A stretch of DNA of 64,000 nt from Paenibacillus stellifer. Lineage in GTDB: Bacteria > Bacillota > Bacilli > Paenibacillales > Paenibacillaceae. Under the pieces are notes generated by a model. That model had not been told where the DNA came from. It did no database searches and saw only the letters and a list, made by a program, of their open reading frames with translations. A program made the position numbers and the translations under genes. Positions 1-64,000 of the stretch are shown here, one piece after another. Positions within the stretch are counted from its first letter, which is position 1. Each line of letters starts with the position of its first letter. The stretch lies in contig NZ_CP009286.1 of the NCBI RefSeq assembly GCF_000758685.1, positions 4,618,501-4,682,500 on the forward strand, given 5' to 3'.

Positions 1-1843
1 GAAGCGGATCGACCGTTCCAGGTGTAGCTGGCAGCAGTCCGGCGCTGGTCTTGATCATCTGAGTTGTGCCGTCAGTAGGCGCCTTATAGAAAATGCCCTT
101 ATTCGCAACGGTCTCCCCATCGTTGTCGTAGGAAGCGACGGCAATTTCCTTGCGTGTATTGGTCGCGATAACCAGAGCCCGTCCTCCGCCATTGGCCATA
201 CCGGCGCTGTATATGCGGAAGATGTTCTCATTCTCTACAAGTTGTGTGCCGTAATTCGCGTTGAAGTCGGCAACTGTACTGCTGCCATTGGCGGAATTGA
301 TCACCCAGAAGACGATTGTCTGGCCCGATTTGATGAGAATGTCCTCACGATCAGTCGGCCAGATAACATCGGCATCCGGTCCCGAAGCGGTGTAGCGGTA
401 CATCAGCTTATAGTCTTTCAGGTTGATGTCGCGATCACTGTTGTTATACAGCTCGACGAATTCGTAGCCGTCTGCGCTGCCGATATTGGTGGAATCAGGC
501 ACCAGTTCGGTAATAAGCAGACGCGGCGCTTTGGTATCATCGCCTCCCTGAACTGTGACCGCTACGGAATAATTCGGCGTAACCGCCAGTTGCTTGCCAT
601 CGCTGGCTTCGATCCGGTATTCCAGCTCAGCGGATGTAAGCTCTAATGATGGAATAACCGCGCTATACCGGCTGCCAACGCTCTGTGCCATGACCAGTTT
701 GCGGTATTCGCCCTGTCCGCCGAGACGATAATAGACCGCCGCCGTTACTGTAGGCTGCTCATCCGTAATCTCGGCTTCAATTGTCAGGTTCTGGCGCGAA
801 TCGGCTGATGTCACTGGCTGATGGACGATAACCGGCGGCTGATCCGCTACCTCTCCGACGGCAACAGTGTACGGTTGCGTATCTACGGTATGCTCCGAAT
901 CCCGCGCTTCAATGTAGTAGGTCAGCTCATTGCCATGGAGCGCTGAACCCGGGATGACAGCGCTGAACGCGCGTTCCCCGTTCGCATTCATCGGAACCCA
1001 CTCGAAGTCGGTTCCACCGGCTTTGTAATAGACGTCTCCCGTAACCGTCTCCGATGCATAGACGGAACCGATGACGGAAGCATCCGGATTGACAATGGAT
1101 GCGCTGATTGCGAGATTCTCTGAAGGCGCAGCGTTCTTCACCGGCTGATGCGAAATATAGGGCGGCAGATTGTCCTCGCCCGACAGCATAAACAGCTGTC
1201 CGGCCTGGGCTCTGCCCGGCGTCGGCGGACTTTGGACGGCGAACTTCGCCTCATCCGATCCGCTTGCTCCAGGCATATACTGAACGCCCAGACCGGCCCC
1301 GATATCCGCTTTCAAGTATGCGGCCGAGGCGATTTCGGTTCCGTCGGCGCGGCGAACGGCAATCGCCCGGTTGCCACTGTTGTAGAACCCGTCGAACCCG
1401 GTCAGCTGAATGACATCGAGATCGCTGAGCGCCGTTCCGAACTTGGCATTAAAGTCGGCAAGCGTCTTTGGAGCGGTCGTATTAATATTATTCCAGACTA
1501 CCAGCAGCCTTCCGGGGCCAATCGTGGCCGCAGGCAAATTCAATTGCGCATCCGGCTTGCTGTTATCCGTATACCGATACAGCAGCTTATACTGGCTCAG
1601 ATCAAGCGGCGAATCGGATGCATTGAACAATTCAAAGAACTCAAAATCATCCGTTCCCGAATTATCGGGATGAATTTCCGTTATGTACAGCTCGGGCCCT
1701 GCCTGCTGTGCTGGCTCCGCCTGGACGGTTGCTGGCATAACCAGCGTTCCCATTGCCAAGCTAAGCGCCATCACTCCTGACATGATCCGGCTGGCGGTTC
1801 TTTTGCCGATCCGTCTCCAAGACTTACTTCGCGTGCTCTCCAA
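1..1843 (-). CDS. Secreted lamin-tail-domain protein, C-terminus beyond the left edge
   Basis: The open frame runs off the left edge, so only the N-terminal ~614 residues are seen. The start is a TTG at 1841-1843 preceded by a GGGGAG/GAAGGGAAG ribosome site. It gives a basic N-terminus (MESTRSKSWRR) and a hydrophobic signal segment ending near VQAEP. A lamin-tail domain follows at once (ELYITEIHPDNSG, then EFFELFN and a VVWNN strand), then Ig-like stretches with YYIEARD and YRIEASD motifs, then a second lamin-tail domain (LLITELVPDSTN, YEFVELYNNSD). Lamin-tail domains in bacteria occur on large exported enzymes such as nucleases and phosphatases. The catalytic part, if any, is missing here, so the function is unknown. 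Secretion is well supported. Confidence 0.8.
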   Translation of the reverse strand, partial: MESTRSKSWRRIGKRTASRIMSGVMALSLAMGTLVMPATVQAEPAQQAGPELYITEIHPDNSGTDDFEFFELFNASDSPLDLSQYKLLYRYTDNSKPDAQLNLPAATIGPGRLLVVWNNINTTAPKTLADFNAKFGTALSDLDVIQLTGFDGFYNSGNRAIAVRRADGTEIASAAYLKADIGAGLGVQYMPGASGSDEAKFAVQSPPTPGRAQAGQLFMLSGEDNLPPYISHQPVKNAAPSENLAISASIVNPDASVIGSVYASETVTGDVYYKAGGTDFEWVPMNANGERAFSAVIPGSALHGNELTYYIEARDSEHTVDTQPYTVAVGEVADQPPVIVHQPVTSADSRQNLTIEAEITDEQPTVTAAVYYRLGGQGEYRKLVMAQSVGSRYSAVIPSLELTSAELEYRIEASDGKQLAVTPNYSVAVTVQGGDDTKAPRLLITELVPDSTNIGSADGYEFVELYNNSDRDINLKDYKLMYRYTASGPDADVIWPTDREDILIKSGQTIVFWVINSANGSSTVADFNANYGTQLVENENIFRIYSAGMANGGGRALVIATNTRKEIAVASYDNDGETVANKGIFYKAPTDGTTQMIKTSAGLLPATPGTVDPL

Positions 1844-2096
1844 CTTCCCTTCACTCCCCAGTGTGATAGATTCTCGCTGCCTGAATATCCCTACGGACTG
1901 CAACGCATAAATTTTAATATAAAGGTGGAATGTTAAATCTATCCGGTCAGAAGGTTAATGCTGTGAAAAGAAAAGCTATATTCAGAGCGAGCGACTGGGG
2001 TGCGTGTGTGGTGATGATGCGCTGGAACTACAGCATTGGCCGCAACGATTGCAGAATATGAGGGGGCCGAGGCTTGGAAGTTTCTATGTTCTGATA

Positions 2097-2137
2097 TCAA
2101 AAAAACAAAGACTGCCGGGAAAATTCCCGACAGTCTC
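2097..2137 (-). terminator. Rho-independent terminator of the mannanase gene
   Basis: A 12-bp stem (2110-2121 with 2124-2135, one C/A mismatch) is followed on the minus strand by a T-rich tail at 2099-2109. It lies about 35 bases past the mannanase stop codon and faces the right way to end that transcript. Confidence 0.88.
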
Positions 2138-2171
2138 CACCGCTCGTCTCTTTTGGAGATTAGCGACTGTA

Positions 2172-5100
2172 CTAGAAATTCAATTTGAAGTTGGTGATCT
2201 CCAGGGTTCCAGCCGCTGCTGTCTCGCCGGCACCGGTGTATACCTTGTACTCAATACCCCGGATATCCGTCAGCTTGGACACGGCCGCGCTGTTCACCCA
2301 CTCGGTAAGCGCAGATTTCCAGATCGGAGAATTGAAGTCGTAAGTGACATCCACACTCTCTCCGGGAGCAATGATTCTCTCGAACGAAGGATCAGTTGCC
2401 GTCTGGCCGCCTGTCTCTTCCCATGTCCAGTTAGTGCCGACTCTCAGAACCAGGGATACATGGATGGGAGACGTTCCCTTATTGGTCAAAGTGCTCGAGA
2501 GACTGGCATACTTCGACCAGTCATCTCCGATGCCAAGTCCTGTTTTGGTCTCGGTTCCCACACCGGCCGCCTTCGTATCGCTCAATGTAGAAGCGTAATT
2601 AACGAAGATGGTCTCGCCATTGAGTCCGCTCGATACGTTCGCCGTAAAGGAAGACTCTACGAAGGTCCAAGGATAATAACTTGCCGTCTTCGGACGGTTC
2701 ATTTCGGCAATGGTCGAAGCGTAGGCATCCGCGGCCAGATCGAAGCTGATCGTATGCAACTGGAGGCTTCCTTCAACACCGCCGCTTCCGCCTTGAACCC
2801 GCAGGATGATCCGGTTAACGTCTTTGTTGACAAGTCCGGTCAAAGGTACCGTTACCATGGTTGTGGTCTTCGCCGGAATTTTGACGTATTGTCCAAGCTC
2901 TACCCATTTCCAGTCACCGTCTTTAACAATCGGCTGCAATTGGATCTCGACAGCGTTCGGATTGGTTACGATCAGGTTCATGTTGGAATATGTGCTCCAG
3001 TCCACTGTCGGAACCGGGTCAACTTGGAAGCTTGGATAATTCTCCGTCTTCAGGTTAAAGGTCATGTTCAAGCCGCCGTTATCAAGCGGTGTAAGCTGAG
3101 CAACCGTGCCTGCGGCTGGTTTGTCGGCGCCATTGATACCGACATACCAGGTCGAATAATCAGCGATGATTCCCGGATCAATCTCCGGCAGCTGAGTTGG
3201 GTCGCCTGTAGTTACCGTTACCGCGTTGCTGGCATCCGACAGGTTGCCCGAATCATCGAACGCCTTCACAGTGAACGTATAAGCTGTGCTGCTCTCAAGG
3301 CCCGATACGATCAGGCGGGTGGCATCGGTCGTGCCGACTTTGACCCCGTCCTGATACACATAGTATCCGGTTACACCAACATTGTCCGTAGATGCTGTCC
3401 AGGTCAGAGTAGCGGTCGTGATCGCCGGAACTACGGCCAATCCGGCCGGAGCTGTAGGCGCCGTATGATCATTGCTGTCCGCTGTCGTAACGATGACCGC
3501 GTTGCTAGCTGCGGATGCATTGCCTGCGGCGTCAATGGCCTTCACCGTAAAGGTGTAAGCTGTGTTGGCCTTCAGTCCTGTCACGGTATAGCTGTTCGTC
3601 GGACTAATGGCAACCAGATTGCCATTTTGATAGACGTTGTAGCCGGTTACGGCAACATTGTCTGTCGAAGCTCCCCATGTCAGTGCGACCGAGGAGTAAG
3701 AAGGCGAAGTGCCTGCAAGGGCCGTAGGTACTGTAGGCGCCTCGGTATCCGTCGGGACATCGTCATACACTGTGCAGATTTTGGAAGTTGCCTTGATTCC
3801 ATATGTTCCGTTAATGATAGCCTGGCCTTGCTCGGTCAAGCTCGTTCCAGCCCAGTCGTTGGCCATGTCGAGATATGCAAGATCAGTGCTGTTGCCCTTC
3901 CAGGACCATCCGAGATAGCCTACGCTCTTCTCTTGGGAGTAACTCATAATGGTAGCTTCATCAACATCACCGTTCGTGTGCTTGATTCCGAACTCGCCAA
4001 TGACCACGGCCAGATTCTTGTTCAGCACATTGTCGATGTTGCTCTTGACTGTTGTTGCATCGCCTCCGGCATATTCATACATATGAATCGAGAACATCGT
4101 ATTTTTGAGCGGGTCCGCATTAAATACCTGTGTTCCGTAATCAGAGATCGATTTCGGGTACTGTCCCCATCCGGCGGCATCAACCATGATGGTATTCTTG
4201 ATCCCCGCATTACGAAGCTTGGGAATAACGGATTTGTATCCGTCTGCCCAGCCAGCGCCATCCCACGGGCCGTACCATTCGTTCGCGATATTAAGGATGA
4301 CCGTCTTCTCTTTCCCGATCAGCGCGCTCTTCATTTCGATCCAGTAATTAGCGGCATTTTCTAAATCTGATGCGCTTTCCGATCCTGTTGCGTCATGAAC
4401 TTCCAGAATGACGATCAGCTTGTTCTGTTCGGACAAGGTGATCAGGTTCTGAATAGCGGCCAAGCTGTCCTTGGTCCACTGTTGACCGTTCGAGAGCACA
4501 ATTCTGATCGTATTCGCTTTGGTTGCGGCAATTGCCGGAATAGCAACCGACTCTTGGCCCTTATACCAATTGTAAGCGTGATTGATTCCTCTCATGACAA
4601 ATGGATTGCCATTAGCGTCATAGAGCGTGTTGCCGCTGATGTAGAAACCATCATGCGGCGAATTAGCACTGGTCGTAACCTGCAGCGCGCTGCTGGCCGC
4701 CGATGTATTGCCTGCTGCGTCCTTGGCCTTTACCGTGAAGGTGTATGCCGTACTTGCAGCCAGACCGGTTACGGTATAGCTCGTCGTTGTGCTGGTGCCT
4801 GCCAGCGTCTGGCCATTGTAGATTTCATAGCCCGTTACGCCAACATTGTCCGTCGAAGCAGTCCAGCTAAGGCTAACCGTTGTAGCCGTCTTTGAGGCAG
4901 CGGTTACATTTGTCGGAGCCGTAGGGGCCGTAGTATCTGTAGACGGAGGATTCGTTGTAACTTGTACCGCGCTGCTGGCCGCCGACACATTGCCCGCTGC
5001 GTCCTTGGCTTTGACCGTGAAGGTGTATGCCGTGCTCGCAGTCAGACCGGTTACCGTATAGCTCGTCGTTGTGCTGGTGCCTGCCAGAGTCGAACCATTG

Positions 5101-6695
5101 TAAACTTCATACCCTGTTACACCGACATTGTCCGTCGAAGCAGTCCAGCTCAGGCTAACCGTTGTAGCCGTCTTCGAGGCAGCGGTTACATTTGTCGGAG
5201 CCGTTGGGGCCGTTGTATCGACAGAAGGAGGATTCGTCGTAACTTGTACCGCGCTGCTGGCTGCCGATACATTGCCCGCCGCGTCCTTGGCTTTGACCGT
5301 AAAGCTGTACGCCATGCTCGCGGTCAGACCTGTTACCGTATAGCTCGTTGTTGTGCTGGTGCCTGCCAGCACCGAGCCATTGTAGATTTCATAGCCCGTT
5401 ACGCCGACATTGTCTGTCGAAGCGGTCCAACTGAGGCTGACCGTCGTATCCGTCTTCGAAGCGGCGGTTACGCTCGATGGTGCAGTAGGAGCGGTGTTAT
5501 CCGCATCTTCAACAACTGTAAATTTCCATTTCTGCTGCGCATTTCCGTTGTCGGTCCATAGTTGAACATTGGCTCCGTCAGCGGTAGAACCGCCTGCTAC
5601 ATCCAGAACTTTACCGCTGGATTTGGCGATCAGTTTATAATAGCCGCCACCGATGTCAACAATCTTCCACATTTGACTTGTTGAACCATTGTCAGTCAAT
5701 TGCTGCACATTTCCTCCATCTGCTGTGGAGCCTTGTGCTACATCCAGAGCCTTGCCGCTGGACTGTACAATCAATTTATAGTAGCCGTCTCCGACGCTGA
5801 CAACTCTCCATTTCTGTTGTGCATTGCCATTGTCGGTCCACTGCTGCACATTTGCGCCATCAGCGGTTGATCCCCCGGCCACATCCAGATTTTTACCGCT
5901 GTGCTGCGCCGTAAGCTTGTACACAGTTCCCGAAATAATGTTGGATTCGGAGGCACTCGTCGTAACGCTTACCGAGTTGCTTGCCGCCGATACATTGCCC
6001 GCAGCATCTCTCGCTTTGACCGTGAAGTTATACAGCGTGCTCGCTGTCAGGCCTGTAACAAGATAAGTGGTCGTTGAACTCGAACCTACAAGCGTTGTTC
6101 CCTCGTAGATATCATAGCCAATTACGCCTGTGTCATCAGTCGAAGCGGTCCAGGCCAGAGTTGCTGTCGTATCCGACTTGCTGGTGCTTGCCAGGTTGGT
6201 CGGAGCCGTCGGAGCTGTGAGATCGCTGGAATCAGCTTTAAGTACTTCGAACTCCCAGAGCGAGTATCCATAATTGGTCGATCTCTGTGTTCCATACATT
6301 CTTACATATCTTGCGTTATTCGTCGCAAAAGAAATATTGTCGATGCCTCCATCACCTTCCGTGGTGGCATAAACGGTAGTCCAGGTCGTATTATCAGTTG
6401 AAACTTGAATTTGGTACGCCTTCGCGTATGCAACTTCCCAATTCAGCTTTACTCCGTTAACGGGAGTGACTGCGCCAAGATCGACGCTGATCCACTGCGG
6501 ATCGGAATAGACTGATGACCATCTTGTCGATGAGTCCCCGTCCACCGCCATTTGAGGCGTCTTACCGGAATCTTCAGTCGAGCTCGCGGTGACGGATTGA
6601 TTAAGAGCCGCATTCGTTGCAGCGCTTACATAGAGAGTCGGCATCATGCCGATAACCATCATCACCATGAGCAAGCTAATAAAACCCTTCTTCAT
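2172..6695 (-). CDS. Secreted multi-modular GH5 (subfamily 8-like) beta-mannanase
   Basis: This 1507-residue exported glycoside hydrolase is predicted to cut beta-1,4-mannan outside the cell. Module order: signal peptide (1-25), discoidin/F5-8C-like carbohydrate module (~26-155), fibronectin III (~158-245), ricin-type beta-trefoil of the CBM13 kind with repeated GKxLDVAxGST motifs (~251-393), three nearly identical fibronectin III repeats (~397-670), GH5 catalytic domain (~680-968), two more fibronectin III (~972-1155) and a ~340-residue C-terminal region that looks like two beta-sandwich binding modules. The catalytic domain opens with [17 protein letters not shown], as in Bacillus alkaline mannanases. 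The acid/base Glu sits in NIANEWYG (~805) and the nucleophile Glu in VIGEFG (~900). GGAGG lies 7 bases before the ATG. The mannan specificity is a family inference. Confidence 0.9.
4675..5500. repeat. Three tandem near-identical fibronectin III repeat units
   Basis: Inside the mannanase gene, three consecutive units of about 282 bases encode almost the same fibronectin III module ([17 protein letters not shown], then TSYTVTGL, then [11 protein letters not shown]). The DNA itself is highly conserved between units, including at third codon positions, which points to recent internal duplication or gene conversion. Such repeats can recombine and change linker length. Confidence 0.85.
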
Positions 6696-7082
6696 ATACG
6701 AACCTCCAAGATTATTTGTTTGTTCTTGGTATATCCCTTACGCATATTCGGTCTGTTCATGCTGAATAATGAGCATCTATTCAAATTTCATAACCGAGAC
6801 GGACTCACCCTCCTCCTCTCACACCTAATTTCAGTTACGAAACAAGAACCAAACAAAATTAATAACAAAATAGTTATATAAAAATATGATAAGCGCTTTC
6901 AAAAAGCAGATTAACCGAAACCATCCAACAATAACCGCCAATCTTCGAAAATTTCTGACAAATAAATCCTTTGCTTCTATATTGATTATATATTGTTATT
7001 CATAAAATCAATATGTTTGGCTAACAAATAATTATTTTTTCCTATTAATCCTGATAAATGGACCCAGCGGACTAATTACAGA
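6696..7082. other. AT-rich intergenic region upstream of the mannanase gene
   Basis: No gene is supported here. It holds the mannanase ribosome site (GGAGG at about 6703-6707 on the minus strand) and a candidate catabolite operator at 6888-6903. The stretch between them is AT-rich and must contain the promoter, but no clear -35/-10 pair stands out. Confidence 0.5.
6888..6903. promoter_or_regulatory. Candidate CcpA catabolite-responsive element (cre)
   Basis: The minus strand reads TTGAAAGCGCTTATC, close to the Bacillus cre consensus WTGNAANCGNWNNCW with mismatches only in the last two positions and a perfect AAGCGCTT core. It lies about 200 bases upstream of the mannanase start, a sensible place for carbon catabolite control of a polysaccharide-degrading enzyme. 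Confidence 0.5.
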
Positions 7083-7136
7083 CAAAAAAGGCCAACTGCC
7101 TCCCCATCCTTCGTAGGAGGTAATTATGCCTTTTCC
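7083..7136 (-). terminator. Terminator between the VOC/MerR operon and the mannanase gene
   Basis: An outer stem AAAAAGGC/GCCTTTT (7085-7092 with 7128-7134) and an inner stem TGCCTCC/GGAGGTA (7097-7103 with 7116-7122, one G-T pair) form a hairpin. On the minus strand a run of T residues follows, about 60 bases past the end of the VOC gene. It may work in both directions. Confidence 0.6.
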
Positions 7137-7194
7137 AAAAAGTACAATTTATTTAGAGTGTTCTGCTGCCAGTCAGGTTGCTCGCATCACTCTA

Positions 7195-7550
7195 TCAATC
7201 GCAATATTGTGGAAGTAAATCAACAAAAAAACTGACCGTATTGCCATCGGGATCATTCATCAAAAAGGATCGTACCCCCACGGTTTATCGCTCGGTGGAG
7301 AAATCGCTTGCAAACCGAGGTTAACCAGTCTGCGATATTCATCATCCACATTCTCGACCGCATAAATGAGTGCCGCGTTACTCGTTGACGGCGCCTCCAC
7401 ATCGTTCAGCTTATGAATAATGAGCTGCGCCGCATAAAAACGATAATCCACGCCCCCGTCCACCTCAGGCTCCTGTTCGAATAACTTCTTGTAGAACTCC
7501 ACGAGTTCTGTGATATTATGCGTTAGAATGCAAGCTCCATGAAGCTTCAT
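7195..7550 (-). pseudogene. VOC (glyoxalase-fold) protein gene with a -1 frameshift
   Basis: The N-terminal 90 or so residues (MKLHGACILTHNITELVEFYKKLF...) are a VOC/glyoxalase-fold protein. After ...ISPPSDKPWG the frame goes to a quick stop at 7260. In the next frame the expected ending VRSFLMNDPDGNTVSFFVDL continues to a stop at 7195. One base is missing in a run of five C (plus strand, 7275-7279). The ATG overlaps the stop of the MerR gene by four bases (ATGA), so the two form one operon. The break is either a true mutation or a homopolymer sequencing error. Confidence 0.8.
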
Positions 7551-8566
7551 ACTGACCTCCTCCTGATTGGCTGTACTTTTATCGGAAACAGCAGGTCAAG
7601 CTGCATCGTATGGATGTCAAAATCCGCTTTCTGAACGTTATTGATGTAATTCAACTGCTCCTCCAGCGCCCAATCCATCCCCTCAACATGCGGAGTACAG
7701 CGTATCGAGCCCCAGTCATTGGCATATTGTTCATGATCCACAACCCAATTATGTAACAAGCCCCAATGATCGAAGCTGCCAAAAGTAATGGCATGTGCGG
7801 CGTACAGCCCACCATGAAATTGGATTTTTTGGAGTGGAGCAGGCACCTCCATATGTTCCGGAATAGACACCCACATTTCATATCCGGTAGATGACGCGCC
7901 ATAGTCTGCATGTTGAATCGGATTATTGAAGCCAAAATGCCTGATATCAGGCTTGATCCTCAGCAACCCGCTTTCTTGAACGAATTGATTCAATACTCTG
8001 CCTGCATGCTCTTCGCAATCTTCACCGATATAATGGCTTGACGCGACCGTCATCGGCGGAAGATAAATGATTCTCACATCCAGCGGCTTGGTTAAGCCTT
8101 CGCTGGCCTTGTTCAGTTCTTCCATTGACTTGTCCACCTTTATCACTTTTTTGGTCAAAGACAAGGAGTTAACCAGCAGAAGCACGGATTCGTCAGCGAA
8201 CAAATCGGGTCTTATTCGGAGATTTGTTTTTTCCTGCAAAATATCAATGAACCGACTTATTATGGATCTGATCGTTGATAAAGATGTGATTTCATCGTTT
8301 AATTCATCGATATTCTGTTTAAAGACTTCAATCGCCGTAGCAACGTCTTGATTGTTCAGAACATTACAGATTTGCTTAACTGGAATACGCAGTTTCCGTA
8401 GGATAATAATTTGCTGCAATCGTTGAAGAGCGGTCTCATCATACACACGGTATGAATAGTCCTCCTTCCTGAGACTTTTGATCAGTCCGATTTGTTCGTA
8501 ATATCGCAGCATCCTTGGTGAAATCCCCAGATCTTTGGATACTGCGGTTATCGTCTGCAACTCCAC
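7547..8566 (-). CDS. MerR-family regulator with GyrI-like effector domain
   Basis: The first ~70 residues are a MerR winged helix (GISPRMLRYYEQIGLIKS... YRVYDETALQRLQQI), then a coiled-coil linker, then a C-terminal GyrI/BmrR-like ligand pocket (~165-320, with PPMTVASSHYIGEDC and GYEMWVSIPE). Such proteins bind hydrophobic compounds and activate their own operon by untwisting a long-spacer promoter. The start is GTG with GAGGAGG upstream. The 339-residue length suits a MerR-GyrI fusion. Its promoter at 8591-8621 has the 19-bp spacer typical of MerR control. The downstream VOC gene is translationally coupled but frameshifted. The ligand cannot be told from sequence. Confidence 0.88.
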   Translation of the reverse strand: MELQTITAVSKDLGISPRMLRYYEQIGLIKSLRKEDYSYRVYDETALQRLQQIIILRKLRIPVKQICNVLNNQDVATAIEVFKQNIDELNDEITSLSTIRSIISRFIDILQEKTNLRIRPDLFADESVLLLVNSLSLTKKVIKVDKSMEELNKASEGLTKPLDVRIIYLPPMTVASSHYIGEDCEEHAGRVLNQFVQESGLLRIKPDIRHFGFNNPIQHADYGASSTGYEMWVSIPEHMEVPAPLQKIQFHGGLYAAHAITFGSFDHWGLLHNWVVDHEQYANDWGSIRCTPHVEGMDWALEEQLNYINNVQKADFDIHTMQLDLLFPIKVQPIRRRSV

Positions 8567-8590
8567 GCCTGCTTCCTCCTCTCCCCACGA

Positions 8591-8621
8591 AGTATAAAGT
8601 GCGACACGGTGTCAAAGTCAA
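8591..8621 (-). promoter_or_regulatory. MerR-type promoter with 19-bp spacer and internal palindrome
   Basis: On the minus strand, -35 TTGACT (8616-8621) and -10 TATACT (8591-8596) are 19 bases apart, two more than normal. The spacer carries the perfect palindrome GACACCGTGTC. This is the classic layout of a promoter remodelled by a MerR-family activator, and it sits directly before the MerR gene, so autoregulation is likely. Confidence 0.85.
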
Positions 8622-8796
8622 CCCGTCTTGATCGAGCTGCGGAAAGAACGCCTTCGTTCAATCTTTAAGGCAAATTAGTTCAAAAAATCTTCAAATCATT
8701 CGAAATTTAAAAGGTTCTTTAGGAAAAATAAAACCCTTACAATGGAAAGTGAAAATGTTCCAAATTGCTAAAATAATCAGGAGGGGGACCTATTTT

Positions 8797-9270
8797 ATGC
8801 TTAATAAGTGGATCAATAATCCAAAGCAGTAAAAGGAAAAACAGGGTGTCATTGAAATATGTGCTGGTGAAAGCACGAATTTTTTATAAGTGCAGCCTCG
8901 GATTTCAAAGCCAGCAATGCTCCAATATATGTTGCCGAAGCAGGCGCTGAGTTCACATTCACATGTGAGGTTACTCCATTTTTATCGAATGTGTATGACT
9001 GGAGCAATTATGCTGTACATTAACGATCAGAACTGGGTTAAATTCGCCTATGAAGACACAGATTTGGGATATCCTGCAGTAGTAAGTGTAGTCATACATG
9101 AAGTTAGTGATGATTGTAATGGTGAGGCTGTTCAAGCATCGATCAGTGAAAATGATACCGTATATGTCGGAATTACAGCCCAAAGTCCAAGCGGGAAAGA
9201 GTGCAAGGTACAATTCAGTCACATCGAATACTGCAATGAATCGGTTAAGAACTTTAGGAAGGGCATATAA
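8797..9270 (+). pseudogene. DUF1349 (concanavalin-like) protein, degraded
   Basis: A strong ribosome site (AGGAGGGGG) precedes ATG at 8797. The frame reads MLNKWINNPKQ, then TAA, then KEKQGVIEICAGESTNF, as in the N-terminus of DUF1349 proteins where a Trp codon would be expected at the stop. After 8885 the reading continues in another frame (SDFKASNAPIYVAEAGAEFTF... VYDWSNYA), and from about 9011 in a third (MLYINDQNWVKFAYED... to a stop at 9268-9270). The parts in order match a DUF1349 lectin-like fold (NWVKFAYE, VYVGITAQSPSGK). One stop and two frameshifts make it a clear pseudogene. The family assignment rests on motif resemblance. Confidence 0.7.
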
Positions 9271-9352
9271 CTTATCTACTCGCGAATCCGCTTGCTGATC
9301 CATCTGATTTGACCTCTATGATTGATTTCATCCTCAAACACATGAAACCACT

Positions 9353-9565
9353 TGAACGCTCCCCCACTTAGCTAACACTTGAAGTGGGGGATTCTTGGGT
9401 AATCCCTTCTACTGAGAGGAATTCATATCGATATTTTCTCACGAAAAATCGTATACCAAGCGATCCCTGCGGTTCCCGCAGTTTTCTAAAGGAACATCTG
9501 TACGGGTCATTCCCACCGTTGTATGATGCCTTAGCCAAATATCTAAGGAACGGTGGTCTTGACGT
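9353..9565 (-). ncRNA. Probable omega/reRNA guide scaffold of TnpB
   Basis: TnpB nucleases use an RNA transcribed from the 3' end of tnpB through the element's right end; the sequence just past the end is the guide. Here the non-coding stretch after the tnpB stop is about 213 bases, too long for a plain 3' end, and finishes with a 9-bp GC-rich hairpin plus a short tail (GAGCGTTCA). By analogy the RNA may begin inside the tnpB coding end. The guide would be the dinB sequence at 9333-9352. Assigned by position and structure, not by a match to a known RNA. Confidence 0.6.
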
Positions 9566-10654
9566 TTAAACACCAAGGCGTTTGATGTTATGTGCGGCAT
9601 TTTCATCTCGATCATGATGGGTATGGCACGATGGACATGTCCATTGTCGCACAGACAATTTCTTTACTTCGGGATGGATCGTGCCGCATACATGACACCT
9701 TTGGCTCGTTGGAGCGAATGTATCCGCTACCTTCACCGTTCGTCCATACCATTTCGCTTTATACGCAAGCTGACGGGCAAATTCACCCCACGACGCATCG
9801 GCGATGGATTTGGCCAGCCGGTGATTTTTGAGCATGTTCGCCACTCTCAGATTTTCGATGCTGATCGTTTGATTTTCACGAATCAGCTTCGTGGTGAGTT
9901 GATGCAAAAAATCATGACGACTGTTGACAATCTTTTCATGGATTTGGGCAACCTTCTGTTTGGCTTTCTGCCAATTGGAGCCCCCTTGGTTACGGCGAGC
10001 CATGCGGCGTTGCCAAAATGCAAGTTTTTGTTCATATTTGCGAAACACTTTGGGATTGGCAACCCGCCCCCCATCCGAGCAGACCGCTAATTCCTTGAGT
10101 CCAAGGTCAATGCCGATCTCCTTATCGGTCTGTGGCAGAGGGTTCATTTCCACTTCGCAGAGGATGGATACAAAATACTTGCCTGCCGCATTTCGCCGCA
10201 GGGTAGCCGAAAGAATGCGACCTTCGCACGCTCTGGAGTTGGCAAAGCGAAGCCAGCTAAGCTTCGGAAGCTTCAGTCGGTTTCCATTGATCGCAATGTT
10301 GTCATTAGTGTATTTCGTGGTGTAGCTTTGAACAGGATGCTTGCGGCTTTTGAAGCGTGGAGCCTGATTTTGTTTCTTGAAGAAACGTTCAAAGCTGTCT
10401 GCCACGTTTCGCACCGCCGATTGCAGGGCAATGCTATCTACTGATTTTAGCCATTCAAATTGCTGTTTGAGTGCAGGAAGCTGCGTGGCACAGGCGTTAT
10501 AGGACAACCCTTTACCGGTTGCCGCATAGGTTTCGCTCCATTTGACTAAGAAATGATTGAAGACAAAGCGGCAACAGCCAAATATTTGATGGATGAGTTG
10601 ACGTTGTTCCGGGTTAGGATAGATGCGATATTTGTATGCTTTATGTACCAACAT
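9566..10654 (-). CDS. tnpB: TnpB RNA-guided nuclease (IS605 OrfB family)
   Basis: This 362-residue protein is a full-length TnpB: N-terminal [12 protein letters not shown], the RuvC-like acidic residues in [11 protein letters not shown] (~180), SIENLRV (~267) and [10 protein letters not shown] (~347), and the zinc ribbon CHVCG...CPSCH between the last two. All catalytic residues are present, so it is probably active. The ATG at 10654 ([13 protein letters not shown]) has a GGAGG site; longer starts upstream lack support. Its known role is to cut DNA matching the guide next to a target-adjacent motif, which keeps the element in the population by cutting empty sites. Confidence 0.93.
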
Positions 10655-10687
10655 GCCACGAGGCCTCCTTTCGCGTAGGATATTCCT

Positions 10688-10696
10688 ATTATAGCA
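10688..10696 (-). promoter_or_regulatory. Extended -10 promoter of tnpB
   Basis: The minus strand reads TGCTATAAT, an extended -10 (TGnTATAAT) inside the left end of the element, about 34 bases before the tnpB ATG. A convincing -35 at the usual distance is not seen. Confidence 0.5.
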
Positions 10697-11246
10697 CATA
10701 TGTTCGCTTTTGGGGCGCAAAACCGCCGATTCATCTCCTCTCTATTGAGGAAAGAGTCTTCTCGGCTTTTTAGATAAAGTAAAAGTTTGCCTGCCGATTG
10801 TTCCAGAAGTCCCTCTCTTCATATAGCCATTCATCACTTTTGGTTCTAAATAATTCAAAGGTCCGTTCACGCACTTCGCTCATTACGGATAAATAATAAT
10901 TTATATTATGGCCTTTAATATGTGCCCTGCCTTCTTCCCCCAAGCTTAACGCAGGCCCCCACCGAGCCAGTTCCTCTTCATTGAGTTCCCTCTCTTCAAA
11001 TGTACCAACTTGATACGCATATTCTACAGCTGCCATATGTAAAAGCAATGCACCTATCGAATTACTGTTGCTGTCATAAATGAAATCAAGCTGTTCCTGC
11101 GTCAAATCGTTAACGGATTCAAGTGTGGTCGCTCTGGCAAAATTCATCATGGATATTAAGTGTCCGATTTGCGGTGAATAACCAGGTATTTCAGTAATCA
11201 GGTAGAGCCTGTCGAGATTAAAAGTCATGGGTAATCCTCCTCTGTC

Positions 11247-11570
11247 TCACATACTCTTGTCTTGACCAATCCGCTTCCAGACGATCTCTTCTCCCTCTGT
11301 GACAACCTCCGCCACTAGCAGGGTGCAGTAGAAGTCACAATCATCCGGACACATCAGAATCGGAAGAATTTCTCCATTCCGGGATGACAAGTACCGGGTT
11401 CTTGCGACACTTTTTTCCTCGTCGGTGTTAAGCCACTCTGTCATTACAGGAATTAAGCCTAGAAACAAAAGATCTGGGTATAGTTGATGCAGCTGCATAT
11501 CTAACGGAACATCATCTACCAAAATGTTGTAGTGCTCGATTTTCACGTATTCACTTCTGCGGTTTGCCAC
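11247..11570 (-). CDS. Hypothetical protein (107 aa)
   Basis: I do not recognise this family. It is an acidic, soluble, single-domain protein with an internal PILMCPDDCDFYCTLLVAEV stretch containing three Cys. The best start is GTG at 11570, but its ribosome site is weak; the strong GAGGTGAAG in the end of the upstream gene suggests translational coupling. Size, acidity and position among other small one-off genes are like those of immunity-type proteins, which is only a guess. Confidence 0.55.
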   Translation of the reverse strand: MANRRSEYVKIEHYNILVDDVPLDMQLHQLYPDLLFLGLIPVMTEWLNTDEEKSVARTRYLSSRNGEILPILMCPDDCDFYCTLLVAEVVTEGEEIVWKRIGQDKSM

Positions 11571-11591
11571 CTTGATGAGATTGATGTGTCT

Positions 11592-12126
11592 TCACCTCTT
11601 TGATCTGACTCCCGCAATTCCACTGCCCTTGTCCAGCTGCCCGGTGTTCATACCGGGATCGGTTGTCCATTCCTTAGCCATCGATATGACATCCTCCATC
11701 GGGAACAGAAATCTCGTCAGTGGATGTGGATTCATCAAACCCTGAATTCTGTTTCTGTTCTTCAGCGTACACTTCCCTCTGATCGAGTATAATACTGCCG
11801 GTTTCGCCCAAATACCCAAATCCTCTGCTAATGTTCCCGTCCTTGGCTTTGGCCCAGGCATAATAATCGACAATCCGATGACTTCCAAAATAACAAGCTT
11901 CTCCGAACGTCTCGCTTAAGTACGTTATCGCCTTCAAAGGAGAAGAAAGAGGGTCAGATGTTAATTCAGCTTCCAAATCAGGCATTAATGAGTTAATCAC
12001 CAGAGTCCATCCGTTAACCGGAGGAGCTACGAAATAATACCCCTCTTCAGCTCCGGCAAATCCGGTTTTCCAATTCGCCCTTTTCTGATCTGTAAGATGT
12101 AAATTAGTATGATTCCCTGCAGCCAA
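11592..12126 (-). pseudogene. Hypothetical protein gene with a frameshift near its 3' end
   Basis: The main frame (TTG start at 12126) reads TGFAGAEEGYYFVAPPVNGWTLVIN... GSHRIVDYYAWAKA... RGFGYLGETGSIIL and ends prematurely after EISVPDGG. One base shift at about 11693-11700 restores EDVISMAKEWTTDP and runs to a stop at 11592. That ending fits better, because proteins with a SHRVVEYHxWAKA-like core usually close with a short helix of this kind. The 5' end also lacks a good start and could extend into the upstream GNAT gene. No function can be assigned. Confidence 0.6.
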
Positions 12127-12161
12127 TACTTCATAGCCAGCGTCCCCCTGTTTCCTCGCCT

Positions 12162-12581
12162 TTACAGCTCTTTTACAAAAAAGACTTCTCCGATCCCTTC
12201 CTCATTGATCCCATTAATAATCCCTGTTTCTTTAAACCCTTTCGTTCGATGCCACCGCTGAGGTTCCTCCTCATTGACTTGAGAAGAGCTGTATAGTTTC
12301 GTGAGTCCCCGCTGCTTGAGGTGAGTTTGCAAATATTGAATAAGCGCTGTCCCGATCCCTTGTCCTCTATATTCTTCTTTGACGAGGATCAGCCCTATAT
12401 AAGGGACTTTGGTCCATAAGTACTCCAGACGAAGATATCCTGCTGCTTGATCATTATGTTCGGCTATCAATATTTCTCTATGATTCAATTTGAAGTCTAT
12501 GTATTCCGGATCAATATGCCGATCTATGCTTTGAAGCCAAGCTTTGTCTGCTTCGGTTCCAAAACGAATATTTACATCCAC
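12162..12581 (-). CDS. GNAT-family N-acetyltransferase
   Basis: This 139-residue single-domain acetyltransferase has the acetyl-CoA loop in EYRGQGIGTALIQYL (~77-91) and the usual beta4/beta5 pattern (PYIGLILVKEEYRG, LTKLYSSSQ). The start is GTG, with GGGAGG eight bases upstream. The substrate is unknown. It is intact, unlike two other GNAT genes in this block. Confidence 0.85.
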   Translation of the reverse strand: MDVNIRFGTEADKAWLQSIDRHIDPEYIDFKLNHREILIAEHNDQAAGYLRLEYLWTKVPYIGLILVKEEYRGQGIGTALIQYLQTHLKQRGLTKLYSSSQVNEEEPQRWHRTKGFKETGIINGINEEGIGEVFFVKEL

Positions 12582-12706
12582 TGAAAATACCTCCCGGCTA
12601 TTTCTCTACTCCGTAATGAATTTGACCAGGATGACGAATATGTATAAATCCCCTAACCCACCCTCAACCGTTTATAGCCTTCAATTACGCCTCCTTGATT
12701 AACAAA

Positions 12707-13075
12707 TTACTCAAACTCTCCGTCAGCCCACATATGAAAGCCCATGCACAGACCATCGCCCTCAGGCGCTAGTTCAATCTCTTCTAAACGCTGTCCCGTT
12801 TGTATATTGTACACTCTACCCATTAGAGCAAATTCAACACTATGATCATGGTCAAGTTCCGCGGTCTCCATTACACCATCGAATAACATCATAAAACCAT
12901 ATATCGTATCCAGAATCGCTTTTTCCGCTGCTTCTTTGCTTTCATTGGAGGCGTTCGCATCGATTCGATCTGAAGCATATTGCTTGATTTGATCAAATAC
13001 GGTCTTACCGAATAAATGCCCTAACTTGATCCATCTCTCTGACTCATCATTTGGCCATTCACTATTGGTATCCAT
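12707..13075 (-). CDS. Hypothetical acidic protein (122 aa)
   Basis: An acidic soluble protein (SERWIKLGHLFGKTVFDQIKQ... TIYGFMMLFDGVMETAEL... GFHMWADGEFE) that I do not recognise by family name. The ATG overlaps the stop of the upstream membrane protein (TAATG) and its ribosome site GGGAG lies inside that gene, so the two are translated together. The composition resembles small immunity-type proteins, but no toxin gene is next to it. Confidence 0.65.
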   Translation of the reverse strand: MDTNSEWPNDESERWIKLGHLFGKTVFDQIKQYASDRIDANASNESKEAAEKAILDTIYGFMMLFDGVMETAELDHDHSVEFALMGRVYNIQTGQRLEEIELAPEGDGLCMGFHMWADGEFE

Positions 13076-13482
13076 TATCCGACTCCCTGGCTGATTAATA
13101 TTTTGGGGATTCTATAAATATAGAATTTTTTCCGCGAGGACAAATAATTAAACACAGCTAAACCATCCGGCGCACCATCACATGAATACTCGTCTTTCGC
13201 ATAGTACGCTTTGTAGATTTTATGTTTGGAAATAATCATATTATTATTACTAAAATCAATCTCAGGCAGCTTCAATTGAAACTCTTCCAAATAGTATTGC
13301 CTTTGGTCTTCCGATGTTATTTCCATCCAAGTATACTCCGGTTTAAATATACCAGTTCTTGGGGTTGTACCCATATAGCTGAGCGCCAGATTTTCCAAAA
13401 AGAGATATCTCAGCGCAATAGCAATCGCTATGCTATCCAAGACTATTAGAGTCCATACTCTAAGCTTTGCACGCTTTGTCAT
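13075..13482 (-). CDS. Hypothetical membrane-anchored protein (135 aa)
   Basis: It has one N-terminal transmembrane helix (WTLIVLDSIAIAIALRYLF) and an outward domain with no motif I recognise. The chosen ATG at 13482 has GAGGAGG upstream; a longer frame exists but lacks a ribosome site. The start lies just after the 3' end of the split macro-domain gene, whose original stop is at 13497, so before the IS insertion the genes were probably co-transcribed. Its end overlaps the next gene by TAATG. Confidence 0.65.
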   Translation of the reverse strand: MTKRAKLRVWTLIVLDSIAIAIALRYLFLENLALSYMGTTPRTGIFKPEYTWMEITSEDQRQYYLEEFQLKLPEIDFSNNNMIISKHKIYKAYYAKDEYSCDGAPDGLAVFNYLSSRKKFYIYRIPKILISQGVG

Positions 13483-13543
13483 GCAGACCTCCTCTACTAC
13501 AGCCTGCATACCGTAATCTCGATGGGCAAATCTTCAAATTCTT

Positions 13544-13552
13544 GTGCAAGGA
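13544..13552. repeat. Target-site duplication, left copy
   Basis: GTGCAAGGA directly flanks the left end of the IS4-family element and is repeated at 14810-14818. Confidence 0.9.
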
Positions 13553-14809
13553 CACGCCTGTTGATTATCAAGTTTCTGGAATTTTAAGACACGACAAATA
13601 GACATACCTATCCAAAATCTTAGCGATTGCGATGAGCCACTCCACTTGCCATTGGTTGGTCTGCATACATTCCTTAAAACGAATCAGGGGAATGGATTTG
13701 CACGCAATAATATGAGATTTGGAACGAACATAGAGCCACTTCAAGACCACATAGGTCATGAGAGCAGCGAACAACTGATTAAATACGGCATTCTTGGTGG
13801 TTCCAAAGAGAATGGGTACATTTAAGTTTTGCTTGATCCACCGAAAGAACACTTCGATGCCCCATCTGGCCTTGTACATGTCAGCGATTTGTTCCGCAGA
13901 CCGATGCTTAAGATTGGTAGCGACTCTTATTTCATGACCATAATCATCCGTGAAAATGACCACGCGATGTCGAAGCTTCGATTGACATTGCGGCGTCCCC
14001 AAATAACAAGTGACGTCCTTGACGACATTTGAGGTTGCTTTCCTTTCTCGTTTTAAGGAACGAGATTGCACTAAGGTCACATTCTCTTTGATCCGAGTGA
14101 CGAAAAATTGTTGTTCTCGCACATACTGATCAAAGCGCTTGATTTTTCCGTACGCGCGATCATTGACCAGAATGTAGTCTTTGTGGGCAAGCCGTTCTCC
14201 AATAGGTCCGTCGTGAGCAGAGCCGATGGTTTCAATCACCTGAACCGGCTGCTCCGTGCTTGCCGCAAATGCCACATGCAGTTTAATTCCTGCGCGTTCT
14301 CCATGAAATAAGGCCCAGGGCAGTCTGGTTTTTCCTACCGTGAGGGTCGTAGAGTCCACCAGCAACAGGTTCTTGGGAATACCCAGATGACGTTTCGTGG
14401 CCCGATTACATTTTGAGAGAAGTCGATGAAATAATTGCTTGAACAGCTCATACGGCACTTCACTGGCTTTAGAAGAGAAGGTAGAGTAACAAACGGGCAT
14501 CAAGCCGCATGTCACCGCTTTTCCTACGCCCGAGCGGTAGCTATCCCACTGGCCTAAGGCCGAGTGCATAAAGAAAAGGAGCAGTTGGCTTGCTGTAAAC
14601 TTGGTCGCTGTGTCCTTATACTTCAATTCTTGCAGAATTTCATGTACATCTTCTTCCGTCAATAACGTTTGAACTAAGGTGGTGAACGTGGTAGACTTTT
14701 TCATGAGGTCGCCTCTTTCGAATCGAGTTCTGTGGTGGAATCGATTTTACCGAAAGAGCGGCCTTTTTTCAATTTTGGTATTCCTTATTTTGGGTAATCA
14801 ACAGGCGTG
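13553..14809 (-). mobile_element. IS4-family insertion sequence (1257 bp)
   Basis: The element is bounded by perfect 15-bp inverted repeats (CACGCCTGTTGATTA at 13553-13567 and its complement at 14795-14809) and by 9-bp direct repeats outside them. It carries one transposase gene. Both ends and the transposase look intact, so the copy may be active and fairly recent. Confidence 0.93.
13568..14704 (-). CDS. IS4-family transposase
   Basis: This 378-residue DDE transposase has Asp in LLVDSTTL (~117), Asp in VNDRAYGK (~181) and Glu in the YxxRWGIExxxxxxK block (~284), which is the Y-2-R-3-E-6-K signature of IS4. It starts at ATG 14704 with GAGGCGACC upstream and ends one base inside the left inverted repeat boundary. 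No frameshift or missing catalytic residue is seen. Confidence 0.93.
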   Translation of the reverse strand: MKKSTTFTTLVQTLLTEEDVHEILQELKYKDTATKFTASQLLLFFMHSALGQWDSYRSGVGKAVTCGLMPVCYSTFSSKASEVPYELFKQLFHRLLSKCNRATKRHLGIPKNLLLVDSTTLTVGKTRLPWALFHGERAGIKLHVAFAASTEQPVQVIETIGSAHDGPIGERLAHKDYILVNDRAYGKIKRFDQYVREQQFFVTRIKENVTLVQSRSLKRERKATSNVVKDVTCYLGTPQCQSKLRHRVVIFTDDYGHEIRVATNLKHRSAEQIADMYKARWGIEVFFRWIKQNLNVPILFGTTKNAVFNQLFAALMTYVVLKWLYVRSKSHIIACKSIPLIRFKECMQTNQWQVEWLIAIAKILDRYVYLSCLKIPET

Positions 14810-14818
14810 GTGCAAGGA
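14810..14818. repeat. Target-site duplication, right copy
   Basis: GTGCAAGGA, identical to 13544-13552, directly outside the right inverted repeat. Confidence 0.9.
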
Positions 14819-15269
14819 TTTCTTTGACTCGTCCCCATTGCAATTTATCCAGCCCACAGCCGATTTCAGGCATAGCCATCTTCTGAATGGACTCTTGTTC
14901 GCAGAGTTCTTTCATCGATCTGAGTGCCATCGTTAATGTTTCGTATGTGGGCTTGTGCCAATACTTGCTCTTCGTTATCAAGTTGAACACCCGATCTACC
15001 CTGTAGCACTTTCCAACCTCAAGTTCATGGTTTGCTGCTCTGTCCTGAAGCGAAGTCAGTTTAAATCTTTTTCGAAATTGCACGGCAATACCTGCTCCCA
15101 TTTTGGCATCGGCTGATATGCAATGTGCTAAGTAGTATTCCTGCGGCATTGTAAAAAGATCTTTCTTGATTTCTGTAATCTCCATTGTATTCACTCCAAG
15201 TATTTAATCATCTCTTGTTCATCCGCTCTAAGAGTTTTGATCTGATCGCTTGAGAGGGGTTATTGGTGG

Positions 15270-15641
15270 TCACATCAAGACGTTCGGGTCATCCCCGATC
15301 GGCAATCCGTTCAAATACGGAAATTCAATAAACTCCTTCAGAATCGGTTCCATATTCTCAATTAGCTCCAACTCGAATTGAAAGGGCAAGCGTTCATGGA
15401 CTCTGAAAATGAGATTGAACCTTAATTGACTAGCCATCCAATCAAACCACAAATAGAAGATCATGCCCTGTTGGTTGTTGGATTCCATAATTTGGCGCTG
15501 TCGATTCTCTATTAGTTTATCAAAAAATAGCAAAAAATCCTCTACCCGTATTACTGGGGCCAGAACCTGTTCCAAAGAGATCCTCCACATATTATTGCTA
15601 ATCTCCTCCGAGAGGTCGTTCTTAGATGAATTTTTATTCAT
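15270..15641 (-). CDS. Hypothetical protein (123 aa)
   Basis: A soluble, mostly helical protein (SLEQVLAPVIRVEDFLLFFDKLIENR... FYLWFDWMASQLRFNLI) of no family I recognise. Its ATG overlaps the stop of the upstream methyltransferase by four bases (ATGA), so the two are coupled. A Trp/Phe-rich centre and acidic ends are the only distinguishing traits. Confidence 0.65.
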   Translation of the reverse strand: MNKNSSKNDLSEEISNNMWRISLEQVLAPVIRVEDFLLFFDKLIENRQRQIMESNNQQGMIFYLWFDWMASQLRFNLIFRVHERLPFQFELELIENMEPILKEFIEFPYLNGLPIGDDPNVLM

Positions 15642-16360
15642 GAATTACTCCTGATGCCATCTGCCTTCCGAGCCACAAATGTTACCCAATTGCATCTAAA
15701 TTCGATTTGTTTTCCATGCTTCTGTTCGGTTATTTTTTGAGGAATGTCTCTTTCCATTAAAATTTCCCACCCGCTATAAAGCTCTTCAAGCATTAAATAG
15801 GCCTTGTGGGTCTCCAAATTGAGTTCGATTAATCCCTCTGTTAGTTCTCCTGTTGCCAGGTCATAATCTTGAATATCCGTACTCATCAAAATCGTGTTAA
15901 TTCCACCGTTCTTTGTTCCTTTGATCATCTGGGTAACAACCCCTTCAAAAGCTCCAACTGAGGAGACATGTTCCAGGCAAGAGCAGGCAATGATGTAGTT
16001 ATAATAGTCAGGTTCGATAGGGTAAAACTCCGCATCTGATGCTTCTGCAAGCAGACAGTCTTCAACCTCATATGCCTTCGCATTCTCTTCCAGCAACTCA
16101 ATAGCCTTCGGAATTAAGTCTATACAGGTCACAGTGCCTTCGTATTCCTTGATCCTTTGAGCAATAGGAATGCTGTTCCGCCCCACTCCGCATCCAAGAT
16201 CGAGAACCCGAATACCGCTTACATCCAGGGCTTCGAGCATTTCCATCACAATCTTTACAGGTTTGGATAACCATGTGCCTGGTTCAAACAACGTATTGCT
16301 GGCATAAAAGTCCTCATGATACTTAATTTCCTCAGCTCTTGCTTGGGCAAATTTGTCCAT
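15638..16360 (-). CDS. Class I SAM-dependent methyltransferase
   Basis: This 240-residue protein has SAM-binding motif I VLDLGCGVGRNSIPIAQ (~52-68), an acidic residue after beta2 (VTCIDLIPKAIELLE) and the motif IV region YNYIIACSCLEHV. It belongs to the Methyltransf_11/25-type small-molecule methyltransferases; the substrate is unknown. The ATG at 16360 has an AGAGAAG ribosome site, and a GTG two codons upstream is also possible. It is coupled to the following hypothetical gene. Confidence 0.85.
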   Translation of the reverse strand: MDKFAQARAEEIKYHEDFYASNTLFEPGTWLSKPVKIVMEMLEALDVSGIRVLDLGCGVGRNSIPIAQRIKEYEGTVTCIDLIPKAIELLEENAKAYEVEDCLLAEASDAEFYPIEPDYYNYIIACSCLEHVSSVGAFEGVVTQMIKGTKNGGINTILMSTDIQDYDLATGELTEGLIELNLETHKAYLMLEELYSGWEILMERDIPQKITEQKHGKQIEFRCNWVTFVARKADGIRSNS

Positions 16361-16470
16361 GTTCACTCTTCTCTTTCAAGTTATGATCATCTTCTGTTTC
16401 GGGTCCTTCTATAAATTCAATTTCGCTAAATGCTCATGCCTACATGATCTCCACATGGAAATCGATTTGA

Positions 16471-17172
16471 TTAATGTTCAACTACAAACAGGTTCTTTCT
16501 AAGAACTCCGATATCTATATCCTTGGGATTCATATTTTTATCATTCAAGGATCTAATATAGGTTCGTGTTTCTTCATTTTCTCCATATTTATAAATAAAA
16601 GTGATTTCTTTAAGCGGAAATTCACCCACGAAATGCTGTCCTGCATTCTCACATTTTGTCAAAAATTCAATATCCGATAACGCGCTCTTCTCTGCCCATT
16701 CTATAATGATCGAATGAATATAACCGTTTGAAGAATCATTATGAACATATTGAATATTTTGAGCACCATATTTTTCAAAGTAGTCCTCTTCATCGAAATA
16801 GTAGTTCATTCCATATACTGTAGCGTTAGGAATGATTTCTTGTACATTTTGAGCAAATTGCCTCTCAGCATCCGCACTCATAGCCGAAAGCAAAAAGTCA
16901 TCATCTCTTGACCCGCTATACATATTTAAGCTAACAGTGAATTTAAGTTTCATTCCATTGCTTGTTGTATAAACAGGAACAGTATACCAACCATCAACTA
17001 TATTATTGATAATAGTCTGGCTGGGCCAACCGATTTTCAAATTCATTTCTTGATACTTATGATCTATGTAATATCCGGCTTGCAGTCGGGCAATCAAATA
17101 GAAAATCAAGTGAACAAATATGATCACCGCTATAACTAGGGAAAACAGAAACATCGTTAATCTACTTTTCAT
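16471..17172 (-). CDS. Hypothetical membrane-anchored protein (233 aa)
   Basis: One N-terminal transmembrane helix (FLFSLVIAVIIFVHLIFYLIA) is followed by a ~195-residue outward domain rich in Asp, Tyr and Asn with no motif I know. The ATG at 17172 has AGGGGG upstream. The sequence is AT-rich compared with the core genes further right, which suggests a foreign origin. Confidence 0.65.
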   Translation of the reverse strand: MKSRLTMFLFSLVIAVIIFVHLIFYLIARLQAGYYIDHKYQEMNLKIGWPSQTIINNIVDGWYTVPVYTTSNGMKLKFTVSLNMYSGSRDDDFLLSAMSADAERQFAQNVQEIIPNATVYGMNYYFDEEDYFEKYGAQNIQYVHNDSSNGYIHSIIIEWAEKSALSDIEFLTKCENAGQHFVGEFPLKEITFIYKYGENEETRTYIRSLNDKNMNPKDIDIGVLRKNLFVVEH

Positions 17173-17314
17173 AAATCCCCCTGTCACTACATAACCCCAT
17201 TCCTCTTTCGTTCAGGACTCCAATTCCGGTCATCCGCCCAGTAAAAAAGCCCATCCTTGTAACAAAGTGTGCTTTCATAGATTATCGAGTCATAACCCCA
17301 TCTGCAGCTCATTC

Positions 17315-17808
17315 TCAAACAATCCGATATTCATAAAACAAAATTTCAATCCCATCAGGCATGACCCGCTGTCTCACGAACTCAAATCCATTTGCCTCGT
17401 AAAATCTTCTTAAATACCCCCGGTCGCCATAGAACTCAATTCTGATAAACTTCTTGTTTCTCTCTTTAGCCAGGGCCTTAATCCGATCCATAACCATTGA
17501 TGATACCCCGGTGCCGCGATATCCTTCTGCAATGCCGAATTTCTTCAGAAAAAAAGTGTCCTCCCCCTCGATCTCCGGCCACCAAAAACGATTTTCATCC
17601 TTAAGCATGAACGCACCGATCGGATCACTGCCGTTTTTGCAAATGTACAATTCAGCTCCCGGGTTAGCCTTAAGAAAGCTTCACGCTCTAACCCTTCCAG
17701 GCTCCACATGTCGTTTCCATTGGAAACAAGCCAGTTCGCAATGCTTCTTAAAATTTCCAAAAAATAATCCAATTCCGTATCATGGATCGGGGCAATTTCC
17801 ACTTTCAT
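17315..17808 (-). pseudogene. GNAT acetyltransferase gene with a frameshift
   Basis: The first frame (ATG 17808) reads MKVEIAPIHDTELDYFLEIL... WSLEGLEREAFLRLT. The second continues ANPGAELYICKNGSDPIGAFML... EDTFFLKKFGIAEGYRGTGVSSMVMDRIK, which holds the acetyl-CoA loop, to a stop at 17315. The switch is at about 17667-17674, where one A appears to be missing (LRLT for LKAN). The ribosome site and both halves are otherwise well kept, so the loss is recent or a sequencing error. Confidence 0.82.
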
Positions 17809-17821
17809 TTATAGCTTCCTT

Positions 17822-18340
17822 TCAACTTGATTTTCTGTCTTTTCGAAAAAGATAGGTACGTATATTACGATTTCGGGAGTTGTTGAACTCCGTCTCCAAT
17901 TTCATTCCGATGAGCTCCGCTACTCTTCTAGAAGAGATATGATCAACGGGCATATTAATGCAGATCGATTCGAGTTGAAGCTCATCAAATGCATAATGCA
18001 TGCAGGCCTGTGCCGCTTCCGTTCCATACCCCTGCTTCCAATAGTGTTGGTCTATAATATAGCCCAAATCATTTTCAAGCTTGCTATTGATTTCGGATTT
18101 CGTGATCCCGCAGTCGCCAATGACCGTATTCCGTTCCTTTAGAACGACTAACCAACGGCCAAAGCCGTTTTCCTGATAGCTTCGCATATTTCTCTCAATC
18201 CAATGGGTTACCTGCTCTTTATCAAACGGCTTCGGCCAAAAGCTCATGGTCACGGAATCGGACAATATGCCGTAGATTACATCGAAATCTTCTAACGTAT
18301 ACGGTCTGATGAGTAACCGATCGGTTTCCAGTACTTTCAT
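17822..18340 (-). CDS. GNAT acetyltransferase, RimJ/RimL-like
   Basis: This 172-residue protein begins ETDRLLIRPYTLEDFDVIY, the standard opening of the RimJ/RimL-like acetyltransferases, and has the CoA-binding segment YWKQGYGTEAAQACMHYAF (~106-125) and SSRRVAELIGM near the end. GGAG lies before the ATG. The protein or small-molecule substrate is unknown. The next gene in the same direction starts 13 bases after its stop, so they probably share a transcript. Confidence 0.88.
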   Translation of the reverse strand: MKVLETDRLLIRPYTLEDFDVIYGILSDSVTMSFWPKPFDKEQVTHWIERNMRSYQENGFGRWLVVLKERNTVIGDCGITKSEINSKLENDLGYIIDQHYWKQGYGTEAAQACMHYAFDELQLESICINMPVDHISSRRVAELIGMKLETEFNNSRNRNIRTYLFRKDRKSS

Positions 18341-18362
18341 GATTGTTCTCCTTTATAACCTC

Positions 18363-18728
18363 TCAAACCTTGCTCAACTTCTCAACAGCCTGTTCCTCAT
18401 CATTTACGAAGAAGATATCCTTGCCATTGTTGCTCTCATATATAAAATCCTTCAGGCTCTTGCTTGAATAGCCCGAGAAATCCCCGTAAATCGCCAGCTT
18501 GGTTTCATAATTAATGAACTTTTGAAGGATCTCCCCGGCAAGTCGTGTCTTCAGATCAAAGAAATCTTCGCTGATTGCCGACTTTTTCACCACAATTCGA
18601 CTAGTTCCTGCTTCATATCTTACCGTTGCCATCAGATCCAAAGCGGATTGGACATCCGTAATCAATAAATCGTCACTGCTGACAGCTGCTATATCTATTC
18701 CGTTTCTATTAATTGTAGTTATATTCAT
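18363..18728 (-). CDS. DUF4180 domain protein
   Basis: This 121-residue protein matches what I know of DUF4180: VVKKSAISEDFFDLKTRLAGEILQKF in the middle and SKSLKDFIYESNNGKDIFFV near the end. DUF4180 proteins are small and usually sit singly in accessory regions; no biochemical role is established. The ATG at 18728 has TGGAGG eight bases upstream. It lies 22 bases upstream of the RimL-like gene and is likely in the same operon. Confidence 0.8.
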   Translation of the reverse strand: MNITTINRNGIDIAAVSSDDLLITDVQSALDLMATVRYEAGTSRIVVKKSAISEDFFDLKTRLAGEILQKFINYETKLAIYGDFSGYSSKSLKDFIYESNNGKDIFFVNDEEQAVEKLSKV

Positions 18729-18780
18729 GTTAGCCTCCATTTGAGTAGATTTAGGATTTCTGCATTGTGAAGGGAGTGGC

Positions 18781-18858
18781 TTAATTCTTCAGTTCATTCC
18801 CAACACTTCCAATTGCCCCTATTGCCGATGGTCCTCTACCCGGTTTAATACTCTTCAT
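18781..18858 (-). pseudogene. Remnant of a small membrane protein (25 codons)
   Basis: A good ribosome site (AAGGAG) precedes ATG at 18858. The frame starts MKSIKPGRGPSAIGAIGSVGNELKN and stops. The first 19 residues resemble the start of a small, common Firmicutes membrane protein (KPGRGPSxxGAIGS) whose transmembrane part is missing here. I read it as a truncated copy; it could also be a real micro-peptide. Confidence 0.45.
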
Positions 18859-18883
18859 CGTTGGTCTCCTTATTGACTTAAAT

Positions 18884-19012
18884 CTATTCACGAACCTTCA
18901 CTGGCTTAAGATACACACAACACAAAATAGAATCGGAAGTGGTGATACCTTCGTCTTTCAAATCGATTTGAATCATAAAATCAAGATCTGTTTTTACTGC
19001 TTTTCTAATCAT
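18884..19012 (-). pseudogene. N-terminal remnant of a GNAT acetyltransferase (42 codons)
   Basis: From ATG 19012 the frame reads MIRKAVKTDLDFMIQIDLKDEGITTSDS, a typical GNAT opening, then diverges and stops at 18884. The acetyl-CoA loop is absent. Together with the neighbouring remnant at 18781-18858 it marks a site of deletion. Confidence 0.55.
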
Positions 19013-19114
19013 CTCTGCACCACCACTTTCTTAAGGAAATGGATGTGTCGCCTGAATCCGCTTCATCAAAACGATCGGACCGAGGGCCGAATGACCCGAT
19101 GTATGAATACGGTG

Positions 19115-19717
19115 TTATCGGATGCCTGTGCCTTCTTCGATTTGCCTAAGAAAATCTATGCTATACTTTATACATTTCGTATATTCTTCTAAATTATAGG
19201 TTTTGTAAAAAGGATTCATAAAACCATGTTCCGCTTCAACAATTTCTACAGTAGTTTTCTTTTTACTCTTTAAGTGCCTTTTTAAATCTAATACATTAAA
19301 AGACTTCTCATACCTAGGAAAGTATAACAAAGTTGGACATCTTGGCTCTATCTCTATATAATTTCTAATTCTCGATCCATAATATCCAATTATTCCGTCA
19401 ACCCCATATTCGCTACTCAGCCATGCAATTGTTGCCCCTACACTAAACCCAATAATGAATATCTGATCATATTTCTCTCTATTAAAGTTAATAATTTGTA
19501 TTACTTTATCTAATGATTTATCAAATCCCACTTCGTTCATAAAATAGTGATATGCTTTATCTTCTTGATCGTAAGAATATGATTCCTTCTGTAATAAATT
19601 TGGACTAAGTACATCAAAACCTTCTTTGATTATTACGTCACTGAAAAAGTTAATATGATCATTTATTCCATATATTTCATGAAGAATAATCACTAACGCT
19701 TTACTTGAATTATTCAT
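19115..19717 (-). CDS. Dienelactone hydrolase-family alpha/beta hydrolase
   Basis: This 200-residue alpha/beta hydrolase has LVIILHEIYGINDHINFFSD at the start, the nucleophile elbow GFSVGAT (~105) with Ser where classic dienelactone hydrolases have Cys, and the catalytic His in EAEHGFMNP (~170). The chosen ATG at 19717 has GATGGAATT upstream; a longer frame lacks a ribosome site. The gene is strongly AT-rich compared with its surroundings, a sign of transfer. The substrate is unknown. Confidence 0.8.
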   Translation of the reverse strand: MNNSSKALVIILHEIYGINDHINFFSDVIIKEGFDVLSPNLLQKESYSYDQEDKAYHYFMNEVGFDKSLDKVIQIINFNREKYDQIFIIGFSVGATIAWLSSEYGVDGIIGYYGSRIRNYIEIEPRCPTLLYFPRYEKSFNVLDLKRHLKSKKKTTVEIVEAEHGFMNPFYKTYNLEEYTKCIKYSIDFLRQIEEGTGIR

Positions 19718-19818
19718 TGAAATTCCATCTTTCTTAAATAATCTTTGCACTGGTTTCCGATAACGTTTCAGTAGAACCCGAGAACATTTAAGGAAGCAAT
19801 ATTATAGAATATCACTGA

Positions 19819-20448
19819 TTAATCCCACCAAAAAGATACTCCATTTGTTAATTTGATCTCTTCGATAAGCCCTTCAATGCTTCCACTTCCCGAGTCAACA
19901 GTGTCCGGGCAGAAGTCATATATTTCATTAGCAAATAAATCAAGATTCTTTGGTAATTGATTCAATTCTATGCTTACTGAACTGTCATCAGCATATACAA
20001 TATTAAAATCGTACTTGCTACGCCAATCCTTAAAAAATTCAATAACATCTTCATTTGCTATATCATAATTAGGTCCTTCTGTTCCCATAATCTCAATGAT
20101 TTTGGTTTGATCTTTACCTTTAATGATCCCTACAGATTGTGATGATTCCATAAATACAAAATAGTCTTTTCCTTTTAGCTCGTTCCTAATTAGATCTAAT
20201 ATTTCTACTCCTTTGTCAGTTGGTGATGCAATACCGTTTGCCTTATAAGTTTTTTGTTCCTCATTGTAGCCTGTAAGCTGAACAATCTCATTGCTTGTAG
20301 CTTGCTTTAGAATCTGGAGTATCTCGGGATCATAGCCTAGCTTCGCTGCCAATAATTCCTCTTCCGATGTTAATCCTGTATGTATGGAATTAGTACTGCT
20401 ACATGCCGTAACAAAGATTATTAGCGTAATCAGAAAATGTTTTATCAT
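19819..20448 (-). CDS. Lipoprotein with DUF4253 domain
   Basis: The N-terminus (MIKHFLITLIIFVTAC) is a lipoprotein signal with Cys at 16. The C-terminal ~100 residues match DUF4253: FFKDWRSKYDFNIVYAD, EIYDFCPDTVDSGSGSIEGL and the closing FWWD. DUF4253 has no established activity and often occurs among immunity-like genes. A lipid-anchored version would act on the outer face of the membrane. The ATG overlaps the stop of the upstream GNAT gene by four bases. Confidence 0.75.
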   Translation of the reverse strand: MIKHFLITLIIFVTACSSTNSIHTGLTSEEELLAAKLGYDPEILQILKQATSNEIVQLTGYNEEQKTYKANGIASPTDKGVEILDLIRNELKGKDYFVFMESSQSVGIIKGKDQTKIIEIMGTEGPNYDIANEDVIEFFKDWRSKYDFNIVYADDSSVSIELNQLPKNLDLFANEIYDFCPDTVDSGSGSIEGLIEEIKLTNGVSFWWD

Positions 20449-20990
20449 ATTCCCCTCTGGATCGTTTTTAGCTTCGAAAAAATCAAAGCATCTACAAATC
20501 TCTGTTTTTCATAAAAATATTCCCTTAATAATCCTTCTTCATGAAAACCCGCTCTTTCTAAAACTCTTTTTGAGCCAATGTTGTCCCGATGAATTAATGC
20601 TTCTATGCGATTTAATTCAAGCACTTCAAATCCGTATCTTGTGACTGCATTCAAAACTTCACTCATATAGCCTTGACGCCAATTTCCGGGTGATAATTCA
20701 TATCCGATCTCAGCCTTGAAATGCTTTTTCTCCCATCTATGAAGTCCACATGTTCCAATGACCCGATCCTCAGTTCTAAGCGTTATCCCCCATCTGATCG
20801 CAAGTGAATTATTGAACCTGTCTTTCCAGTTCATTATTAATTTTTCCGCTTGCTTAATATCTGTAAAGCTATCTACATCATAAAATTCGGTTACTTCATC
20901 CTTCGAAAAACACTCAAATAAATCAGCCGCATCCTCAAGCCGCAGCGGTCTAAAAATTAATCTTTCGGTTTCTAGAATTGGAAAATCCAT
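20445..20990 (-). CDS. GNAT acetyltransferase, RimJ/RimL-like
   Basis: This 181-residue protein opens ILETERLIFRPLRLEDAADLF and carries GNWRQGYMSEVLNAVTRYGFE (~105-125) and NIGSKRVLERAGF, both standard for this acetyltransferase group. GAGGATC lies before the ATG. It is translationally coupled (ATGA) to the DUF4253 lipoprotein downstream. The substrate is unknown. Confidence 0.88.
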   Translation of the reverse strand: MDFPILETERLIFRPLRLEDAADLFECFSKDEVTEFYDVDSFTDIKQAEKLIMNWKDRFNNSLAIRWGITLRTEDRVIGTCGLHRWEKKHFKAEIGYELSPGNWRQGYMSEVLNAVTRYGFEVLELNRIEALIHRDNIGSKRVLERAGFHEEGLLREYFYEKQRFVDALIFSKLKTIQRGI

Positions 20991-21032
20991 TGGTTGATCC
21001 TCGCTTTAGGTTATTTATTGTTTTGGCGGCAT

Positions 21033-21398
21033 CTACTGGTTATATTTCTTCAGATCTTCTGTTGATAACGCCTGTGCTACTGCTAACAAAATCTGCTGGG
21101 TCTTGCTCAGTCTTAGCTGATATTCTTGGATGCTTATTGTCTGAATTATCGGTTCTATTTGCATATCGTGCCGGTCTAGTTCGATGATCGCTATACACTT
21201 ATTGTTTATCAGAATTGTGTAGATGTCCTCTCCCTGCTCTGGTATCCAATATAGAATATAGGCTGTCTTAAAATCTTCATAGGTGTCTTGTAGCAATTGC
21301 AATAATCTCTTATACGATGGATCAGCAAATAAAGAGTTATGAAATTTTAGAAGTTGCTCTTTAAATTGTTGTTCAGTTAATGTTCCTCTGAGCTTCAT
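21033..21398 (-). CDS. Hypothetical protein (121 aa)
   Basis: A small helical protein (TLTEQQFKEQLLKFHNSLFADPSYKRLLQLLQDTYEDFKTAY...) of no family I recognise. AGGGAG lies well spaced before the ATG. It stands alone between the GNAT gene and the broken DUF6979 gene, all on the same strand. Confidence 0.65.
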   Translation of the reverse strand: MKLRGTLTEQQFKEQLLKFHNSLFADPSYKRLLQLLQDTYEDFKTAYILYWIPEQGEDIYTILINNKCIAIIELDRHDMQIEPIIQTISIQEYQLRLSKTQQILLAVAQALSTEDLKKYNQ

Positions 21399-21501
21399 GA
21401 TATGTGCTCCCTAGGGTTAATTCTTGAAGCCAATGCCATCCATGTCTTTCTTCTATCTCATTGATTACTAATAACGATTCAGCATTCAACATTGGATCTG
21501 A

Positions 21502-21900
21502 TTACTCTATTAAATTGTTTTCCCATAATACTTTTACTATATCAACTTGATAGTTTGACTTGATCTTCTTGCCTTCTGTAACGATTGACCACAATATCTT
21601 GCTGTCTTCATTCACCAAACCAGGCTCTTTCCTAAATAAATCTGCTGTGGTAATTGCATATTTCTTGTTTAGCGAATTCTCTTTCGTATTGTATCTTCCT
21701 TGAGGTATACCTTTTATGTATCCTTCCTCACATAATCCTAAAAATGCTGTTCGCGGGCACCCCTTCTTCTGCCCTCAACTACCTTCCCCGAACAACTCTC
21801 CAGTTGCAAAAAACCAAGCTTCAACCGGGCTTATATATTTCTTGTCTTTTATAAATTGAACTGCATTAATAGCTGCTTGTCTGTACTTTATTTTTGACAT
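21502..21900 (-). pseudogene. DUF6979-type gene with one in-frame stop
   Basis: From ATG 21900 (GGAG upstream) the frame reads MSKIKYRQAAINAVQFIKDKKYISPVEAW... ELFGEGS, then TGA. The same frame then continues GQKKGCPRTAFLGLCEEGYIKGI... YAITTADLF... ILWSIVTEGKK... VLWENNLIE to the natural stop at 21502. The full 132-codon reading resembles the DUF6979 family (SQKKGCPRNAFLGLCEEG). A single base change would restore it. Read-through is possible but unsupported. Confidence 0.75.
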
Positions 21901-21958
21901 GTTAATCTCCTTCTCAGTACGGTTTCGTATAACATCCCGCTTCACGAACCCAAGACTT

Positions 21959-22540
21959 TTATTTAGCTTTATCAAGCTCTGCCCCATTGCCTTTATATAA
22001 ATAGATGTACTCACCGTATTCACTATCTTCGGAGGAGAAATATTTATCAATTAAATAAAGAGTCTGTCTCTTCAATAATATTGCTTCCTCCAGTAATGAA
22101 GCGCTAACAGCGCCTGTTCCGAACAAACGATCCTCTCCTGGCTCCACCGAGGTATCTGACCAATCGATCCATTCAAGCTCTGACGCTTGTGCAGCAAACT
22201 CCTCATACCTGCTTTTATATGCTCTTATCGTATTCTTGTCACCTTCAAAATCATAATGTTTCATTAATTCAGCTACAACATTATCCCATTCTGCTTTCCA
22301 TGCATCTAAATATGCACCCGTTACATAGTTCATCTCATAAGTGGAAGAAACGATTTCAAAATCCTTTTTAAATGCCTGATCAATCGGATTCTCTGCTGAC
22401 TCTACTCCCGCATCACTCGCAAAAGCTGGGCTTGATTCATAATTGCCCCTACCAATCCTGTTATCAGTTTCAGTGCAGCTTGAAATTAAGGAAGTAGAAA
22501 GAATCAAACATATCAAGGTAAATCTTCTGGCACTAAACAT
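21959..22540 (-). CDS. Hypothetical lipoprotein (193 aa)
   Basis: The start MFSARRFTLICLILSTSLISSC is a lipoprotein signal with lipobox ISSC. The mature part is acidic and helical (YLDAWKAEWDNVVAELMKHYDFEGDKNT... EYGEYIYLYKGNG). The helical spacing recalls LprI-type lysozyme-inhibitor proteins, but the defining cysteines are not obvious, so I leave it unassigned. GAAGGTAG lies before the ATG. Confidence 0.65.
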   Translation of the reverse strand: MFSARRFTLICLILSTSLISSCTETDNRIGRGNYESSPAFASDAGVESAENPIDQAFKKDFEIVSSTYEMNYVTGAYLDAWKAEWDNVVAELMKHYDFEGDKNTIRAYKSRYEEFAAQASELEWIDWSDTSVEPGEDRLFGTGAVSASLLEEAILLKRQTLYLIDKYFSSEDSEYGEYIYLYKGNGAELDKAK

Positions 22541-22601
22541 TAAAGATATCTACCTTCTTTCAAAAAGATTAACCGTGAGAAGCTCCCTCCTTCTGCGTGC
22601 A

Positions 22602-23159
22602 CTACGTCAGCGGGTCTTCTCCAAATCGATCCCATAGCAATGGATACCTCTCTTCAAGGTCTTCTTCCTTCCAGTCAAGTTCCATATCTATTGGTTCATA
22701 TGTATGGCCTTGTGCCTCTAATTCCTTAGAAAATTCGGTGTCACTCTCATCGTTGTACTCAAACGATCCGGTTCTTTGATAGGTATACGCACTTGAAGCT
22801 ACGTATAACATTTCTTCCATTTGAGGTGCAAATTCATCTTCTTCTAAATAGTCCTCAGAGAGATATTCCGCCAGAAATTCGGGATTCCGCAATACCGCAT
22901 TGAATACTTCTTCGCCTCGGGAGATCAACCAGCCCCTGAAATAATCAAATCCATCATCCGAGCATCCTCCCATGAGCACATAAGCGGCTCCCCATAATGA
23001 AGATGTATAGGATTGCTCCATTTTATGCTTGAACTCCGCTTCGAAGTGAATGATCTCTTCACTAGTCCTCATTGTTAATTCTTTAGTTAGCCATTCAGCC
23101 TGTTCTGCACCGTACTGTTTGGAATCATTTATTAGCTCCCAGAATAGATTTGATGTCAT
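22602..23159 (-). CDS. DUF4240 domain protein
   Basis: This 185-residue protein matches DUF4240: LFWELINDSKQYG at the start and LWGAAYVLMGGCSDDGFDYFRGWLISRGEEVF in the middle, the hallmark of the family. Its role is not established; DUF4240 proteins are often fused or linked to WGR domains and occur in immunity-like settings. The ATG overlaps the stop of the upstream, broken HAD gene by four bases, with GGGAGG inside that gene. Confidence 0.85.
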   Translation of the reverse strand: MTSNLFWELINDSKQYGAEQAEWLTKELTMRTSEEIIHFEAEFKHKMEQSYTSSLWGAAYVLMGGCSDDGFDYFRGWLISRGEEVFNAVLRNPEFLAEYLSEDYLEEDEFAPQMEEMLYVASSAYTYQRTGSFEYNDESDTEFSKELEAQGHTYEPIDMELDWKEEDLEERYPLLWDRFGEDPLT

Positions 23160-23847
23160 TGAAATGAGCCTCCCTCTTTATACAATTCTTCTATTTCATC
23201 GAGTTTAGTCATCGTTAAATCTTGTCCCCACTGTACATCTTGTAGGGTTCGATTTATTAATATCCCTTTCATTCCGGATCGCTTTGCTCCCCTAATATCT
23301 TTGCTCTCATTCCCCACATAGCACATACGCTCCGGACTGCAGCCCAATTGACTAGCCAGCTGAATAAATCCCTCGCTCCGCGGCTTCCTATACCCAACCT
23401 CTACTGAAGTAATTACAATGTCGATATACTGCTTAAACTCCTCAATATCCTTCAACACCAATTCTCTGGACATACCGTAAGGAACGTCGGTAAGAATTCC
23501 AATTTTGATGTCTCGTGAATAGGTATTGTATCCTCGAAGACCCGTGTCTCTTGCTGAAAAAAACTAAAGAATTTTCGTATCGTTCGCTTAACATCCTTAT
23601 CGATTCCCCATACTTGATGGATTTCTTGGAAAATATCAACATCCTTAACTTCATAATCTCTAGGATTCGATCTCGTATTATATTTGTTTAGTATTTTGGT
23701 TCCTTCGCTAATCAATGCTTCATTCTTTCCCAGTTCCATATCATCCAGAATCCCGGTAAGCGCATCTCCATATAGATTTGTCCAGCTTAGCGGAATGTTG
23801 TGATAATGAATTAACGTATCTCCTAAATCGAAGCCGATTGCTTCCAT
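23156..23847 (-). pseudogene. HAD-superfamily hydrolase gene with a small frameshifting deletion
   Basis: From ATG 23847 the frame reads MEAIGFDLGDTLIHYHNIPLSW (HAD motif I DxGDT) up to VFEDTIP, then goes out of frame. The second frame resumes YSRDIKIGILTDVPYGMSRELVLKD (motif II Thr in LTD) and continues through YRKPRSEGF (motif III Lys) and YVGNESKDIRGAKRSG (motif IV) to the stop at 23156. Between IP and SRD about five residues are missing compared with the family, so a deletion of roughly 16 bases near 23515 broke the gene. All catalytic motifs are otherwise present. Confidence 0.82.
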
Positions 23848-24059
23848 GTGTAATCGCCCCCAGTCTACTGTGTTGAAGCGATGTTATTAGCAGTTTGCGC
23901 TCTTGTTCATCTTACATTTTTTCCTTTATAATCAAAATCCAGTTGATAGTCATTCAATAAAGCGATACGAAAACACAGCGATTCCAATATATAGTATAGT
24001 GTAAGCGATGTTTGAGTTTTAGGCGTATCAAGAAAGTAATAATATCGTGAGGTCTACAG

Positions 24060-24800
24060 ATGAAATCAAGAGATATCATTTATATGATTTATAACGAAAT
24101 TGAACAGTCGGTAACATCATCGGGGATTGAATTCAGGGAATTCATCAATTGTCTTCCGGTTGAACCTAAGCATATCCTGCTCCTTGCATCTGGATACCTT
24201 GGTGGGGATTATCATCCTGAACTACGATTGGATTATGTAAGAAATGAACATCTGAATGACCTTTACAAAGAAAATGTGTACTCATATGGCGACTTTTGCT
24301 GGGTGGATTTTGATGAAATAGGCAGTCTGGATCAGCTCGAGCCACATGAAAAGGCAGAACTGTTGTATTTAGGTCATTACAAGCAGCCGCTTGGAAATCC
24401 TTTTTTCGAAAAACTGGATAATAGGTTCGTCTATTTGGCACATGATGACGGTTGGTTCAATAGAGTTTTCTTCAAGGACATCAATCAATCCATCAATATG
24501 CTACGGCATCTGATCCCACACAAATTGACAGCTTATCGCAGGCATGTACCGCCATTAAGTATGGACACCGGAGAACAACTAATGCTACTCGCTAGAGATG
24601 GAATATTAATCGAACTATCCCGGATCATCAAAGCTCGAAACAGCGTGGAAATCCCTTTTACGATAATCGGCCAAAATATGGACTTCGATGATGTGTATAA
24701 CAACATGGAGAGACATAAGACTAAGGCTAAGGCGGAGTATTGGCTTGTACACTGTAAAAATGAGTGGGTGATCCGTATGCAAAAATGTGGCAAGGAGTGA
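24060..24800 (+). CDS. Hypothetical protein (246 aa), first gene of the RR-ABC-HK cluster
   Basis: A soluble protein (IEFREFINCLPVEPKHILLLASGYLGG... HKLTAYRRHVPPLSMDTGEQL) of no family I recognise. It is preceded by GAGG at good spacing and ends only five bases before the response regulator start, so it is probably co-transcribed with the signalling and ABC genes. Whether it acts with them is unknown. Confidence 0.65.
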   Translation: MKSRDIIYMIYNEIEQSVTSSGIEFREFINCLPVEPKHILLLASGYLGGDYHPELRLDYVRNEHLNDLYKENVYSYGDFCWVDFDEIGSLDQLEPHEKAELLYLGHYKQPLGNPFFEKLDNRFVYLAHDDGWFNRVFFKDINQSINMLRHLIPHKLTAYRRHVPPLSMDTGEQLMLLARDGILIELSRIIKARNSVEIPFTIIGQNMDFDDVYNNMERHKTKAKAEYWLVHCKNEWVIRMQKCGKE

Positions 24801-24805
24801 GCAAG

Positions 24806-25495
24806 TTGATCCATTTATTGATTGTAGAGGATGTTGAAGATGTACATTCCATACTGGTTGAGCTATTCCTGTCAGAAGGGTATAACGTCCATTCGGCATA
24901 TGACGGCTTAGAAGCAGCGAAGATTTTCCGGGAAGAAGCCATTGATTTGGTCCTGCTGGATATTATGCTGCCGTACAAGAGCGGAGATGAGCTGGTGAAG
25001 GAATTCCGCCAAACCTCGAATGTCCCGATCATGATGCTGTCTGCAAAGGACTTAGTCTCTACCAAAATCGATTTATTGCGTTTAGGCGCAGATGATTATC
25101 TGACAAAACCCTTTGATTTAGGTGAGGTATTAGTACGCGTCGAAGCATTATTGCGTCGTTCGCAGCCGACAGGAGCAATAGCGGGCATTATCCGGCATGG
25201 ACCGATTGTACTCGATAACGAAGCAAAGCGTGTCATGCTGAACGGCGAAGCAATTAATTTGACAGCGAAGGAATTTGCATTACTGCATTTGTTCTTGCAG
25301 CATCCGGCTAAAGTGTTCACGAAAGCGAATTTATTCGAATCGGTGTGGCAAGAATCTTTTTACGGGGATGAATCCATCATCAAAACGCATTTAAGCAATT
25401 TAAGAAATAAGCTGAAGCAGGCGGGTTTGCAGGCGGACTATATTGAAACCATTCGGGGCATTGGTTATCGATTGAAGAAATCAGACGAAAAATAG
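24806..25495 (+). CDS. OmpR/PhoB-family response regulator
   Basis: This 229-residue protein has a receiver domain (IVEDVEDV acidic pair, phospho-acceptor Asp in LVLLDIML ~52, Lys in DDYLTKPF) and a C-terminal winged helix (LTAKEFALLHLFLQHPAKVFTK... THLSNLRNKLKQ... IRGIGYRL). The start is taken as TTG 24806, because GGAG lies eight bases upstream and the receiver domain begins there. The partner kinase is probably the one at 27268. It is expected to control the ABC genes that follow, through the repeats at 25503-25520. Confidence 0.9.
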   Translation: MIHLLIVEDVEDVHSILVELFLSEGYNVHSAYDGLEAAKIFREEAIDLVLLDIMLPYKSGDELVKEFRQTSNVPIMMLSAKDLVSTKIDLLRLGADDYLTKPFDLGEVLVRVEALLRRSQPTGAIAGIIRHGPIVLDNEAKRVMLNGEAINLTAKEFALLHLFLQHPAKVFTKANLFESVWQESFYGDESIIKTHLSNLRNKLKQAGLQADYIETIRGIGYRLKKSDEK

Positions 25496-25502
25496 ACGAG
25501 AG

Positions 25503-25535
25503 CTTTACCTTAACTTTACCTTTCATTTTTATAGT
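25503..25535 (+). promoter_or_regulatory. Promoter with direct repeats for the response regulator
   Basis: Two CTTTACC repeats (25503-25509 and 25514-25520) start 11 bases apart, one helical turn, directly before a -10 TATAGT (25530-25535). They cover the -35 position, where no good -35 hexamer exists. This is the usual layout of an OmpR-family activated promoter, and it lies between the regulator gene and the ABC genes. Confidence 0.6.
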
Positions 25536-25560
25536 AAGTGTATGAAAGGGCGTGATTGAT

Positions 25561-26484
25561 ATGGGTGACTATGTTTTGGAAATTGAGAATTTAACTAAAC
25601 GCTATAAAAAGTATACCGTGCTTGAGCAAGTATCGCTTCGCTGCAAACGAGGTCATGTGTACGGATTAATCGGAGTGAATGGCGCCGGAAAATCCACGTT
25701 GATGAAGTGTATTACAGGTTTGAGTTTTCAAACTGAAGGTACGATACGGCTGTTTGGTCAGTCTGTCTCGGCCAAGAAAAAAACTTATCTGACACGCATC
25801 GGCTGCATGATCGAATCTCCCGCAATTGACGTTAATTTAACGGCCAAAGAAAACATAAAAGCTCAACGGTTGCTACTGGGCATTCCCAACGAAACACTCG
25901 ATGATGAATTGCTGGAAATTGTAGGATTAGGCTATACCGGGAAGAAGAAGGCGAGAGACTTCTCATTAGGAATGAAGCAGCGGCTTGGCATTGCGCTTGC
26001 CCTTGTAGCAAGTCCGGAGCTGCTCATCCTAGATGAGCCAATCAATGGCCTGGACCCGATCGGGGTAGTGGAAATACGGCAATTGCTGCGGCGATTATGT
26101 GTTGAAAGAGAAATGACGATCATCGTTTCAAGTCATAACTTGCCTGAGCTGTATCAGACCGCTACGGACTATATTTTTATTCATCAAGGCAAGCTGGTGA
26201 AAGAATTAACGTTGGCTGAATTAGATAATGTCTGCAAACAGGCGATCGTGATTCGCACCGAGAATCCGGCTCTTTGTGTTTCCGTATTGGAGGATGTTCT
26301 GCGGCTGACCGAGTTTAAAGTATTGCAGGACGGAACCATCAAGCTTTTCGAAGGATTGGATCGACTCGGTGAAATCTCAACTGCCTTGGTGCAGAACGGA
26401 GCCGTCCTTACCTTTTTCGGGATACAAGGAGATACATTAGAGAATTACTTTTTGTCTATAATTGGGGGTGAGCAACATGTATAA
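25561..26484 (+). CDS. ABC transporter ATP-binding protein (bacitracin/lantibiotic-resistance type)
   Basis: This ~307-residue ATPase has Walker A GVNGAGKST (~40), the Q-loop region, signature FSLGMKQRLG (~134) and Walker B LLILDEP (~154), followed by the ~85-residue C-terminal extension typical of BcrA/drug-export ATPases. ATG 25561 is favoured over a GTG three codons upstream, which would be too close to the AAGGG site. It overlaps the permease gene. With a regulator and kinase beside it, a peptide-antibiotic self-protection role is likely but not proven. Confidence 0.85.
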   Translation: MGDYVLEIENLTKRYKKYTVLEQVSLRCKRGHVYGLIGVNGAGKSTLMKCITGLSFQTEGTIRLFGQSVSAKKKTYLTRIGCMIESPAIDVNLTAKENIKAQRLLLGIPNETLDDELLEIVGLGYTGKKKARDFSLGMKQRLGIALALVASPELLILDEPINGLDPIGVVEIRQLLRRLCVEREMTIIVSSHNLPELYQTATDYIFIHQGKLVKELTLAELDNVCKQAIVIRTENPALCVSVLEDVLRLTEFKVLQDGTIKLFEGLDRLGEISTALVQNGAVLTFFGIQGDTLENYFLSIIGGEQHV

Positions 26485-27259
26485 TTTGATCCTATCCAAT
26501 TTATATAAAGGAATAAAGTCAAAGACATTAAGGGTACTCCTTCTGGTTAGTACATGTTGCGCAGCAGCTACGGTATTGCTTGCCAATGGGATTGCCAAGG
26601 GAACGGTTAGTACGGATTTGAGGAGTATAATTTTTTTATTCTCTGATACAAGCATGTTAGCTATTTTAGGAGCAGTTCTTGCTGCAGCTTTAATTGGTTC
26701 GGAGTTTGATACAAGGTTATTTCATCATTCCATAGTTGCGGGATATTCGCGCTTCCAAATTGTCGTAGGCAAAGCGATTACCTATTGGATATTTGCCGTC
26801 CTCATTATGAGTCCATATTTTATCGCTAATGTAGCGGCATTGGTCTTTAAGGTTAATGTTAATATGGGAGTGGCAAGCGCGGGCTTCTTAAATATTATCA
26901 ATACAGGGACGGATGACAGAGCAGGCAAAATCATTCTAGCATTACTATGCATGCTGCTCATTTATGTTGCCCAGTTAACCTTGACGATTCTCTTTGCATT
27001 TGTTGCGAAAAAAGCGATGCTGATTATTCCGGTCTTCTACGTTATTTCCGCAATGGCCGGGCAAGCTTCGCTGTACGCGGAGTCACTACCGAATCTTGGG
27101 AGGCTGTTAAATGCAACGCCTTTTGGCAATGATTTTATTGGATTAACATCCCATGCTTCCAACGAGCTTGTAGTACAAGCGATCACAGTAAGTGTCTTGT
27201 TTATGGTTGTTATTGTGGCTATTACGTATGCTGCGTTTAGAAAAACAGAATTAAAGTAG
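26477..27259 (+). CDS. ABC-2-type transporter permease
   Basis: A 260-residue integral membrane protein with about six transmembrane helices (VLLLVSTCCAAATVLL, MLAILGAVLAAALIG, AVLIMSPYFIANVAALVF and others) and the ABC-2 pattern of an N-terminal cytoplasmic stretch MYNLILSNLYKGIKSKTLR. GGGGGTG precedes the ATG, which overlaps the end of the ATPase gene. The pair forms a complete ABC exporter. Confidence 0.82.
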   Translation: MYNLILSNLYKGIKSKTLRVLLLVSTCCAAATVLLANGIAKGTVSTDLRSIIFLFSDTSMLAILGAVLAAALIGSEFDTRLFHHSIVAGYSRFQIVVGKAITYWIFAVLIMSPYFIANVAALVFKVNVNMGVASAGFLNIINTGTDDRAGKIILALLCMLLIYVAQLTLTILFAFVAKKAMLIIPVFYVISAMAGQASLYAESLPNLGRLLNATPFGNDFIGLTSHASNELVVQAITVSVLFMVVIVAITYAAFRKTELK

Positions 27260-27267
27260 GTGGCAGA

Positions 27268-28170
27268 ATGATGTGGCTGTTCATTTTCATTATACTGGTA
27301 CAGCTCGGATATATTTATTATGTTCATCGACAATTACGAGCAATCAATGTGCAGTTAGGGCAGCGTATGAGACAAAAAAGTGATCAGCCCATCCGCCTTC
27401 AATTAATGAACAGAGAATTGAATCAGCTTGTTAAGAAGATCAATCAAGTATTGCAGCAAGAAATGAAGATGAGGCAGCTTAGCAAGCAAGAACAACTGTA
27501 TTATAAAGAAATGATTTCAAATATTTCACATGATTTTCGAACGCCTTTAACTTCGATTAAAGGTTATCAGCAATTAATTGCGAAAGGGCCATTAAATGAT
27601 GAGCAGAGGCACAAGCTTTCGATTGCCAACGCGCATGTGCAAAATTTGGAGCACTTGTTGGAAACCTTTTTTGAGTACTCTTATCTGTTAAGTCATCACA
27701 ATGAGCCTCAGACCGGGCATGTGCCGCTGAATTTAATAATAGAGGAATATGTGGCCGCTTTTTATACCCAATTTGAGGCCAAAGGAATCGGAGTGAAACT
27801 AATTGGTTCCTCTTCGATTATCGCTATGCAGAGTGATGAAGGCATGATACGTCGTATTTTACAAAATTTGATTCAAAATGCGCTTCAGCACAGCGAAGAT
27901 GATGTGGAAATACGTTATTGGCAAGAGATTGAATTCACGTATATTACATTTAAAAATCGCATTCAACCGCAAGAAAATTTCAGCCCCGAGCAATTATTCG
28001 ACCGCTTCTATACAATTGATCGAACGCGTAAACGCAACAGCGGATTGGGATTATCCATTGTGCGCTTGTTAAGCGAGAAGCTAGGTGGTTCTGCTCATGC
28101 GGTCATGGAGAATGGTCATTTGAGGTTCATCATTAAATTAGCGACCAATCCAGACAATCGTTCGAAATAG
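27268..28170 (+). CDS. Membrane sensor histidine kinase
   Basis: This 300-residue kinase has one N-terminal membrane helix (LFIFIILVQLGYIYYVH), a short coiled linker, the H-box NISHDFRTPLTSIKGYQQL (His ~88), N-box NLIQNALQHS and G-boxes NSGLGLSIVRLL. It lacks an extracellular sensor loop, as in intramembrane-sensing kinases that listen through an associated ABC transporter. It starts nine bases after the permease stop. Likely partner: the regulator at 24806. Confidence 0.88.
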   Translation: MMWLFIFIILVQLGYIYYVHRQLRAINVQLGQRMRQKSDQPIRLQLMNRELNQLVKKINQVLQQEMKMRQLSKQEQLYYKEMISNISHDFRTPLTSIKGYQQLIAKGPLNDEQRHKLSIANAHVQNLEHLLETFFEYSYLLSHHNEPQTGHVPLNLIIEEYVAAFYTQFEAKGIGVKLIGSSSIIAMQSDEGMIRRILQNLIQNALQHSEDDVEIRYWQEIEFTYITFKNRIQPQENFSPEQLFDRFYTIDRTRKRNSGLGLSIVRLLSEKLGGSAHAVMENGHLRFIIKLATNPDNRSK

Positions 28171-28200
28171 ATACAGCTGTCATCCGGGCAGCTGCTCCCT

Positions 28201-28794
28201 TCATTCCGGCCCCTCTTCTTCCCCTTGCTCTTCAGCCTGCCTGCGCTGCGCGGCATCTCTGAGCATCGCTTCCGCCTTGTCCGCCCAGCTGAGATAAGCT
28301 TTGTACACCTCTTCTCCAAAAAGCACCGTTAAATAGTAATATAGATGGTCATCATCCTGCGAGAGGATCGGCTTCAAATTGTGCTTGAACATTTCGATGA
28401 TGTTCACATTCTGTTGATGCCGTTCCCGAAACAGGCCGATGCGCTTGATATTCTCCTCCGTATCCAGCTCGCTTCCAAAAAAGAGCTTAAGAAGAATTTC
28501 ATAACGTGTGTACTCTTTGGTCTCGCCAATATCCAGCCATTCCCGCAGAGCCGCCTTGCCGGATGGCGTGATGGCATACAGGTTCTTCTCCGGTCCCTTC
28601 GAGCTCTCGGCTGACTGCTTGACGACCAGTCCCTCAGCTTCCAGAAGCTTGAGCGTGGGATAAATCTGCCCGTACCCTACCTCCCAGAAGTGGCTGATCA
28701 TCATATCAATCTTCTTCTTGATATCGTAACCACTGAGCTGCTCATGATCCAACAAACCTAAAATAATATAGATGGTGGTGTTCGTCTTTGGCAT
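28201..28794 (-). CDS. PadR-family transcriptional regulator
   Basis: The N-terminal winged helix (TTIYIILGLLDHEQLSGYDIKKKID... YGQIYPTLKLLEAEGLV, ~1-85) is typical PadR, followed by the helical Vir_act_alpha_C dimerisation part. The end is a Glu-rich tail. The ATG at 28794 has TAGGAG upstream. PadR proteins usually repress efflux or detoxification genes; no obvious target operator was seen. It converges on the kinase gene. Confidence 0.85.
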   Translation of the reverse strand: MPKTNTTIYIILGLLDHEQLSGYDIKKKIDMMISHFWEVGYGQIYPTLKLLEAEGLVVKQSAESSKGPEKNLYAITPSGKAALREWLDIGETKEYTRYEILLKLFFGSELDTEENIKRIGLFRERHQQNVNIIEMFKHNLKPILSQDDDHLYYYLTVLFGEEVYKAYLSWADKAEAMLRDAAQRRQAEEQGEEEGPE

Positions 28795-28829
28795 AGGTTC
28801 TCCTACTCTTCTGCATGCCGCTTGCGGCT

Positions 28830-29624
28830 TCATGTTCCAGACTGCATCATATTACAACTTCGTTCGCCCAGAGGAATTCCCTCAAAATTCAAATCATAGC
28901 ACTGCAGAGCCTGCGCCGGTGTCCATGTGGACAATTTCTTGAATTCCTTCGTCATATGGGCTTGATCAAAGTACCCGGACAGAAACGCCGCCTCGGCCGC
29001 ACTCATTTTCTTCATGAACCGGATGGAGCGGTGGAAGCGCTGAATTCGCGCATAATCTTTCAGGGTTATCCCTAACATCGCGGAGAAATCCCGCTCCAGC
29101 TGCCGTAAGGAGACGTTCAATTGGCTGGCCAAATGATCATACTGAACATAGCTGACAGACCCTAGCATTTTGGAAGCCAGATCAATCCGTTCCAGCTTTC
29201 GCCATACCAAATGCTTATCCTGTTGTATCCGGGACAAAAATGCCTGTTCGATGACTCCCGGACGCTGAGGTGAAGGAGTCTCCATTAGTCTGCTGCACAA
29301 TTCGGCCAGAAATACGTCTTCATCTAGCGGGATAACCTGCTGGCAGAAAGCCGGTACAATCCCTGTAAGCTGAAAAAACAGGCGGAATTCCATCTCCACC
29401 ATGAACAGCTCCGTATAGTGGGAGAATCCAATCATCGGGTCCTTGTTCAGTCCAAGGGCAATTACATCTCCTGCTTTCATACCAACCCCATTATAGACCC
29501 CGCCTCCGTACAAAATAAAGATCAGATACACGGAAGTATCGGCAGGCATCGGAACCTCCCCTGTCTCCAGGCGATGTTCAATGTATTGGCGGATACCTAA
29601 ATCGATTTGCGGTAAGTATCGCAT
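28830..29624 (-). CDS. AraC-family transcriptional regulator
   Basis: This 264-residue protein has a C-terminal AraC double helix-turn-helix (~165-250: LASQLNVSLRQLERDFSAMLGITLKDYARIQRF... SGYFDQAHMTKEFKKLSTWTPAQ). The N-terminal part (YLIFILYGGGVYN... ALGLNKDPMIGF) is a cupin-like sensing domain of the kind in regulators that respond to small molecules. GAGGG precedes the ATG. It lies in the same direction as the PadR gene, 35 bases upstream of it. Confidence 0.85.
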   Translation of the reverse strand: MRYLPQIDLGIRQYIEHRLETGEVPMPADTSVYLIFILYGGGVYNGVGMKAGDVIALGLNKDPMIGFSHYTELFMVEMEFRLFFQLTGIVPAFCQQVIPLDEDVFLAELCSRLMETPSPQRPGVIEQAFLSRIQQDKHLVWRKLERIDLASKMLGSVSYVQYDHLASQLNVSLRQLERDFSAMLGITLKDYARIQRFHRSIRFMKKMSAAEAAFLSGYFDQAHMTKEFKKLSTWTPAQALQCYDLNFEGIPLGERSCNMMQSGT

Positions 29625-29745
29625 GGCTTATCCCTCACAGAACTATATAATCTTGATATAGTGAGTGTATTAAGAAGTGAGCCCTTTTGTCAATAACATC
29701 TGTTCGCAAAAAAACAGAGAGGGCGATTCCGGGCAGACTGGAAAT

Positions 29746-29780
29746 ACAAAAAGACAGACCTCCACTCAGCGCGAGGTCCA
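29746..29780 (-). terminator. Terminator downstream of the CPBP protease gene
   Basis: On the minus strand GACCTC (29773-29778) pairs with GAGGTC (29757-29762), followed by TGTC and TTTTT. It lies about 30 bases past the stop of the CPBP gene. Confidence 0.6.
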
Positions 29781-29808
29781 TCTTTGAAATTATGGCAACA
29801 TTAAATAG

Positions 29809-30591
29809 TCACACTTGTCTTTCAGCCGCCAATCGGCGCATCAGCAGCACGCCATGGATAATCACCAGCATGCTGCACGCCATGGCCATCACCTCCGCCG
29901 CTTGATCGCTTGCGGTCAGCAGGTCGAAGCCGCCGTGCCAGATTATTACCGGCAGCACACTCCAGTTCCCCAGCCGGGTGAGCCAGGCCAAGAGCACGGA
30001 GCCATAAGCCAGACTAATTCCCCAGCCAATCAGGCCCCAGCCCATATGCAGGTAGGTCTCATTGAACCAAAAAGCGGGCAGATGCCACAGCATCCAGATC
30101 ACCGCCACTGCAAGCGAGCTTCCGAGCAGCGAATAGCGCTTGTGCAGCAGCGGCAGCAGGTAGCCTCTCCAGCCGGACTCCTCTCCCAGGCCGAAGGTAA
30201 GCATCCAGATCAGCGCCGTTACTGCCGCATTCCGGCCGGGCAGCTTCTCTGTCCGCCCGAATTGGCTCCAATCCGGCCAATGGCCGGCAATCAGCCGCTG
30301 GGCGGCCAGCGCCGCGGCGATGTATACCAGGATCAGCAGCACAGCCGCTATCATCCCCTTGCCCGCCTTGCGGACAGCGAAGGTTCGGGACAGCCAGCTT
30401 CCCAGTCCCTTCCGTCCTTCCGTAATCAGACATGCAGCGGCAGCGCCCAGCAGCGGGCCGAAGGAGGCCAGGTAGAATTGCCCGGGAAGCTGCGGCAGAT
30501 GGATGCTCCATTGCCGTTCAAGCAGCAGCGGAAGCCACAGCAGCCAAGTAAAGCCGAAGGAAAACAGGATATATAGTCGAAGCCTGGTCAT
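29809..30591 (-). CDS. CPBP-family intramembrane metalloprotease
   Basis: This 260-residue membrane protein with about eight helices carries the CPBP/Abi motifs EESGWRGYLLPLL (EExxxR), WMLWHLPAFWFN and WHGGFD, which hold the metal-binding Glu and His residues. The family includes prenyl-protein proteases and bacteriocin self-immunity proteins; nothing nearby decides between these. GGAGG precedes the ATG. It is preceded by the SnoaL-like gene with a short gap. Confidence 0.88.
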   Translation of the reverse strand: MTRLRLYILFSFGFTWLLWLPLLLERQWSIHLPQLPGQFYLASFGPLLGAAAACLITEGRKGLGSWLSRTFAVRKAGKGMIAAVLLILVYIAAALAAQRLIAGHWPDWSQFGRTEKLPGRNAAVTALIWMLTFGLGEESGWRGYLLPLLHKRYSLLGSSLAVAVIWMLWHLPAFWFNETYLHMGWGLIGWGISLAYGSVLLAWLTRLGNWSVLPVIIWHGGFDLLTASDQAAEVMAMACSMLVIIHGVLLMRRLAAERQV

Positions 30592-30645
30592 GCCGATGAT
30601 CCTCCTTCAAAAGTTCAACTGTCATTATCGCGAGAGCAGTGCTCG

Positions 30646-31086
30646 TTACTTCTTCGCGTTCTCTATCGCAAGCCCCGGGAGTTCGGCATTTCCATCCTGG
30701 TACTTATAATTGAATTTCATTTTGATAATCCGCCATCCACCATTCGTCTCCTTCAGATCAAAATCATAGCTTCCGACGACAGTCCATACATTCCCGCCCT
30801 CATGCTCCAGATAATGAGTTGCGGTTCCATAGCAAAACAAGCTGGCATCCGATTGATTGGCACGCACAAGCATATTGCCCAATTGATGATGCGTAGAGTC
30901 GAAACCCGGCAGAACATTCCTCCAGGAATCAATAATTTCATTCGCGCTTAACAAGGCCGGAGGCTGCCCGTTCATGGATGAATAATCCAGCAGCACTTGA
31001 TCTGCCAAGCCTCTTCTTACCGTATCCCAGTCACGCGAATCTACAGCAACAAATAATTCCACCACCGCATCTTCTGCCTTTGTCAC
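30646..31086 (-). CDS. SnoaL-like / NTF2-fold protein
   Basis: This 146-residue protein has the pattern of SnoaL-like polyketide-cyclase-fold proteins: VVELFVAVDSRDWDTVRRGLADQVLLDY at the start, SWRNVLPGFDSTHHQLGNML in the middle and GGWRIIKMKFNYKYQDG near the end. Members bind or isomerise small molecules; the substrate is unknown. The start is GTG with GGGGGAG upstream. Confidence 0.82.
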   Translation of the reverse strand: MTKAEDAVVELFVAVDSRDWDTVRRGLADQVLLDYSSMNGQPPALLSANEIIDSWRNVLPGFDSTHHQLGNMLVRANQSDASLFCYGTATHYLEHEGGNVWTVVGSYDFDLKETNGGWRIIKMKFNYKYQDGNAELPGLAIENAKK

Positions 31087-31216
31087 TTCAGACTCCCCCT
31101 AGAACATTCTCTGCCTGCTGATTCCAATGCTAAAGAACTATGCTGATCCTGTATTGTAAAAAACCGACAAGGCCGTGATCATTCCCTTGGGGAGCGGTGA
31201 TCAGCGCTAAAGTTAC

Positions 31217-31245
31217 TTGCATGAATTTCTTATCAGCGTTATAAT
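31217..31245 (+). promoter_or_regulatory. Sigma-A-type promoter for the 31303 gene
   Basis: TTGCAT (31217-31222) and TATAAT (31240-31245) are separated by 17 bases and lie about 58 bases before the ATG at 31303. Confidence 0.7.
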
Positions 31246-31302
31246 ACGAACGTATATTCGCGTCAGGATAATTAGACATCATTGAACGGAGGTCCCCTTG
31301 CA

Positions 31303-31677
31303 ATGGCCACACCACTACCGATCACAGACGCCGACCGGGCGCTGATTAAACCATATATCATTCTGCCAATGGTCCTGCGAGCATTCGAGCGCGATACCCG
31401 CATCTTTCTTAACTTCCGTACGCCCGACCCGTATGTCGATTGGATCCATGCAGCCCGTGAGCGCTTGTCCGTCGAGGTGCGGCTGACACGCTTCGAAGCC
31501 GTAAGGCGCGGAATCCGCGTCTATGACGAGGAACGAACGGCAAGCGGAATGTCGGTCCACTATTTATGCAGAGGCCATCATGGCAACCTGTTCCTGACCA
31601 ACGCCGAAATTGCAGAGCTCGCGGTCAAGCTCATGCGCAAATATCTGTCTCTCCAAAAACCGTCAACCACAGCCTGA
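31303..31677 (+). CDS. Conserved hypothetical protein of the Paenibacillus type (124 aa)
   Basis: A basic soluble protein: ITDADRALIKPYIILPMVLRAFERDTRIF, a central EVRLTRFEAVRRGIRVYDEER and YLCRGHHGNLFL. I recall proteins of this layout (LIKPYIxLPM..., YLCRGYHH) as conserved hypotheticals in Paenibacillus, with no known role. GGAGG lies upstream of ATG 31303, and a clear promoter precedes it. Confidence 0.75.
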   Translation: MATPLPITDADRALIKPYIILPMVLRAFERDTRIFLNFRTPDPYVDWIHAARERLSVEVRLTRFEAVRRGIRVYDEERTASGMSVHYLCRGHHGNLFLTNAEIAELAVKLMRKYLSLQKPSTTA

Positions 31678-31775
31678 TGGGGTACTGCTCCGCCAAGTGC
31701 TGGCTGTAATTCACAACCCGGAAAGAAGAGAATTCCAACTCGTTTCTCCTGCTTCCCGGGTTGCTGAAAAATTCA

Positions 31776-32249
31776 TTAATAATCGGTTTCAAATAGTTTC
31801 TCATTTTTATCATTTAGGAATTGAATTTTCAACTGTGCAGTCGGGTTCCAAATCCTATAATCTTCTATAATTAAATACTTTTCACCTAAGTATTCATACT
31901 CACGTTTACCATCAATCACTACACAATATGTTTTTGCATTTCTCAAGACCTCGGTGTTATTAATTATAAGTCCGATTGAACCTTTTTCTATACCACCGAA
32001 TGAAATACCATCTCTTATAGACACTGTAGATTTAGAGAAATTCGAAGAATCACGATAAATATAAATGTAAGATGAGCTAAAAATATAAGCTTCCGAATTA
32101 TTCAATCTCTTTATTGATACAAACTTTAAATTTTCTTTGTTAACAAATTGGTTTAATTCTTTCTCAGTAATGGAATTCGAATTATTACATCCTGATAAAA
32201 TAGACAGTAAACAAAATAGAACTATTAAATACTTCTTATGAAATCTCAT
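31776..32249 (-). CDS. Hypothetical lipoprotein (157 aa)
   Basis: The N-terminus (KKYLIVLFCLLSILSGC) is a lipoprotein signal with lipobox LSGC. The mature part is beta-rich with many Ser, Asn and Tyr, and is not recognised. GGAGG lies before the ATG. The gene is markedly AT-rich compared with the iron-sulfur genes that follow, so it may be the last accessory gene before the core region. Confidence 0.68.
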   Translation of the reverse strand: MRFHKKYLIVLFCLLSILSGCNNSNSITEKELNQFVNKENLKFVSIKRLNNSEAYIFSSSYIYIYRDSSNFSKSTVSIRDGISFGGIEKGSIGLIINNTEVLRNAKTYCVVIDGKREYEYLGEKYLIIEDYRIWNPTAQLKIQFLNDKNEKLFETDY

Positions 32250-32407
32250 ACATCCTCCAAAGAAAAATCATATTTTCGGTTATTTGTAAAAATTTACCTT
32301 TGATTATAAATACTCGAAAGCATAGTTGCAATATATTAATACATAGCTCCAGCGTCCCTGCACCTTGTACGCCCCTTCGGGACTCTACGCGTCTTCTTAT
32401 TTAGCGC

Positions 32408-32468
32408 AACAAAAAACGACCTCCAATACGAAATAGTCAACGCGACTATGACGTAGTAGAGGTCGTAA
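32408..32468 (-). terminator. Terminator of the A-type Fe-S carrier gene
   Basis: A long hairpin with outer stem ACGACCTC/GAGGTCGT (32416-32423 with 32459-32466) and inner stem ATAGTC/GACTAT is followed on the minus strand by TTTTTTG. It lies about 27 bases after the stop at 32493. Confidence 0.85.
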
Positions 32469-32492
32469 TCCACAACCTTGAAACGGTGCGGT

Positions 32493-32852
32493 TTAGCAAG
32501 GCTCCTCACTCGGCTTGCCCGCATCCGTCGCTGTACGGAAGCTGTGTCCGCAGCCGCAAGTGGCGGTGGCATTCGGGTTGTTGATGGTGAAGCCGCCGGT
32601 CATGCCGGATTCCTCGAAGTCGATTTCCAGCCCGTCGAGAAGACGGAGGCTGTCTTTTTCCACGACAACCTTAAGGCCCTTCACATCCATGTACACGTCC
32701 TTGTCGGATTCAACATCGTCAAAACCCATCGCATAAGAGTAGCCGCTGCATCCCCCCGCATTGACGCCCAGGCGAAGGAACATGTCCGGAACCTCCTGCG
32801 TATCCCGCATAGTCTTCAGCTGCTCGGCAGCCGCATCGCTGATCGTAATCAT
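32493..32852 (-). CDS. A-type iron-sulfur carrier (HesB/IscA/ErpA family; YutM-like)
   Basis: This 119-residue protein has the three conserved cysteines that hold the cluster: GGCSGYSY (~35) and CGCGHSF (~100 and 102). It hands Fe-S clusters to target enzymes. It carries an unusual ~15-residue tail (ATDAGKPSEEPC) ending in a fourth Cys. GGAGG precedes the ATG. It belongs to the Bacillales yutM-yutJ-yuzB-yutI neighbourhood, which is present here with mqnE inserted. The radical-SAM enzyme MqnE next door is an obvious Fe-S client. Confidence 0.9.
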   Translation of the reverse strand: MITISDAAAEQLKTMRDTQEVPDMFLRLGVNAGGCSGYSYAMGFDDVESDKDVYMDVKGLKVVVEKDSLRLLDGLEIDFEESGMTGGFTINNPNATATCGCGHSFRTATDAGKPSEEPC

Positions 32853-33168
32853 GGCTTGTAGCCTCCTTTAAAGTTCTATGAGTAACCGGCGGTAACCGGT
32901 CCGAAGTTAGACGCTGCAACAAGGTTAATCGCCCGGCGGCACTTCAGACACCCTGACGTCAACCAAGAAATATAGAGCCGAGACTAAGCGCTAAGCTTAG
33001 AATTTCTTATATTTAAATCAAGTATACTTCACTCGCCGCACGCCGACAAGCCGCCATTCCGTGGCTCTGCTTTTTTGAATGAACTAGCCTGAACCCGCTG
33101 CCTGGTACAAGCCTCACTTTGCGGGTTTCCTGGGGTTATCGCCTATGAACAGAAGGAAAAGTGGGCTG
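32853..33168. other. Intergenic region, no gene supported
   Basis: Between the Fe-S carrier start and the mqnE promoter no coding frame has a ribosome site or family resemblance. It must hold the promoter of the Fe-S carrier gene on the minus strand; no clear hexamer pair was identified. Confidence 0.4.
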
Positions 33169-33197
33169 TTGCTCACCCAGAGAGAGAGGTTTATAAT
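33169..33197 (+). promoter_or_regulatory. Promoter of mqnE
   Basis: TTGCTC (33169-33174) and TATAAT (33192-33197) are 17 bases apart. The start codon lies about 220 bases downstream, so the transcript would have a long leader. Confidence 0.55.
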
Positions 33198-33419
33198 AAG
33201 TACAGCAATCATTTAAAATTCGAAATGTCGGAATCACCAGTTTCTAACTGAAGGCCGCCTGCGGCTTGCTCTTTATGAAAACATCTGCGTCGTTTTTCGC
33301 TTGCGGGAAACAGCGGGATGTTTTCTTGCTGAAATAAGAAGTACGTATACCTGTCCGGCAGTTCTTGTGAAAAGACTTTCATGGAGACTTGGGCTGCCCA
33401 TACATTTAGGAGGAATATG
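33198..33419 (+). other. Long structured leader upstream of mqnE
   Basis: The leader holds a GCCGC/GCGGC hairpin (around 33254-33265) and a 9-bp perfect stem GAAAACATC (33277-33285) with GATGTTTTC (33317-33325), which encloses a smaller GTTT/AAAC stem. No coding frame here has a ribosome site. It could be a regulatory RNA, but it matches no class I know and has no terminator tail. Confidence 0.4.
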
Positions 33420-34526
33420 ATGTCTACAATTACTGTGCCGGGCACCGACGCCCGTATGAACGAAATCGCCCTGAAGGTCCATGCAGGAGAACGATTGACC
33501 CTGGAGGATGGCGTTTATTTATATGATAGCAGCGATCTGCTGACGATCGGCCAGCTGGCGGATCTCGCCAACCGGCGCAAGAACGGGAACAAGGTGTATT
33601 TTATCGAAAATATGAGCCTGTACTTCACCAATGTATGCGAATCCCGCTGCGCGTTCTGCAATTTCCGCAAGGATGAAGGCGAAGAGGGCGCCTATACGCT
33701 GTCCGGCGAAGAAATGGTCGCTTATGTGGAGCAGCATATTCATCCCGGCGTGCGCGAGTTCCATATTGTCGGCGGACATAATCAGCATATGCCTTTCCAG
33801 TATTATGTCGATTCGCTTCAGGCGCTGCATGACCGGTTCCCGGGCGTAACGCTCAAAGCCTATACGGCGGCGGAAATCGACTTCTTCACCCGGATCAGCG
33901 GCCTCAGCATCCGCGAAGTGCTGGAGCGTCTGCGGGCGGTGGGTCTTCAGACCCTTACCGGAGGTGGTGCGGAAATTCTGTCTGACCAGTATCGCAAAAA
34001 AATGAAGGTCGACAAAGCGAACGTCAAAGAGTATCTGGAGGTTCATCGTCAGGCGCACAAGCTCGGCATGCGGACGCATACGACGATGCTGTACGGCTCG
34101 ATCGAATCCCACGAGGACCGTGTCCGGCATATGATTCAGATCCGCGATCTGCAGGACGAGACGAACGGATTTATGGTCTTTATCCCGCTGTCCATGCAGC
34201 CAAAGAGCAAGAATGCCGGGATTATGCGCCGGAATTCCGCTTACGAGGATCTCAAGACCATTGCGATCAGCCGGCTGATGCTGGACAACATCGATCATGT
34301 GAAAGCTTACTTCATTAATATCGGTCCTCAGCTCACCCAGGTAGCGCTCAACTTCGGCGCTTCGGACGTGCACGGCACGATTCTGAAGGAGCGCATCAGC
34401 CATTCGGCCGGCGCACTGACACCGGAAGGCATGACGCGCGAAGAGCTCATCTGGCTCGTTAAAGGGGCTGGACGCATTCCCGTCGAACGCGATACGTTCT
34501 ACAACGAAATCAAGGTATACGAATAG
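33420..34526 (+). CDS. mqnE: Aminofutalosine synthase MqnE (radical SAM)
   Basis: This 368-residue radical-SAM enzyme joins SAM and 3-enolpyruvyl benzoate to make aminofutalosine, the first dedicated carbon skeleton step of the futalosine route to menaquinone. The cluster motif CESRCAFCNF (CxxxCxxC, ~74-83) and the family blocks REFHIVGGHN, LTGGGAEILSD and THTTMLYGS are all present, with full length. The ATG at 33420 has AGGAGG six bases upstream; another ATG directly before it is too close. It implies the organism uses the futalosine rather than the classical Men pathway. Confidence 0.95.
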   Translation: MSTITVPGTDARMNEIALKVHAGERLTLEDGVYLYDSSDLLTIGQLADLANRRKNGNKVYFIENMSLYFTNVCESRCAFCNFRKDEGEEGAYTLSGEEMVAYVEQHIHPGVREFHIVGGHNQHMPFQYYVDSLQALHDRFPGVTLKAYTAAEIDFFTRISGLSIREVLERLRAVGLQTLTGGGAEILSDQYRKKMKVDKANVKEYLEVHRQAHKLGMRTHTTMLYGSIESHEDRVRHMIQIRDLQDETNGFMVFIPLSMQPKSKNAGIMRRNSAYEDLKTIAISRLMLDNIDHVKAYFINIGPQLTQVALNFGASDVHGTILKERISHSAGALTPEGMTREELIWLVKGAGRIPVERDTFYNEIKVYE

Positions 34527-34604
34527 GCTCGTTCCGCAATATAAGACCGAAATCACCCGAACAATCGCGTTTCCATTCCACCATCGAAAGGAAGACCGGA
34601 CTCC

Positions 34605-35666
34605 ATGAAGAAACTGCTTGTTCTCGGAGGCGGCTACGGCGGCCTCGCTTTGATCCAGACCCTGCTTGAGCACCAGCTCCCCGCCGATACGGAAATTGTC
34701 CTCATCGACAAAATGCCCTACCAGGGCATCAAGACCGAGTATTATTCACTGGCGGCAGGGACGGTCTCGGATCATGATATCCGAATTGCTTTTCCGGATG
34801 ATCCCAGGGTGAAGAAGCGGTATGGCGAGATCTCTTCTGTGGAGCTTGACCGTCGGCTGGTTCATATGGCAGAGGGTGAGGAGATTCCTTACGATCTACT
34901 GGCCATCGCGCTCGGCTGTACGGACAATTACCACGGCATCCCGGGCGCTTCCGAGTATACATGCAGTATTCAAAGTCTCTCCTCCACGCGGGAAACGTAC
35001 CGCCGTCTGAATGATGTGAAGCCGTACGGCACGGTAAATATCGTCGGTGGCGGTCTTAGTGGCGTCGAGCTGGCAGCGGAGCTGCGCGAGAGCCGGCCCG
35101 ACCTGAACATCACGATCCTCGACCGCGGAGAGCGGGTGCTGTCTTCCTTCCCGGCGAGGCTCTCCAAGTATGTGGAGGAATGGTTCAGCGAGCATCAGGT
35201 GAATACCCGGGGTAAAATTTCGGTATCCCATATCGAGCCGGGCGTCGTCTATAATGGCACGGAAGCTATTTACTCCGACGTTACCGTCTGGACCGGCGGA
35301 ATTCAGCCCGTCAAGGTCGTGCAGGACCTGAACCTCCCCAAAGACCGGGGCGGGAGAGTGATCCTTGGGCAGTACTATCAGGTTTCGGACTATCCGGAGG
35401 TGTATGTGATCGGCGACTGCGCAAGCCTGCCGTTCGCGCCGAGCGCCCAGGCGGCGGGCGCGCAGGGCGAGCAGATTGCGCATATTATGCGCGCCCTGTG
35501 GAAGAACGAAACGCCGAAGCTGCACAACATCAAGCTGAAGGGAACGCTCGGCTCCCTTGGCAAGACCGAAGGCTTCGGCCTTCTGGGCAGCCGCTCTGTT
35601 ATGGGCCGGGTGCCCCGCATCCTGAAGAGCGGCGTGCTCTGGATGTCCAAACGCCATTTTGGCTAA
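34605..35666 (+). CDS. yutJ: FAD/NAD-dependent oxidoreductase, NDH-2-like (YutJ family)
   Basis: This 353-residue pyridine-nucleotide-disulfide-type flavoprotein has the FAD motif VLGGGYGGLALIQTL (~5-19), the NAD motif VNIVGGGLSGVELAAEL (~145-161) and the closing YVIGDCAS (~265). It resembles type II NADH dehydrogenases, which pass electrons to menaquinone, though YutJ-type members are less well studied. It follows mqnE by 78 bases on the same strand, linking quinone synthesis and quinone reduction. Confidence 0.85.
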   Translation: MKKLLVLGGGYGGLALIQTLLEHQLPADTEIVLIDKMPYQGIKTEYYSLAAGTVSDHDIRIAFPDDPRVKKRYGEISSVELDRRLVHMAEGEEIPYDLLAIALGCTDNYHGIPGASEYTCSIQSLSSTRETYRRLNDVKPYGTVNIVGGGLSGVELAAELRESRPDLNITILDRGERVLSSFPARLSKYVEEWFSEHQVNTRGKISVSHIEPGVVYNGTEAIYSDVTVWTGGIQPVKVVQDLNLPKDRGGRVILGQYYQVSDYPEVYVIGDCASLPFAPSAQAAGAQGEQIAHIMRALWKNETPKLHNIKLKGTLGSLGKTEGFGLLGSRSVMGRVPRILKSGVLWMSKRHFG

Positions 35667-35781
35667 GCGGACAAGCGTTTGCTTCGGGTACGATTATCTA
35701 AATGCCTCAAATCTCGATGTCTCGATGCCTATTATCTGACTGCGTCATTCGCCTTGTCTGTTGCCAACACCAGAGGCCGTT

Positions 35782-36036
35782 TTAGTCGATCTCAAGGTTG
35801 TTCCACGCTTCGAACTCCTTGATTTTGGCCAAGATGGCCTCTTCCAGTTCTTCCGCCGAAACGGCGGCGATGATCTCTCCATTCACCAGGGCGAAAGGCT
35901 CGAAGAAGCACTGCTCGCAGTTATCGAGGCAGCCGTATTCGACAACATCATAGTCAGGGTTCTGCTCCAGCTTCTTTTTCAGTTCTTCGGTTCCATGCCC
36001 CAGGTTGCTGACACAAAATTCAATAATTGGTCTCAT
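35782..36036 (-). CDS. yuzB: YuzB family protein (DUF1450)
   Basis: An 84-residue acidic protein with MRPIIEFCVSNLGHG and the CLDNCEQCFFEPFALVNG block, which defines YuzB. The four cysteines suggest a metal or Fe-S site, in keeping with its neighbours. GGGAG precedes the ATG. It is divergent from the NifU-like gene, as in other Bacillales. Confidence 0.9.
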   Translation of the reverse strand: MRPIIEFCVSNLGHGTEELKKKLEQNPDYDVVEYGCLDNCEQCFFEPFALVNGEIIAAVSAEELEEAILAKIKEFEAWNNLEID

Positions 36037-36118
36037 TGTTTATCTCCCAGCCTTTACTAACCGTTTTATTTTTTAAATAATTGTACTATAATATACGTAC
36101 GAAAGGAGTGATTGAGAA

Positions 36119-36364
36119 ATGAGTGAGAATGCACAAAGCACCATGTATGATGAAGTTGCAGATGTATTGGATAAACTTCGTCCGTTCTTGCAGCGCGACG
36201 GCGGCGACGTTGAACTGATCGACGTTGAAGACGGCATCGTCAAGCTGAAATTGATGGGTGCCTGCGGCAGCTGCCCAAGCTCCACGATCACGCTGAAAGC
36301 CGGGATTGAACGCGCCCTCATCGAAGAGGTTGAAGGCGTCGAGGAAGTTGTCCAGGTATTCTAA
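36119..36364 (+). CDS. yutI: NifU C-terminal-domain Fe-S scaffold protein (YutI family)
   Basis: This 81-residue NifU-like scaffold has [20 protein letters not shown] and the cluster-binding CGSCPSS (CxxC, ~47-52). It carries Fe-S clusters to recipient proteins. AAGGAG lies upstream, and a TATAAT -10 (36087-36092) precedes it. A strong terminator follows, so it is transcribed alone. Confidence 0.93.
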
Positions 36365-36382
36365 TCCCGTAGCAATACACCG

Positions 36383-36421
36383 TCCCGGCCGTTTGCCTTC
36401 TGGCAAGCGGCCGGGATTTTT
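36383..36421 (+). terminator. Terminator of the NifU-like gene
   Basis: A 15-base stem (36383-36397 with 36402-36416, one mismatch) is followed by a T run at 36417-36421, about 20 bases after the stop. Confidence 0.92.
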
Positions 36422-36452
36422 CTGATTGTTACGGTCGACGCTCCACATACAG

Positions 36453-36481
36453 CAACAAAGCCGGCTGAATGCCGGCTTTGT
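36453..36481 (-). terminator. Hairpin at the end of the hrtBA operon
   Basis: A perfect 11-bp stem ACAAAGCCGGC/GCCGGCTTTGT (36455-36465 with 36471-36481) lies about 56 bases past the hrtA stop. The minus-strand T tract is short (TTTGTTG), so termination may be partial. Confidence 0.6.
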
Positions 36482-36536
36482 CCAGTCGAACCATTGATTT
36501 AATTGTTTCCTGTGGCGCGAGCCGGGCAGGTGCAAT

Positions 36537-37232
36537 CTAGACATGAAGACTATGAACACGCGGGACCAGAACGCCGCTGTCCAGAACAAGCACGCGGTCA
36601 CAGCGCTCCAGCATCCGCACGTCATGGGTGACCATGACCGCGGCCTTGCCTTCTTCCTTCACCTCGTCCGCGATCATGTTCACAACCTCAAGCCCTCGCT
36701 TGAAGTCAAGGCTTGCCGTCGGCTCATCGGCCAGCAGAATGGCAGGATCGTTCATCCATGCCCGGGCGATGGCCGTCCGCTGCTTCTCCCCGCCCGAGAG
36801 ATGCTCGGGATAATGCTTCCTGCGGCCCCAGAGATCGAGCCGCTTCAGCAGCTTCTCGGCACGGGCCTTTGCCGTCCTGGACGGCATGGACCCTAACTTG
36901 GCCGCGAACAGCAGCTGCTCCTCGACGCTGAGATAAGGCAGAAGATGCGCGCTCTGGAACATGAAGCCGATCTTGTGCAGGCGCAGTTCCGCAAGCTCGC
37001 GCTTATTTTTGCCGGACAACGGCTCTCCGCCAATCCACACCTCGCCGCTTGTCGGCGTCAGCAGCGCACCCGCTGTCGACAGAAATGTACTTTTGCCGGA
37101 ACCCGAGGGGCCGAGAACCGCCACGAATTCACCGGGATTCACTTCAAGATCCAGATGATTCAGCACGGTCAGTTTGGCGTCTCCGTCTCCATACGTCTTC
37201 GTAATTTTGTCCATTACAAGCTTGCCGCTCAT
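36537..37232 (-). CDS. hrtA: Heme-stress ABC transporter ATPase HrtA
   Basis: This 231-residue ATPase has Walker A LGPSGSGKST (~37), signature HLSGGEKQR (~140) and Walker B AILLADEP (~160), of the MacB/LolD type used with FtsX-like permeases. With HrtB it forms an exporter that relieves heme toxicity in Staphylococcus and related bacteria. The identification leans on the hssRS genes in the same operon. Its ATG overlaps the hrtB stop by four bases. Confidence 0.85.
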   Translation of the reverse strand: MSGKLVMDKITKTYGDGDAKLTVLNHLDLEVNPGEFVAVLGPSGSGKSTFLSTAGALLTPTSGEVWIGGEPLSGKNKRELAELRLHKIGFMFQSAHLLPYLSVEEQLLFAAKLGSMPSRTAKARAEKLLKRLDLWGRRKHYPEHLSGGEKQRTAIARAWMNDPAILLADEPTASLDFKRGLEVVNMIADEVKEEGKAAVMVTHDVRMLERCDRVLVLDSGVLVPRVHSLHV

Positions 37233-38338
37233 GCTCCAGTCCTCCCTATCGCTTCAAGCGCATCGATCTTGGTTACCCGAAATACGGAAACAAGCGAGCC
37301 AACCAGTGAAACACCGATGAACAATCCGCCCGTCATCAGCATCGTCCGGACATCCATGTGGAAAGGCATACCGCTCGGCATCATGCGCGAAGCCGTTCCG
37401 GTCAGCAGCAGACTTACCGCCAAGCTGACCAGGGAGAGCGCGAGCACCTGGGCCATCACGCTCCAGGCTAAATACCCCGACCTTGCGCCTGTCGCCTTCA
37501 GTATGCCGAACTGCCCTGTCTTCTGAATGGTGATCACATAGAAGAAAACCGACAGCACGAACGCGGAAATGACATAGAGAAAAACAATCATCATAAGAAG
37601 CGAGCCCTGCTCTGCAGAGTATCCCGGCACAGCCGAAATCGCCTGCTTCTTGGTGATCAGCTCGGCGCCGTCAACCGCACCTGCTAGCTTATCCGACTGT
37701 TCACCGGATGCATTCACTGCAATGGCATTGAAGGTAAGGCCGGAAGAGGCTTTGCCGGAGGCTCCTTTCAGCTTCAGCCAGTCGCCTTGGTTCATATACA
37801 CGACCGGAGCGTGGCTGTAAGAGCGGTCCTTGGTGAATCCAGCTACGATCCAGCTTAGACCGGACTCGGGGTCCGTAAGCGTACCACCGAGCGTCACGCC
37901 GGACTCCTTCAGCTTGCTGTCGGCAACCACCGAACCGGCAGTGTCATTCGTCAAGGCTTGCCCTTCGGTAATCGGCGGCGCCAGCGAACCCTGCATGTCC
38001 ACCGCGAAGAAGGTGATGTCGAGCTTGGAATCGGCGCCGGGAACCGTCACGGCTGCGGATTGAACGCCAAGATAATCCGCGTTCTGTGAACCAACCGCCG
38101 CGCGGGCCGCATCCAGCTGAGCTTCGCTTAGCTGTGAGCTTCTGAAACGGTGGTCCGCATCCTTTTGAACAATGAATCCTGTGGCTTTCATATTGGCGAG
38201 CGCTGAAATATTGGCGTAGGACAGTCCCTGCGCAAGTCCTGTCACGAACAGAACCAGGAACGAAATCAGCAGCATAATAACAGCAATTAAAGTGTATCTC
38301 GCCTTAGAGTGCCTGATCTCCCGTAAGGCCAAAAACAT
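37229..38338 (-). CDS. hrtB: Heme-stress ABC transporter permease HrtB (FtsX-like)
   Basis: This 369-residue permease has the four-helix FtsX layout: one N-terminal helix (TLIAVIMLLISFLVLFVTGLA), a large outward domain (~45-240), then three helices. As in known HrtB it contains LFVTGLAQGLSYANIS, a FIVQK segment, FVLSVFFYVITIQK, GILKATGA and a closing DALEAIG. AAGGAGGAG precedes the ATG. The 70-base gap from hssS holds an HssR-type direct repeat, so hrtBA likely has its own inducible promoter. Confidence 0.88.
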   Translation of the reverse strand: MFLALREIRHSKARYTLIAVIMLLISFLVLFVTGLAQGLSYANISALANMKATGFIVQKDADHRFRSSQLSEAQLDAARAAVGSQNADYLGVQSAAVTVPGADSKLDITFFAVDMQGSLAPPITEGQALTNDTAGSVVADSKLKESGVTLGGTLTDPESGLSWIVAGFTKDRSYSHAPVVYMNQGDWLKLKGASGKASSGLTFNAIAVNASGEQSDKLAGAVDGAELITKKQAISAVPGYSAEQGSLLMMIVFLYVISAFVLSVFFYVITIQKTGQFGILKATGARSGYLAWSVMAQVLALSLVSLAVSLLLTGTASRMMPSGMPFHMDVRTMLMTGGLFIGVSLVGSLVSVFRVTKIDALEAIGRTGA

Positions 38339-38368
38339 GTCATTCTCCTCCTTAACCGGTATGGGACC

Positions 38369-38401
38369 AGTGTAAAGCCGGAAAATGAACGGAGTATGAA
38401 C
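38369..38401 (-). promoter_or_regulatory. HssR-type direct repeat and -10 upstream of hrtB
   Basis: On the minus strand GTTCATACT (38393-38401) and GTTCATTTT (38382-38390) are direct repeats spaced by two bases, as in the staphylococcal HssR operator (GTTCATATT, two bases, GTTCATATT). A -10-like TACACT follows at 38369-38374. The site lies 44 bases before the hrtB ATG. Confidence 0.8.
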
Positions 38402-38407
38402 AGCAGA

Positions 38408-39790
38408 TTACAAATCCGCCAGGGGAAGCTCTACCGTAAAAGTAGTTCCTTTCCCGATCTCGCTCGCCGCTTCGACAGTGCCTTGATGCGCCTGCACGAT
38501 TTTGCGGACGATGGCAAGACCGAGGCCGCTGCCTGAATCCTCACGGCTGCGGTTCTTGTCGACTTTATAGAACCGGTCAAAGATGCGCTCCAGCTCCTCA
38601 GACGGAAGACCTTCGCCGGAATTATAGACGGTGACGCGGCACCGCCCGCCATGCGCGGCTGCGCTTACCGCGATTTCGCCGCCCTCCGGAGTATGCTTGA
38701 CCGCATTGGACAGCAGATTCATCCATACCTGGTAGAGCAGATTGGCATCGCCCCGGATCTCAATGTCCTGTACAGATAATCTCAAGGCGAGCTGTTTTTC
38801 ACTAAGTCTCCATTCCAGCATCTGTGCGATCTGGCGGATTTGCAGCTTCAGGCTGAACCTGGTAATCTCCAGCGCACCGGGATCGTAGTCCAGCGAAGAC
38901 AGTGTAAGCAGCTGCTTGCTCAGCCGGGACATCCTCCGGCTCTCCTCCTCGATGATGGTCAAATACTCGCTGCGCTGAGCGGCTGTGACCTCCTCCGTCC
39001 TCATCGTGTGCGCAAACCCCTGGATGGAGGTCAGCGGCGACTCGATTTCATGGGACACGTTGGCGACGAACTCCTGTCTGGCCCGGTTGGTCCGTTCCAG
39101 CTCCCGGCTCATGACCATGAAATGCTCCGCTAATACGCCGATCTCATCCGTTCTGCGCGTGTTCAGCGTAATATCGTATCTGCCCCGGGAGATTTTGCGC
39201 GTCGCGTCCGTCATTCTGATGATCGGCAATACGATGTGAAGAGCCGTAACAAGCATGAAGGCGAGACTGAATAACGCAGTAAGTACGATAATCATCGCGA
39301 AGAAAATGCGCAGTTCACCAAATTGAACCTCAGCATCGGCTCTCATGAACAGCGCGTAGGTTGTTCCCCCGAGATTCAGCGGTACCCCTATGGAATTGCG
39401 CAGCTGGTTATCGAAGAAGCCGGTGACGAAGAGCTGTCCCGGGAACTCCGCGATACCGTGATAAATCTCTCCCTTCAGGACGGCTTCGATGCTGCTCTGC
39501 GGAAGATCGTTAACCCGGAAGGGTTTGCCGAAGAAGCGGTCGCCGCCATTGCCGTCGGTCAGCAGCATTTTGTAACCGAGAGCAGCGGTACTGGCTAAAT
39601 AACCATCAATTTCATCCGCATGGGCTTGTCCGAATTGCTGAATCTGAAGGGCCATCCCCGTCAGCTTGTCGTCATTCTCGGGTTTGACTACGATCTGGTA
39701 ATACAGGTTGGACAGCAGAAAAGCGAGCAGACTGCTCACGACTATAGCCGAACAAAAAATGAGCGACGTCCGCGTATAGAGCGACTTCAT
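38408..39790 (-). CDS. hssS: Heme sensor histidine kinase HssS
   Basis: This 460-residue kinase has two membrane helices (residues ~10-28 and ~165-190) around an extracellular sensor with HssS-type blocks: FFGKPFR, IYHGIAEFPGQLFVTGFFDN and YALFMRADAEVQFGE. Then follow HAMP, the H-box FVANVSHEIESPLTSIQGF (~247), N-box NLLSNAVKHT and G-box GSGLGLAIV. The start is placed at ATG 39790, overlapping the hssR stop (ATGA); the open frame goes further upstream without a ribosome site. It senses heme stress in relatives. Confidence 0.9.
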   Translation of the reverse strand: MKSLYTRTSLIFCSAIVVSSLLAFLLSNLYYQIVVKPENDDKLTGMALQIQQFGQAHADEIDGYLASTAALGYKMLLTDGNGGDRFFGKPFRVNDLPQSSIEAVLKGEIYHGIAEFPGQLFVTGFFDNQLRNSIGVPLNLGGTTYALFMRADAEVQFGELRIFFAMIIVLTALFSLAFMLVTALHIVLPIIRMTDATRKISRGRYDITLNTRRTDEIGVLAEHFMVMSRELERTNRARQEFVANVSHEIESPLTSIQGFAHTMRTEEVTAAQRSEYLTIIEEESRRMSRLSKQLLTLSSLDYDPGALEITRFSLKLQIRQIAQMLEWRLSEKQLALRLSVQDIEIRGDANLLYQVWMNLLSNAVKHTPEGGEIAVSAAAHGGRCRVTVYNSGEGLPSEELERIFDRFYKVDKNRSREDSGSGLGLAIVRKIVQAHQGTVEAASEIGKGTTFTVELPLADL

Positions 39791-40464
39791 GACGTCACCA
39801 GCTCCAGTTTGTACCCGATTCCCCGGATCGTGCGAATGGCGAACTTGTCCCCGTAATCGGCGAACCGCTGACGCAGCCGCTTGATATGAACATCCACCGT
39901 CCGCTCGTCTCCTTCGTAATCGATTCCCCAAATCCGCTCAATCAGTTCTCCTCTGCTGAACAGGCGGCCGGGAAACGACGCCAGCTGCGCAAGCAGCTCA
40001 AATTCCTTGACCGGCAGCAGCAGCGTCTCATTGCCGTCTGTGATCTCATAGTTTTTGCGGTCGATCACCAGCGTGTTCAGACGGATTTTGTCATCCGGGG
40101 CGAAGGAATACCGGCGGAACAGCGCCGAAATGCGGAACAGCAGCTCGGCAGGCTCGAACGGCTTCGTCAGATAGTCATCCGTTCCCCGCAGGAAGCCCTG
40201 CTCTTTGTCGCTCAGCTGCTGTCTGGCGGTGAGGAGGATGATCGGGATATCATATGTCTCCCGGATGTGCTGGCATAAATTCAGCCCGTCCATTCTGGGC
40301 ATCATGACATCGACAACCGCCAGATCAATTGGGGTATTCGCCAGTATCTCCTGCGCCTTCACTCCGTCTTCCGCCTCCATTACAGCGTAGCCCTCCCGGG
40401 TAAGAACCTGGCGCAGCAGCGTCCGGATATGGGGATCGTCGTCGGCCACCAACAACTGCTTCAT
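39787..40464 (-). CDS. hssR: Heme response regulator HssR
   Basis: This 225-residue OmpR-family regulator has the acidic pair VADDDPHIR, phospho-acceptor Asp in LAVVDVMM (~52), Lys in DDYLTKPFEPAELLFRI and the DNA-binding domain with WGIDYEGDERTVDVHIKRL (~180-198), which is almost the same in staphylococcal HssR. It is expected to bind the direct repeats at 38382-38401 and activate hrtBA. GGAGAG precedes the ATG. Confidence 0.92.
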   Translation of the reverse strand: MKQLLVADDDPHIRTLLRQVLTREGYAVMEAEDGVKAQEILANTPIDLAVVDVMMPRMDGLNLCQHIRETYDIPIILLTARQQLSDKEQGFLRGTDDYLTKPFEPAELLFRISALFRRYSFAPDDKIRLNTLVIDRKNYEITDGNETLLLPVKEFELLAQLASFPGRLFSRGELIERIWGIDYEGDERTVDVHIKRLRQRFADYGDKFAIRTIRGIGYKLELVTS

Positions 40465-40565
40465 GTCTTCACTCTCCAGACAGACTTAAGATTTCTGCAT
40501 TTTGCAAAATGCTCATTATTTATCATATGCGGTTTATGTGATGTTTTCCATCTTTGGGTTTCTAG

Positions 40566-40605
40566 CAAAAAAAACCCCGCACAGCCGAAAGCTGAGCGGG
40601 GGTTC
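40566..40605 (-). terminator. Terminator of the metNIQ operon
   Basis: On the minus strand a GC-rich stem (ACCCCCGCTCAGC around 40591-40603 with GCTGTGCGGGGT 40574-40585) is followed by a run of eight T, about 17 bases past the metQ stop. Confidence 0.92.
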
Positions 40606-40621
40606 AGTTGTATAGATAAGA

Positions 40622-41485
40622 TTAGAATGCCGGGACGATGGAGCCTTGGTACTTGTCTTCGATGAATTTCTTCGCTTCCGCAGAGGTCAGAGCGGCGGCC
40701 AGCTTCTTAATGGCATCCTTGTCCTTGTCTTCCGGACGGGTTACCAGCAGGTTCGCGTAAGGGGAATCTCCGCTCTCGATGAACAGGGCGTCCTTCGTCG
40801 GCACGAGGCCAGCTTCCAGCGCATAGTTGGAATTGATCAGCGCCAGATCGACTTCAGCCAGCTGGCGCGGCAGATTGGCGGCTTCCAGCTCGATAATCTT
40901 CAGGTTCTTCTTGTTCTCGACAATATCGGATTTGGTCGAAGCGATGTTGGTCGGGTCCTTCAGTGTGATCAAGCCGTTCTTGGCCAGCAGAATCAGGGCG
41001 CGTCCGCCGTTCGTGGCATCGTTCGGAATGGCAACCTTGGCGCCGTCCTTCAGCTCGTCGATCGATTTGATCTTCTTGGAGTATGCGCCGAACGGTTCAA
41101 CATGAACCGCTACGACAGACGTCAGGCTCCAGCCATTCTTTTGATTCTGGTCATCCAGATAAGGCTTGTGCTGGAAGAAGTTCGCATCCAGTTCGCCTTC
41201 GGCCAGCTGTACGTTCGGCTGAACATAATCGGTAAATTCCTTGATTTCCAGCTTGATGCCCTCAGCTTCAAGCTGCGGCGCAATTGCCTTCAGAATCTCG
41301 GCATGCGGAACCGGAGAAGCGCCGATAACGAGCGTAACCGGCTCGGCAGCGCTCGGAGCGGAAGAAGCTCCGGCGGAAGGTGCCGTAGAAGCGGAGGAAC
41401 CGGAAGAAGCATTGTTGTCGCTGCCGCAGGCGGCGAGCATAACAACAAGCGTCAGGCTGAACAAGGTTAGCAGTACTTTTTTCAT
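40622..41485 (-). CDS. metQ: Methionine ABC transporter substrate-binding lipoprotein MetQ
   Basis: This 287-residue NlpA/MetQ lipoprotein has the signal MKKVLLTLFSLTLVVMLAAC, then a Ser/Ala linker. The binding domain has VIGASPVPHAEILKAIAP, FTDYVQPNVQLAEGELDANFFQHKPYLD and AIPNDATNGGRALILL, all standard in MetQ. The ATG at 41485 has AGAGGGGG upstream. It binds D/L-methionine and passes it to MetI/MetN. It is last in the operon, separated from metI by 136 bases of highly structured sequence. Confidence 0.95.
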   Translation of the reverse strand: MKKVLLTLFSLTLVVMLAACGSDNNASSGSSASTAPSAGASSAPSAAEPVTLVIGASPVPHAEILKAIAPQLEAEGIKLEIKEFTDYVQPNVQLAEGELDANFFQHKPYLDDQNQKNGWSLTSVVAVHVEPFGAYSKKIKSIDELKDGAKVAIPNDATNGGRALILLAKNGLITLKDPTNIASTKSDIVENKKNLKIIELEAANLPRQLAEVDLALINSNYALEAGLVPTKDALFIESGDSPYANLLVTRPEDKDKDAIKKLAAALTSAEAKKFIEDKYQGSIVPAF

Positions 41486-41509
41486 GATGAATCCCCCTCT
41501 AAAGTATGT

Positions 41510-41600
41510 GTGTACGGCGGCATCCTGCGGTTTCCCCAAACCACGGCGCCACCTCTTTGGCGAGAGTCCTTCCCTTGCGGGCCGGACATCACCGCCTCAA
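41510..41600 (-). ncRNA. Four-stem structured RNA between metI and metQ, class unknown
   Basis: On the minus strand an outer stem GGCGG/CCGCC (41592-41596 with 41516-41520) closes three hairpins: GTCC/GGAC with an inner CCC-GCAA-GGG (41566-41587), CGCCA/TGGCG (41547-41562) and GTGGTTT/AAACCGC (41527-41544). This forms a compact four-way junction ending about 25 bases before the metQ start. It has no T tract and is not a SAM riboswitch. It may set the level of metQ relative to metNI, or be a new regulatory RNA. Confidence 0.5.
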
Positions 41601-41621
41601 TAAGGTATATGGTATAAATCC

Positions 41622-42293
41622 TTATTTACGTGTGAAATGCCGGACAAGCCGGTCGCCTGCCATCTGCAGCAGTTGCACCAGAACGACAAGCAGGATGATC
41701 GAGACGATCATGACTTCCTTCTCATACCGCTGATAGCCGTAGCGGATTGCCAAATCTCCCAGTCCGCCACCGCCGAACATCCCCGACATAGCGGTATAGG
41801 AGACCAGCGTTACGACGGTAATCGTCGCTCCCGCCAGAAGGCCAGGACGGGCTTCAGGCAGCAGAACACGCATAATGATCTGTCCGGTCGAGGCCCCCAT
41901 TCCCTGAGCCGCCTCAATGACGCCGCGATCGACTTCACGCAGCGACGTCTCGACAAGACGCGCGAAGAACGGAGCAGCTCCAATGACAAGCGCCGGGATC
42001 ATGCCGAGTACACCAATGGAAGTCCCGACCACCGCCCGGCTGAACGGAATCAGCGCAATGCCGAGAATAATGAACGGCACGGACCGGAGAATGTTGACGA
42101 GAAAGGAAATCACCGAATAAATAACTCGGGTCAGCTTGTTCTCGGATTTGCCCCACAAATACAGCATGATTCCGAGCGGCAAACCGAGAATTATGGTGAA
42201 AATGGTGGAGCTTCCAAGCATTTTCAAGGTATCAGCCGTTCCTGTAAGCATTTCGCTCCAGTCCACGGACGAAAAATCGAGTCCGAATATCAT
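41622..42293 (-). CDS. metI: Methionine ABC transporter permease MetI
   Basis: This 223-residue permease has five or six membrane helices and the BPD-type coupling loop (EAAQGMGASTGQIIMRVLLPEARPG, ~140-165, EAA motif). TADTLKMLGSSTIFTIILGLPLG and SVPFIILGIALIPFSR are typical of MetI. The ATG overlaps the metN stop by four bases. Confidence 0.95.
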   Translation of the reverse strand: MIFGLDFSSVDWSEMLTGTADTLKMLGSSTIFTIILGLPLGIMLYLWGKSENKLTRVIYSVISFLVNILRSVPFIILGIALIPFSRAVVGTSIGVLGMIPALVIGAAPFFARLVETSLREVDRGVIEAAQGMGASTGQIIMRVLLPEARPGLLAGATITVVTLVSYTAMSGMFGGGGLGDLAIRYGYQRYEKEVMIVSIILLVVLVQLLQMAGDRLVRHFTRK

Positions 42294-43306
42294 GCCAGCA
42301 CCTCCACATCAAGCCCCTGAGCCGTCAGCTCAGCGATCGCTCTGCCGGTCGCCTCGCCATCTCCTTCAAAGCGCACGATTAGCTGGCCATATGGCACATC
42401 CTTGATCGTCGAGATCGTGCCTTGGAGAATCGCGAAATTCACACCGGCCTGTCCGGCCACGCGTGACAGCGTCGATTCGTAGGTCTTCTCCCCGAGGAAA
42501 GTGATCTTCACCGGAAGCGAGAAACTTCCCGTCTGCGCCAGCAGCGCCGCCTGCAGCGGGCCATCCCCCTGGGATTCGCTGCGGATGAATTCCTTCGTCA
42601 CCTCATGCTTCGGCTTCAGGAACACATCGGTAACAAGTCCCTGTTCAACGATTCCGCCGTCGTGAATGACGGCTACGCGGTCGCAGATGCTCTGAATGAC
42701 ATGCATCTCATGCGTAATCAGAACGATCGTCAGATTGAAGCGCTTGTTAATATCCAGCAGCAGCCGGAGAATCGAGTCCGTTGTCTGCGGGTCCAGCGCC
42801 GAGGTCGCCTCGTCGCACAGCAGCACATCCGGATCGTTGGCCAGTGCCCGCGCGATTCCGACCCGCTGCTTCTGCCCGCCGGACAGCTGAGCGGGATACT
42901 TGTACCGGTGATCGGTCAGGCCTACGAGCTGGAGCAGCTCCGCCACCTTCCGGTCGATGCTCTCCTTCGGCGTGTGAACAAGCCGGAGCGGGAACGCAAT
43001 ATTGTCGTACACGGTGGCGGAGGACAGCAGATTGAAATGCTGATAGATCATGCCGATCTTGCGCCGCGACTCCTGCAGCTGGCTTTTGCCCAGCCGGGTC
43101 AGCTCCGTGCCGTCAACCCACACTTCCCCCTCAGTCGGACGCTCCAGCAGATTGATGCAGCGGATCAGCGTGCTTTTGCCGGCGCCGGAATGACCGATCA
43201 CCCCGAAGATCTCGCCTTTCCCGATCTGCAGATCCACCTTCGATAGCGCGACCGCAGCCCGCGGGCCCTTTCCGTATACTTTGGTCAAACCCTTCAACTC
43301 TATCAA
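42290..43306 (-). CDS. metN: Methionine ABC transporter ATP-binding protein MetN
   Basis: This 338-residue ATPase has Walker A GHSGAGKST (~37), signature QLSGGQKQR (~140), Walker B VLLCDEATSALDP (~160) and a C-terminal NIL domain (~265-338, VNFAILQGTISTIKDVPYGQLIV) that binds methionine and shuts off transport. The start is TTG, with GGGGAGG upstream. A SAM riboswitch precedes it. Confidence 0.95.
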   Translation of the reverse strand: MIELKGLTKVYGKGPRAAVALSKVDLQIGKGEIFGVIGHSGAGKSTLIRCINLLERPTEGEVWVDGTELTRLGKSQLQESRRKIGMIYQHFNLLSSATVYDNIAFPLRLVHTPKESIDRKVAELLQLVGLTDHRYKYPAQLSGGQKQRVGIARALANDPDVLLCDEATSALDPQTTDSILRLLLDINKRFNLTIVLITHEMHVIQSICDRVAVIHDGGIVEQGLVTDVFLKPKHEVTKEFIRSESQGDGPLQAALLAQTGSFSLPVKITFLGEKTYESTLSRVAGQAGVNFAILQGTISTIKDVPYGQLIVRFEGDGEATGRAIAELTAQGLDVEVLA

Positions 43307-43367
43307 ACGTACAGCCTCCCCTAGCCTTCCATTCTCTCAAGTCCTTGCCAGACTTCCCCTGCACATA

Positions 43368-43578
43368 TCAAAAAAGGCCCCGGCGTTCTTCGCTGAACAC
43401 AGGAGGCCTTCATCATTTATGCATAACGCCCTCTCATCTGCGCAAAGCCGTGAAACCTATCACGACCATGTAGGAATTAGCACCATGACATTGCCGATCT
43501 CAAAATGAAATTTGAAATTCGTCAACCGGTTGCCGGGCTTCATCGGGCCTGTCCCTCCGCCACTCTCGATAAGATATT
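43368..43578 (-). promoter_or_regulatory. SAM-I (S-box) riboswitch with terminator upstream of metN
   Basis: The minus strand carries the S-box core from 43576: ATCTTATCGAGAG, GGCGGAGGGACAGGCCC, GATGAAGCCCGGCAACC, then GTGCTAATTCCTAC and the closing P1 strand GATGAGAG (43431-43438). P1 pairs TCTTATC with GATGAGA. A terminator hairpin (AAGGCCTCC with GGGGCCTTTTTT, 43369-43410) follows. When SAM is plentiful, P1 forms and metNIQ transcription stops. Confidence 0.95.
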
Positions 43579-43653
43579 TTATGAAATTTTCATTCCTTAG
43601 TATAAAATCCTTTACATGCTTTGTCAAAGATTTTTTAAAGGAAATAGTTGGTT

Positions 43654-44376
43654 TTATCTCGATTTTCCCAATCTCCGTTCCAGCAGTCTTCCGCTATATC
43701 CATATGCCTGCGACAGCGACCGGCACACCATCTCGATGCCAAGCCGCAAATCCTCCAGATGCTCATCCAGATCCTCAAGCCGGATGCGGTCATGCACCCC
43801 CTGGTGCAGCTGCCACAAATCGTCCTGAAGCTCGGAGTTCATGTAGTGGATTTCGGCGTTCCGCCGCTTCCGCAGCCGCTGCATCGGCTCCCTGTACCTG
43901 TCCTTGATCTCCTCGAGCCTTGCGCATAGATCACGATGGTCCTGATTGTTACGGAACTGCCGAAGCACCGTGAAATAGGAGAAGTGGGCCTTGATCCTGG
44001 CGGTGTTGAGGTCATACAGGGTATTGAGCACCGTGCCCAGCTTGTCCAGCAGGGAGAAGACGCGGATGAAGCCGTTCTTGTAAAAATAAACGTATCTTGC
44101 ATACTCCCCCTGTTCGCTGACGTTCATCTCGTCCATATACCCCGCCTGGACCGACCGGCGAAAAAAAGCAGCGGCGAAATGACTCTGCTCCAGCTCGTCG
44201 AGGGAGGTCATGAGTCCGCGGGTCCAGAGCTCCACCCTCCGGTATCCTTGATCCCGGTCCGGATGGGCATTTATATCCTTGCGCAGCAGAGCGGCCAGTC
44301 TGGCCATGCTCTCCATCGCTTCTTTCAGCGCGCCTGAATTCTCGCGCGGCGGTTCACCCAGCAGGTTTCGCAGCAA
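43654..44376 (-). CDS. Cthe_2314-like HEPN-domain protein
   Basis: This 240-residue, all-helical protein has the HEPN-type motif RRNAEIHYM (~192-200, R-x4-H), the catalytic pattern of HEPN ribonucleases. It resembles the Cthe_2314 HEPN group found as a housekeeping gene in Paenibacillus. The RxxxxH motif is complete, so RNase activity is possible; no antitoxin partner lies next to it. The start is TTG with GAGGAGG upstream. Confidence 0.6.
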   Translation of the reverse strand: MLRNLLGEPPRENSGALKEAMESMARLAALLRKDINAHPDRDQGYRRVELWTRGLMTSLDELEQSHFAAAFFRRSVQAGYMDEMNVSEQGEYARYVYFYKNGFIRVFSLLDKLGTVLNTLYDLNTARIKAHFSYFTVLRQFRNNQDHRDLCARLEEIKDRYREPMQRLRKRRNAEIHYMNSELQDDLWQLHQGVHDRIRLEDLDEHLEDLRLGIEMVCRSLSQAYGYSGRLLERRLGKSR

Positions 44377-44416
44377 CTCCCGCCCCTCCTCTCACAACGT
44401 TATCGTTAAAGACGGA

Positions 44417-46198
44417 TCAGCCTCTCAGTCCTCCGGGAAAATAATTCTTCCAGTTCCGGTCGACGAGTTCCACAATATCTTCTCTGGGGAACAGCTCATC
44501 CGGATAACCCGGCTTCATCCGGGCGTCGATGACGATCGGCAGGCTGTACCCGATATGGTGCTGTTGCAGCTTCGCCTCGGCATAAATATCGGTCGCCGGA
44601 TTGAAGCGGGTGAAGACGGTCCACAGGAACGACACCTGTGTCCGCACCGTTTCGGTCGCGTTGTCGACCAGAATGACGAGCGGCCATTTCGTGTTCTTCT
44701 CGCTCAGAATGCCGGGAAGACGCTTCGCAAGCTCGGGATCTTCGGTGAACGAAGGCCCCGACACGACCAGACAGCCGCCGCAATAAGGCGCCGCATCCCC
44801 GATGCCGGGAATCAGGCCCTCGTCATAGCTGCGCGGCAGCTCGCGCTTCTTGTCGCCGACGCCCATAAGCACGCCCTTGCTGCCGTGGTTCATCCGCTTC
44901 CCGGTATAATCGAGCGTATCATGCGATGTGTTGTTGAAGATGAACAGATCGACCGCCGGATCGAACCGTTCCAGCACAGTCTCCAGCAGCAGCGGGAAAT
45001 TCGCCAGATCAACCGGCTCATTCGTTAGAATCAGGAACTTGGTCAGAGACAGCTGGCCTTCGCCCAGAATCCGGAAGGCGGAGACGAGCGCTTCCCGGGA
45101 ATAGCTCTCGCGCACGACGGCGGAAGCCAGCGTGTGGGAGCCGGATTCCGAGTACGCCCACAAGAATTTGACGGACGGCATCACGAGCGGATAGGCCGGC
45201 GACAGCAGACGCTGCAGGAAATCGCCGAGATAGTAATCCTCCTGGCGCGGCTTGCCAACAATGGTCGCCGGATAGATGGCGTCCTTCCGCCGCCACATGC
45301 GCTGCACCTGCAGGATCGGGAAATCATGCTGCAGGGAGTAGTAGCCGTAATGGTCGCCGAACGGGCCCTCCGGCCGCCGGACATGAGGCGGGACAAGCCC
45401 GCGGATCACGAATTCGGCTTCGGCCGGCATGCGGTGGCCGCCCATCGGGTCCTGCACCATCGGCAAGCGGCCGCCCATGACTAGGGAAGCCAGCAGCAGC
45501 TCCGGCATGCGCTCCGGAACGGGTGCGATAGCTGTCGCGATGAGTGCGGGCGGTCCGCCGATGAAGACGGAGACCGGGAGCGCCTCATTACGCTGCTCAG
45601 CCTCGAAATGGTGGAAGCCGCCGCCCTTGTGAATCTGCCAGTGAACACCGGTCGTCTGATCGTCATAGATCTGAATCCGGTACATGCCGAGGTTATGATC
45701 CTTCGGATTCGAAGGGCTCTCGGTATAGACCAGCGGCAGCGTCACGAACGGGCCGCCATCCTCCTGCCAGCTCGTTACCCGGGGCAGCCCCTTGAGTGGG
45801 TCCGTGCTTTGGCAGACGTTCAGGATGGGCGCCTCCCCCTGGGAGACGTTCTTGACCCCCACCTTCAGGAGATCAAACAGCATGCCCTTCTCCTTCCACA
45901 CGCCGCTTACCGTCGGCGGAAGCAGTGTCTCCACAGCTCCCATCATCGCTTTCATCAGCGCCTCGGGACGCGGGCCGAAGGCCTGGTCCGTACGCCGCTC
46001 CGTGCCGAACAGATTCGTCACGACCGGGAACGGCGTACCCTTCACATTGGTGAACAGCAGGGCCGGTCCTTCTTCCTGAATGACCCGGCGGTGAATCTCC
46101 GCCAGCTCCAGATAAGGATCGACCGGCGCCTCGATGACCGCAAGGTCTTTGTCTTTCCGCAATTGCTCTATCCATTCACGCAAATTACGATATCCCAA
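44417..46198 (-). CDS. UbiD-family decarboxylase, candidate MqnL
   Basis: This 593-residue prenylated-FMN-dependent decarboxylase has NLREWIEQLRKDKDLAVI at the start, VTSWQEDGGPFVTLPLVYT, GMYRIQIYDDQTTGVHWQIHKGGG, EAEFVIRGLVPP and EGPFGDHYGYYS, the conserved cofactor and Glu-Arg-Glu blocks of UbiD. In bacteria using the futalosine route, a UbiD relative (MqnL) decarboxylates the naphthoate; mqnE in this window supports that role. The TTG at 46198 follows AGGAGG at nine bases; the frame upstream lacks a ribosome site. Confidence 0.85.
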   Translation of the reverse strand: MGYRNLREWIEQLRKDKDLAVIEAPVDPYLELAEIHRRVIQEEGPALLFTNVKGTPFPVVTNLFGTERRTDQAFGPRPEALMKAMMGAVETLLPPTVSGVWKEKGMLFDLLKVGVKNVSQGEAPILNVCQSTDPLKGLPRVTSWQEDGGPFVTLPLVYTESPSNPKDHNLGMYRIQIYDDQTTGVHWQIHKGGGFHHFEAEQRNEALPVSVFIGGPPALIATAIAPVPERMPELLLASLVMGGRLPMVQDPMGGHRMPAEAEFVIRGLVPPHVRRPEGPFGDHYGYYSLQHDFPILQVQRMWRRKDAIYPATIVGKPRQEDYYLGDFLQRLLSPAYPLVMPSVKFLWAYSESGSHTLASAVVRESYSREALVSAFRILGEGQLSLTKFLILTNEPVDLANFPLLLETVLERFDPAVDLFIFNNTSHDTLDYTGKRMNHGSKGVLMGVGDKKRELPRSYDEGLIPGIGDAAPYCGGCLVVSGPSFTEDPELAKRLPGILSEKNTKWPLVILVDNATETVRTQVSFLWTVFTRFNPATDIYAEAKLQQHHIGYSLPIVIDARMKPGYPDELFPREDIVELVDRNWKNYFPGGLRG

Positions 46199-46237
46199 AA
46201 TAGTGTTCCTCCTTGAATCGACTCTATTCGATCCGTA

Positions 46238-46289
46238 TACGAAAAGGCGGCCCGCTTCCGCGCTTTCATGCATCCGGCCGCCTTTCGTT
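46238..46289 (-). terminator. Terminator of the CtaA-like gene
   Basis: A 12-13-bp stem CGAAAAGGCGGCC/GGCCGCCTTTCG (46240-46252 with 46276-46287, one bulge) lies just past the stop at 46306. T residues flank it on both strands, so it may work in both directions. Confidence 0.8.
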
Positions 46290-46305
46290 TCCTATATGTT
46301 ATGTT

Positions 46306-47325
46306 CTATTTCTCTTGTTCGGGCGGAATGACCGCCCGTGCCTGTCCTGCACTCTGTTCAGGCCGCGATTTCCGCTGACTGCCCGCCGCAGAGCCGGCGA
46401 CACGGGGCCTTGACGCGGCTCCCGGACTGCCAAGCTGCCGGACGCGGACGCTCATATAGATCAGGATGCCGAAGAGTCCTGAACTGAACGCAGCGTAAGC
46501 TGGCGCACCGGACCGATACCACGCTTCATCGCCGAGCGCGAATACAGCGCTGCTCAGCACTTGCAGCGTGCCCAGAAGAACAGCGGCGATTCCGAGCTTC
46601 TTAAGCTCCGGATAGCCTGCGCCATGCTTCCAGAAGGCTAGATGCCCGAGCAGCGCGGTAAGGCCAAACAGCGCAAGCACCGCGAGCCGGTGCAGCAAGA
46701 CGACGCCCGTTCCGCCCGCCAGCCTGGTTATGATAGCGCTGATATGTAACGGCCAGCTGCCCGAGACGGCTGTGCGCACATCCATGCGGCTGACGTAAAC
46801 GCCCAGCCACATCACCAGGCAGGCGAAGACGGCGGTCGCCCACGTCAGATTCCGGAAGGCCGGGGGAATGCCCGGCTTGTCCTTATTTTGATCAAGAGCC
46901 GGGTCCCGGCCCGCTCCCAGCGCCAGCATCAGCGAGCCCGCGAACGACATCATCGTGAAGCCCAGCTGCAGCGGCATGACAGCGGCGGACCAGGACCAGA
47001 CGGCCGCGAACACCGCCAGCACCGCCTGGATCAAGGCGAACAGCAGCGTAAAGCCGGCATAAATCCGAAGCTCATGGCGGAGTTTGATGTACAGTCGGAA
47101 GCCCAGCACCGAAGCCAGGGCGGCCAATCCGCTGAGCAGGAGATAGCTCCATTCGATCAGCTGTCCCAGCGTATGCGCCTGAGATAGCACCCCGCCATTG
47201 GGCGGCCATTCGCTGCCGCGTCCAAGCCCGTAGCCCGGCCCCATCACAAGAGCGCCGCCCATGAGAGCCATGAACATCAGAATACAAGTTATGTAGCCAA
47301 GCCGCCTATACGGTCTGCCGGACAT
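46306..47325 (-). CDS. Multi-pass membrane protein, CtaA/Cox15-like
   Basis: This ~339-residue protein has about eight membrane helices arranged as two similar halves, with His residues near helix ends (AHTLGQLIEW, RHELRIYAGF, WPLHISAIITRLAGGTGVVLLHRLAVLALF). That layout resembles heme A synthase (CtaA/Cox15), but the match is weak and the tail is a long, basic, Pro-rich extension. If so, it would complement ctaB at 59772. The start could be ATG 47325 or GTG 47334. A general membrane-protein call is safer. Confidence 0.5.
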   Translation of the reverse strand: MSGRPYRRLGYITCILMFMALMGGALVMGPGYGLGRGSEWPPNGGVLSQAHTLGQLIEWSYLLLSGLAALASVLGFRLYIKLRHELRIYAGFTLLFALIQAVLAVFAAVWSWSAAVMPLQLGFTMMSFAGSLMLALGAGRDPALDQNKDKPGIPPAFRNLTWATAVFACLVMWLGVYVSRMDVRTAVSGSWPLHISAIITRLAGGTGVVLLHRLAVLALFGLTALLGHLAFWKHGAGYPELKKLGIAAVLLGTLQVLSSAVFALGDEAWYRSGAPAYAAFSSGLFGILIYMSVRVRQLGSPGAASRPRVAGSAAGSQRKSRPEQSAGQARAVIPPEQEK

Positions 47326-47526
47326 CTCTCTCACCCACCGTTGTTGGGATTTTTATGGAATGGAGTCATGCCTCTCGGCTTGCTTGTTTAAGAAATTATG
47401 CGTTTCCATTATACCCTATCGGCACAGGTCCGGCATCTGACATTTACATAAGTTTTGAAGTAATAGGCCTTGGTTGTACAAAATCGCCGCCTTCCTGGGT
47501 AACCCGTCGAAAGCGGCGAATGGCGG

Positions 47527-47880
47527 TTATTTCTGAATGGTGTGGTGCACCTGATCGGCCCGGTCGAGGAAATCCTCGATTTCCTGTCTCGATTTGCGAA
47601 GCTTGTTGACGAACCGGATCAGTTCTTTTCCGTCTGAATAAGCGACAAAGCTCGGAATGCCGAGGATATTCTGTTCCTGGCTCACCTCGCCTACCGCATC
47701 CACGTCCACTTCGACAAGCGTCAGCTTATCCTTGTACTTCTCTTCAACGTCCGGCATGAACGGATTTATGAATTTGCAATCTCCGCACCAGTCCGCCTTG
47801 AAGACCGCTACCGTCAATCCCGGCGACTCGATCGCCTTCTGAAATTCAGCGGGAGAGCTGATTTTATCCATCCCTTGCAC
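47527..47880 (-). CDS. Thioredoxin-family protein
   Basis: This 117-residue thioredoxin-fold protein has the active site ADWCGDCKFINP (CxxC, ~32-35) and the cis-Pro loop LGIPSFVAY. It lacks a signal peptide, so it works in the cytoplasm as a small disulfide reductase. The GDC rather than GPC centre marks it as a thioredoxin-like variant. The start is GTG 47880 or the ATG three codons later. Confidence 0.88.
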   Translation of the reverse strand: MQGMDKISSPAEFQKAIESPGLTVAVFKADWCGDCKFINPFMPDVEEKYKDKLTLVEVDVDAVGEVSQEQNILGIPSFVAYSDGKELIRFVNKLRKSRQEIEDFLDRADQVHHTIQK

Positions 47881-48023
47881 CGTCCCTTCTTAAGTTCAGC
47901 ATATTGCTATTGTTGGCTTGAAATCATCATGGATGTATGCAAAATGCTCATTTCACAGTAATTCTGCTTCCTCTCTAAGTGAAGCAAAATGCGCACGCGA
48001 AGTCAAATCATGGAGCAAAGGAC

Positions 48024-49649
48024 CTATTCCTTCTCCCGCATGCGTGCAGGCTGCAGCTTCATCAGCGGGTTCAGCAGCTTGCGGACAGGCCGCGGATAGC
48101 TGGACAGCTCGGCCGCGCTCAGGACGCCGAAGATGATCAGCACAACCAGATACAAAGCGACAACGCTGGCACCGGTCAGCAGGCATGCAATCAAATACGC
48201 CACACGGTCGGGCAGAAGACCCGCCAGATGGATGCCTGCCTCATTTAGGCCGTAGCCCACGGCGGCGGACACCAACACGGCGATCAGATAACCGCCCCAG
48301 CGCTTGCCCATAATCTGAAACGGCACGATTGTCCGCAACAGCCGCAGATTAAGTGCGGTAATAACGATGAAACACAGCGCGGTAGCGATAATAATGCCGT
48401 AAATACCCATGAACCGGCTCAGCAGCACGCTCGCTCCCAGCTTCACCACAATCCCGGCCAGTACATAGAACATGGAAATCCGCGATTTGCCCATGCCGAG
48501 CAGAATCGAGTTCGAGGTCGTCATCGTTATTTGAAAAATCGTACCGAGCGTCAGCAGCGCGATCATCCCGCTGCCGGACGGAGTGGAGAACAGCAGGCCA
48601 TTGACCGAGAAGGCCGCGACCACAAGCGACAGCACGATCGGCGTGCCGGTCAGGATGGCGATCCGCATCGCCAGCGTAATCTGACGCTTCAGATGCTCCT
48701 CGTCCCGGCGCGCATAGGCGGCCGAGATGACCGGGATCAGCGAAGTACTGAGCGCGATCGCCAGCACGGGCGGAATGCCTGCGATGCTCTGCGCCTTCTG
48801 CCCGAGAATCCCCAGCAGACGGGTCGCCTCGGCATTCCCTACCTGTCCGCTAAGCAGGGGAACAATCAGCGAGGAGTCGATGAAATAGACGGCCTGAATC
48901 GTCATCGAGGACAGAATAATCGGAATCGACAGACTGAAGATATCCTTATAAATGCGCAGCAGCGGCAGCCGCTCGCCCTGAGCGGCATACAATCCCGATG
49001 CCTTGTCTTCCCGGTGCAGCCGGATGGCGGCATACAGCATGATGGCGAACGCGCCAATGCTGCCGAATACGCTGCCGAACGACGCGCCCGCCGCCATAAC
49101 CGAGTTGCTGTAGCCTTGATGGAACAGCACAAATGCCAGCAGAATGGCGGTCAGCACCCGGGCGATCTGCTCCACGATCTGCGACATCCCGTTCGCCATC
49201 ATATTATTGCGCCCCTGCGAATATCCGCGCATCATCGCGATGGACGGGAACAGCAGCAGCGCCGGCGCAATGGCCCGGATGGCCAGCGTGCTCTCCGGTA
49301 CGCCCGCATGCTTCGCAAAGAGCGGTGCGGTTATGTACAGCAACACGCTGATGATGACCCCGACGACGGCGCCGAAAATAAGCGCGGCCCGGTAAATCTG
49401 CCGCGCTTCATCGGGACGGTTCAGAGCGTACCGCTCGGAGACCATTTTGCTGAGGGTACTGGGAATGCCTGCCGTAGCGAGCGTCAGCAGCATCAGGTAG
49501 ACATTGTTGGCCTGGGAGAACGCCGCATCCCCTACATCGTTGAACAGATGCTCCAGCGGCACCCGCTGAAAAATACCGAGCACCCGGGCCACCAAAGCGG
49601 CGGCCGCGAGAATGATTGTGCCTTTGACAAAAGAGTCCTTCTTCGACAA
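48024..49649 (-). CDS. Polysaccharide/lipid II flippase-like protein (SpoVB/MurJ type)
   Basis: This 541-residue MATE/MVF-like protein has 14 predicted helices. The opening (GTIILAAAALVARVLGIFQRVPLEHLF, then LATAGIPSTLSKMVSER) and YSQGRNNMMANGMSQIVEQIARV are typical of YtgP/SpoVB proteins, which move lipid-linked cell-wall precursors across the membrane. The start is TTG with AGGGGAAC upstream. Its nearness to two penicillin-binding protein genes suits a cell-wall role. It could serve sporulation rather than growth. Confidence 0.85.
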   Translation of the reverse strand: MSKKDSFVKGTIILAAAALVARVLGIFQRVPLEHLFNDVGDAAFSQANNVYLMLLTLATAGIPSTLSKMVSERYALNRPDEARQIYRAALIFGAVVGVIISVLLYITAPLFAKHAGVPESTLAIRAIAPALLLFPSIAMMRGYSQGRNNMMANGMSQIVEQIARVLTAILLAFVLFHQGYSNSVMAAGASFGSVFGSIGAFAIMLYAAIRLHREDKASGLYAAQGERLPLLRIYKDIFSLSIPIILSSMTIQAVYFIDSSLIVPLLSGQVGNAEATRLLGILGQKAQSIAGIPPVLAIALSTSLIPVISAAYARRDEEHLKRQITLAMRIAILTGTPIVLSLVVAAFSVNGLLFSTPSGSGMIALLTLGTIFQITMTTSNSILLGMGKSRISMFYVLAGIVVKLGASVLLSRFMGIYGIIIATALCFIVITALNLRLLRTIVPFQIMGKRWGGYLIAVLVSAAVGYGLNEAGIHLAGLLPDRVAYLIACLLTGASVVALYLVVLIIFGVLSAAELSSYPRPVRKLLNPLMKLQPARMREKE

Positions 49650-49675
49650 CCTTGTTCCCCTACTTTACGTTGAAA

Positions 49676-50161
49676 TTAAAACCGGCCGATCCAGATAAAG
49701 AAGAGGACGACCATAGTGACCTGAAGAATCACCTTGACCACGGTGCTGGTGAACAGGCCGAGCAGCGAGCCCAGGCTCACCTTGAACGATTTGCCGGGGT
49801 CAGAGCCTGCGATCATTTCGCCGATAAATGCGCCGAGCAGCGGGCCGATAATGAGCCCGAACGCCGGAATCACGAACGGTCCGGCAATCAGGCCGATCGT
49901 GCTGCCGATTACCGATGCGCGCGAGCCGCCGAATTTCTTGACGCCCCACGCTCCCACGACATAATCGGCGACAAAGAGCACCGCCACGATCAAGGTCTGG
50001 ATAATCCAGAACCAGGGACCGAACGGCGCGAAGCCGAAGAACCAGCCATGGACGAAGAAGCCCAGATAAATTGCCAGAGCTCCCGGTAAAATCGGGTAGA
50101 CGGCTCCGGCCAGGCCGACCGCGAACAGGGCAATGATCAAAATCCATCCGAGGATTGTCAA
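49676..50161 (-). CDS. DUF456 membrane protein
   Basis: This 161-residue protein has about five helices with Gly-rich hairpins: AGAVYPILPGALAIYLGF, GSTIGLIAGPFVIPAFGLIIGPLLGAFIGE. This duplicated glycine-zipper pattern is DUF456, whose function is unknown. The start is TTG with GGAGGG upstream. It lies 26 bases upstream of the flippase gene on the same strand. Confidence 0.85.
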   Translation of the reverse strand: MTILGWILIIALFAVGLAGAVYPILPGALAIYLGFFVHGWFFGFAPFGPWFWIIQTLIVAVLFVADYVVGAWGVKKFGGSRASVIGSTIGLIAGPFVIPAFGLIIGPLLGAFIGEMIAGSDPGKSFKVSLGSLLGLFTSTVVKVILQVTMVVLFFIWIGRF

Positions 50162-50218
50162 GGATATCCCTCCAGTAGTGATTGCTTGGCGGACCGCTTA
50201 AATACGTTATGCCTAGTG

Positions 50219-50980
50219 CTAGCCCGTAATCTCCGCTTCGTCCTGCAGGATGAAGCGGCGGATCACTTCGGCAATGCCGTCTTCGTTATTGCTCGCGGTA
50301 ACCGCATCGGCTTCCTGCTTAACCGTCTCCTGGGCGTTGCCCATGGCGACGCCCAAGCCGACCTGTTGAATAACGGCCAGGTCATTGAGGCTGTCGCCCA
50401 CCGCGACAACATCCTCCATCGTGATGCCGAGCAGACCGCAGACTTCTTTGATTCCGGACGCCTTGTTGACGCCCAGCGGATTAATCTCCAGATTGAAAGG
50501 CGAGGAATTGGTGATTTCCAGTCCCCCCATATTTTGCAGCTTCAGCAGCACCTGATGCCGGATCTCGTTGTCCTCCGTATGATACCCGAACTTCAGCCAC
50601 TCCCGGCCGTCGATATTGCCGTCCCAGCTGTTCTTGTTGTACACGGCGTCCACCGAGTAAGCCCAGTACCAAGTGCCGTATTCCATTGCGATGGCATGCA
50701 TTTGCTTGATCAGCTCCGGGTCCATCAGGGAGCGGCGGTACAGCTCATGCGGCGCGCGCCACACCTCGCTGCCATTGACGGTCACGAGCGGCGTCTTGAG
50801 GCCAAGCTGCTCGGCGTAAGGGTAGGCGGAGCGAAACGCGCGTCCGGTTGACAGGCAGACGTACACGCCCGCGTCCACCGCGCGGTGAATCCATTTTACC
50901 GTCTCCGGGGTAATCTTCTCCTCATCATTCAGCAGGGTTCCATCCATATCCAGGGCAAGCAGGCGGTATTTGGCGGTCAT
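50219..50980 (-). CDS. Cof-type HAD-IIB phosphatase
   Basis: This 253-residue HAD phosphatase has motif I LLALDMDGTLLNDEEK (~10), motif II CLSTGR, the C2B cap with YWAYSVDAVYNKNSWDG, and motif IV VAVGDSLNDLAVI. Such enzymes act on sugar phosphates, FMN or PLP; the substrate is not clear. ATG 50980 is chosen because GGAGG lies seven bases upstream; an ATG two codons earlier is too close. Confidence 0.9.
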   Translation of the reverse strand: MTAKYRLLALDMDGTLLNDEEKITPETVKWIHRAVDAGVYVCLSTGRAFRSAYPYAEQLGLKTPLVTVNGSEVWRAPHELYRRSLMDPELIKQMHAIAMEYGTWYWAYSVDAVYNKNSWDGNIDGREWLKFGYHTEDNEIRHQVLLKLQNMGGLEITNSSPFNLEINPLGVNKASGIKEVCGLLGITMEDVVAVGDSLNDLAVIQQVGLGVAMGNAQETVKQEADAVTASNNEDGIAEVIRRFILQDEAEITG

Positions 50981-51060
50981 TGCCATTCCTCCATTTTCTG
51001 TATTGTTCCTATCCTTAATTCTCTATACTCTATCCTTTGTCTTTTACCCAACTTCTTCCG

Positions 51061-53187
51061 TTACTGATTTGCAGTGGACTTGCCAGCCTGATCGGCTGTG
51101 TTGCCACCGGCTGCGGTGTTCTGATTCTGCTGGAGAGTCTTCTTCGGCGCACCGCCCAGTCCATATTCCCAATCATACGCGTCAAAAATCTTCCGCGCCA
51201 CCGGGGCGGCGCTGTTCGAACCAAATCCCCCTTCGGGGATAACAACGGCCACCGCCAGCTTCGGATTGTTGCGCGGAGCATAGGCGATGAATACGCCGTT
51301 GTCCACGGTATGCTTGCCGTCCTTGTCGTAATAGTCCTGCTGCGAGGTCCCCGTCTTGCGCGCGAAATCGTAAGGAAAGTCGGAGAAGGCATCGACTTTA
51401 CTGTTCATACCGCGTTTAACCTCTTCCCAGTAAGAGCTGTCCATCTTGACTGTATTCAGTACTTCGCGGCTGAACGTCTTCACTGTCTTACCTGTCGGAT
51501 CGGTGATTTTGCTGACCAAATGAGGCTTGATGCGTTCGCCCTTGTTGGCCAGTGTCGAAGCGTACTGTGCCAGTTGAATCGCCGTATAGGCGCCCTGCTG
51601 GCCGAAAGAGGCATACACCAGGGCCGACTGCGGACTGCTGGTCTTAGCCTCATCTCTGTAGTTAATCTTCCCTCGGTGCTCTCCCGGCAGATCAACACCG
51701 GTGAACACGCCGAGTCCGAATTCCTTCATATATTTATCCCATATATTCACACCTTCGGAACCGTACTTCTTGTACAGCTTGTTCCCGACCATATCGACCA
51801 TAAAGACATTTGAGGAATGCTCGATGGCCTGGTAAGGATACATGCCGCCGTAGACATGGCCCGACGAGTTGCGGACTGAGGTCTCATGACCAGCTTTACC
51901 GAAATAGGCGATTCCTTTGTCCTGGTAATAATATCCGGTTGTGAACAACCCTTCGTTAAGTCCGATCAGCACACTGAGCGGCTTGACCGTCGAACCCATC
52001 CATACGGCTGAGCTGAAGCCGTGGCCGGATTGTCCGGATATGAGCGGGTTGATCGCACCATTTTGATTGTTCAATTGAATATCGTCCCAGATATTCATGA
52101 TCGTGCCGTTAAGCCAGGCGTTCGTATCATAGTCCGGCATACTGGCCATCGCCACAATATTCCCGGTGTCCACTTCCATCGCCACCGCATAGCCTGTCTG
52201 GGCGTAAGGATGTGTCTTGCCCTGAACGGGATGATTGTGCAGCCATTTCAACTGATCTGTAATCGCCTGCTCCGTCTTGAGCTGAACGTTCTTGTTGATC
52301 GTCATCCAGATGTCATTGCCTTTGACAGGCGGCACGACCTTCTCCACCTGCTCCGCCATGTTCTGCGGATTGACCGATACAACCTGATAGCCGTTCTGGC
52401 CGCGCAGCTCGCGTTGGTACTGACGCTCCAGGCCGTCAAACCCGACATACTCGTCGTCCCTGTAAATCAGCCCCGGCTCCGGATTTTTCTTCGTCATCGC
52501 GTACGAAATGTTCTTGTAAATGTCCAAACTGCCCGAATTCTTGAAGAGCTTCATATAGCCGACGGTCTGGACGGCTACGGTACCCTTATCATAGTGGCGC
52601 TCGTTCTCTTCCACCACTTCAAGACCCGGATACTCGCTTCGATGCTCCATGAAAAAGGCAACTTCCTTCGTTGACAGCCCCGCCTTGATCCGCCGCGGCG
52701 TGTAGCCGCTATACTTCTTGAAGTTCAGATCGAAAGAATCTTTAACCTGCTGAACAGTCAGCTTCTCTTCGCCGGGATTCCCTAATTCATTGAACTTTTT
52801 GACCAGTTTAGCTGCCAGCGAATCGACCTTCGCCTTAGCCTCCGGCGTGAAGTCGGTCTTGCCAGTCGTCTTGTCCGTTACAGTTGCCGTGTATTCCTTC
52901 GTCAACGTAATGTACAGCGACTGGACAGGCGTGGAGTATGCGATCTTCTCGCCTCCGGCCGCCAGGATGGAGCCGCGTGTCGCGGCAAGCGGCACCTGCT
53001 TGCTGTCCCGGCTCGTCTCCACCTCGGTCAGCGTCGGCCCCTCCACAAATTGCAATACGGCCAGACGGATAATAATGATGCAGAAAATGACAAAAGTGCT
53101 GAAGAAGAACATATTGATGCGAAGGGGCATGGTGTTCTTACCGACGTTCTCCTCCGAATTCGCGCCTTGCTTGCCCAACAGGCTCAC
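51061..53187 (-). CDS. Class B penicillin-binding protein (PBP2/MrdA type), copy 1
   Basis: This 708-residue peptidoglycan transpeptidase has one N-terminal membrane helix (MFFFSTFVIFCIIIIRLAVL), a dimerisation domain (RGSILAAGGEKIAYS) and the transpeptidase domain with SxxK in GSTVKPLSV (~398), SxN in HSSNVF (~457) and KTG in ARKTGTSQQ (~614). It crosslinks septal or lateral wall peptides. The tail is a Gln/Asn/Ala-rich extension. The start is GTG with GGGGGGAG upstream. It lies 54 bases after a close paralogue. Confidence 0.93.
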   Translation of the reverse strand: MSLLGKQGANSEENVGKNTMPLRINMFFFSTFVIFCIIIIRLAVLQFVEGPTLTEVETSRDSKQVPLAATRGSILAAGGEKIAYSTPVQSLYITLTKEYTATVTDKTTGKTDFTPEAKAKVDSLAAKLVKKFNELGNPGEEKLTVQQVKDSFDLNFKKYSGYTPRRIKAGLSTKEVAFFMEHRSEYPGLEVVEENERHYDKGTVAVQTVGYMKLFKNSGSLDIYKNISYAMTKKNPEPGLIYRDDEYVGFDGLERQYQRELRGQNGYQVVSVNPQNMAEQVEKVVPPVKGNDIWMTINKNVQLKTEQAITDQLKWLHNHPVQGKTHPYAQTGYAVAMEVDTGNIVAMASMPDYDTNAWLNGTIMNIWDDIQLNNQNGAINPLISGQSGHGFSSAVWMGSTVKPLSVLIGLNEGLFTTGYYYQDKGIAYFGKAGHETSVRNSSGHVYGGMYPYQAIEHSSNVFMVDMVGNKLYKKYGSEGVNIWDKYMKEFGLGVFTGVDLPGEHRGKINYRDEAKTSSPQSALVYASFGQQGAYTAIQLAQYASTLANKGERIKPHLVSKITDPTGKTVKTFSREVLNTVKMDSSYWEEVKRGMNSKVDAFSDFPYDFARKTGTSQQDYYDKDGKHTVDNGVFIAYAPRNNPKLAVAVVIPEGGFGSNSAAPVARKIFDAYDWEYGLGGAPKKTLQQNQNTAAGGNTADQAGKSTANQ

Positions 53188-53241
53188 TTGGCTCCCCCCT
53201 TCGAAGTTAACCCAAACCGCCCTGCTTCCTAATCGTACCCT

Positions 53242-55341
53242 TTACTGCGCGGGTGTGGCCGATGCGTTCGGATTCTGCTGCAGACTCTTCTTCGGCACAC
53301 CGTCCAGTCCATACTCCCAATCATAAGCGTCAAAAATCTTGCGCGCCACCGGTGCGGCACTGTTCGAACCAAATCCGCCTTCAGGGATAATAACAGCCAC
53401 CGCCAGCTTCGGGTTGTTGCGCGGCGCATAAGCAATGAACACACCGTTATCCAGATTGGTGGCACTCTTCGTATCCTTATTGTAATACGTCTGCTGCGAA
53501 GTACCTGTCTTCCGCGCAAAATCATACGGGAAATCAGAGAAGGCGTCAACGTCACTGTTCATACCCTTCTTGACTTCATTCCAGTATGAATCATCCATCT
53601 TGACGGTGTTCAGCACCTCACGGCCGAACGTCTTCACGACATTTCCTTCCGAGTCCGTGATTTTGCTGACCAGATTCGGCTTAATGCGTTCGCCTTTATT
53701 AGCCAGCATGGTCACATACTGCGCCAGTTGAAGGGTCGTATACGCCCCCTGCTGGCCGAAAGAGGCATAGACCAGCGAGGCCTGCGCACTGCCTGTCGCC
53801 TTGATGTTCGTGTAGTTGATCTGCCCTTTGAACTCGTTGGGCAGATCCACTCCGGTCGAGACACCGAGCCCGAATTCCTTCATATACTTGTCCCAGACGT
53901 CGATGCCTTTGGACTGGTATTTGTTGTACAGTCTTTTGCCGACCATATCGACCATGAAGACGTTGGAGGAATGCTGGATCGCCAGCGCCGGGTCCATGCC
54001 CCCGTATACATGGCCTGATGCATTTCGGACCGAGGTCTCGTGTCCGGCTTTGCCGAAGTAGGTAATCCCTTTGTCCTGATACCAGTCATTTGTAGTGAAC
54101 AGCCCTTCATTCAGCCCGAGCAGCACACTGAGCGGTTTGATTGTGGACCCCATCAGCACGGTCGAACTGAAATCATGTCCGGAACGGCCTGATGAATACG
54201 GCGTAATCGTACCATTTTGATAGTTGGTCGAAATTTTGTCCCAAATATCCATAATGCTGCCGTCAATCCATTTGTTCGTATCATAGTCCGGCATACTGGC
54301 CATCGCCACGATATTCCCCGTATCCACTTCCATTGCCACCGCATAGCCGGTCTGGGCGTAAGGATGCGTCTTGCCTTGAACGGGATGGGTGTGCAGCCAT
54401 TTCAGCTGATCCGTGATCGCCTGCTCCGTCTTGAGCTGAATGTTCTTGTTGACCGTCATCCAGATATCGTCGCCCTTAACCGGCGCGACCACCTTCTCCA
54501 CCTTCTCCGCCATGTTCTGCGGATCGACCGAGACGACCTGATAGCCGTTCTGGCCGCGCAGCTCGCGCTGGTACTGGCGCTCCAGACCATCAAAGCCGAC
54601 GTATTCGTCATCCTTGTACATGAGGCCAGGCTCCGGATTCGTCTGCTTCATCGCGTTCAAAATATTCTTGTAGATGTCCAAGCTGTTGGAGTTCTTGAAG
54701 AGCTTCATATAGCCGACCGTCTGGGCAGCTACCGTATCCTTGTCATAATGCCGCTCATTCTCTTCCACCACTTCCAGACCCGGATACTCGCTCCGGTGCT
54801 CCATGAAGTAGGCGACTTCCTTTGTCGACAGGCCCACCTTGATACGTCTTGGCGTATATCCATTGTACTTCCGGAAGCCCAGATCAAAGGCATCCTTAAC
54901 CTGCTCAACTGTCAGCTTCTCTTCGCCGGGGTCTCCTAATTCATTGAATTTTTCGACCAGACTGGCAGCCAGTTGATCTACCCTCGCCTTCGCTTCCGGC
55001 GTGAAATCCGTCTTGCCCGTCGTCTTGTCCGTGACCTTCGCCGTGTATTCCTTCGTCAGCGTAATGTACAGCGACTGGACAGGCGTGGAGTACGCAATCT
55101 TCTCGCCTCCAGCCGCAAGGATGGAGCCGCGCATCGCGGCAAGCGGCACCTCTTTGGTGTCCCGGCTCGTCTCCACCTCAGTCAGCGTTGGCCCCTCTAC
55201 GAACTGCAGCACAGCCAGACGGATAATGATGACGCAGAAAATGATAAAGGTGCTGAAGAAGAACACGTTAATCCGCAGGGTCAATGTATTTTTGCCGCCG
55301 CTCTCCTCTGAATCCGCGCCCTTCTTGCGAAACATGCTCAC
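53242..55341 (-). CDS. Class B penicillin-binding protein (PBP2/MrdA type), copy 2
   Basis: This 699-residue paralogue of the downstream gene shares its layout throughout and most residues, with the active-site motifs GSTIKPLSV (~397), HSSNVF (~458) and ARKTGTSQQ (~612) all present. Differences cluster in the region after DYDTN (NKWIDGSIMDIWDKISTNYQ against NAWLNGTIMNIWDDIQLNN) and in the C-terminal tail. It is first in the pair, preceded by GGAGAG and a long leader. The tandem arrangement shows a local duplication. Confidence 0.93.
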   Translation of the reverse strand: MSMFRKKGADSEESGGKNTLTLRINVFFFSTFIIFCVIIIRLAVLQFVEGPTLTEVETSRDTKEVPLAAMRGSILAAGGEKIAYSTPVQSLYITLTKEYTAKVTDKTTGKTDFTPEAKARVDQLAASLVEKFNELGDPGEEKLTVEQVKDAFDLGFRKYNGYTPRRIKVGLSTKEVAYFMEHRSEYPGLEVVEENERHYDKDTVAAQTVGYMKLFKNSNSLDIYKNILNAMKQTNPEPGLMYKDDEYVGFDGLERQYQRELRGQNGYQVVSVDPQNMAEKVEKVVAPVKGDDIWMTVNKNIQLKTEQAITDQLKWLHTHPVQGKTHPYAQTGYAVAMEVDTGNIVAMASMPDYDTNKWIDGSIMDIWDKISTNYQNGTITPYSSGRSGHDFSSTVLMGSTIKPLSVLLGLNEGLFTTNDWYQDKGITYFGKAGHETSVRNASGHVYGGMDPALAIQHSSNVFMVDMVGKRLYNKYQSKGIDVWDKYMKEFGLGVSTGVDLPNEFKGQINYTNIKATGSAQASLVYASFGQQGAYTTLQLAQYVTMLANKGERIKPNLVSKITDSEGNVVKTFGREVLNTVKMDDSYWNEVKKGMNSDVDAFSDFPYDFARKTGTSQQTYYNKDTKSATNLDNGVFIAYAPRNNPKLAVAVIIPEGGFGSNSAAPVARKIFDAYDWEYGLDGVPKKSLQQNPNASATPAQ

Positions 55342-55670
55342 TTCTCTCTCTCCTTTAATTCAAATGTACGAATAAGTCCGGCATTGTTCTGTTGACCCAG
55401 GCATCTGTCTATATATTGCACCATCAATTGTTAATATTCGAACTCAAGCAAAATGCCGGACCCAAAAAAGACTTATACATTGTACCACATGGCAAGTAAG
55501 CCCCACTAATGCCTCGAACACATGCAGCATGAAATCCGCAGAGATCAGGAGGCGTTCTCCCGACACAAGGGATGCTCCTCACATATTCTCAACCTTGAAC
55601 GCGCACAGTACTTTGAAGTACATGGTTCGCTCTCAAATGATTAATCCTTAGGTTTCAATCGGCCAAAATG
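55342..55670. other. Leader and upstream region of the PBP pair
   Basis: No coding frame is supported. It contains the ribosome site of the PBP copy 2 gene, a 10-bp inverted repeat spaced 66 bases (55376-55461), and the 3' flank of the transglutaminase gene. No clear terminator or -35/-10 pair was identified. Confidence 0.45.
55376..55461. repeat. Spaced inverted repeat in the PBP leader
   Basis: GTCCGGCATT (55376-55385) and AATGCCGGAC (55452-55461) are perfect complements. ATAAG/CTTAT segments extend the pairing after an eight-base bulge on one side. It lies 35-120 bases before the PBP copy 2 start and could fold in the mRNA or bind a protein. Confidence 0.55.
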
Positions 55671-56813
55671 CTAGAGTACGCTTTCCTTGACATGAGTCGA
55701 GGCAAAATCAGGCGGATTGAACCAGTCTCCGCTCTTCGCCCAGGTGGAGTCCAGTGGAATCCAGGTCCCGCTCTCAGGCAAATAGACCTCGTTCCAGGCA
55801 TGAGGCCCGTAGCCTCCCTGCCCATCGTATCCTCTGCCGGTCACGACTCTCACCTGAAGCCCTTGCGACCGGGCCATGACAGCGTACAGCCGCGCATAAT
55901 CGATACAGACGCCGAGGCGGGTATCAAATGTCTCCTGCGGCGTCTGCTCCTTCCATATCCGGTTCCGTTCATAATTCTCCGCTTTGGCGTAATCGTACGA
56001 AATCCGGGTTCCGACCCAATCGTATAACAACCGCGCCTTCTCCTTGGCGTTCTTGCCGCTGCCGGCGACATTCGCCGCGGCCTCGCTGATATCACCCGAT
56101 ATATCGCGGTCGATGATCTCGTACTTGCGCCGGAGAATATCGTTCATCTCGGCGGTGACAGCCTCGGTGAGCACCGGCAGCTTGTCCTGAACCGCCGAAC
56201 CGGCTACCGGCTCGATCAGCTTCTCCACGCCCTGCCGATATACAGGCGAAGCCTCGATATAGCGTGAAAACCCGCTTCCGGGACTCAATCCCGTCCCCAC
56301 ATACAGTGCAATAATCAGCAGCAGGCAGCGGACCGCTCCGATGAACAGTCCGACGCCCGCTCCCCCCAGCCTGCTCCCTGCCGATACCTTCCGTCTGTCA
56401 GACCTCCGTCCAAAGATAGAAGGCAGCGGCAGGAACAGAATAAGCAGACCCGCCAGAAGACGAATCACGCTGTACCCGACCAGCAGCAGAAGCAGAAAGC
56501 GCAGCAAGGGCAGTCCCGCCAGCGCGGAGACGGCCGTATAGTACATCTGCTGCCACTGCTTCAGCTCCCCCGCCGGAGCGGATACGCCCTCGGCCCATGC
56601 CTGAACACGCGGCGACGCGTAAGCCGCCCCAGCGGCGGCGAGAATAAGCGACACCAGCGTAAGCAAGCTTGAGCCGAGCAGTCCGAACAGCCGTCCGGCG
56701 GACAGGGAGAAGCCTCTTGCCCAACCTTGCAACATTGAAATCAGCAGAACGAGCAGCAATGCCAACGTGATGATATTGGCATCCCGCAGGCTCTGGAGCC
56801 ATTCATTCCACAT
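55671..56813 (-). CDS. Membrane protein with C-terminal transglutaminase-like domain
   Basis: This 380-residue protein has an N-terminal CvpA-like membrane part (~15-170, four or five helices) and an outward transglutaminase-like domain with the catalytic Cys in RLGVCIDYARL (~302), His in GPHAWNEVYL (~342) and Asp in PLDSTW (~357). Such domains act as proteases or amide-transferring enzymes. Lying directly upstream of two penicillin-binding proteins, it may act on the cell wall. GGAGGG precedes the ATG. Confidence 0.85.
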   Translation of the reverse strand: MWNEWLQSLRDANIITLALLLVLLISMLQGWARGFSLSAGRLFGLLGSSLLTLVSLILAAAGAAYASPRVQAWAEGVSAPAGELKQWQQMYYTAVSALAGLPLLRFLLLLLVGYSVIRLLAGLLILFLPLPSIFGRRSDRRKVSAGSRLGGAGVGLFIGAVRCLLLIIALYVGTGLSPGSGFSRYIEASPVYRQGVEKLIEPVAGSAVQDKLPVLTEAVTAEMNDILRRKYEIIDRDISGDISEAAANVAGSGKNAKEKARLLYDWVGTRISYDYAKAENYERNRIWKEQTPQETFDTRLGVCIDYARLYAVMARSQGLQVRVVTGRGYDGQGGYGPHAWNEVYLPESGTWIPLDSTWAKSGDWFNPPDFASTHVKESVL

Positions 56814-56838
56814 AATTCCCTCCTGCGCGATCTATCGC

Positions 56839-57279
56839 CTATCGTCCGGCTTTGCGAGCTTCTTCAATGAAGCTCTTGAGCGTGCCGCTCACGCTCCACT
56901 GTCCCAGGCTGACGCCCCGGAACGTAACGCTGGCCTTGTCCTCGCCGGCCTTCCCCTTCACTTCCAGGTTCGGCGTCTTGATGGTATAGCCCCCATTGCC
57001 GTCGGAGGTATACACAGCCTCCTGCGCTTCCTTGAGCATGACATCCTTGGCTTCGGTCTGCAGCGTTCCGACGGCTTCATTCTTCACTTTATCAACAGCA
57101 TTGCCGAGTTGATCTATCGTAACTCCGCTGTAGACGAACAACCCGGCGATAATGATAATGGCAATCGCCCATTTCAGCACCGTTTTGACCAAATTGATGA
57201 CAGCGAACAGCAGAACAAGCGCGATGACAATGACAAGCCAATTTTCTCTAAAAAACTGTGACCACACTTCCGTATCCAT
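56839..57279 (-). CDS. Hypothetical membrane-anchored protein (146 aa)
   Basis: Two close N-terminal membrane helices (WLVIVIALVLLFAVINLV and KWAIAIIIIAGLFVYSGV) precede an ~85-residue domain (TIDQLGNAVDKVKNEAVGTL... FRGVSLGQWSVSGTLKSFIEEA). I do not recognise the family. It ends 25 bases before the transglutaminase protein gene, so they are probably one operon. The start (ATG 57279) is uncertain because its ribosome site is weak. Confidence 0.68.
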   Translation of the reverse strand: MDTEVWSQFFRENWLVIVIALVLLFAVINLVKTVLKWAIAIIIIAGLFVYSGVTIDQLGNAVDKVKNEAVGTLQTEAKDVMLKEAQEAVYTSDGNGGYTIKTPNLEVKGKAGEDKASVTFRGVSLGQWSVSGTLKSFIEEARKAGR

Positions 57280-57560
57280 CAATCCAGCAACACGCTCCCG
57301 TACCTGTTTGCCCGGAGACTTCCGCAAAAAAAACGGGAATCCCGAGGTTATCATTATTATACATGATGAACACACATAATTCATGAATCCTGCGGATGAC
57401 AACATTGTAAGGTTTAACGGCAGTTCTACGCCCCGCTCCCTTCACGTAAAGTACAAGTATCGGTTGTCCGCCGGAGAAGCGACCGTAATGTCAAAATCCG
57501 GCGGCCCGCCGTCGATGTCCCGCCCTCCGGAAGGGAGGGCTTTACGGAGGTGAACGGCCA

Positions 57561-58835
57561 GTGAAGACCGCGCTTTGGCTGTATTTGTTCCTGTTTCTCG
57601 CCTATTTTGATCTGCACGCGCAATATCCCATTCTGACGCCCTTTGCGGTGTCGCTCGGCGCGGGTCCGGCCTTCATCGGCTGGATGATGGGCATGTATTC
57701 CCTGACCCACCTTCCCGGCAACCTGCTGGCCGGCGTCCTGATCGACCGCAAGGGAAGCCGCCGGTTCATCGTCGGCAGCCTTGTGGCGGCTGGAGCCGTC
57801 CTTCTTCTGCAGGCCTATGCGCAGGTGCCCTGGCATCTGCTGCTCTTCAGAGCGGCCAGCGGATTCGCGATCGCGTTTCTGTCCCCGGCCTGCCTGTCCC
57901 TGCTCGCCTCCCTGTCGCGCGACCCGGTGAAGCAGGGCAAATACATGTCCGGCCAAGGCATCGTGCACACCCTGGCCTCCGTCCTGTCGCCGGCTGCGGG
58001 CGCGTTCATCGTGGCGAAGGCAGGCTTCTCCGGCACTTTTCTGTCACTCGGCTGGCTGTTAGTCGCCACTGGAGTGATGGCCTATTTCAGCCTGCCTCGG
58101 GTCCCGAAGCCGAAGCCTGCCGGCGCTTTGAGCACAGGGGAGGCAAGCGCGCTTGCGGGCCAGCATGGCTCTGCTGACGAAGATGTCCCGCATGCGAAGA
58201 CAGGGCTTGGCGGCGCCGCGAGCGCCTATCCGGCAATTGCCGACGATGCCGAAGCACCTGGCGTCCGGCAGCCGTTCTCATTGCGGTACTTTCTGCTCCC
58301 CTTCTTCGTCGCCTGTGCCCAGGGCGTGCTCTTCTTCGAGCTGCCGCTCTCCCAGGCAACCAAGGGGAACGGCGGCATCCTGTCGACCGGCATCCTGCTG
58401 TCGCTGCTTAGCCTGGGAGCGCTCGTTACCTTGAGCATGCTGTTTCTGAACCTTCTGCCGCCGATTCCGCGAATCGGCGCAGCGCTGCTCGGCATGGCGC
58501 TCTGCTTCTTCGCGCTCGCCGCTATGCCCGCCGTTCCGCCGGCGGCGGTGCTCTTCCTGCTGGGCACGGCCAAAGGCGTGCTCTTCCCGGCGATGGCCTC
58601 GCTGTTCATCGGCATCAGCGGGCCCGGGCGGCTCGGCCGCACCTTCTCGCTGCAGTCCATCGCCACCTCGCTCGGCGCCTTTGCCGGTCCCGTCGCCGCC
58701 GGGCAGCTCCGCTACGCGGTGTCGCCGTACTTCATCGGCTTCCTGCTGCTGATGACGGCTCTGCTGCTGCTGCCCCGTCCGAATGCCGGACGGCTCTCCT
58801 CGGCCAGTCCCGATCTGAACGGCCGGACAGCGTAG
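57561..58835 (+). CDS. MFS transporter
   Basis: This 424-residue major facilitator has 12 predicted helices. The loop between helices 2 and 3 reads GVLIDRKGSRRFIVG, the MFS motif A, and helix 4 follows with FRAASGFAIAFLSPACLS. A long loop between the halves (~180-235) is poorly conserved, rich in Ala and Gly. The start is GTG with GGAGGTG upstream. The drug or metabolite carried is unknown. Confidence 0.85.
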   Translation: MKTALWLYLFLFLAYFDLHAQYPILTPFAVSLGAGPAFIGWMMGMYSLTHLPGNLLAGVLIDRKGSRRFIVGSLVAAGAVLLLQAYAQVPWHLLLFRAASGFAIAFLSPACLSLLASLSRDPVKQGKYMSGQGIVHTLASVLSPAAGAFIVAKAGFSGTFLSLGWLLVATGVMAYFSLPRVPKPKPAGALSTGEASALAGQHGSADEDVPHAKTGLGGAASAYPAIADDAEAPGVRQPFSLRYFLLPFFVACAQGVLFFELPLSQATKGNGGILSTGILLSLLSLGALVTLSMLFLNLLPPIPRIGAALLGMALCFFALAAMPAVPPAAVLFLLGTAKGVLFPAMASLFIGISGPGRLGRTFSLQSIATSLGAFAGPVAAGQLRYAVSPYFIGFLLLMTALLLLPRPNAGRLSSASPDLNGRTA

Positions 58836-58903
58836 CCGCAAGCCTCCGGGCGTCGGCGAAAAACCATGCCCGTCCCCGCCCGCAAGTTTAGGCAAGGGCA
58901 CAA

Positions 58904-58930
58904 ACCCGCTAGGTGGATTGACATATACTA
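58904..58930 (+). promoter_or_regulatory. Candidate SigK-type promoter
   Basis: CATATACTA (58922-58930) fits the late mother-cell sigma-K -10 (CATANNNTA), with an ACC -35-like element at 58904-58906 about 16 bases upstream. It lies 44 bases before a small sporulation-type gene. Confidence 0.45.
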
Positions 58931-58955
58931 CACTGTAATCCTTCAATCCACCTAG
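58909..58955. repeat. 13-bp perfect inverted repeat around the promoter
   Basis: CTAGGTGGATTGA (58909-58921) and TCAATCCACCTAG (58943-58955) are perfect complements, 21 bases apart, on both sides of the sigma-K-like -10. No T run follows, so it is more likely an operator or mRNA structure than a terminator. Confidence 0.7.
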
Positions 58956-58973
58956 AAAGGGAGTTGAACTGTA

Positions 58974-59105
58974 ATGACGAATCCCTGCTGTCCTCAGGTA
59001 GCTCCGGTAGCTGCCGCTCCGGTATGCGGACTGGGCACTTCTACCGCCACCATCCTCGTTCTGTATATCCTGCTGGTCATCATTCTCAGAACGTTCTGGG
59101 TGTAA
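58974..59105 (+). CDS. Small hydrophobic protein (43 aa), sporulation-type
   Basis: A short protein with a Cys/Pro/Ala-rich head (MTNPCCPQVAPVAAAPVCG) and one membrane helix (TILVLYILLVIILRTFW). The layout recalls YjcZ-like small sporulation proteins. AAGGGAG lies upstream, a strong terminator follows, and the promoter looks like a late sporulation type. The coding sequence is supported by these signals together rather than by a family match. Confidence 0.7.
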   Translation: MTNPCCPQVAPVAAAPVCGLGTSTATILVLYILLVIILRTFWV

Positions 59106-59130
59106 TTCCACAGCCTAACCCAAACCGAAG

Positions 59131-59164
59131 CATCCGGCTCGTGCAGGCGACCGGATGTTTTTTT
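59131..59164 (+). terminator. Terminator of the small sporulation-type gene
   Basis: CATCCGG (59131-59137) pairs with CCGGATG (59151-59157), followed by seven T. Confidence 0.9.
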
Positions 59165-59333
59165 ACGCCAAGCGCCTGACGCGCCTTCCTGGCATTCGTC
59201 TCATTTTTGCTAGTCTGTTTGGCAGAAAGATATCCGGCATTTCCCGGGGAATGATTACATAAACCTTCGCAATTCTGTTAAAAAAGACAGGCGTCAGGTA
59301 ATATTAAAACAAGAAAACGGAGGTGAGGCTTCC

Positions 59334-59681
59334 ATGTCAATCGCCATTATTGTCGAAGGCAAGAACGACCGCAGCCGCCTGAGACGCCTGTTGAGGCCCG
59401 AAGTCGATATCTTCTGTACCTTTGGGACCCTGAATACGGAGAAGCTGGAGACGCTGCGCAAGCAGGTCGGCGGCCGGGAGATCTATCTCTATATGGACAA
59501 CGACAGCTCAGGCAAAAAAATTCGCGGCGTGCTTCGCGACGCCTTCCCTGATGCAGAGCATATTTATACCCGCCGGGGATATGCCGGGGTGGAAGGCACA
59601 CCGGACGAATATAATATCAGCCAGCTTGAAAAAGCGGGGCTTGAGGAATATATCATTTATCCGGAGCCGCTCCCTTTTTAA
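59334..59681 (+). CDS. Small stand-alone toprim-domain protein
   Basis: This 115-residue protein is just a toprim domain: catalytic Glu in IIVEGKNDRSRL (~9) and the DxD pair in YMDNDSSGKKIR (~58-60). Toprim domains occur in primases, topoisomerases and RNase M5; lone toprim proteins of this size are related to the RNase M5/OLD group, with uncertain role. GGAGGTGAGG precedes the ATG. It is transcribed alone. Confidence 0.85.
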   Translation: MSIAIIVEGKNDRSRLRRLLRPEVDIFCTFGTLNTEKLETLRKQVGGREIYLYMDNDSSGKKIRGVLRDAFPDAEHIYTRRGYAGVEGTPDEYNISQLEKAGLEEYIIYPEPLPF

Positions 59682-59713
59682 CCGATACAGAGAGCAGAGA
59701 GTGCTTAAACGCC

Positions 59714-59736
59714 GAAAAGCCCGCTATTCGCGGGCT
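59714..59736. terminator. Hairpin between the toprim gene and ctaB
   Basis: AGCCCGC (59718-59724) pairs with GCGGGCT (59730-59736). On the minus strand TTTT follows, so it would serve the convergent ctaB gene; a shared terminator is likely. Confidence 0.6.
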
Positions 59737-59771
59737 AATCTGTGTCACGGCGCAAGCCGTTATATTCCTTT

Positions 59772-60710
59772 TTATACGTGAATCGTGTTAAGCACAAGAG
59801 CGATCAGGCTGAGCGTCAAATAATTGATTGAGAAGAAGAAATTCTGCTTCGCCCAGGCGTCATCGTCTTTGGCCCACAGCCCTTTCAGCGTCAGGAACAG
59901 CCAGGCGGCGGACAGACCCGCCGATACGATCAGAAAATAAATGCCGGCATAGTGGTACGTGTAGAACAGAATCGACACGGGAACCAGCAGTGCGACGTAG
60001 GGAATCATCTGCAGCTTGGTGCGGCGCGTCCCCTTCACAACCGGAAGAAGCGGAAAGCCCGCGTTCCGGTACTCTTCCTTGCGGCGGATGCCGAGCGCCC
60101 AGAAATGAGGCGGCTGCCACAGAAACAGCATGGCGAACAGCAGCCAGGCGCCGAGATCAACAGTGCCCGTAACAGCGACATAGCCGATAACCGGCGGCAT
60201 CGCTCCGGAAATCGCGCCGACCGAGGTGCTCCAGGTGGATGTGCGCTTCAGCCAAAGCGTGTAGACGACCACATAGACGAACATGCCCACGATGCCGAAC
60301 ACTCCTGCCAGCACTCCCGAGAACAGGAACAGAATAGCCAGCCCGCTAATGCCGAGGGCGACACCGTACGCAAGCACTGTATTCGGTTTTAGCCGGCCCG
60401 TCGGCAGACCGCGTTTCTTCGTCCGTTCCATTTTCATATCGAGATCGCGGTCGAAATAGTTATTGAACACGCAGGCCGACGCCATGACCAGCATGGTGCC
60501 AAGCAGCATCAATACGAGCCTGCCGTACTGGACGCTCCAGCCCGATGCCACCCAGTAGCCAGCAAACGCCGCAATCAAATTGGAACGAATGATTCCCGGC
60601 TTCGTTACAGTAACGAAATCACGCCAGGTGGCACGCCCTGATTCAGGCGGGAGCTTGGCGGATACTGTCGCGGTATCGGAAGTGGCTTGGTATCTCCATT
60701 GATTATCCAT
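59772..60710 (-). CDS. ctaB: Protoheme IX farnesyltransferase (heme O synthase) CtaB
   Basis: This 312-residue UbiA-family prenyltransferase has the first Asp-rich motif NNYFDRDLDMKMERTKKRGLPTG (~83-105) and the second in the FWALGIRRKEEYRNAGFPLLPVV region, both typical of heme O synthase. It adds a farnesyl group to heme B for cytochrome aa3-type oxidases. Nine helices are predicted. GGAGG precedes the ATG. Confidence 0.95.
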   Translation of the reverse strand: MDNQWRYQATSDTATVSAKLPPESGRATWRDFVTVTKPGIIRSNLIAAFAGYWVASGWSVQYGRLVLMLLGTMLVMASACVFNNYFDRDLDMKMERTKKRGLPTGRLKPNTVLAYGVALGISGLAILFLFSGVLAGVFGIVGMFVYVVVYTLWLKRTSTWSTSVGAISGAMPPVIGYVAVTGTVDLGAWLLFAMLFLWQPPHFWALGIRRKEEYRNAGFPLLPVVKGTRRTKLQMIPYVALLVPVSILFYTYHYAGIYFLIVSAGLSAAWLFLTLKGLWAKDDDAWAKQNFFFSINYLTLSLIALVLNTIHV

Positions 60711-60972
60711 ATAATTTCAGGTTCCTCCTTCATGCCCATTCTTTAAGACGGAACGCAGTTGCGAGCTGGTTCTTCGACTTAGATAGTGCAAATTTATTAA
60801 CCCGCTGTTAACTTTATCATATCAAACGAAAAAATATTTGGACAGTGAACGACCAACTTGTTCATCAATTTGACAATTGCGTGACATTAAATGTTTCTTT
60901 AAGGTGTAAATATTATGCTAAGGAAATGGGTAGTTATTAATAGAGTACTTCTGTGCAAAGGAGATCAGCGCT

Positions 60973-61977
60973 ATGGATACCGCAACACACTTTGTAATGG
61001 GGTTTGGACTTGCCGGCCTCTCGTTCGTCGATCCCGTCGTCGCCTCACAGCCGATGCTGGCAGGCGCCGTCATGCTGGCCACCGTCATCGGCTCACAGGC
61101 GCCCGACGCCGATACCGCCCTTCGGCTCAAGGGGAACGCGCTCTATATCCGAAATCATCGCGGAGTTACCCACTCCCTTCCTTTTCTGCTGCTGTGGCCC
61201 GCTCTGATTACCCTTGTACTTAGCCCCCTGTTTGGCCTGCATGATTCGGGGTCGGTCGGCCATTTGGCGCTGTGGAGCTTCATTGCAGTGTTCGTTCATG
61301 TCTTTAGCGATCTGTTCAATACTTATGGAACCCAAGCGGCGCGGCCGCTGACCGAGCGCTGGATCGCCTGGAATATTATCCACATCTTCGATCCCTTCAT
61401 TTTCGGAACTCACCTCGCCGCCATCGCGCTCTGGATTACGGGGATCTTCCCTCCCGCGCCTCTCTTCGTTTCCCTGTACAGCATGATCGCCCTGTATTAC
61501 ATCTGGCGCACCGTCGCCCATGCCCGCGTTACCCGAAGCCTCAAAGCCAAGGACATCCGGCATGATCCCGGCGAACAATATATGGCGATACCAACCATAA
61601 CACCCCGCCGCTGGAACGTCGTCAAGAAGAAGCTCGACGGCACTTATTGCATCGGCCAGTTGACGGGCGGGCGCCTCGAATGGTTTAAAAATGCGGCCAG
61701 CTCGACACATCCCGCTGTGGAGCACTCCAAGAACCATCCGGATATACAGGCGTTTTTGTATTTCACGTCATACGCCGTCGCCGAAGTCGAGGAGCTGCCT
61801 TCAGGATATATTGTACGCTGGGGAGACGTCCGTTATTTGCACCGGAAGCAGTTCCCGTTCGTCGCCGTCATTGTGATGGACCACAAATACCGCGCCCTGC
61901 AGACCTACGTCGGCTGGCTTAGCAGCGAGAAGCTGGACGAACGCTTTGCAATCGAGCCGGGATCCATTAAAGTATAA
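60973..61977 (+). CDS. YfhP-type membrane-bound metal-dependent hydrolase (DUF457)
   Basis: This 334-residue protein has the DUF457 metal motifs: MDTATHFVMGFGLAGL (His ~6), GSQAPDADTALRLKG, NHRGVTHSLPFLLL (His) and HVFSDLFNTYG (HxxxD). About five helices form the N-terminal domain; the C-terminal ~130 residues are soluble. Relatives include B. subtilis YfhP, a regulator-linked membrane hydrolase of unknown substrate. AAGGAG precedes the ATG. Confidence 0.9.
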   Translation: MDTATHFVMGFGLAGLSFVDPVVASQPMLAGAVMLATVIGSQAPDADTALRLKGNALYIRNHRGVTHSLPFLLLWPALITLVLSPLFGLHDSGSVGHLALWSFIAVFVHVFSDLFNTYGTQAARPLTERWIAWNIIHIFDPFIFGTHLAAIALWITGIFPPAPLFVSLYSMIALYYIWRTVAHARVTRSLKAKDIRHDPGEQYMAIPTITPRRWNVVKKKLDGTYCIGQLTGGRLEWFKNAASSTHPAVEHSKNHPDIQAFLYFTSYAVAEVEELPSGYIVRWGDVRYLHRKQFPFVAVIVMDHKYRALQTYVGWLSSEKLDERFAIEPGSIKV

Positions 61978-62000
61978 ATAAGCTGTGATTTCACAAAAAA

Positions 62001-62032
62001 AGCCACGCAGCCGTCAAGCTGCGTGGCTTCAT
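62001..62032 (+). terminator. Terminator after the YfhP-type gene
   Basis: AGCCACGCAGC (62001-62011) pairs perfectly with GCTGCGTGGCT (62018-62028), with TTCATTT after it, about 24 bases past the stop. Confidence 0.85.
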
Positions 62033-62095
62033 TTATTCGGACGAGGGCCGTATGCGTTGGCGTATCGGCCTTCGTCCGGGACAAGGAGCGGATGT

Positions 62096-62278
62096 ATGAG
62101 CAAGGGACTTGCATTATGGTTTGCTCTTTCTTCTATATTATTGCTGGCGGCGGCATCCATCGCCCTCACCTACCAGGTCTGGATCGCCCTGCTCCTTGGG
62201 CTGCTCTGCATTCTTAATATCGGCCTTGGCTTCATCGTCAAGGCGCGCACCCGGCAGAAGCAGCCTCCATTGGAATGA
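62096..62278 (+). CDS. Small two-helix membrane protein (60 aa), YlaF/DUF5325-like
   Basis: A 60-residue protein with two membrane helices (LWFALSSILLLAAASIALTY and IALLLGLLCILNIGLGFIV) and a basic tail KARTRQKQ. The size, topology and LGFIVK end resemble YlaF/DUF5325, a conserved Bacillales protein of unknown role. AAGGAG lies well placed before ATG 62096. Confidence 0.7.
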   Translation: MSKGLALWFALSSILLLAAASIALTYQVWIALLLGLLCILNIGLGFIVKARTRQKQPPLE

Positions 62279-62320
62279 CCCGGGAAACCGCCTGCCCGTA
62301 GTGAGCGGGTGGTAAATGCC

Positions 62321-62352
62321 GGCTGTCCTCACTAGGCAAATTCAGGACAGCC
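62321..62352 (-). other. Hairpin downstream of trpS
   Basis: GGCTGTCCT (62321-62329) pairs perfectly with AGGACAGCC (62344-62352). It lies about 160 bases past the trpS stop and has no T tract. The surrounding 62279-62509 has several GGC-rich short inverted repeats and no gene. It may protect the end of the trpS transcript or that of the small gene at 62096. Confidence 0.45.
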
Positions 62353-62509
62353 TCGCAGGGCAAATGCTGATATCCATCGCCAGTAAGAAGCCGGACCGGC
62401 CTCTGAGGCTAATGTCGGATTGGCCCCTGACAGGCCAATGCCAGACTACCCTCGCCCTGCATCATCCGGGTTTCCGGCAAGTCACCCGCCGTATGCCGGC
62501 GGTCGGCAC

Positions 62510-63508
62510 TTAGCGGGTAGGGAGAAATCCCATCCGCTCTTTGACGCCGGCCAGGGTAACAGCCGCAACCTCCCGGGCGCGCTCCGCGCCCGAAGCGAGG
62601 ATGTCGGTAATCGCGCCGGAGCTGCGGATCTCCTGATAACGCTTCTGCAGCGGCTCCAGAACGCCAACCACCACCTCAGCCAGATCCTTCTTGAAGCCCC
62701 CGTACATTTGACCCTCGTAGCGGTTCGCGATTTCCTCCAGCGACAGACCGGATAATTCGGAGTAAATGGTCATCAAATTGCTGACTTCCGGCTTGTTCGC
62801 AGGATCGTATACGACCTCACGGCCCGAGTCGGTCGTCGCCCGGCTTATCTTCTTGCGGATGACATCCGGCGGGTCCAGGAGAGCGATATAGCTGCCGGCA
62901 TTCGGGTTGCTCTTGCTCATCTTCTTGCTGGCGTCGTCAAGCGACATAATCCGCGCCCCCACTTTGGGGATGTATGGCTCGGGGATCGTGAAGAATTCGC
63001 CGAAGCGGCTGTTGAAGCGGCCCGCCAGATCACGGGTCAATTCCAGATGCTGCTTCTGGTCCTCCCCGACAGGCACGAGATCCGAGTTGTATACGAGAAT
63101 ATCGGCCGCCATCAAGGCTGGATAGACGAACAGGCCTGCGCCGACAGTATCCTTCCCGCTCGATTTGTCCTTGAACTGCGTCATCCGCTCAAGCTCGCCC
63201 ATGGAGGTGAGCGTAGTCATCAACCAGCCCAGCTCGGCATGCTGGGGCACATGCGACTGCAGGTACACATTGGAGAGGGCGGGATCGATGCCTGCCGCGA
63301 TGAACAGCGCGGCGACCGCCTCGGACTGCTCGCGCAGACTGGCCGGTTCCTGAGGAACGGTGACAGCGTGCAGATCGACAACCATGAAGAAGAATTCATG
63401 GTCATGCTGAAGCTCATTTTGAAGCTTGACGTAATTTTTGATCGCGCCGATATAGTTGCCGAGTGTCAGCTTACCGCTGGGCTGAATGCCGGACATTACC
63501 TTTTTCAT
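62510..63508 (-). CDS. trpS: Tryptophanyl-tRNA synthetase TrpS
   Basis: This 332-residue class I synthetase has the HIGH-like motif in SGIQPSGKLTLGNYIGA (~6-22), the Trp/ATP-site blocks ADILVYNSDLVPVGEDQKQHLE, and the KMSKS loop in ASKKMSKSNPN (~192-202). Length is normal. GGAGG precedes the ATG. It is controlled by the T-box leader directly upstream. Confidence 0.97.
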   Translation of the reverse strand: MKKVMSGIQPSGKLTLGNYIGAIKNYVKLQNELQHDHEFFFMVVDLHAVTVPQEPASLREQSEAVAALFIAAGIDPALSNVYLQSHVPQHAELGWLMTTLTSMGELERMTQFKDKSSGKDTVGAGLFVYPALMAADILVYNSDLVPVGEDQKQHLELTRDLAGRFNSRFGEFFTIPEPYIPKVGARIMSLDDASKKMSKSNPNAGSYIALLDPPDVIRKKISRATTDSGREVVYDPANKPEVSNLMTIYSELSGLSLEEIANRYEGQMYGGFKKDLAEVVVGVLEPLQKRYQEIRSSGAITDILASGAERAREVAAVTLAGVKERMGFLPTR

Positions 63509-63539
63509 AACAAGACCCTCCGTTTTCTAAATGTCACAC

Positions 63540-63850
63540 AGATTACCCGGGAACGCAAAAAAGGCCCACTCCGCAAGGGACGTGAGACCGTGGTGCCACC
63601 CTTATTCGAAGGCGCAGTCTTCCCGCTTCCTTCCGGAACCGGATTTTCATACAGCTGCAGCCATCCTTAAAGACTTTCTGTAACGGGAAAGGCCCGGCCG
63701 GTCTACTGGGGAGAATTCTCCCGTTCGAGCTCGGCGCTCAGGGGTCCATTCGGTCGGAAGCCATCGTCCGGTTCGCATCATCCACCGGCTTTCTGCAGCC
63801 CCGCATCTTCCGCTTACTTGTCCCCGTCATCGCATTGACAACATCTTGAA
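63540..63850 (-). promoter_or_regulatory. Tryptophan T-box riboswitch of trpS
   Basis: The minus strand carries the T-box antiterminator AAGGGTGGCACCACGG (63588-63603), followed by a hairpin and a T run (63557-63562) that form the terminator. Upstream, Stem I can pair GGGG with CCCC around a specifier loop GAATGGA, giving TGG (Trp) at 63746-63748, followed by A as usual. Uncharged tRNA-Trp would bind both sites and allow read-through into trpS. Confidence 0.93.
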
Positions 63851-63858
63851 CTGAGTTC

Positions 63859-63887
63859 ATCATAGAGCCGGAAGGTAAGTTTGTCAA
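63859..63887 (-). promoter_or_regulatory. Promoter of the trpS T-box transcript
   Basis: On the minus strand TTGACA (63882-63887) and TATGAT (63859-63864) are 17 bases apart, just before the T-box leader. Confidence 0.85.
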
Positions 63888-63974
63888 ATCGTTAACCTCT
63901 TCTTTCGTAAATCTGTTATGATAAGGATATGTGTTTACGGTTGCAATTAAGTGTACGACAAAGGAGCATGGATC

Positions 63975-64000
63975 ATGAAACAGGTGACCAAAGGGCAATG
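63975..64000 (+). CDS. Start of a gene running off the right edge
   Basis: AAGGAG lies eight bases before ATG 63975, followed by an open frame MKQVTKGQ to the window end. It is divergent from trpS. Eight residues are too few to identify it. Confidence 0.55.

Follow-up and report, generated by a model that had tools for sequence, protein, structure and literature searches.

A tnpB-only IS200/IS605-type element inserted without a scar 3' of TTTAT in a DinB-family gene of Paenibacillus stellifer, and its predicted guide RNA

A DinB-family gene of P. stellifer, on the minus strand of the 64,000-nucleotide stretch of DNA that was analysed here (the window), is interrupted by a tnpB-only IS200/IS605-type element of 1,422 bp (9352..10773, minus strand). 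We consider it probable (roughly 0.85) that this element inserted without a scar 3' of TTTAT, and that dinB alleles with TTTAT but without the element would be cut by TnpB under the direction of an omega-RNA from the element's right end, whose guide reads from 9351 downward. At the level of sequence this reading is supported by the two ends, the TTTAT and TTCAA common to the copies, an open tnpB frame with its catalytic triad, a covarying fold, and a relative in which the guide matches next to TTTAT; the RNA-guided cutting by TnpB is a prediction. Insertion at a motif without a scar, subterminal hairpin signals and tnpB without tnpA are the marks of the tnpB-only (IS1341-like) IS200/IS605 elements, and on these sequence features the element is one of them. 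An initial annotation of this DNA had recognized the kind of element, and tnpB is indeed alone among its long frames; it was also right that tnpA is missing, that insertion left no scar and that the guide would come from the right flank. Its motif, junction and guide start did not hold.

The DinB-family frame (10770-11228, minus strand) starts at 11228, runs downward and meets a stop just past RQANFYF, and the usual DinB ending (KWFHVFEDEINHRGQ...) picks up again 1,422 bases further on; in this the frames agree with the initial annotation. Pfam assigns the interrupted protein to its DinB/MST families, and the gene is not that of DNA polymerase IV, which is also known by the name dinB. Removal of 9353-10774, as first suggested, rejoins 454 and 77 bases into 531 bases, or 177 codons including the stop. 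That arithmetic is right, and it is silent on the ends: removal of 9352-10773 joins 455 and 76 bases into 177 codons as well, with Met instead of Lys as residue 152. Because both cuts yield 177 codons, the count cannot fix the ends, and we rejected it as proof of them.

The closest dinB gene among 100 same-genus genomes is that of genome G051, with 93% identity across 454 nt. No element breaks this gene, whose sequence at the site is ACTTTAT^GTGGTTTCATGTG, i.e. TTTAT^GTGG, so that the closest empty junction is TTTATGTGG; G051 is another species than the host, and a single-base change there is possible. Twenty-one related dinB loci were submitted to the junction comparison, and in the 20 that aligned the residue at the junction is Met in 18 and Lys in 2. 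The G051 allele and the Met of these 18 relatives together place the junction at TTTATGTGG and not at TTTAAGTGG, the empty site that had been predicted; a different sequence at this point was the outcome that the initial annotation itself had named as speaking against it. By the uninterrupted allele each end of the element moves by one base, from 9353-10774 to 9352-10773. The gene thus consists of a 5' part of 455 nt (10774..11228, minus strand), defined by its frame, Pfam and the comparison with relatives, and a 3' part of 76 nt (9276..9351, minus strand), defined by the rejoined frame and intact in G051. Downstream of dinB the two genomes also differ: the glyoxalase-like gene lies closely 3' of dinB in G051, and nothing in G051 corresponds to the stretch from the dinB end to this gene in the window (7547-9275), which contains a MerR-like gene and short frames. 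The glyoxalase-like frame of the window (7260-7550, minus strand) stops earlier than that of G051, judged by eye. Elsewhere in the window, a SAM riboswitch (RF00162, 43431-43575, minus strand) is the sole Rfam match at gathering score.

The ends were compared in further copies of the element. Some part of it is matched at E 0.001 in 35 of the 100 same-genus genomes, the host included, and 35 copies from 16 genomes entered the comparison, which took only fetched copies with both ends readable. Four were dropped for an unreadable left end (L100 from G049, L107 from G018, and remnants L009 and L010), and some further listed copies were unfetched. TTTAT precedes 31 of the 35 copies (27 as aligned, plus 4 that the alignment displays as TTATC, off by one base); the remaining four have TTTAG, CCTAT, TTTTT and CACCT. 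Counted over both strands, TTTAT occurs at only 0.13% of positions in the window, so its frequency before the copies is not due to chance. TTCAA closes all 35 copies and is followed by a mixed base (T 12, A 10, G 8, C 5). Outside this set, L009, L100 and L107 also end in TTCAA; remnant L010 does not, nor does the right-end piece L039, which has TTCA and then C. In the window, TTTAT is kept at the left end (10774..10778, minus strand), where it is the predicted target-adjacent motif (TAM) of TnpB, and TTCAA is the right end (9352..9356, minus strand).

The expectation that other copies would share a 5' motif was therefore borne out, one base away from the TTTA or CTTTA (10775-10779) first proposed. 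An element at 9353-10774 behind TTTA or CTTTA, with empty site TTTAAGTGG and a guide from 9352, would also give 177 codons, and its Lys is the residue of two relatives, but the closest empty allele reads otherwise, TTTAT is what precedes the copies, and a TTCA end would require A after each copy, yet that base varies. We regard this version as hardly credible; its motif and junction were rejected on the G051 allele and the 35-copy comparison.

Elsewhere in the host genome there are a second full copy (96%) with an open tnpB frame, a third copy interrupted by a 397-aa frame with DDE transposase domains (L008:2853-4046), and two shortened remnants. The flanks of the copy L013 (G045) are identical to those of L063, from a Paenibacillus rhizophilus record. 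Plasmid relatives from P. polymyxa and Brevibacillus are 76-79% identical to the element; in three of the four fetched records TTTAT is followed by C (two of the three apparently at the same site), and the fourth is unclear. A search for close viral copies gave only three loci, at 32-40% identity. Three places in G054 (C1:480971-481013, 546026-546068 and 5316106-5316148) match only the last 43 right-end bases of the element, at 88%, and may be right ends of other, diverged elements.

Further empty sites were found in relatives. For one G049 copy the site is spanned in four relatives, reading TTTAT^G in three and TCTAT^G in one. The right-hand flank of the second host copy (L011, G000:C1:935363-936783, compared with L148) comes after CTTTAT (CTTTAT^C) in all 11 genomes examined. 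In G051 about 6 kb separate the two flanks of this copy, and the left flank ends in TTTTGT. The deletion beside the copy must have followed its insertion, and perhaps came from recombination between two copies. The genes between these flanks or at their edges include those for a WYL-domain regulator, a beta-lactamase-fold (PF00144) hydrolase and an ATP-grasp protein. Target duplication is absent from the empty alleles at the dinB site and at one further site, and from the right half of another, which bears out the scarless, duplication-free insertion first described.

The element encodes a TnpB of 362 aa (9566..10654, minus strand; ATG at 10654, stop at 9566-9568). It scores 563.7 bits against NF038281 (IS200_TnpB; cut-off 425) and matches three Pfam domains of IS605 OrfB; a zinc-finger domain is present. 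Among proteins of solved structure it is closest to an AI-designed nuclease (9yyg, 368.9 bits), followed by ISDra2 TnpB (8bf8, 357.1 bits). D183, E267 and D350 align with D191, E278 and D361 of ISDra2 TnpB (by eye on the printed alignment), so the RuvC triad is kept, in agreement with the earlier statement that the nuclease residues are intact. With this triad, the zinc finger and a structured right-end RNA, the protein has, as far as its sequence tells, the features of the TnpB RNA-guided endonucleases. A tnpB gene with no adjoining tnpA could also encode an RNA-guided regulator that binds without cutting, like the TldR factors described in PMC13418256. We think this most improbable here, as D, E and D are all present and the gene is part of a multi-copy element with intact ends. 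TldR proteins have lost the RuvC D, E, D residues.

The right end (9352..9486, minus strand, with a provisional 5' end) is predicted to be the scaffold of an omega-RNA. The right ends of 31 copies (29 distinct) have in common a short helix and a long-range helix, and the terminal hairpin is the same in two of three right-end subgroups. In the named structure 98.3% of 520 cells pair, compared with 94.3% in shuffles, and 20 cells are changed on both sides, compared with 6.5; neither value was reached in 500 shuffles, which related sequences can beat without any structure. The number of pairs with two-sided change (3) was not above shuffles (227/500), and neither was that of pair types (236/500). 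Most of the support from covariation comes from a C-G to U-A exchange in helix 1 and a G-C to C-G exchange in helix 2. Automatic folding of longer right ends was only partly useful, the upstream part being poorly aligned. A model built from the right-end alignment (R1), which scores 161 bits in the window, was run on 38 sources, with matches in 23 and none in 15. The matches are the window, three remnants or partial copies of the element group, 16 further loci at 32-58 bits (14 from other genera or assemblies with no genus label, 2 from G018), and three weak ones (E 0.02-0.33). At L070, L071, L072 and L089 the R1 match begins at most 30 bases past the tnpB match. The right-end RNA had no match in Rfam.

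The guide of ISDra2 is the flank beyond the right end (PMC8612924). By this rule the guide of the dinB element is predicted to read from 9351 downward (9332..9351, minus strand, 20 nt; the first 16 nt are 9336-9351). The initial annotation had put it at 9333-9352; the right-flank origin stands and the start shifts with the corrected end. In the G051 allele the guide is identical for 34 nt, next to TTTAT. When the host genome was searched for the motif plus 17 guide bases with up to three mismatches, one site was found, namely the element's own junction, which has TTCAA for TTTAT. Among the 20 relatives, TTTAT is present at the dinB site in nine, and five of the nine agree with the guide at every one of its first 12 bases (by eye). 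According to PMC10278001, ISDra2 TnpB makes no use of guide bases beyond the twelfth. A synonymous Phe codon in dinB (TTT or TTC) creates or abolishes the TTTAT motif.

How the element moves is a separate question. There is no Y1 gene tnpA within 9352-10773, so the autonomy of the IS605 type is lacking. The end signals are nevertheless kept: an imperfect hairpin at the left end (10725..10766, minus strand) has AAAG at its foot, and the right-end hairpin (9361..9390, minus strand) is preceded by GAAT (9391-9394). AAAG was found in 31 of the 35 copies by a simple pattern, and AAGAATC, like the right end TTCAA, in all 35. IS608 uses the guides AAAG and GAAT with the right site TCAA (PMC5934647), and the signals of the dinB element, as read from sequence, point to Y1-type handling of its ends.

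The host genome has Y1 matches solely at 831719 and 1079895, one complete IS200-like gene and one fragment. The IS200-like tnpA sits between other ends, in surroundings unlike the element's ends, and a fitting tnpA was not found in the host. The element of this IS200-like tnpA has seven copies in G072 (L159, L165, L166 and L168-L171), always with the same short ends and with a protein 96% identical to that of the host; it is also present at L117. A search of eight genomes for tnpA (motifs by eye) gave two tnpA+tnpB elements at TTGAT in G018 and a TTTAA-located tnpA in five genomes, in four of which a distant tnpB match lies alongside. At a minimum identity of 60%, this TTTAA-type tnpA from sister genomes is present in 8 of the 16 carriers, as against 14 of the 84 non-carriers (Fisher p = 0.0067, kinship uncontrolled); in one of the 8 carriers (G072) it has an internal stop. 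It is a possible mobilizer, and the host has none. A Y1 gene was not found in the carriers G009, G060 and G076 by two protein searches, which distant ones may escape (G009 and G076 are drafts). Carrier genomes have up to three copies at different sites; G060 has three.

The host's lack of a fitting tnpA would also suit a stranded passenger, with TnpB and its RNA now inactive and the insertion staying for want of a transposase. In keeping with this view, deletions have reduced two other host copies to remnants, and a DDE transposase gene splits a further one. An intact tnpB frame and nuclease triad, the open frame of the second host copy and the conserved right-end fold argue against it, and we regard it as unlikely, though less so than the other alternatives. 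Less likely again is that the tnpB-only lineage spreads without a Y1 gene of its own, with TnpB and its guide, aided by an unrecognized or passing transposase, as the main agent, able to cut and convert the dinB alleles of other species as well, of which 5 of 20 retain TTTAT with a perfect 12-nt seed.

Under our preferred reading, that of an active guide against element-free dinB, the element would have entered as single-stranded DNA, moved by a Y1 transposase that acted in trans or was lost afterwards, because its ends retain guide and cleavage signals of the IS608 type and the host is without a matching tnpA. Its right end is predicted to yield an omega-RNA with the dinB guide, and TnpB would bind this RNA and cut alleles that lack the element and retain TTTAT. 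Repair from the filled copy might then keep the element in place, by analogy with the retention model proposed for ISDra2, in which TnpB cuts the element-free allele and repair copies the element back (PMC8612924); such a drive has been reported in plasmids (PMC11870625, a preprint). The host itself would be spared, since its own junction carries TTCAA at the motif position.

The dinB insertion is ordinary in kind and unusually well resolved. It brings together in one natural set a tnpB-only element, its exact ends, the motif, the guide and an uninterrupted allele that matches for 34 bases, and its natural targets permit testing of the TnpB retention model outside ISDra2. The element group and its sister tnpA elements are a good place to study the movement of tnpB-only elements. 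A paper on this Paenibacillus element was not found in literature titles or abstract openings.

Among known systems, ISDra2 of Deinococcus radiodurans is alike in its TnpB family (357 bits to 8bf8), in duplication-free insertion 3' of a 5-base motif and in the right-flank guide, but it has tnpA and TTGAT, whereas the dinB element has tnpB only and TTTAT (PMC8612924). The sister tnpA+tnpB elements of G018 (L158, L164) have a TnpB about 56% identical, the right end TTCAA and right-end RNAs that match R1 at 54.1 and 52.8 bits; unlike the dinB element they carry tnpA and lie 3' of TTGAT. IS608 shares AAAG and GAAT at the hairpin feet and the TCAA of the right site, but has tnpA and uses TTAC (PMC5934647). 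The TnpB of ISYmu1, likened here by description and not by sequence, has the TAM TTTAT as written in PMC12908284, where it is investigated for its use in editing. In Sulfolobus islandicus, solo tnpB elements likewise lack tnpA and have TTTAT at the left end; they are archaeal and again compared by description, not by sequence, and through them TTTAT at solo tnpB elements has already been reported in an archaeon (PMC10640517).
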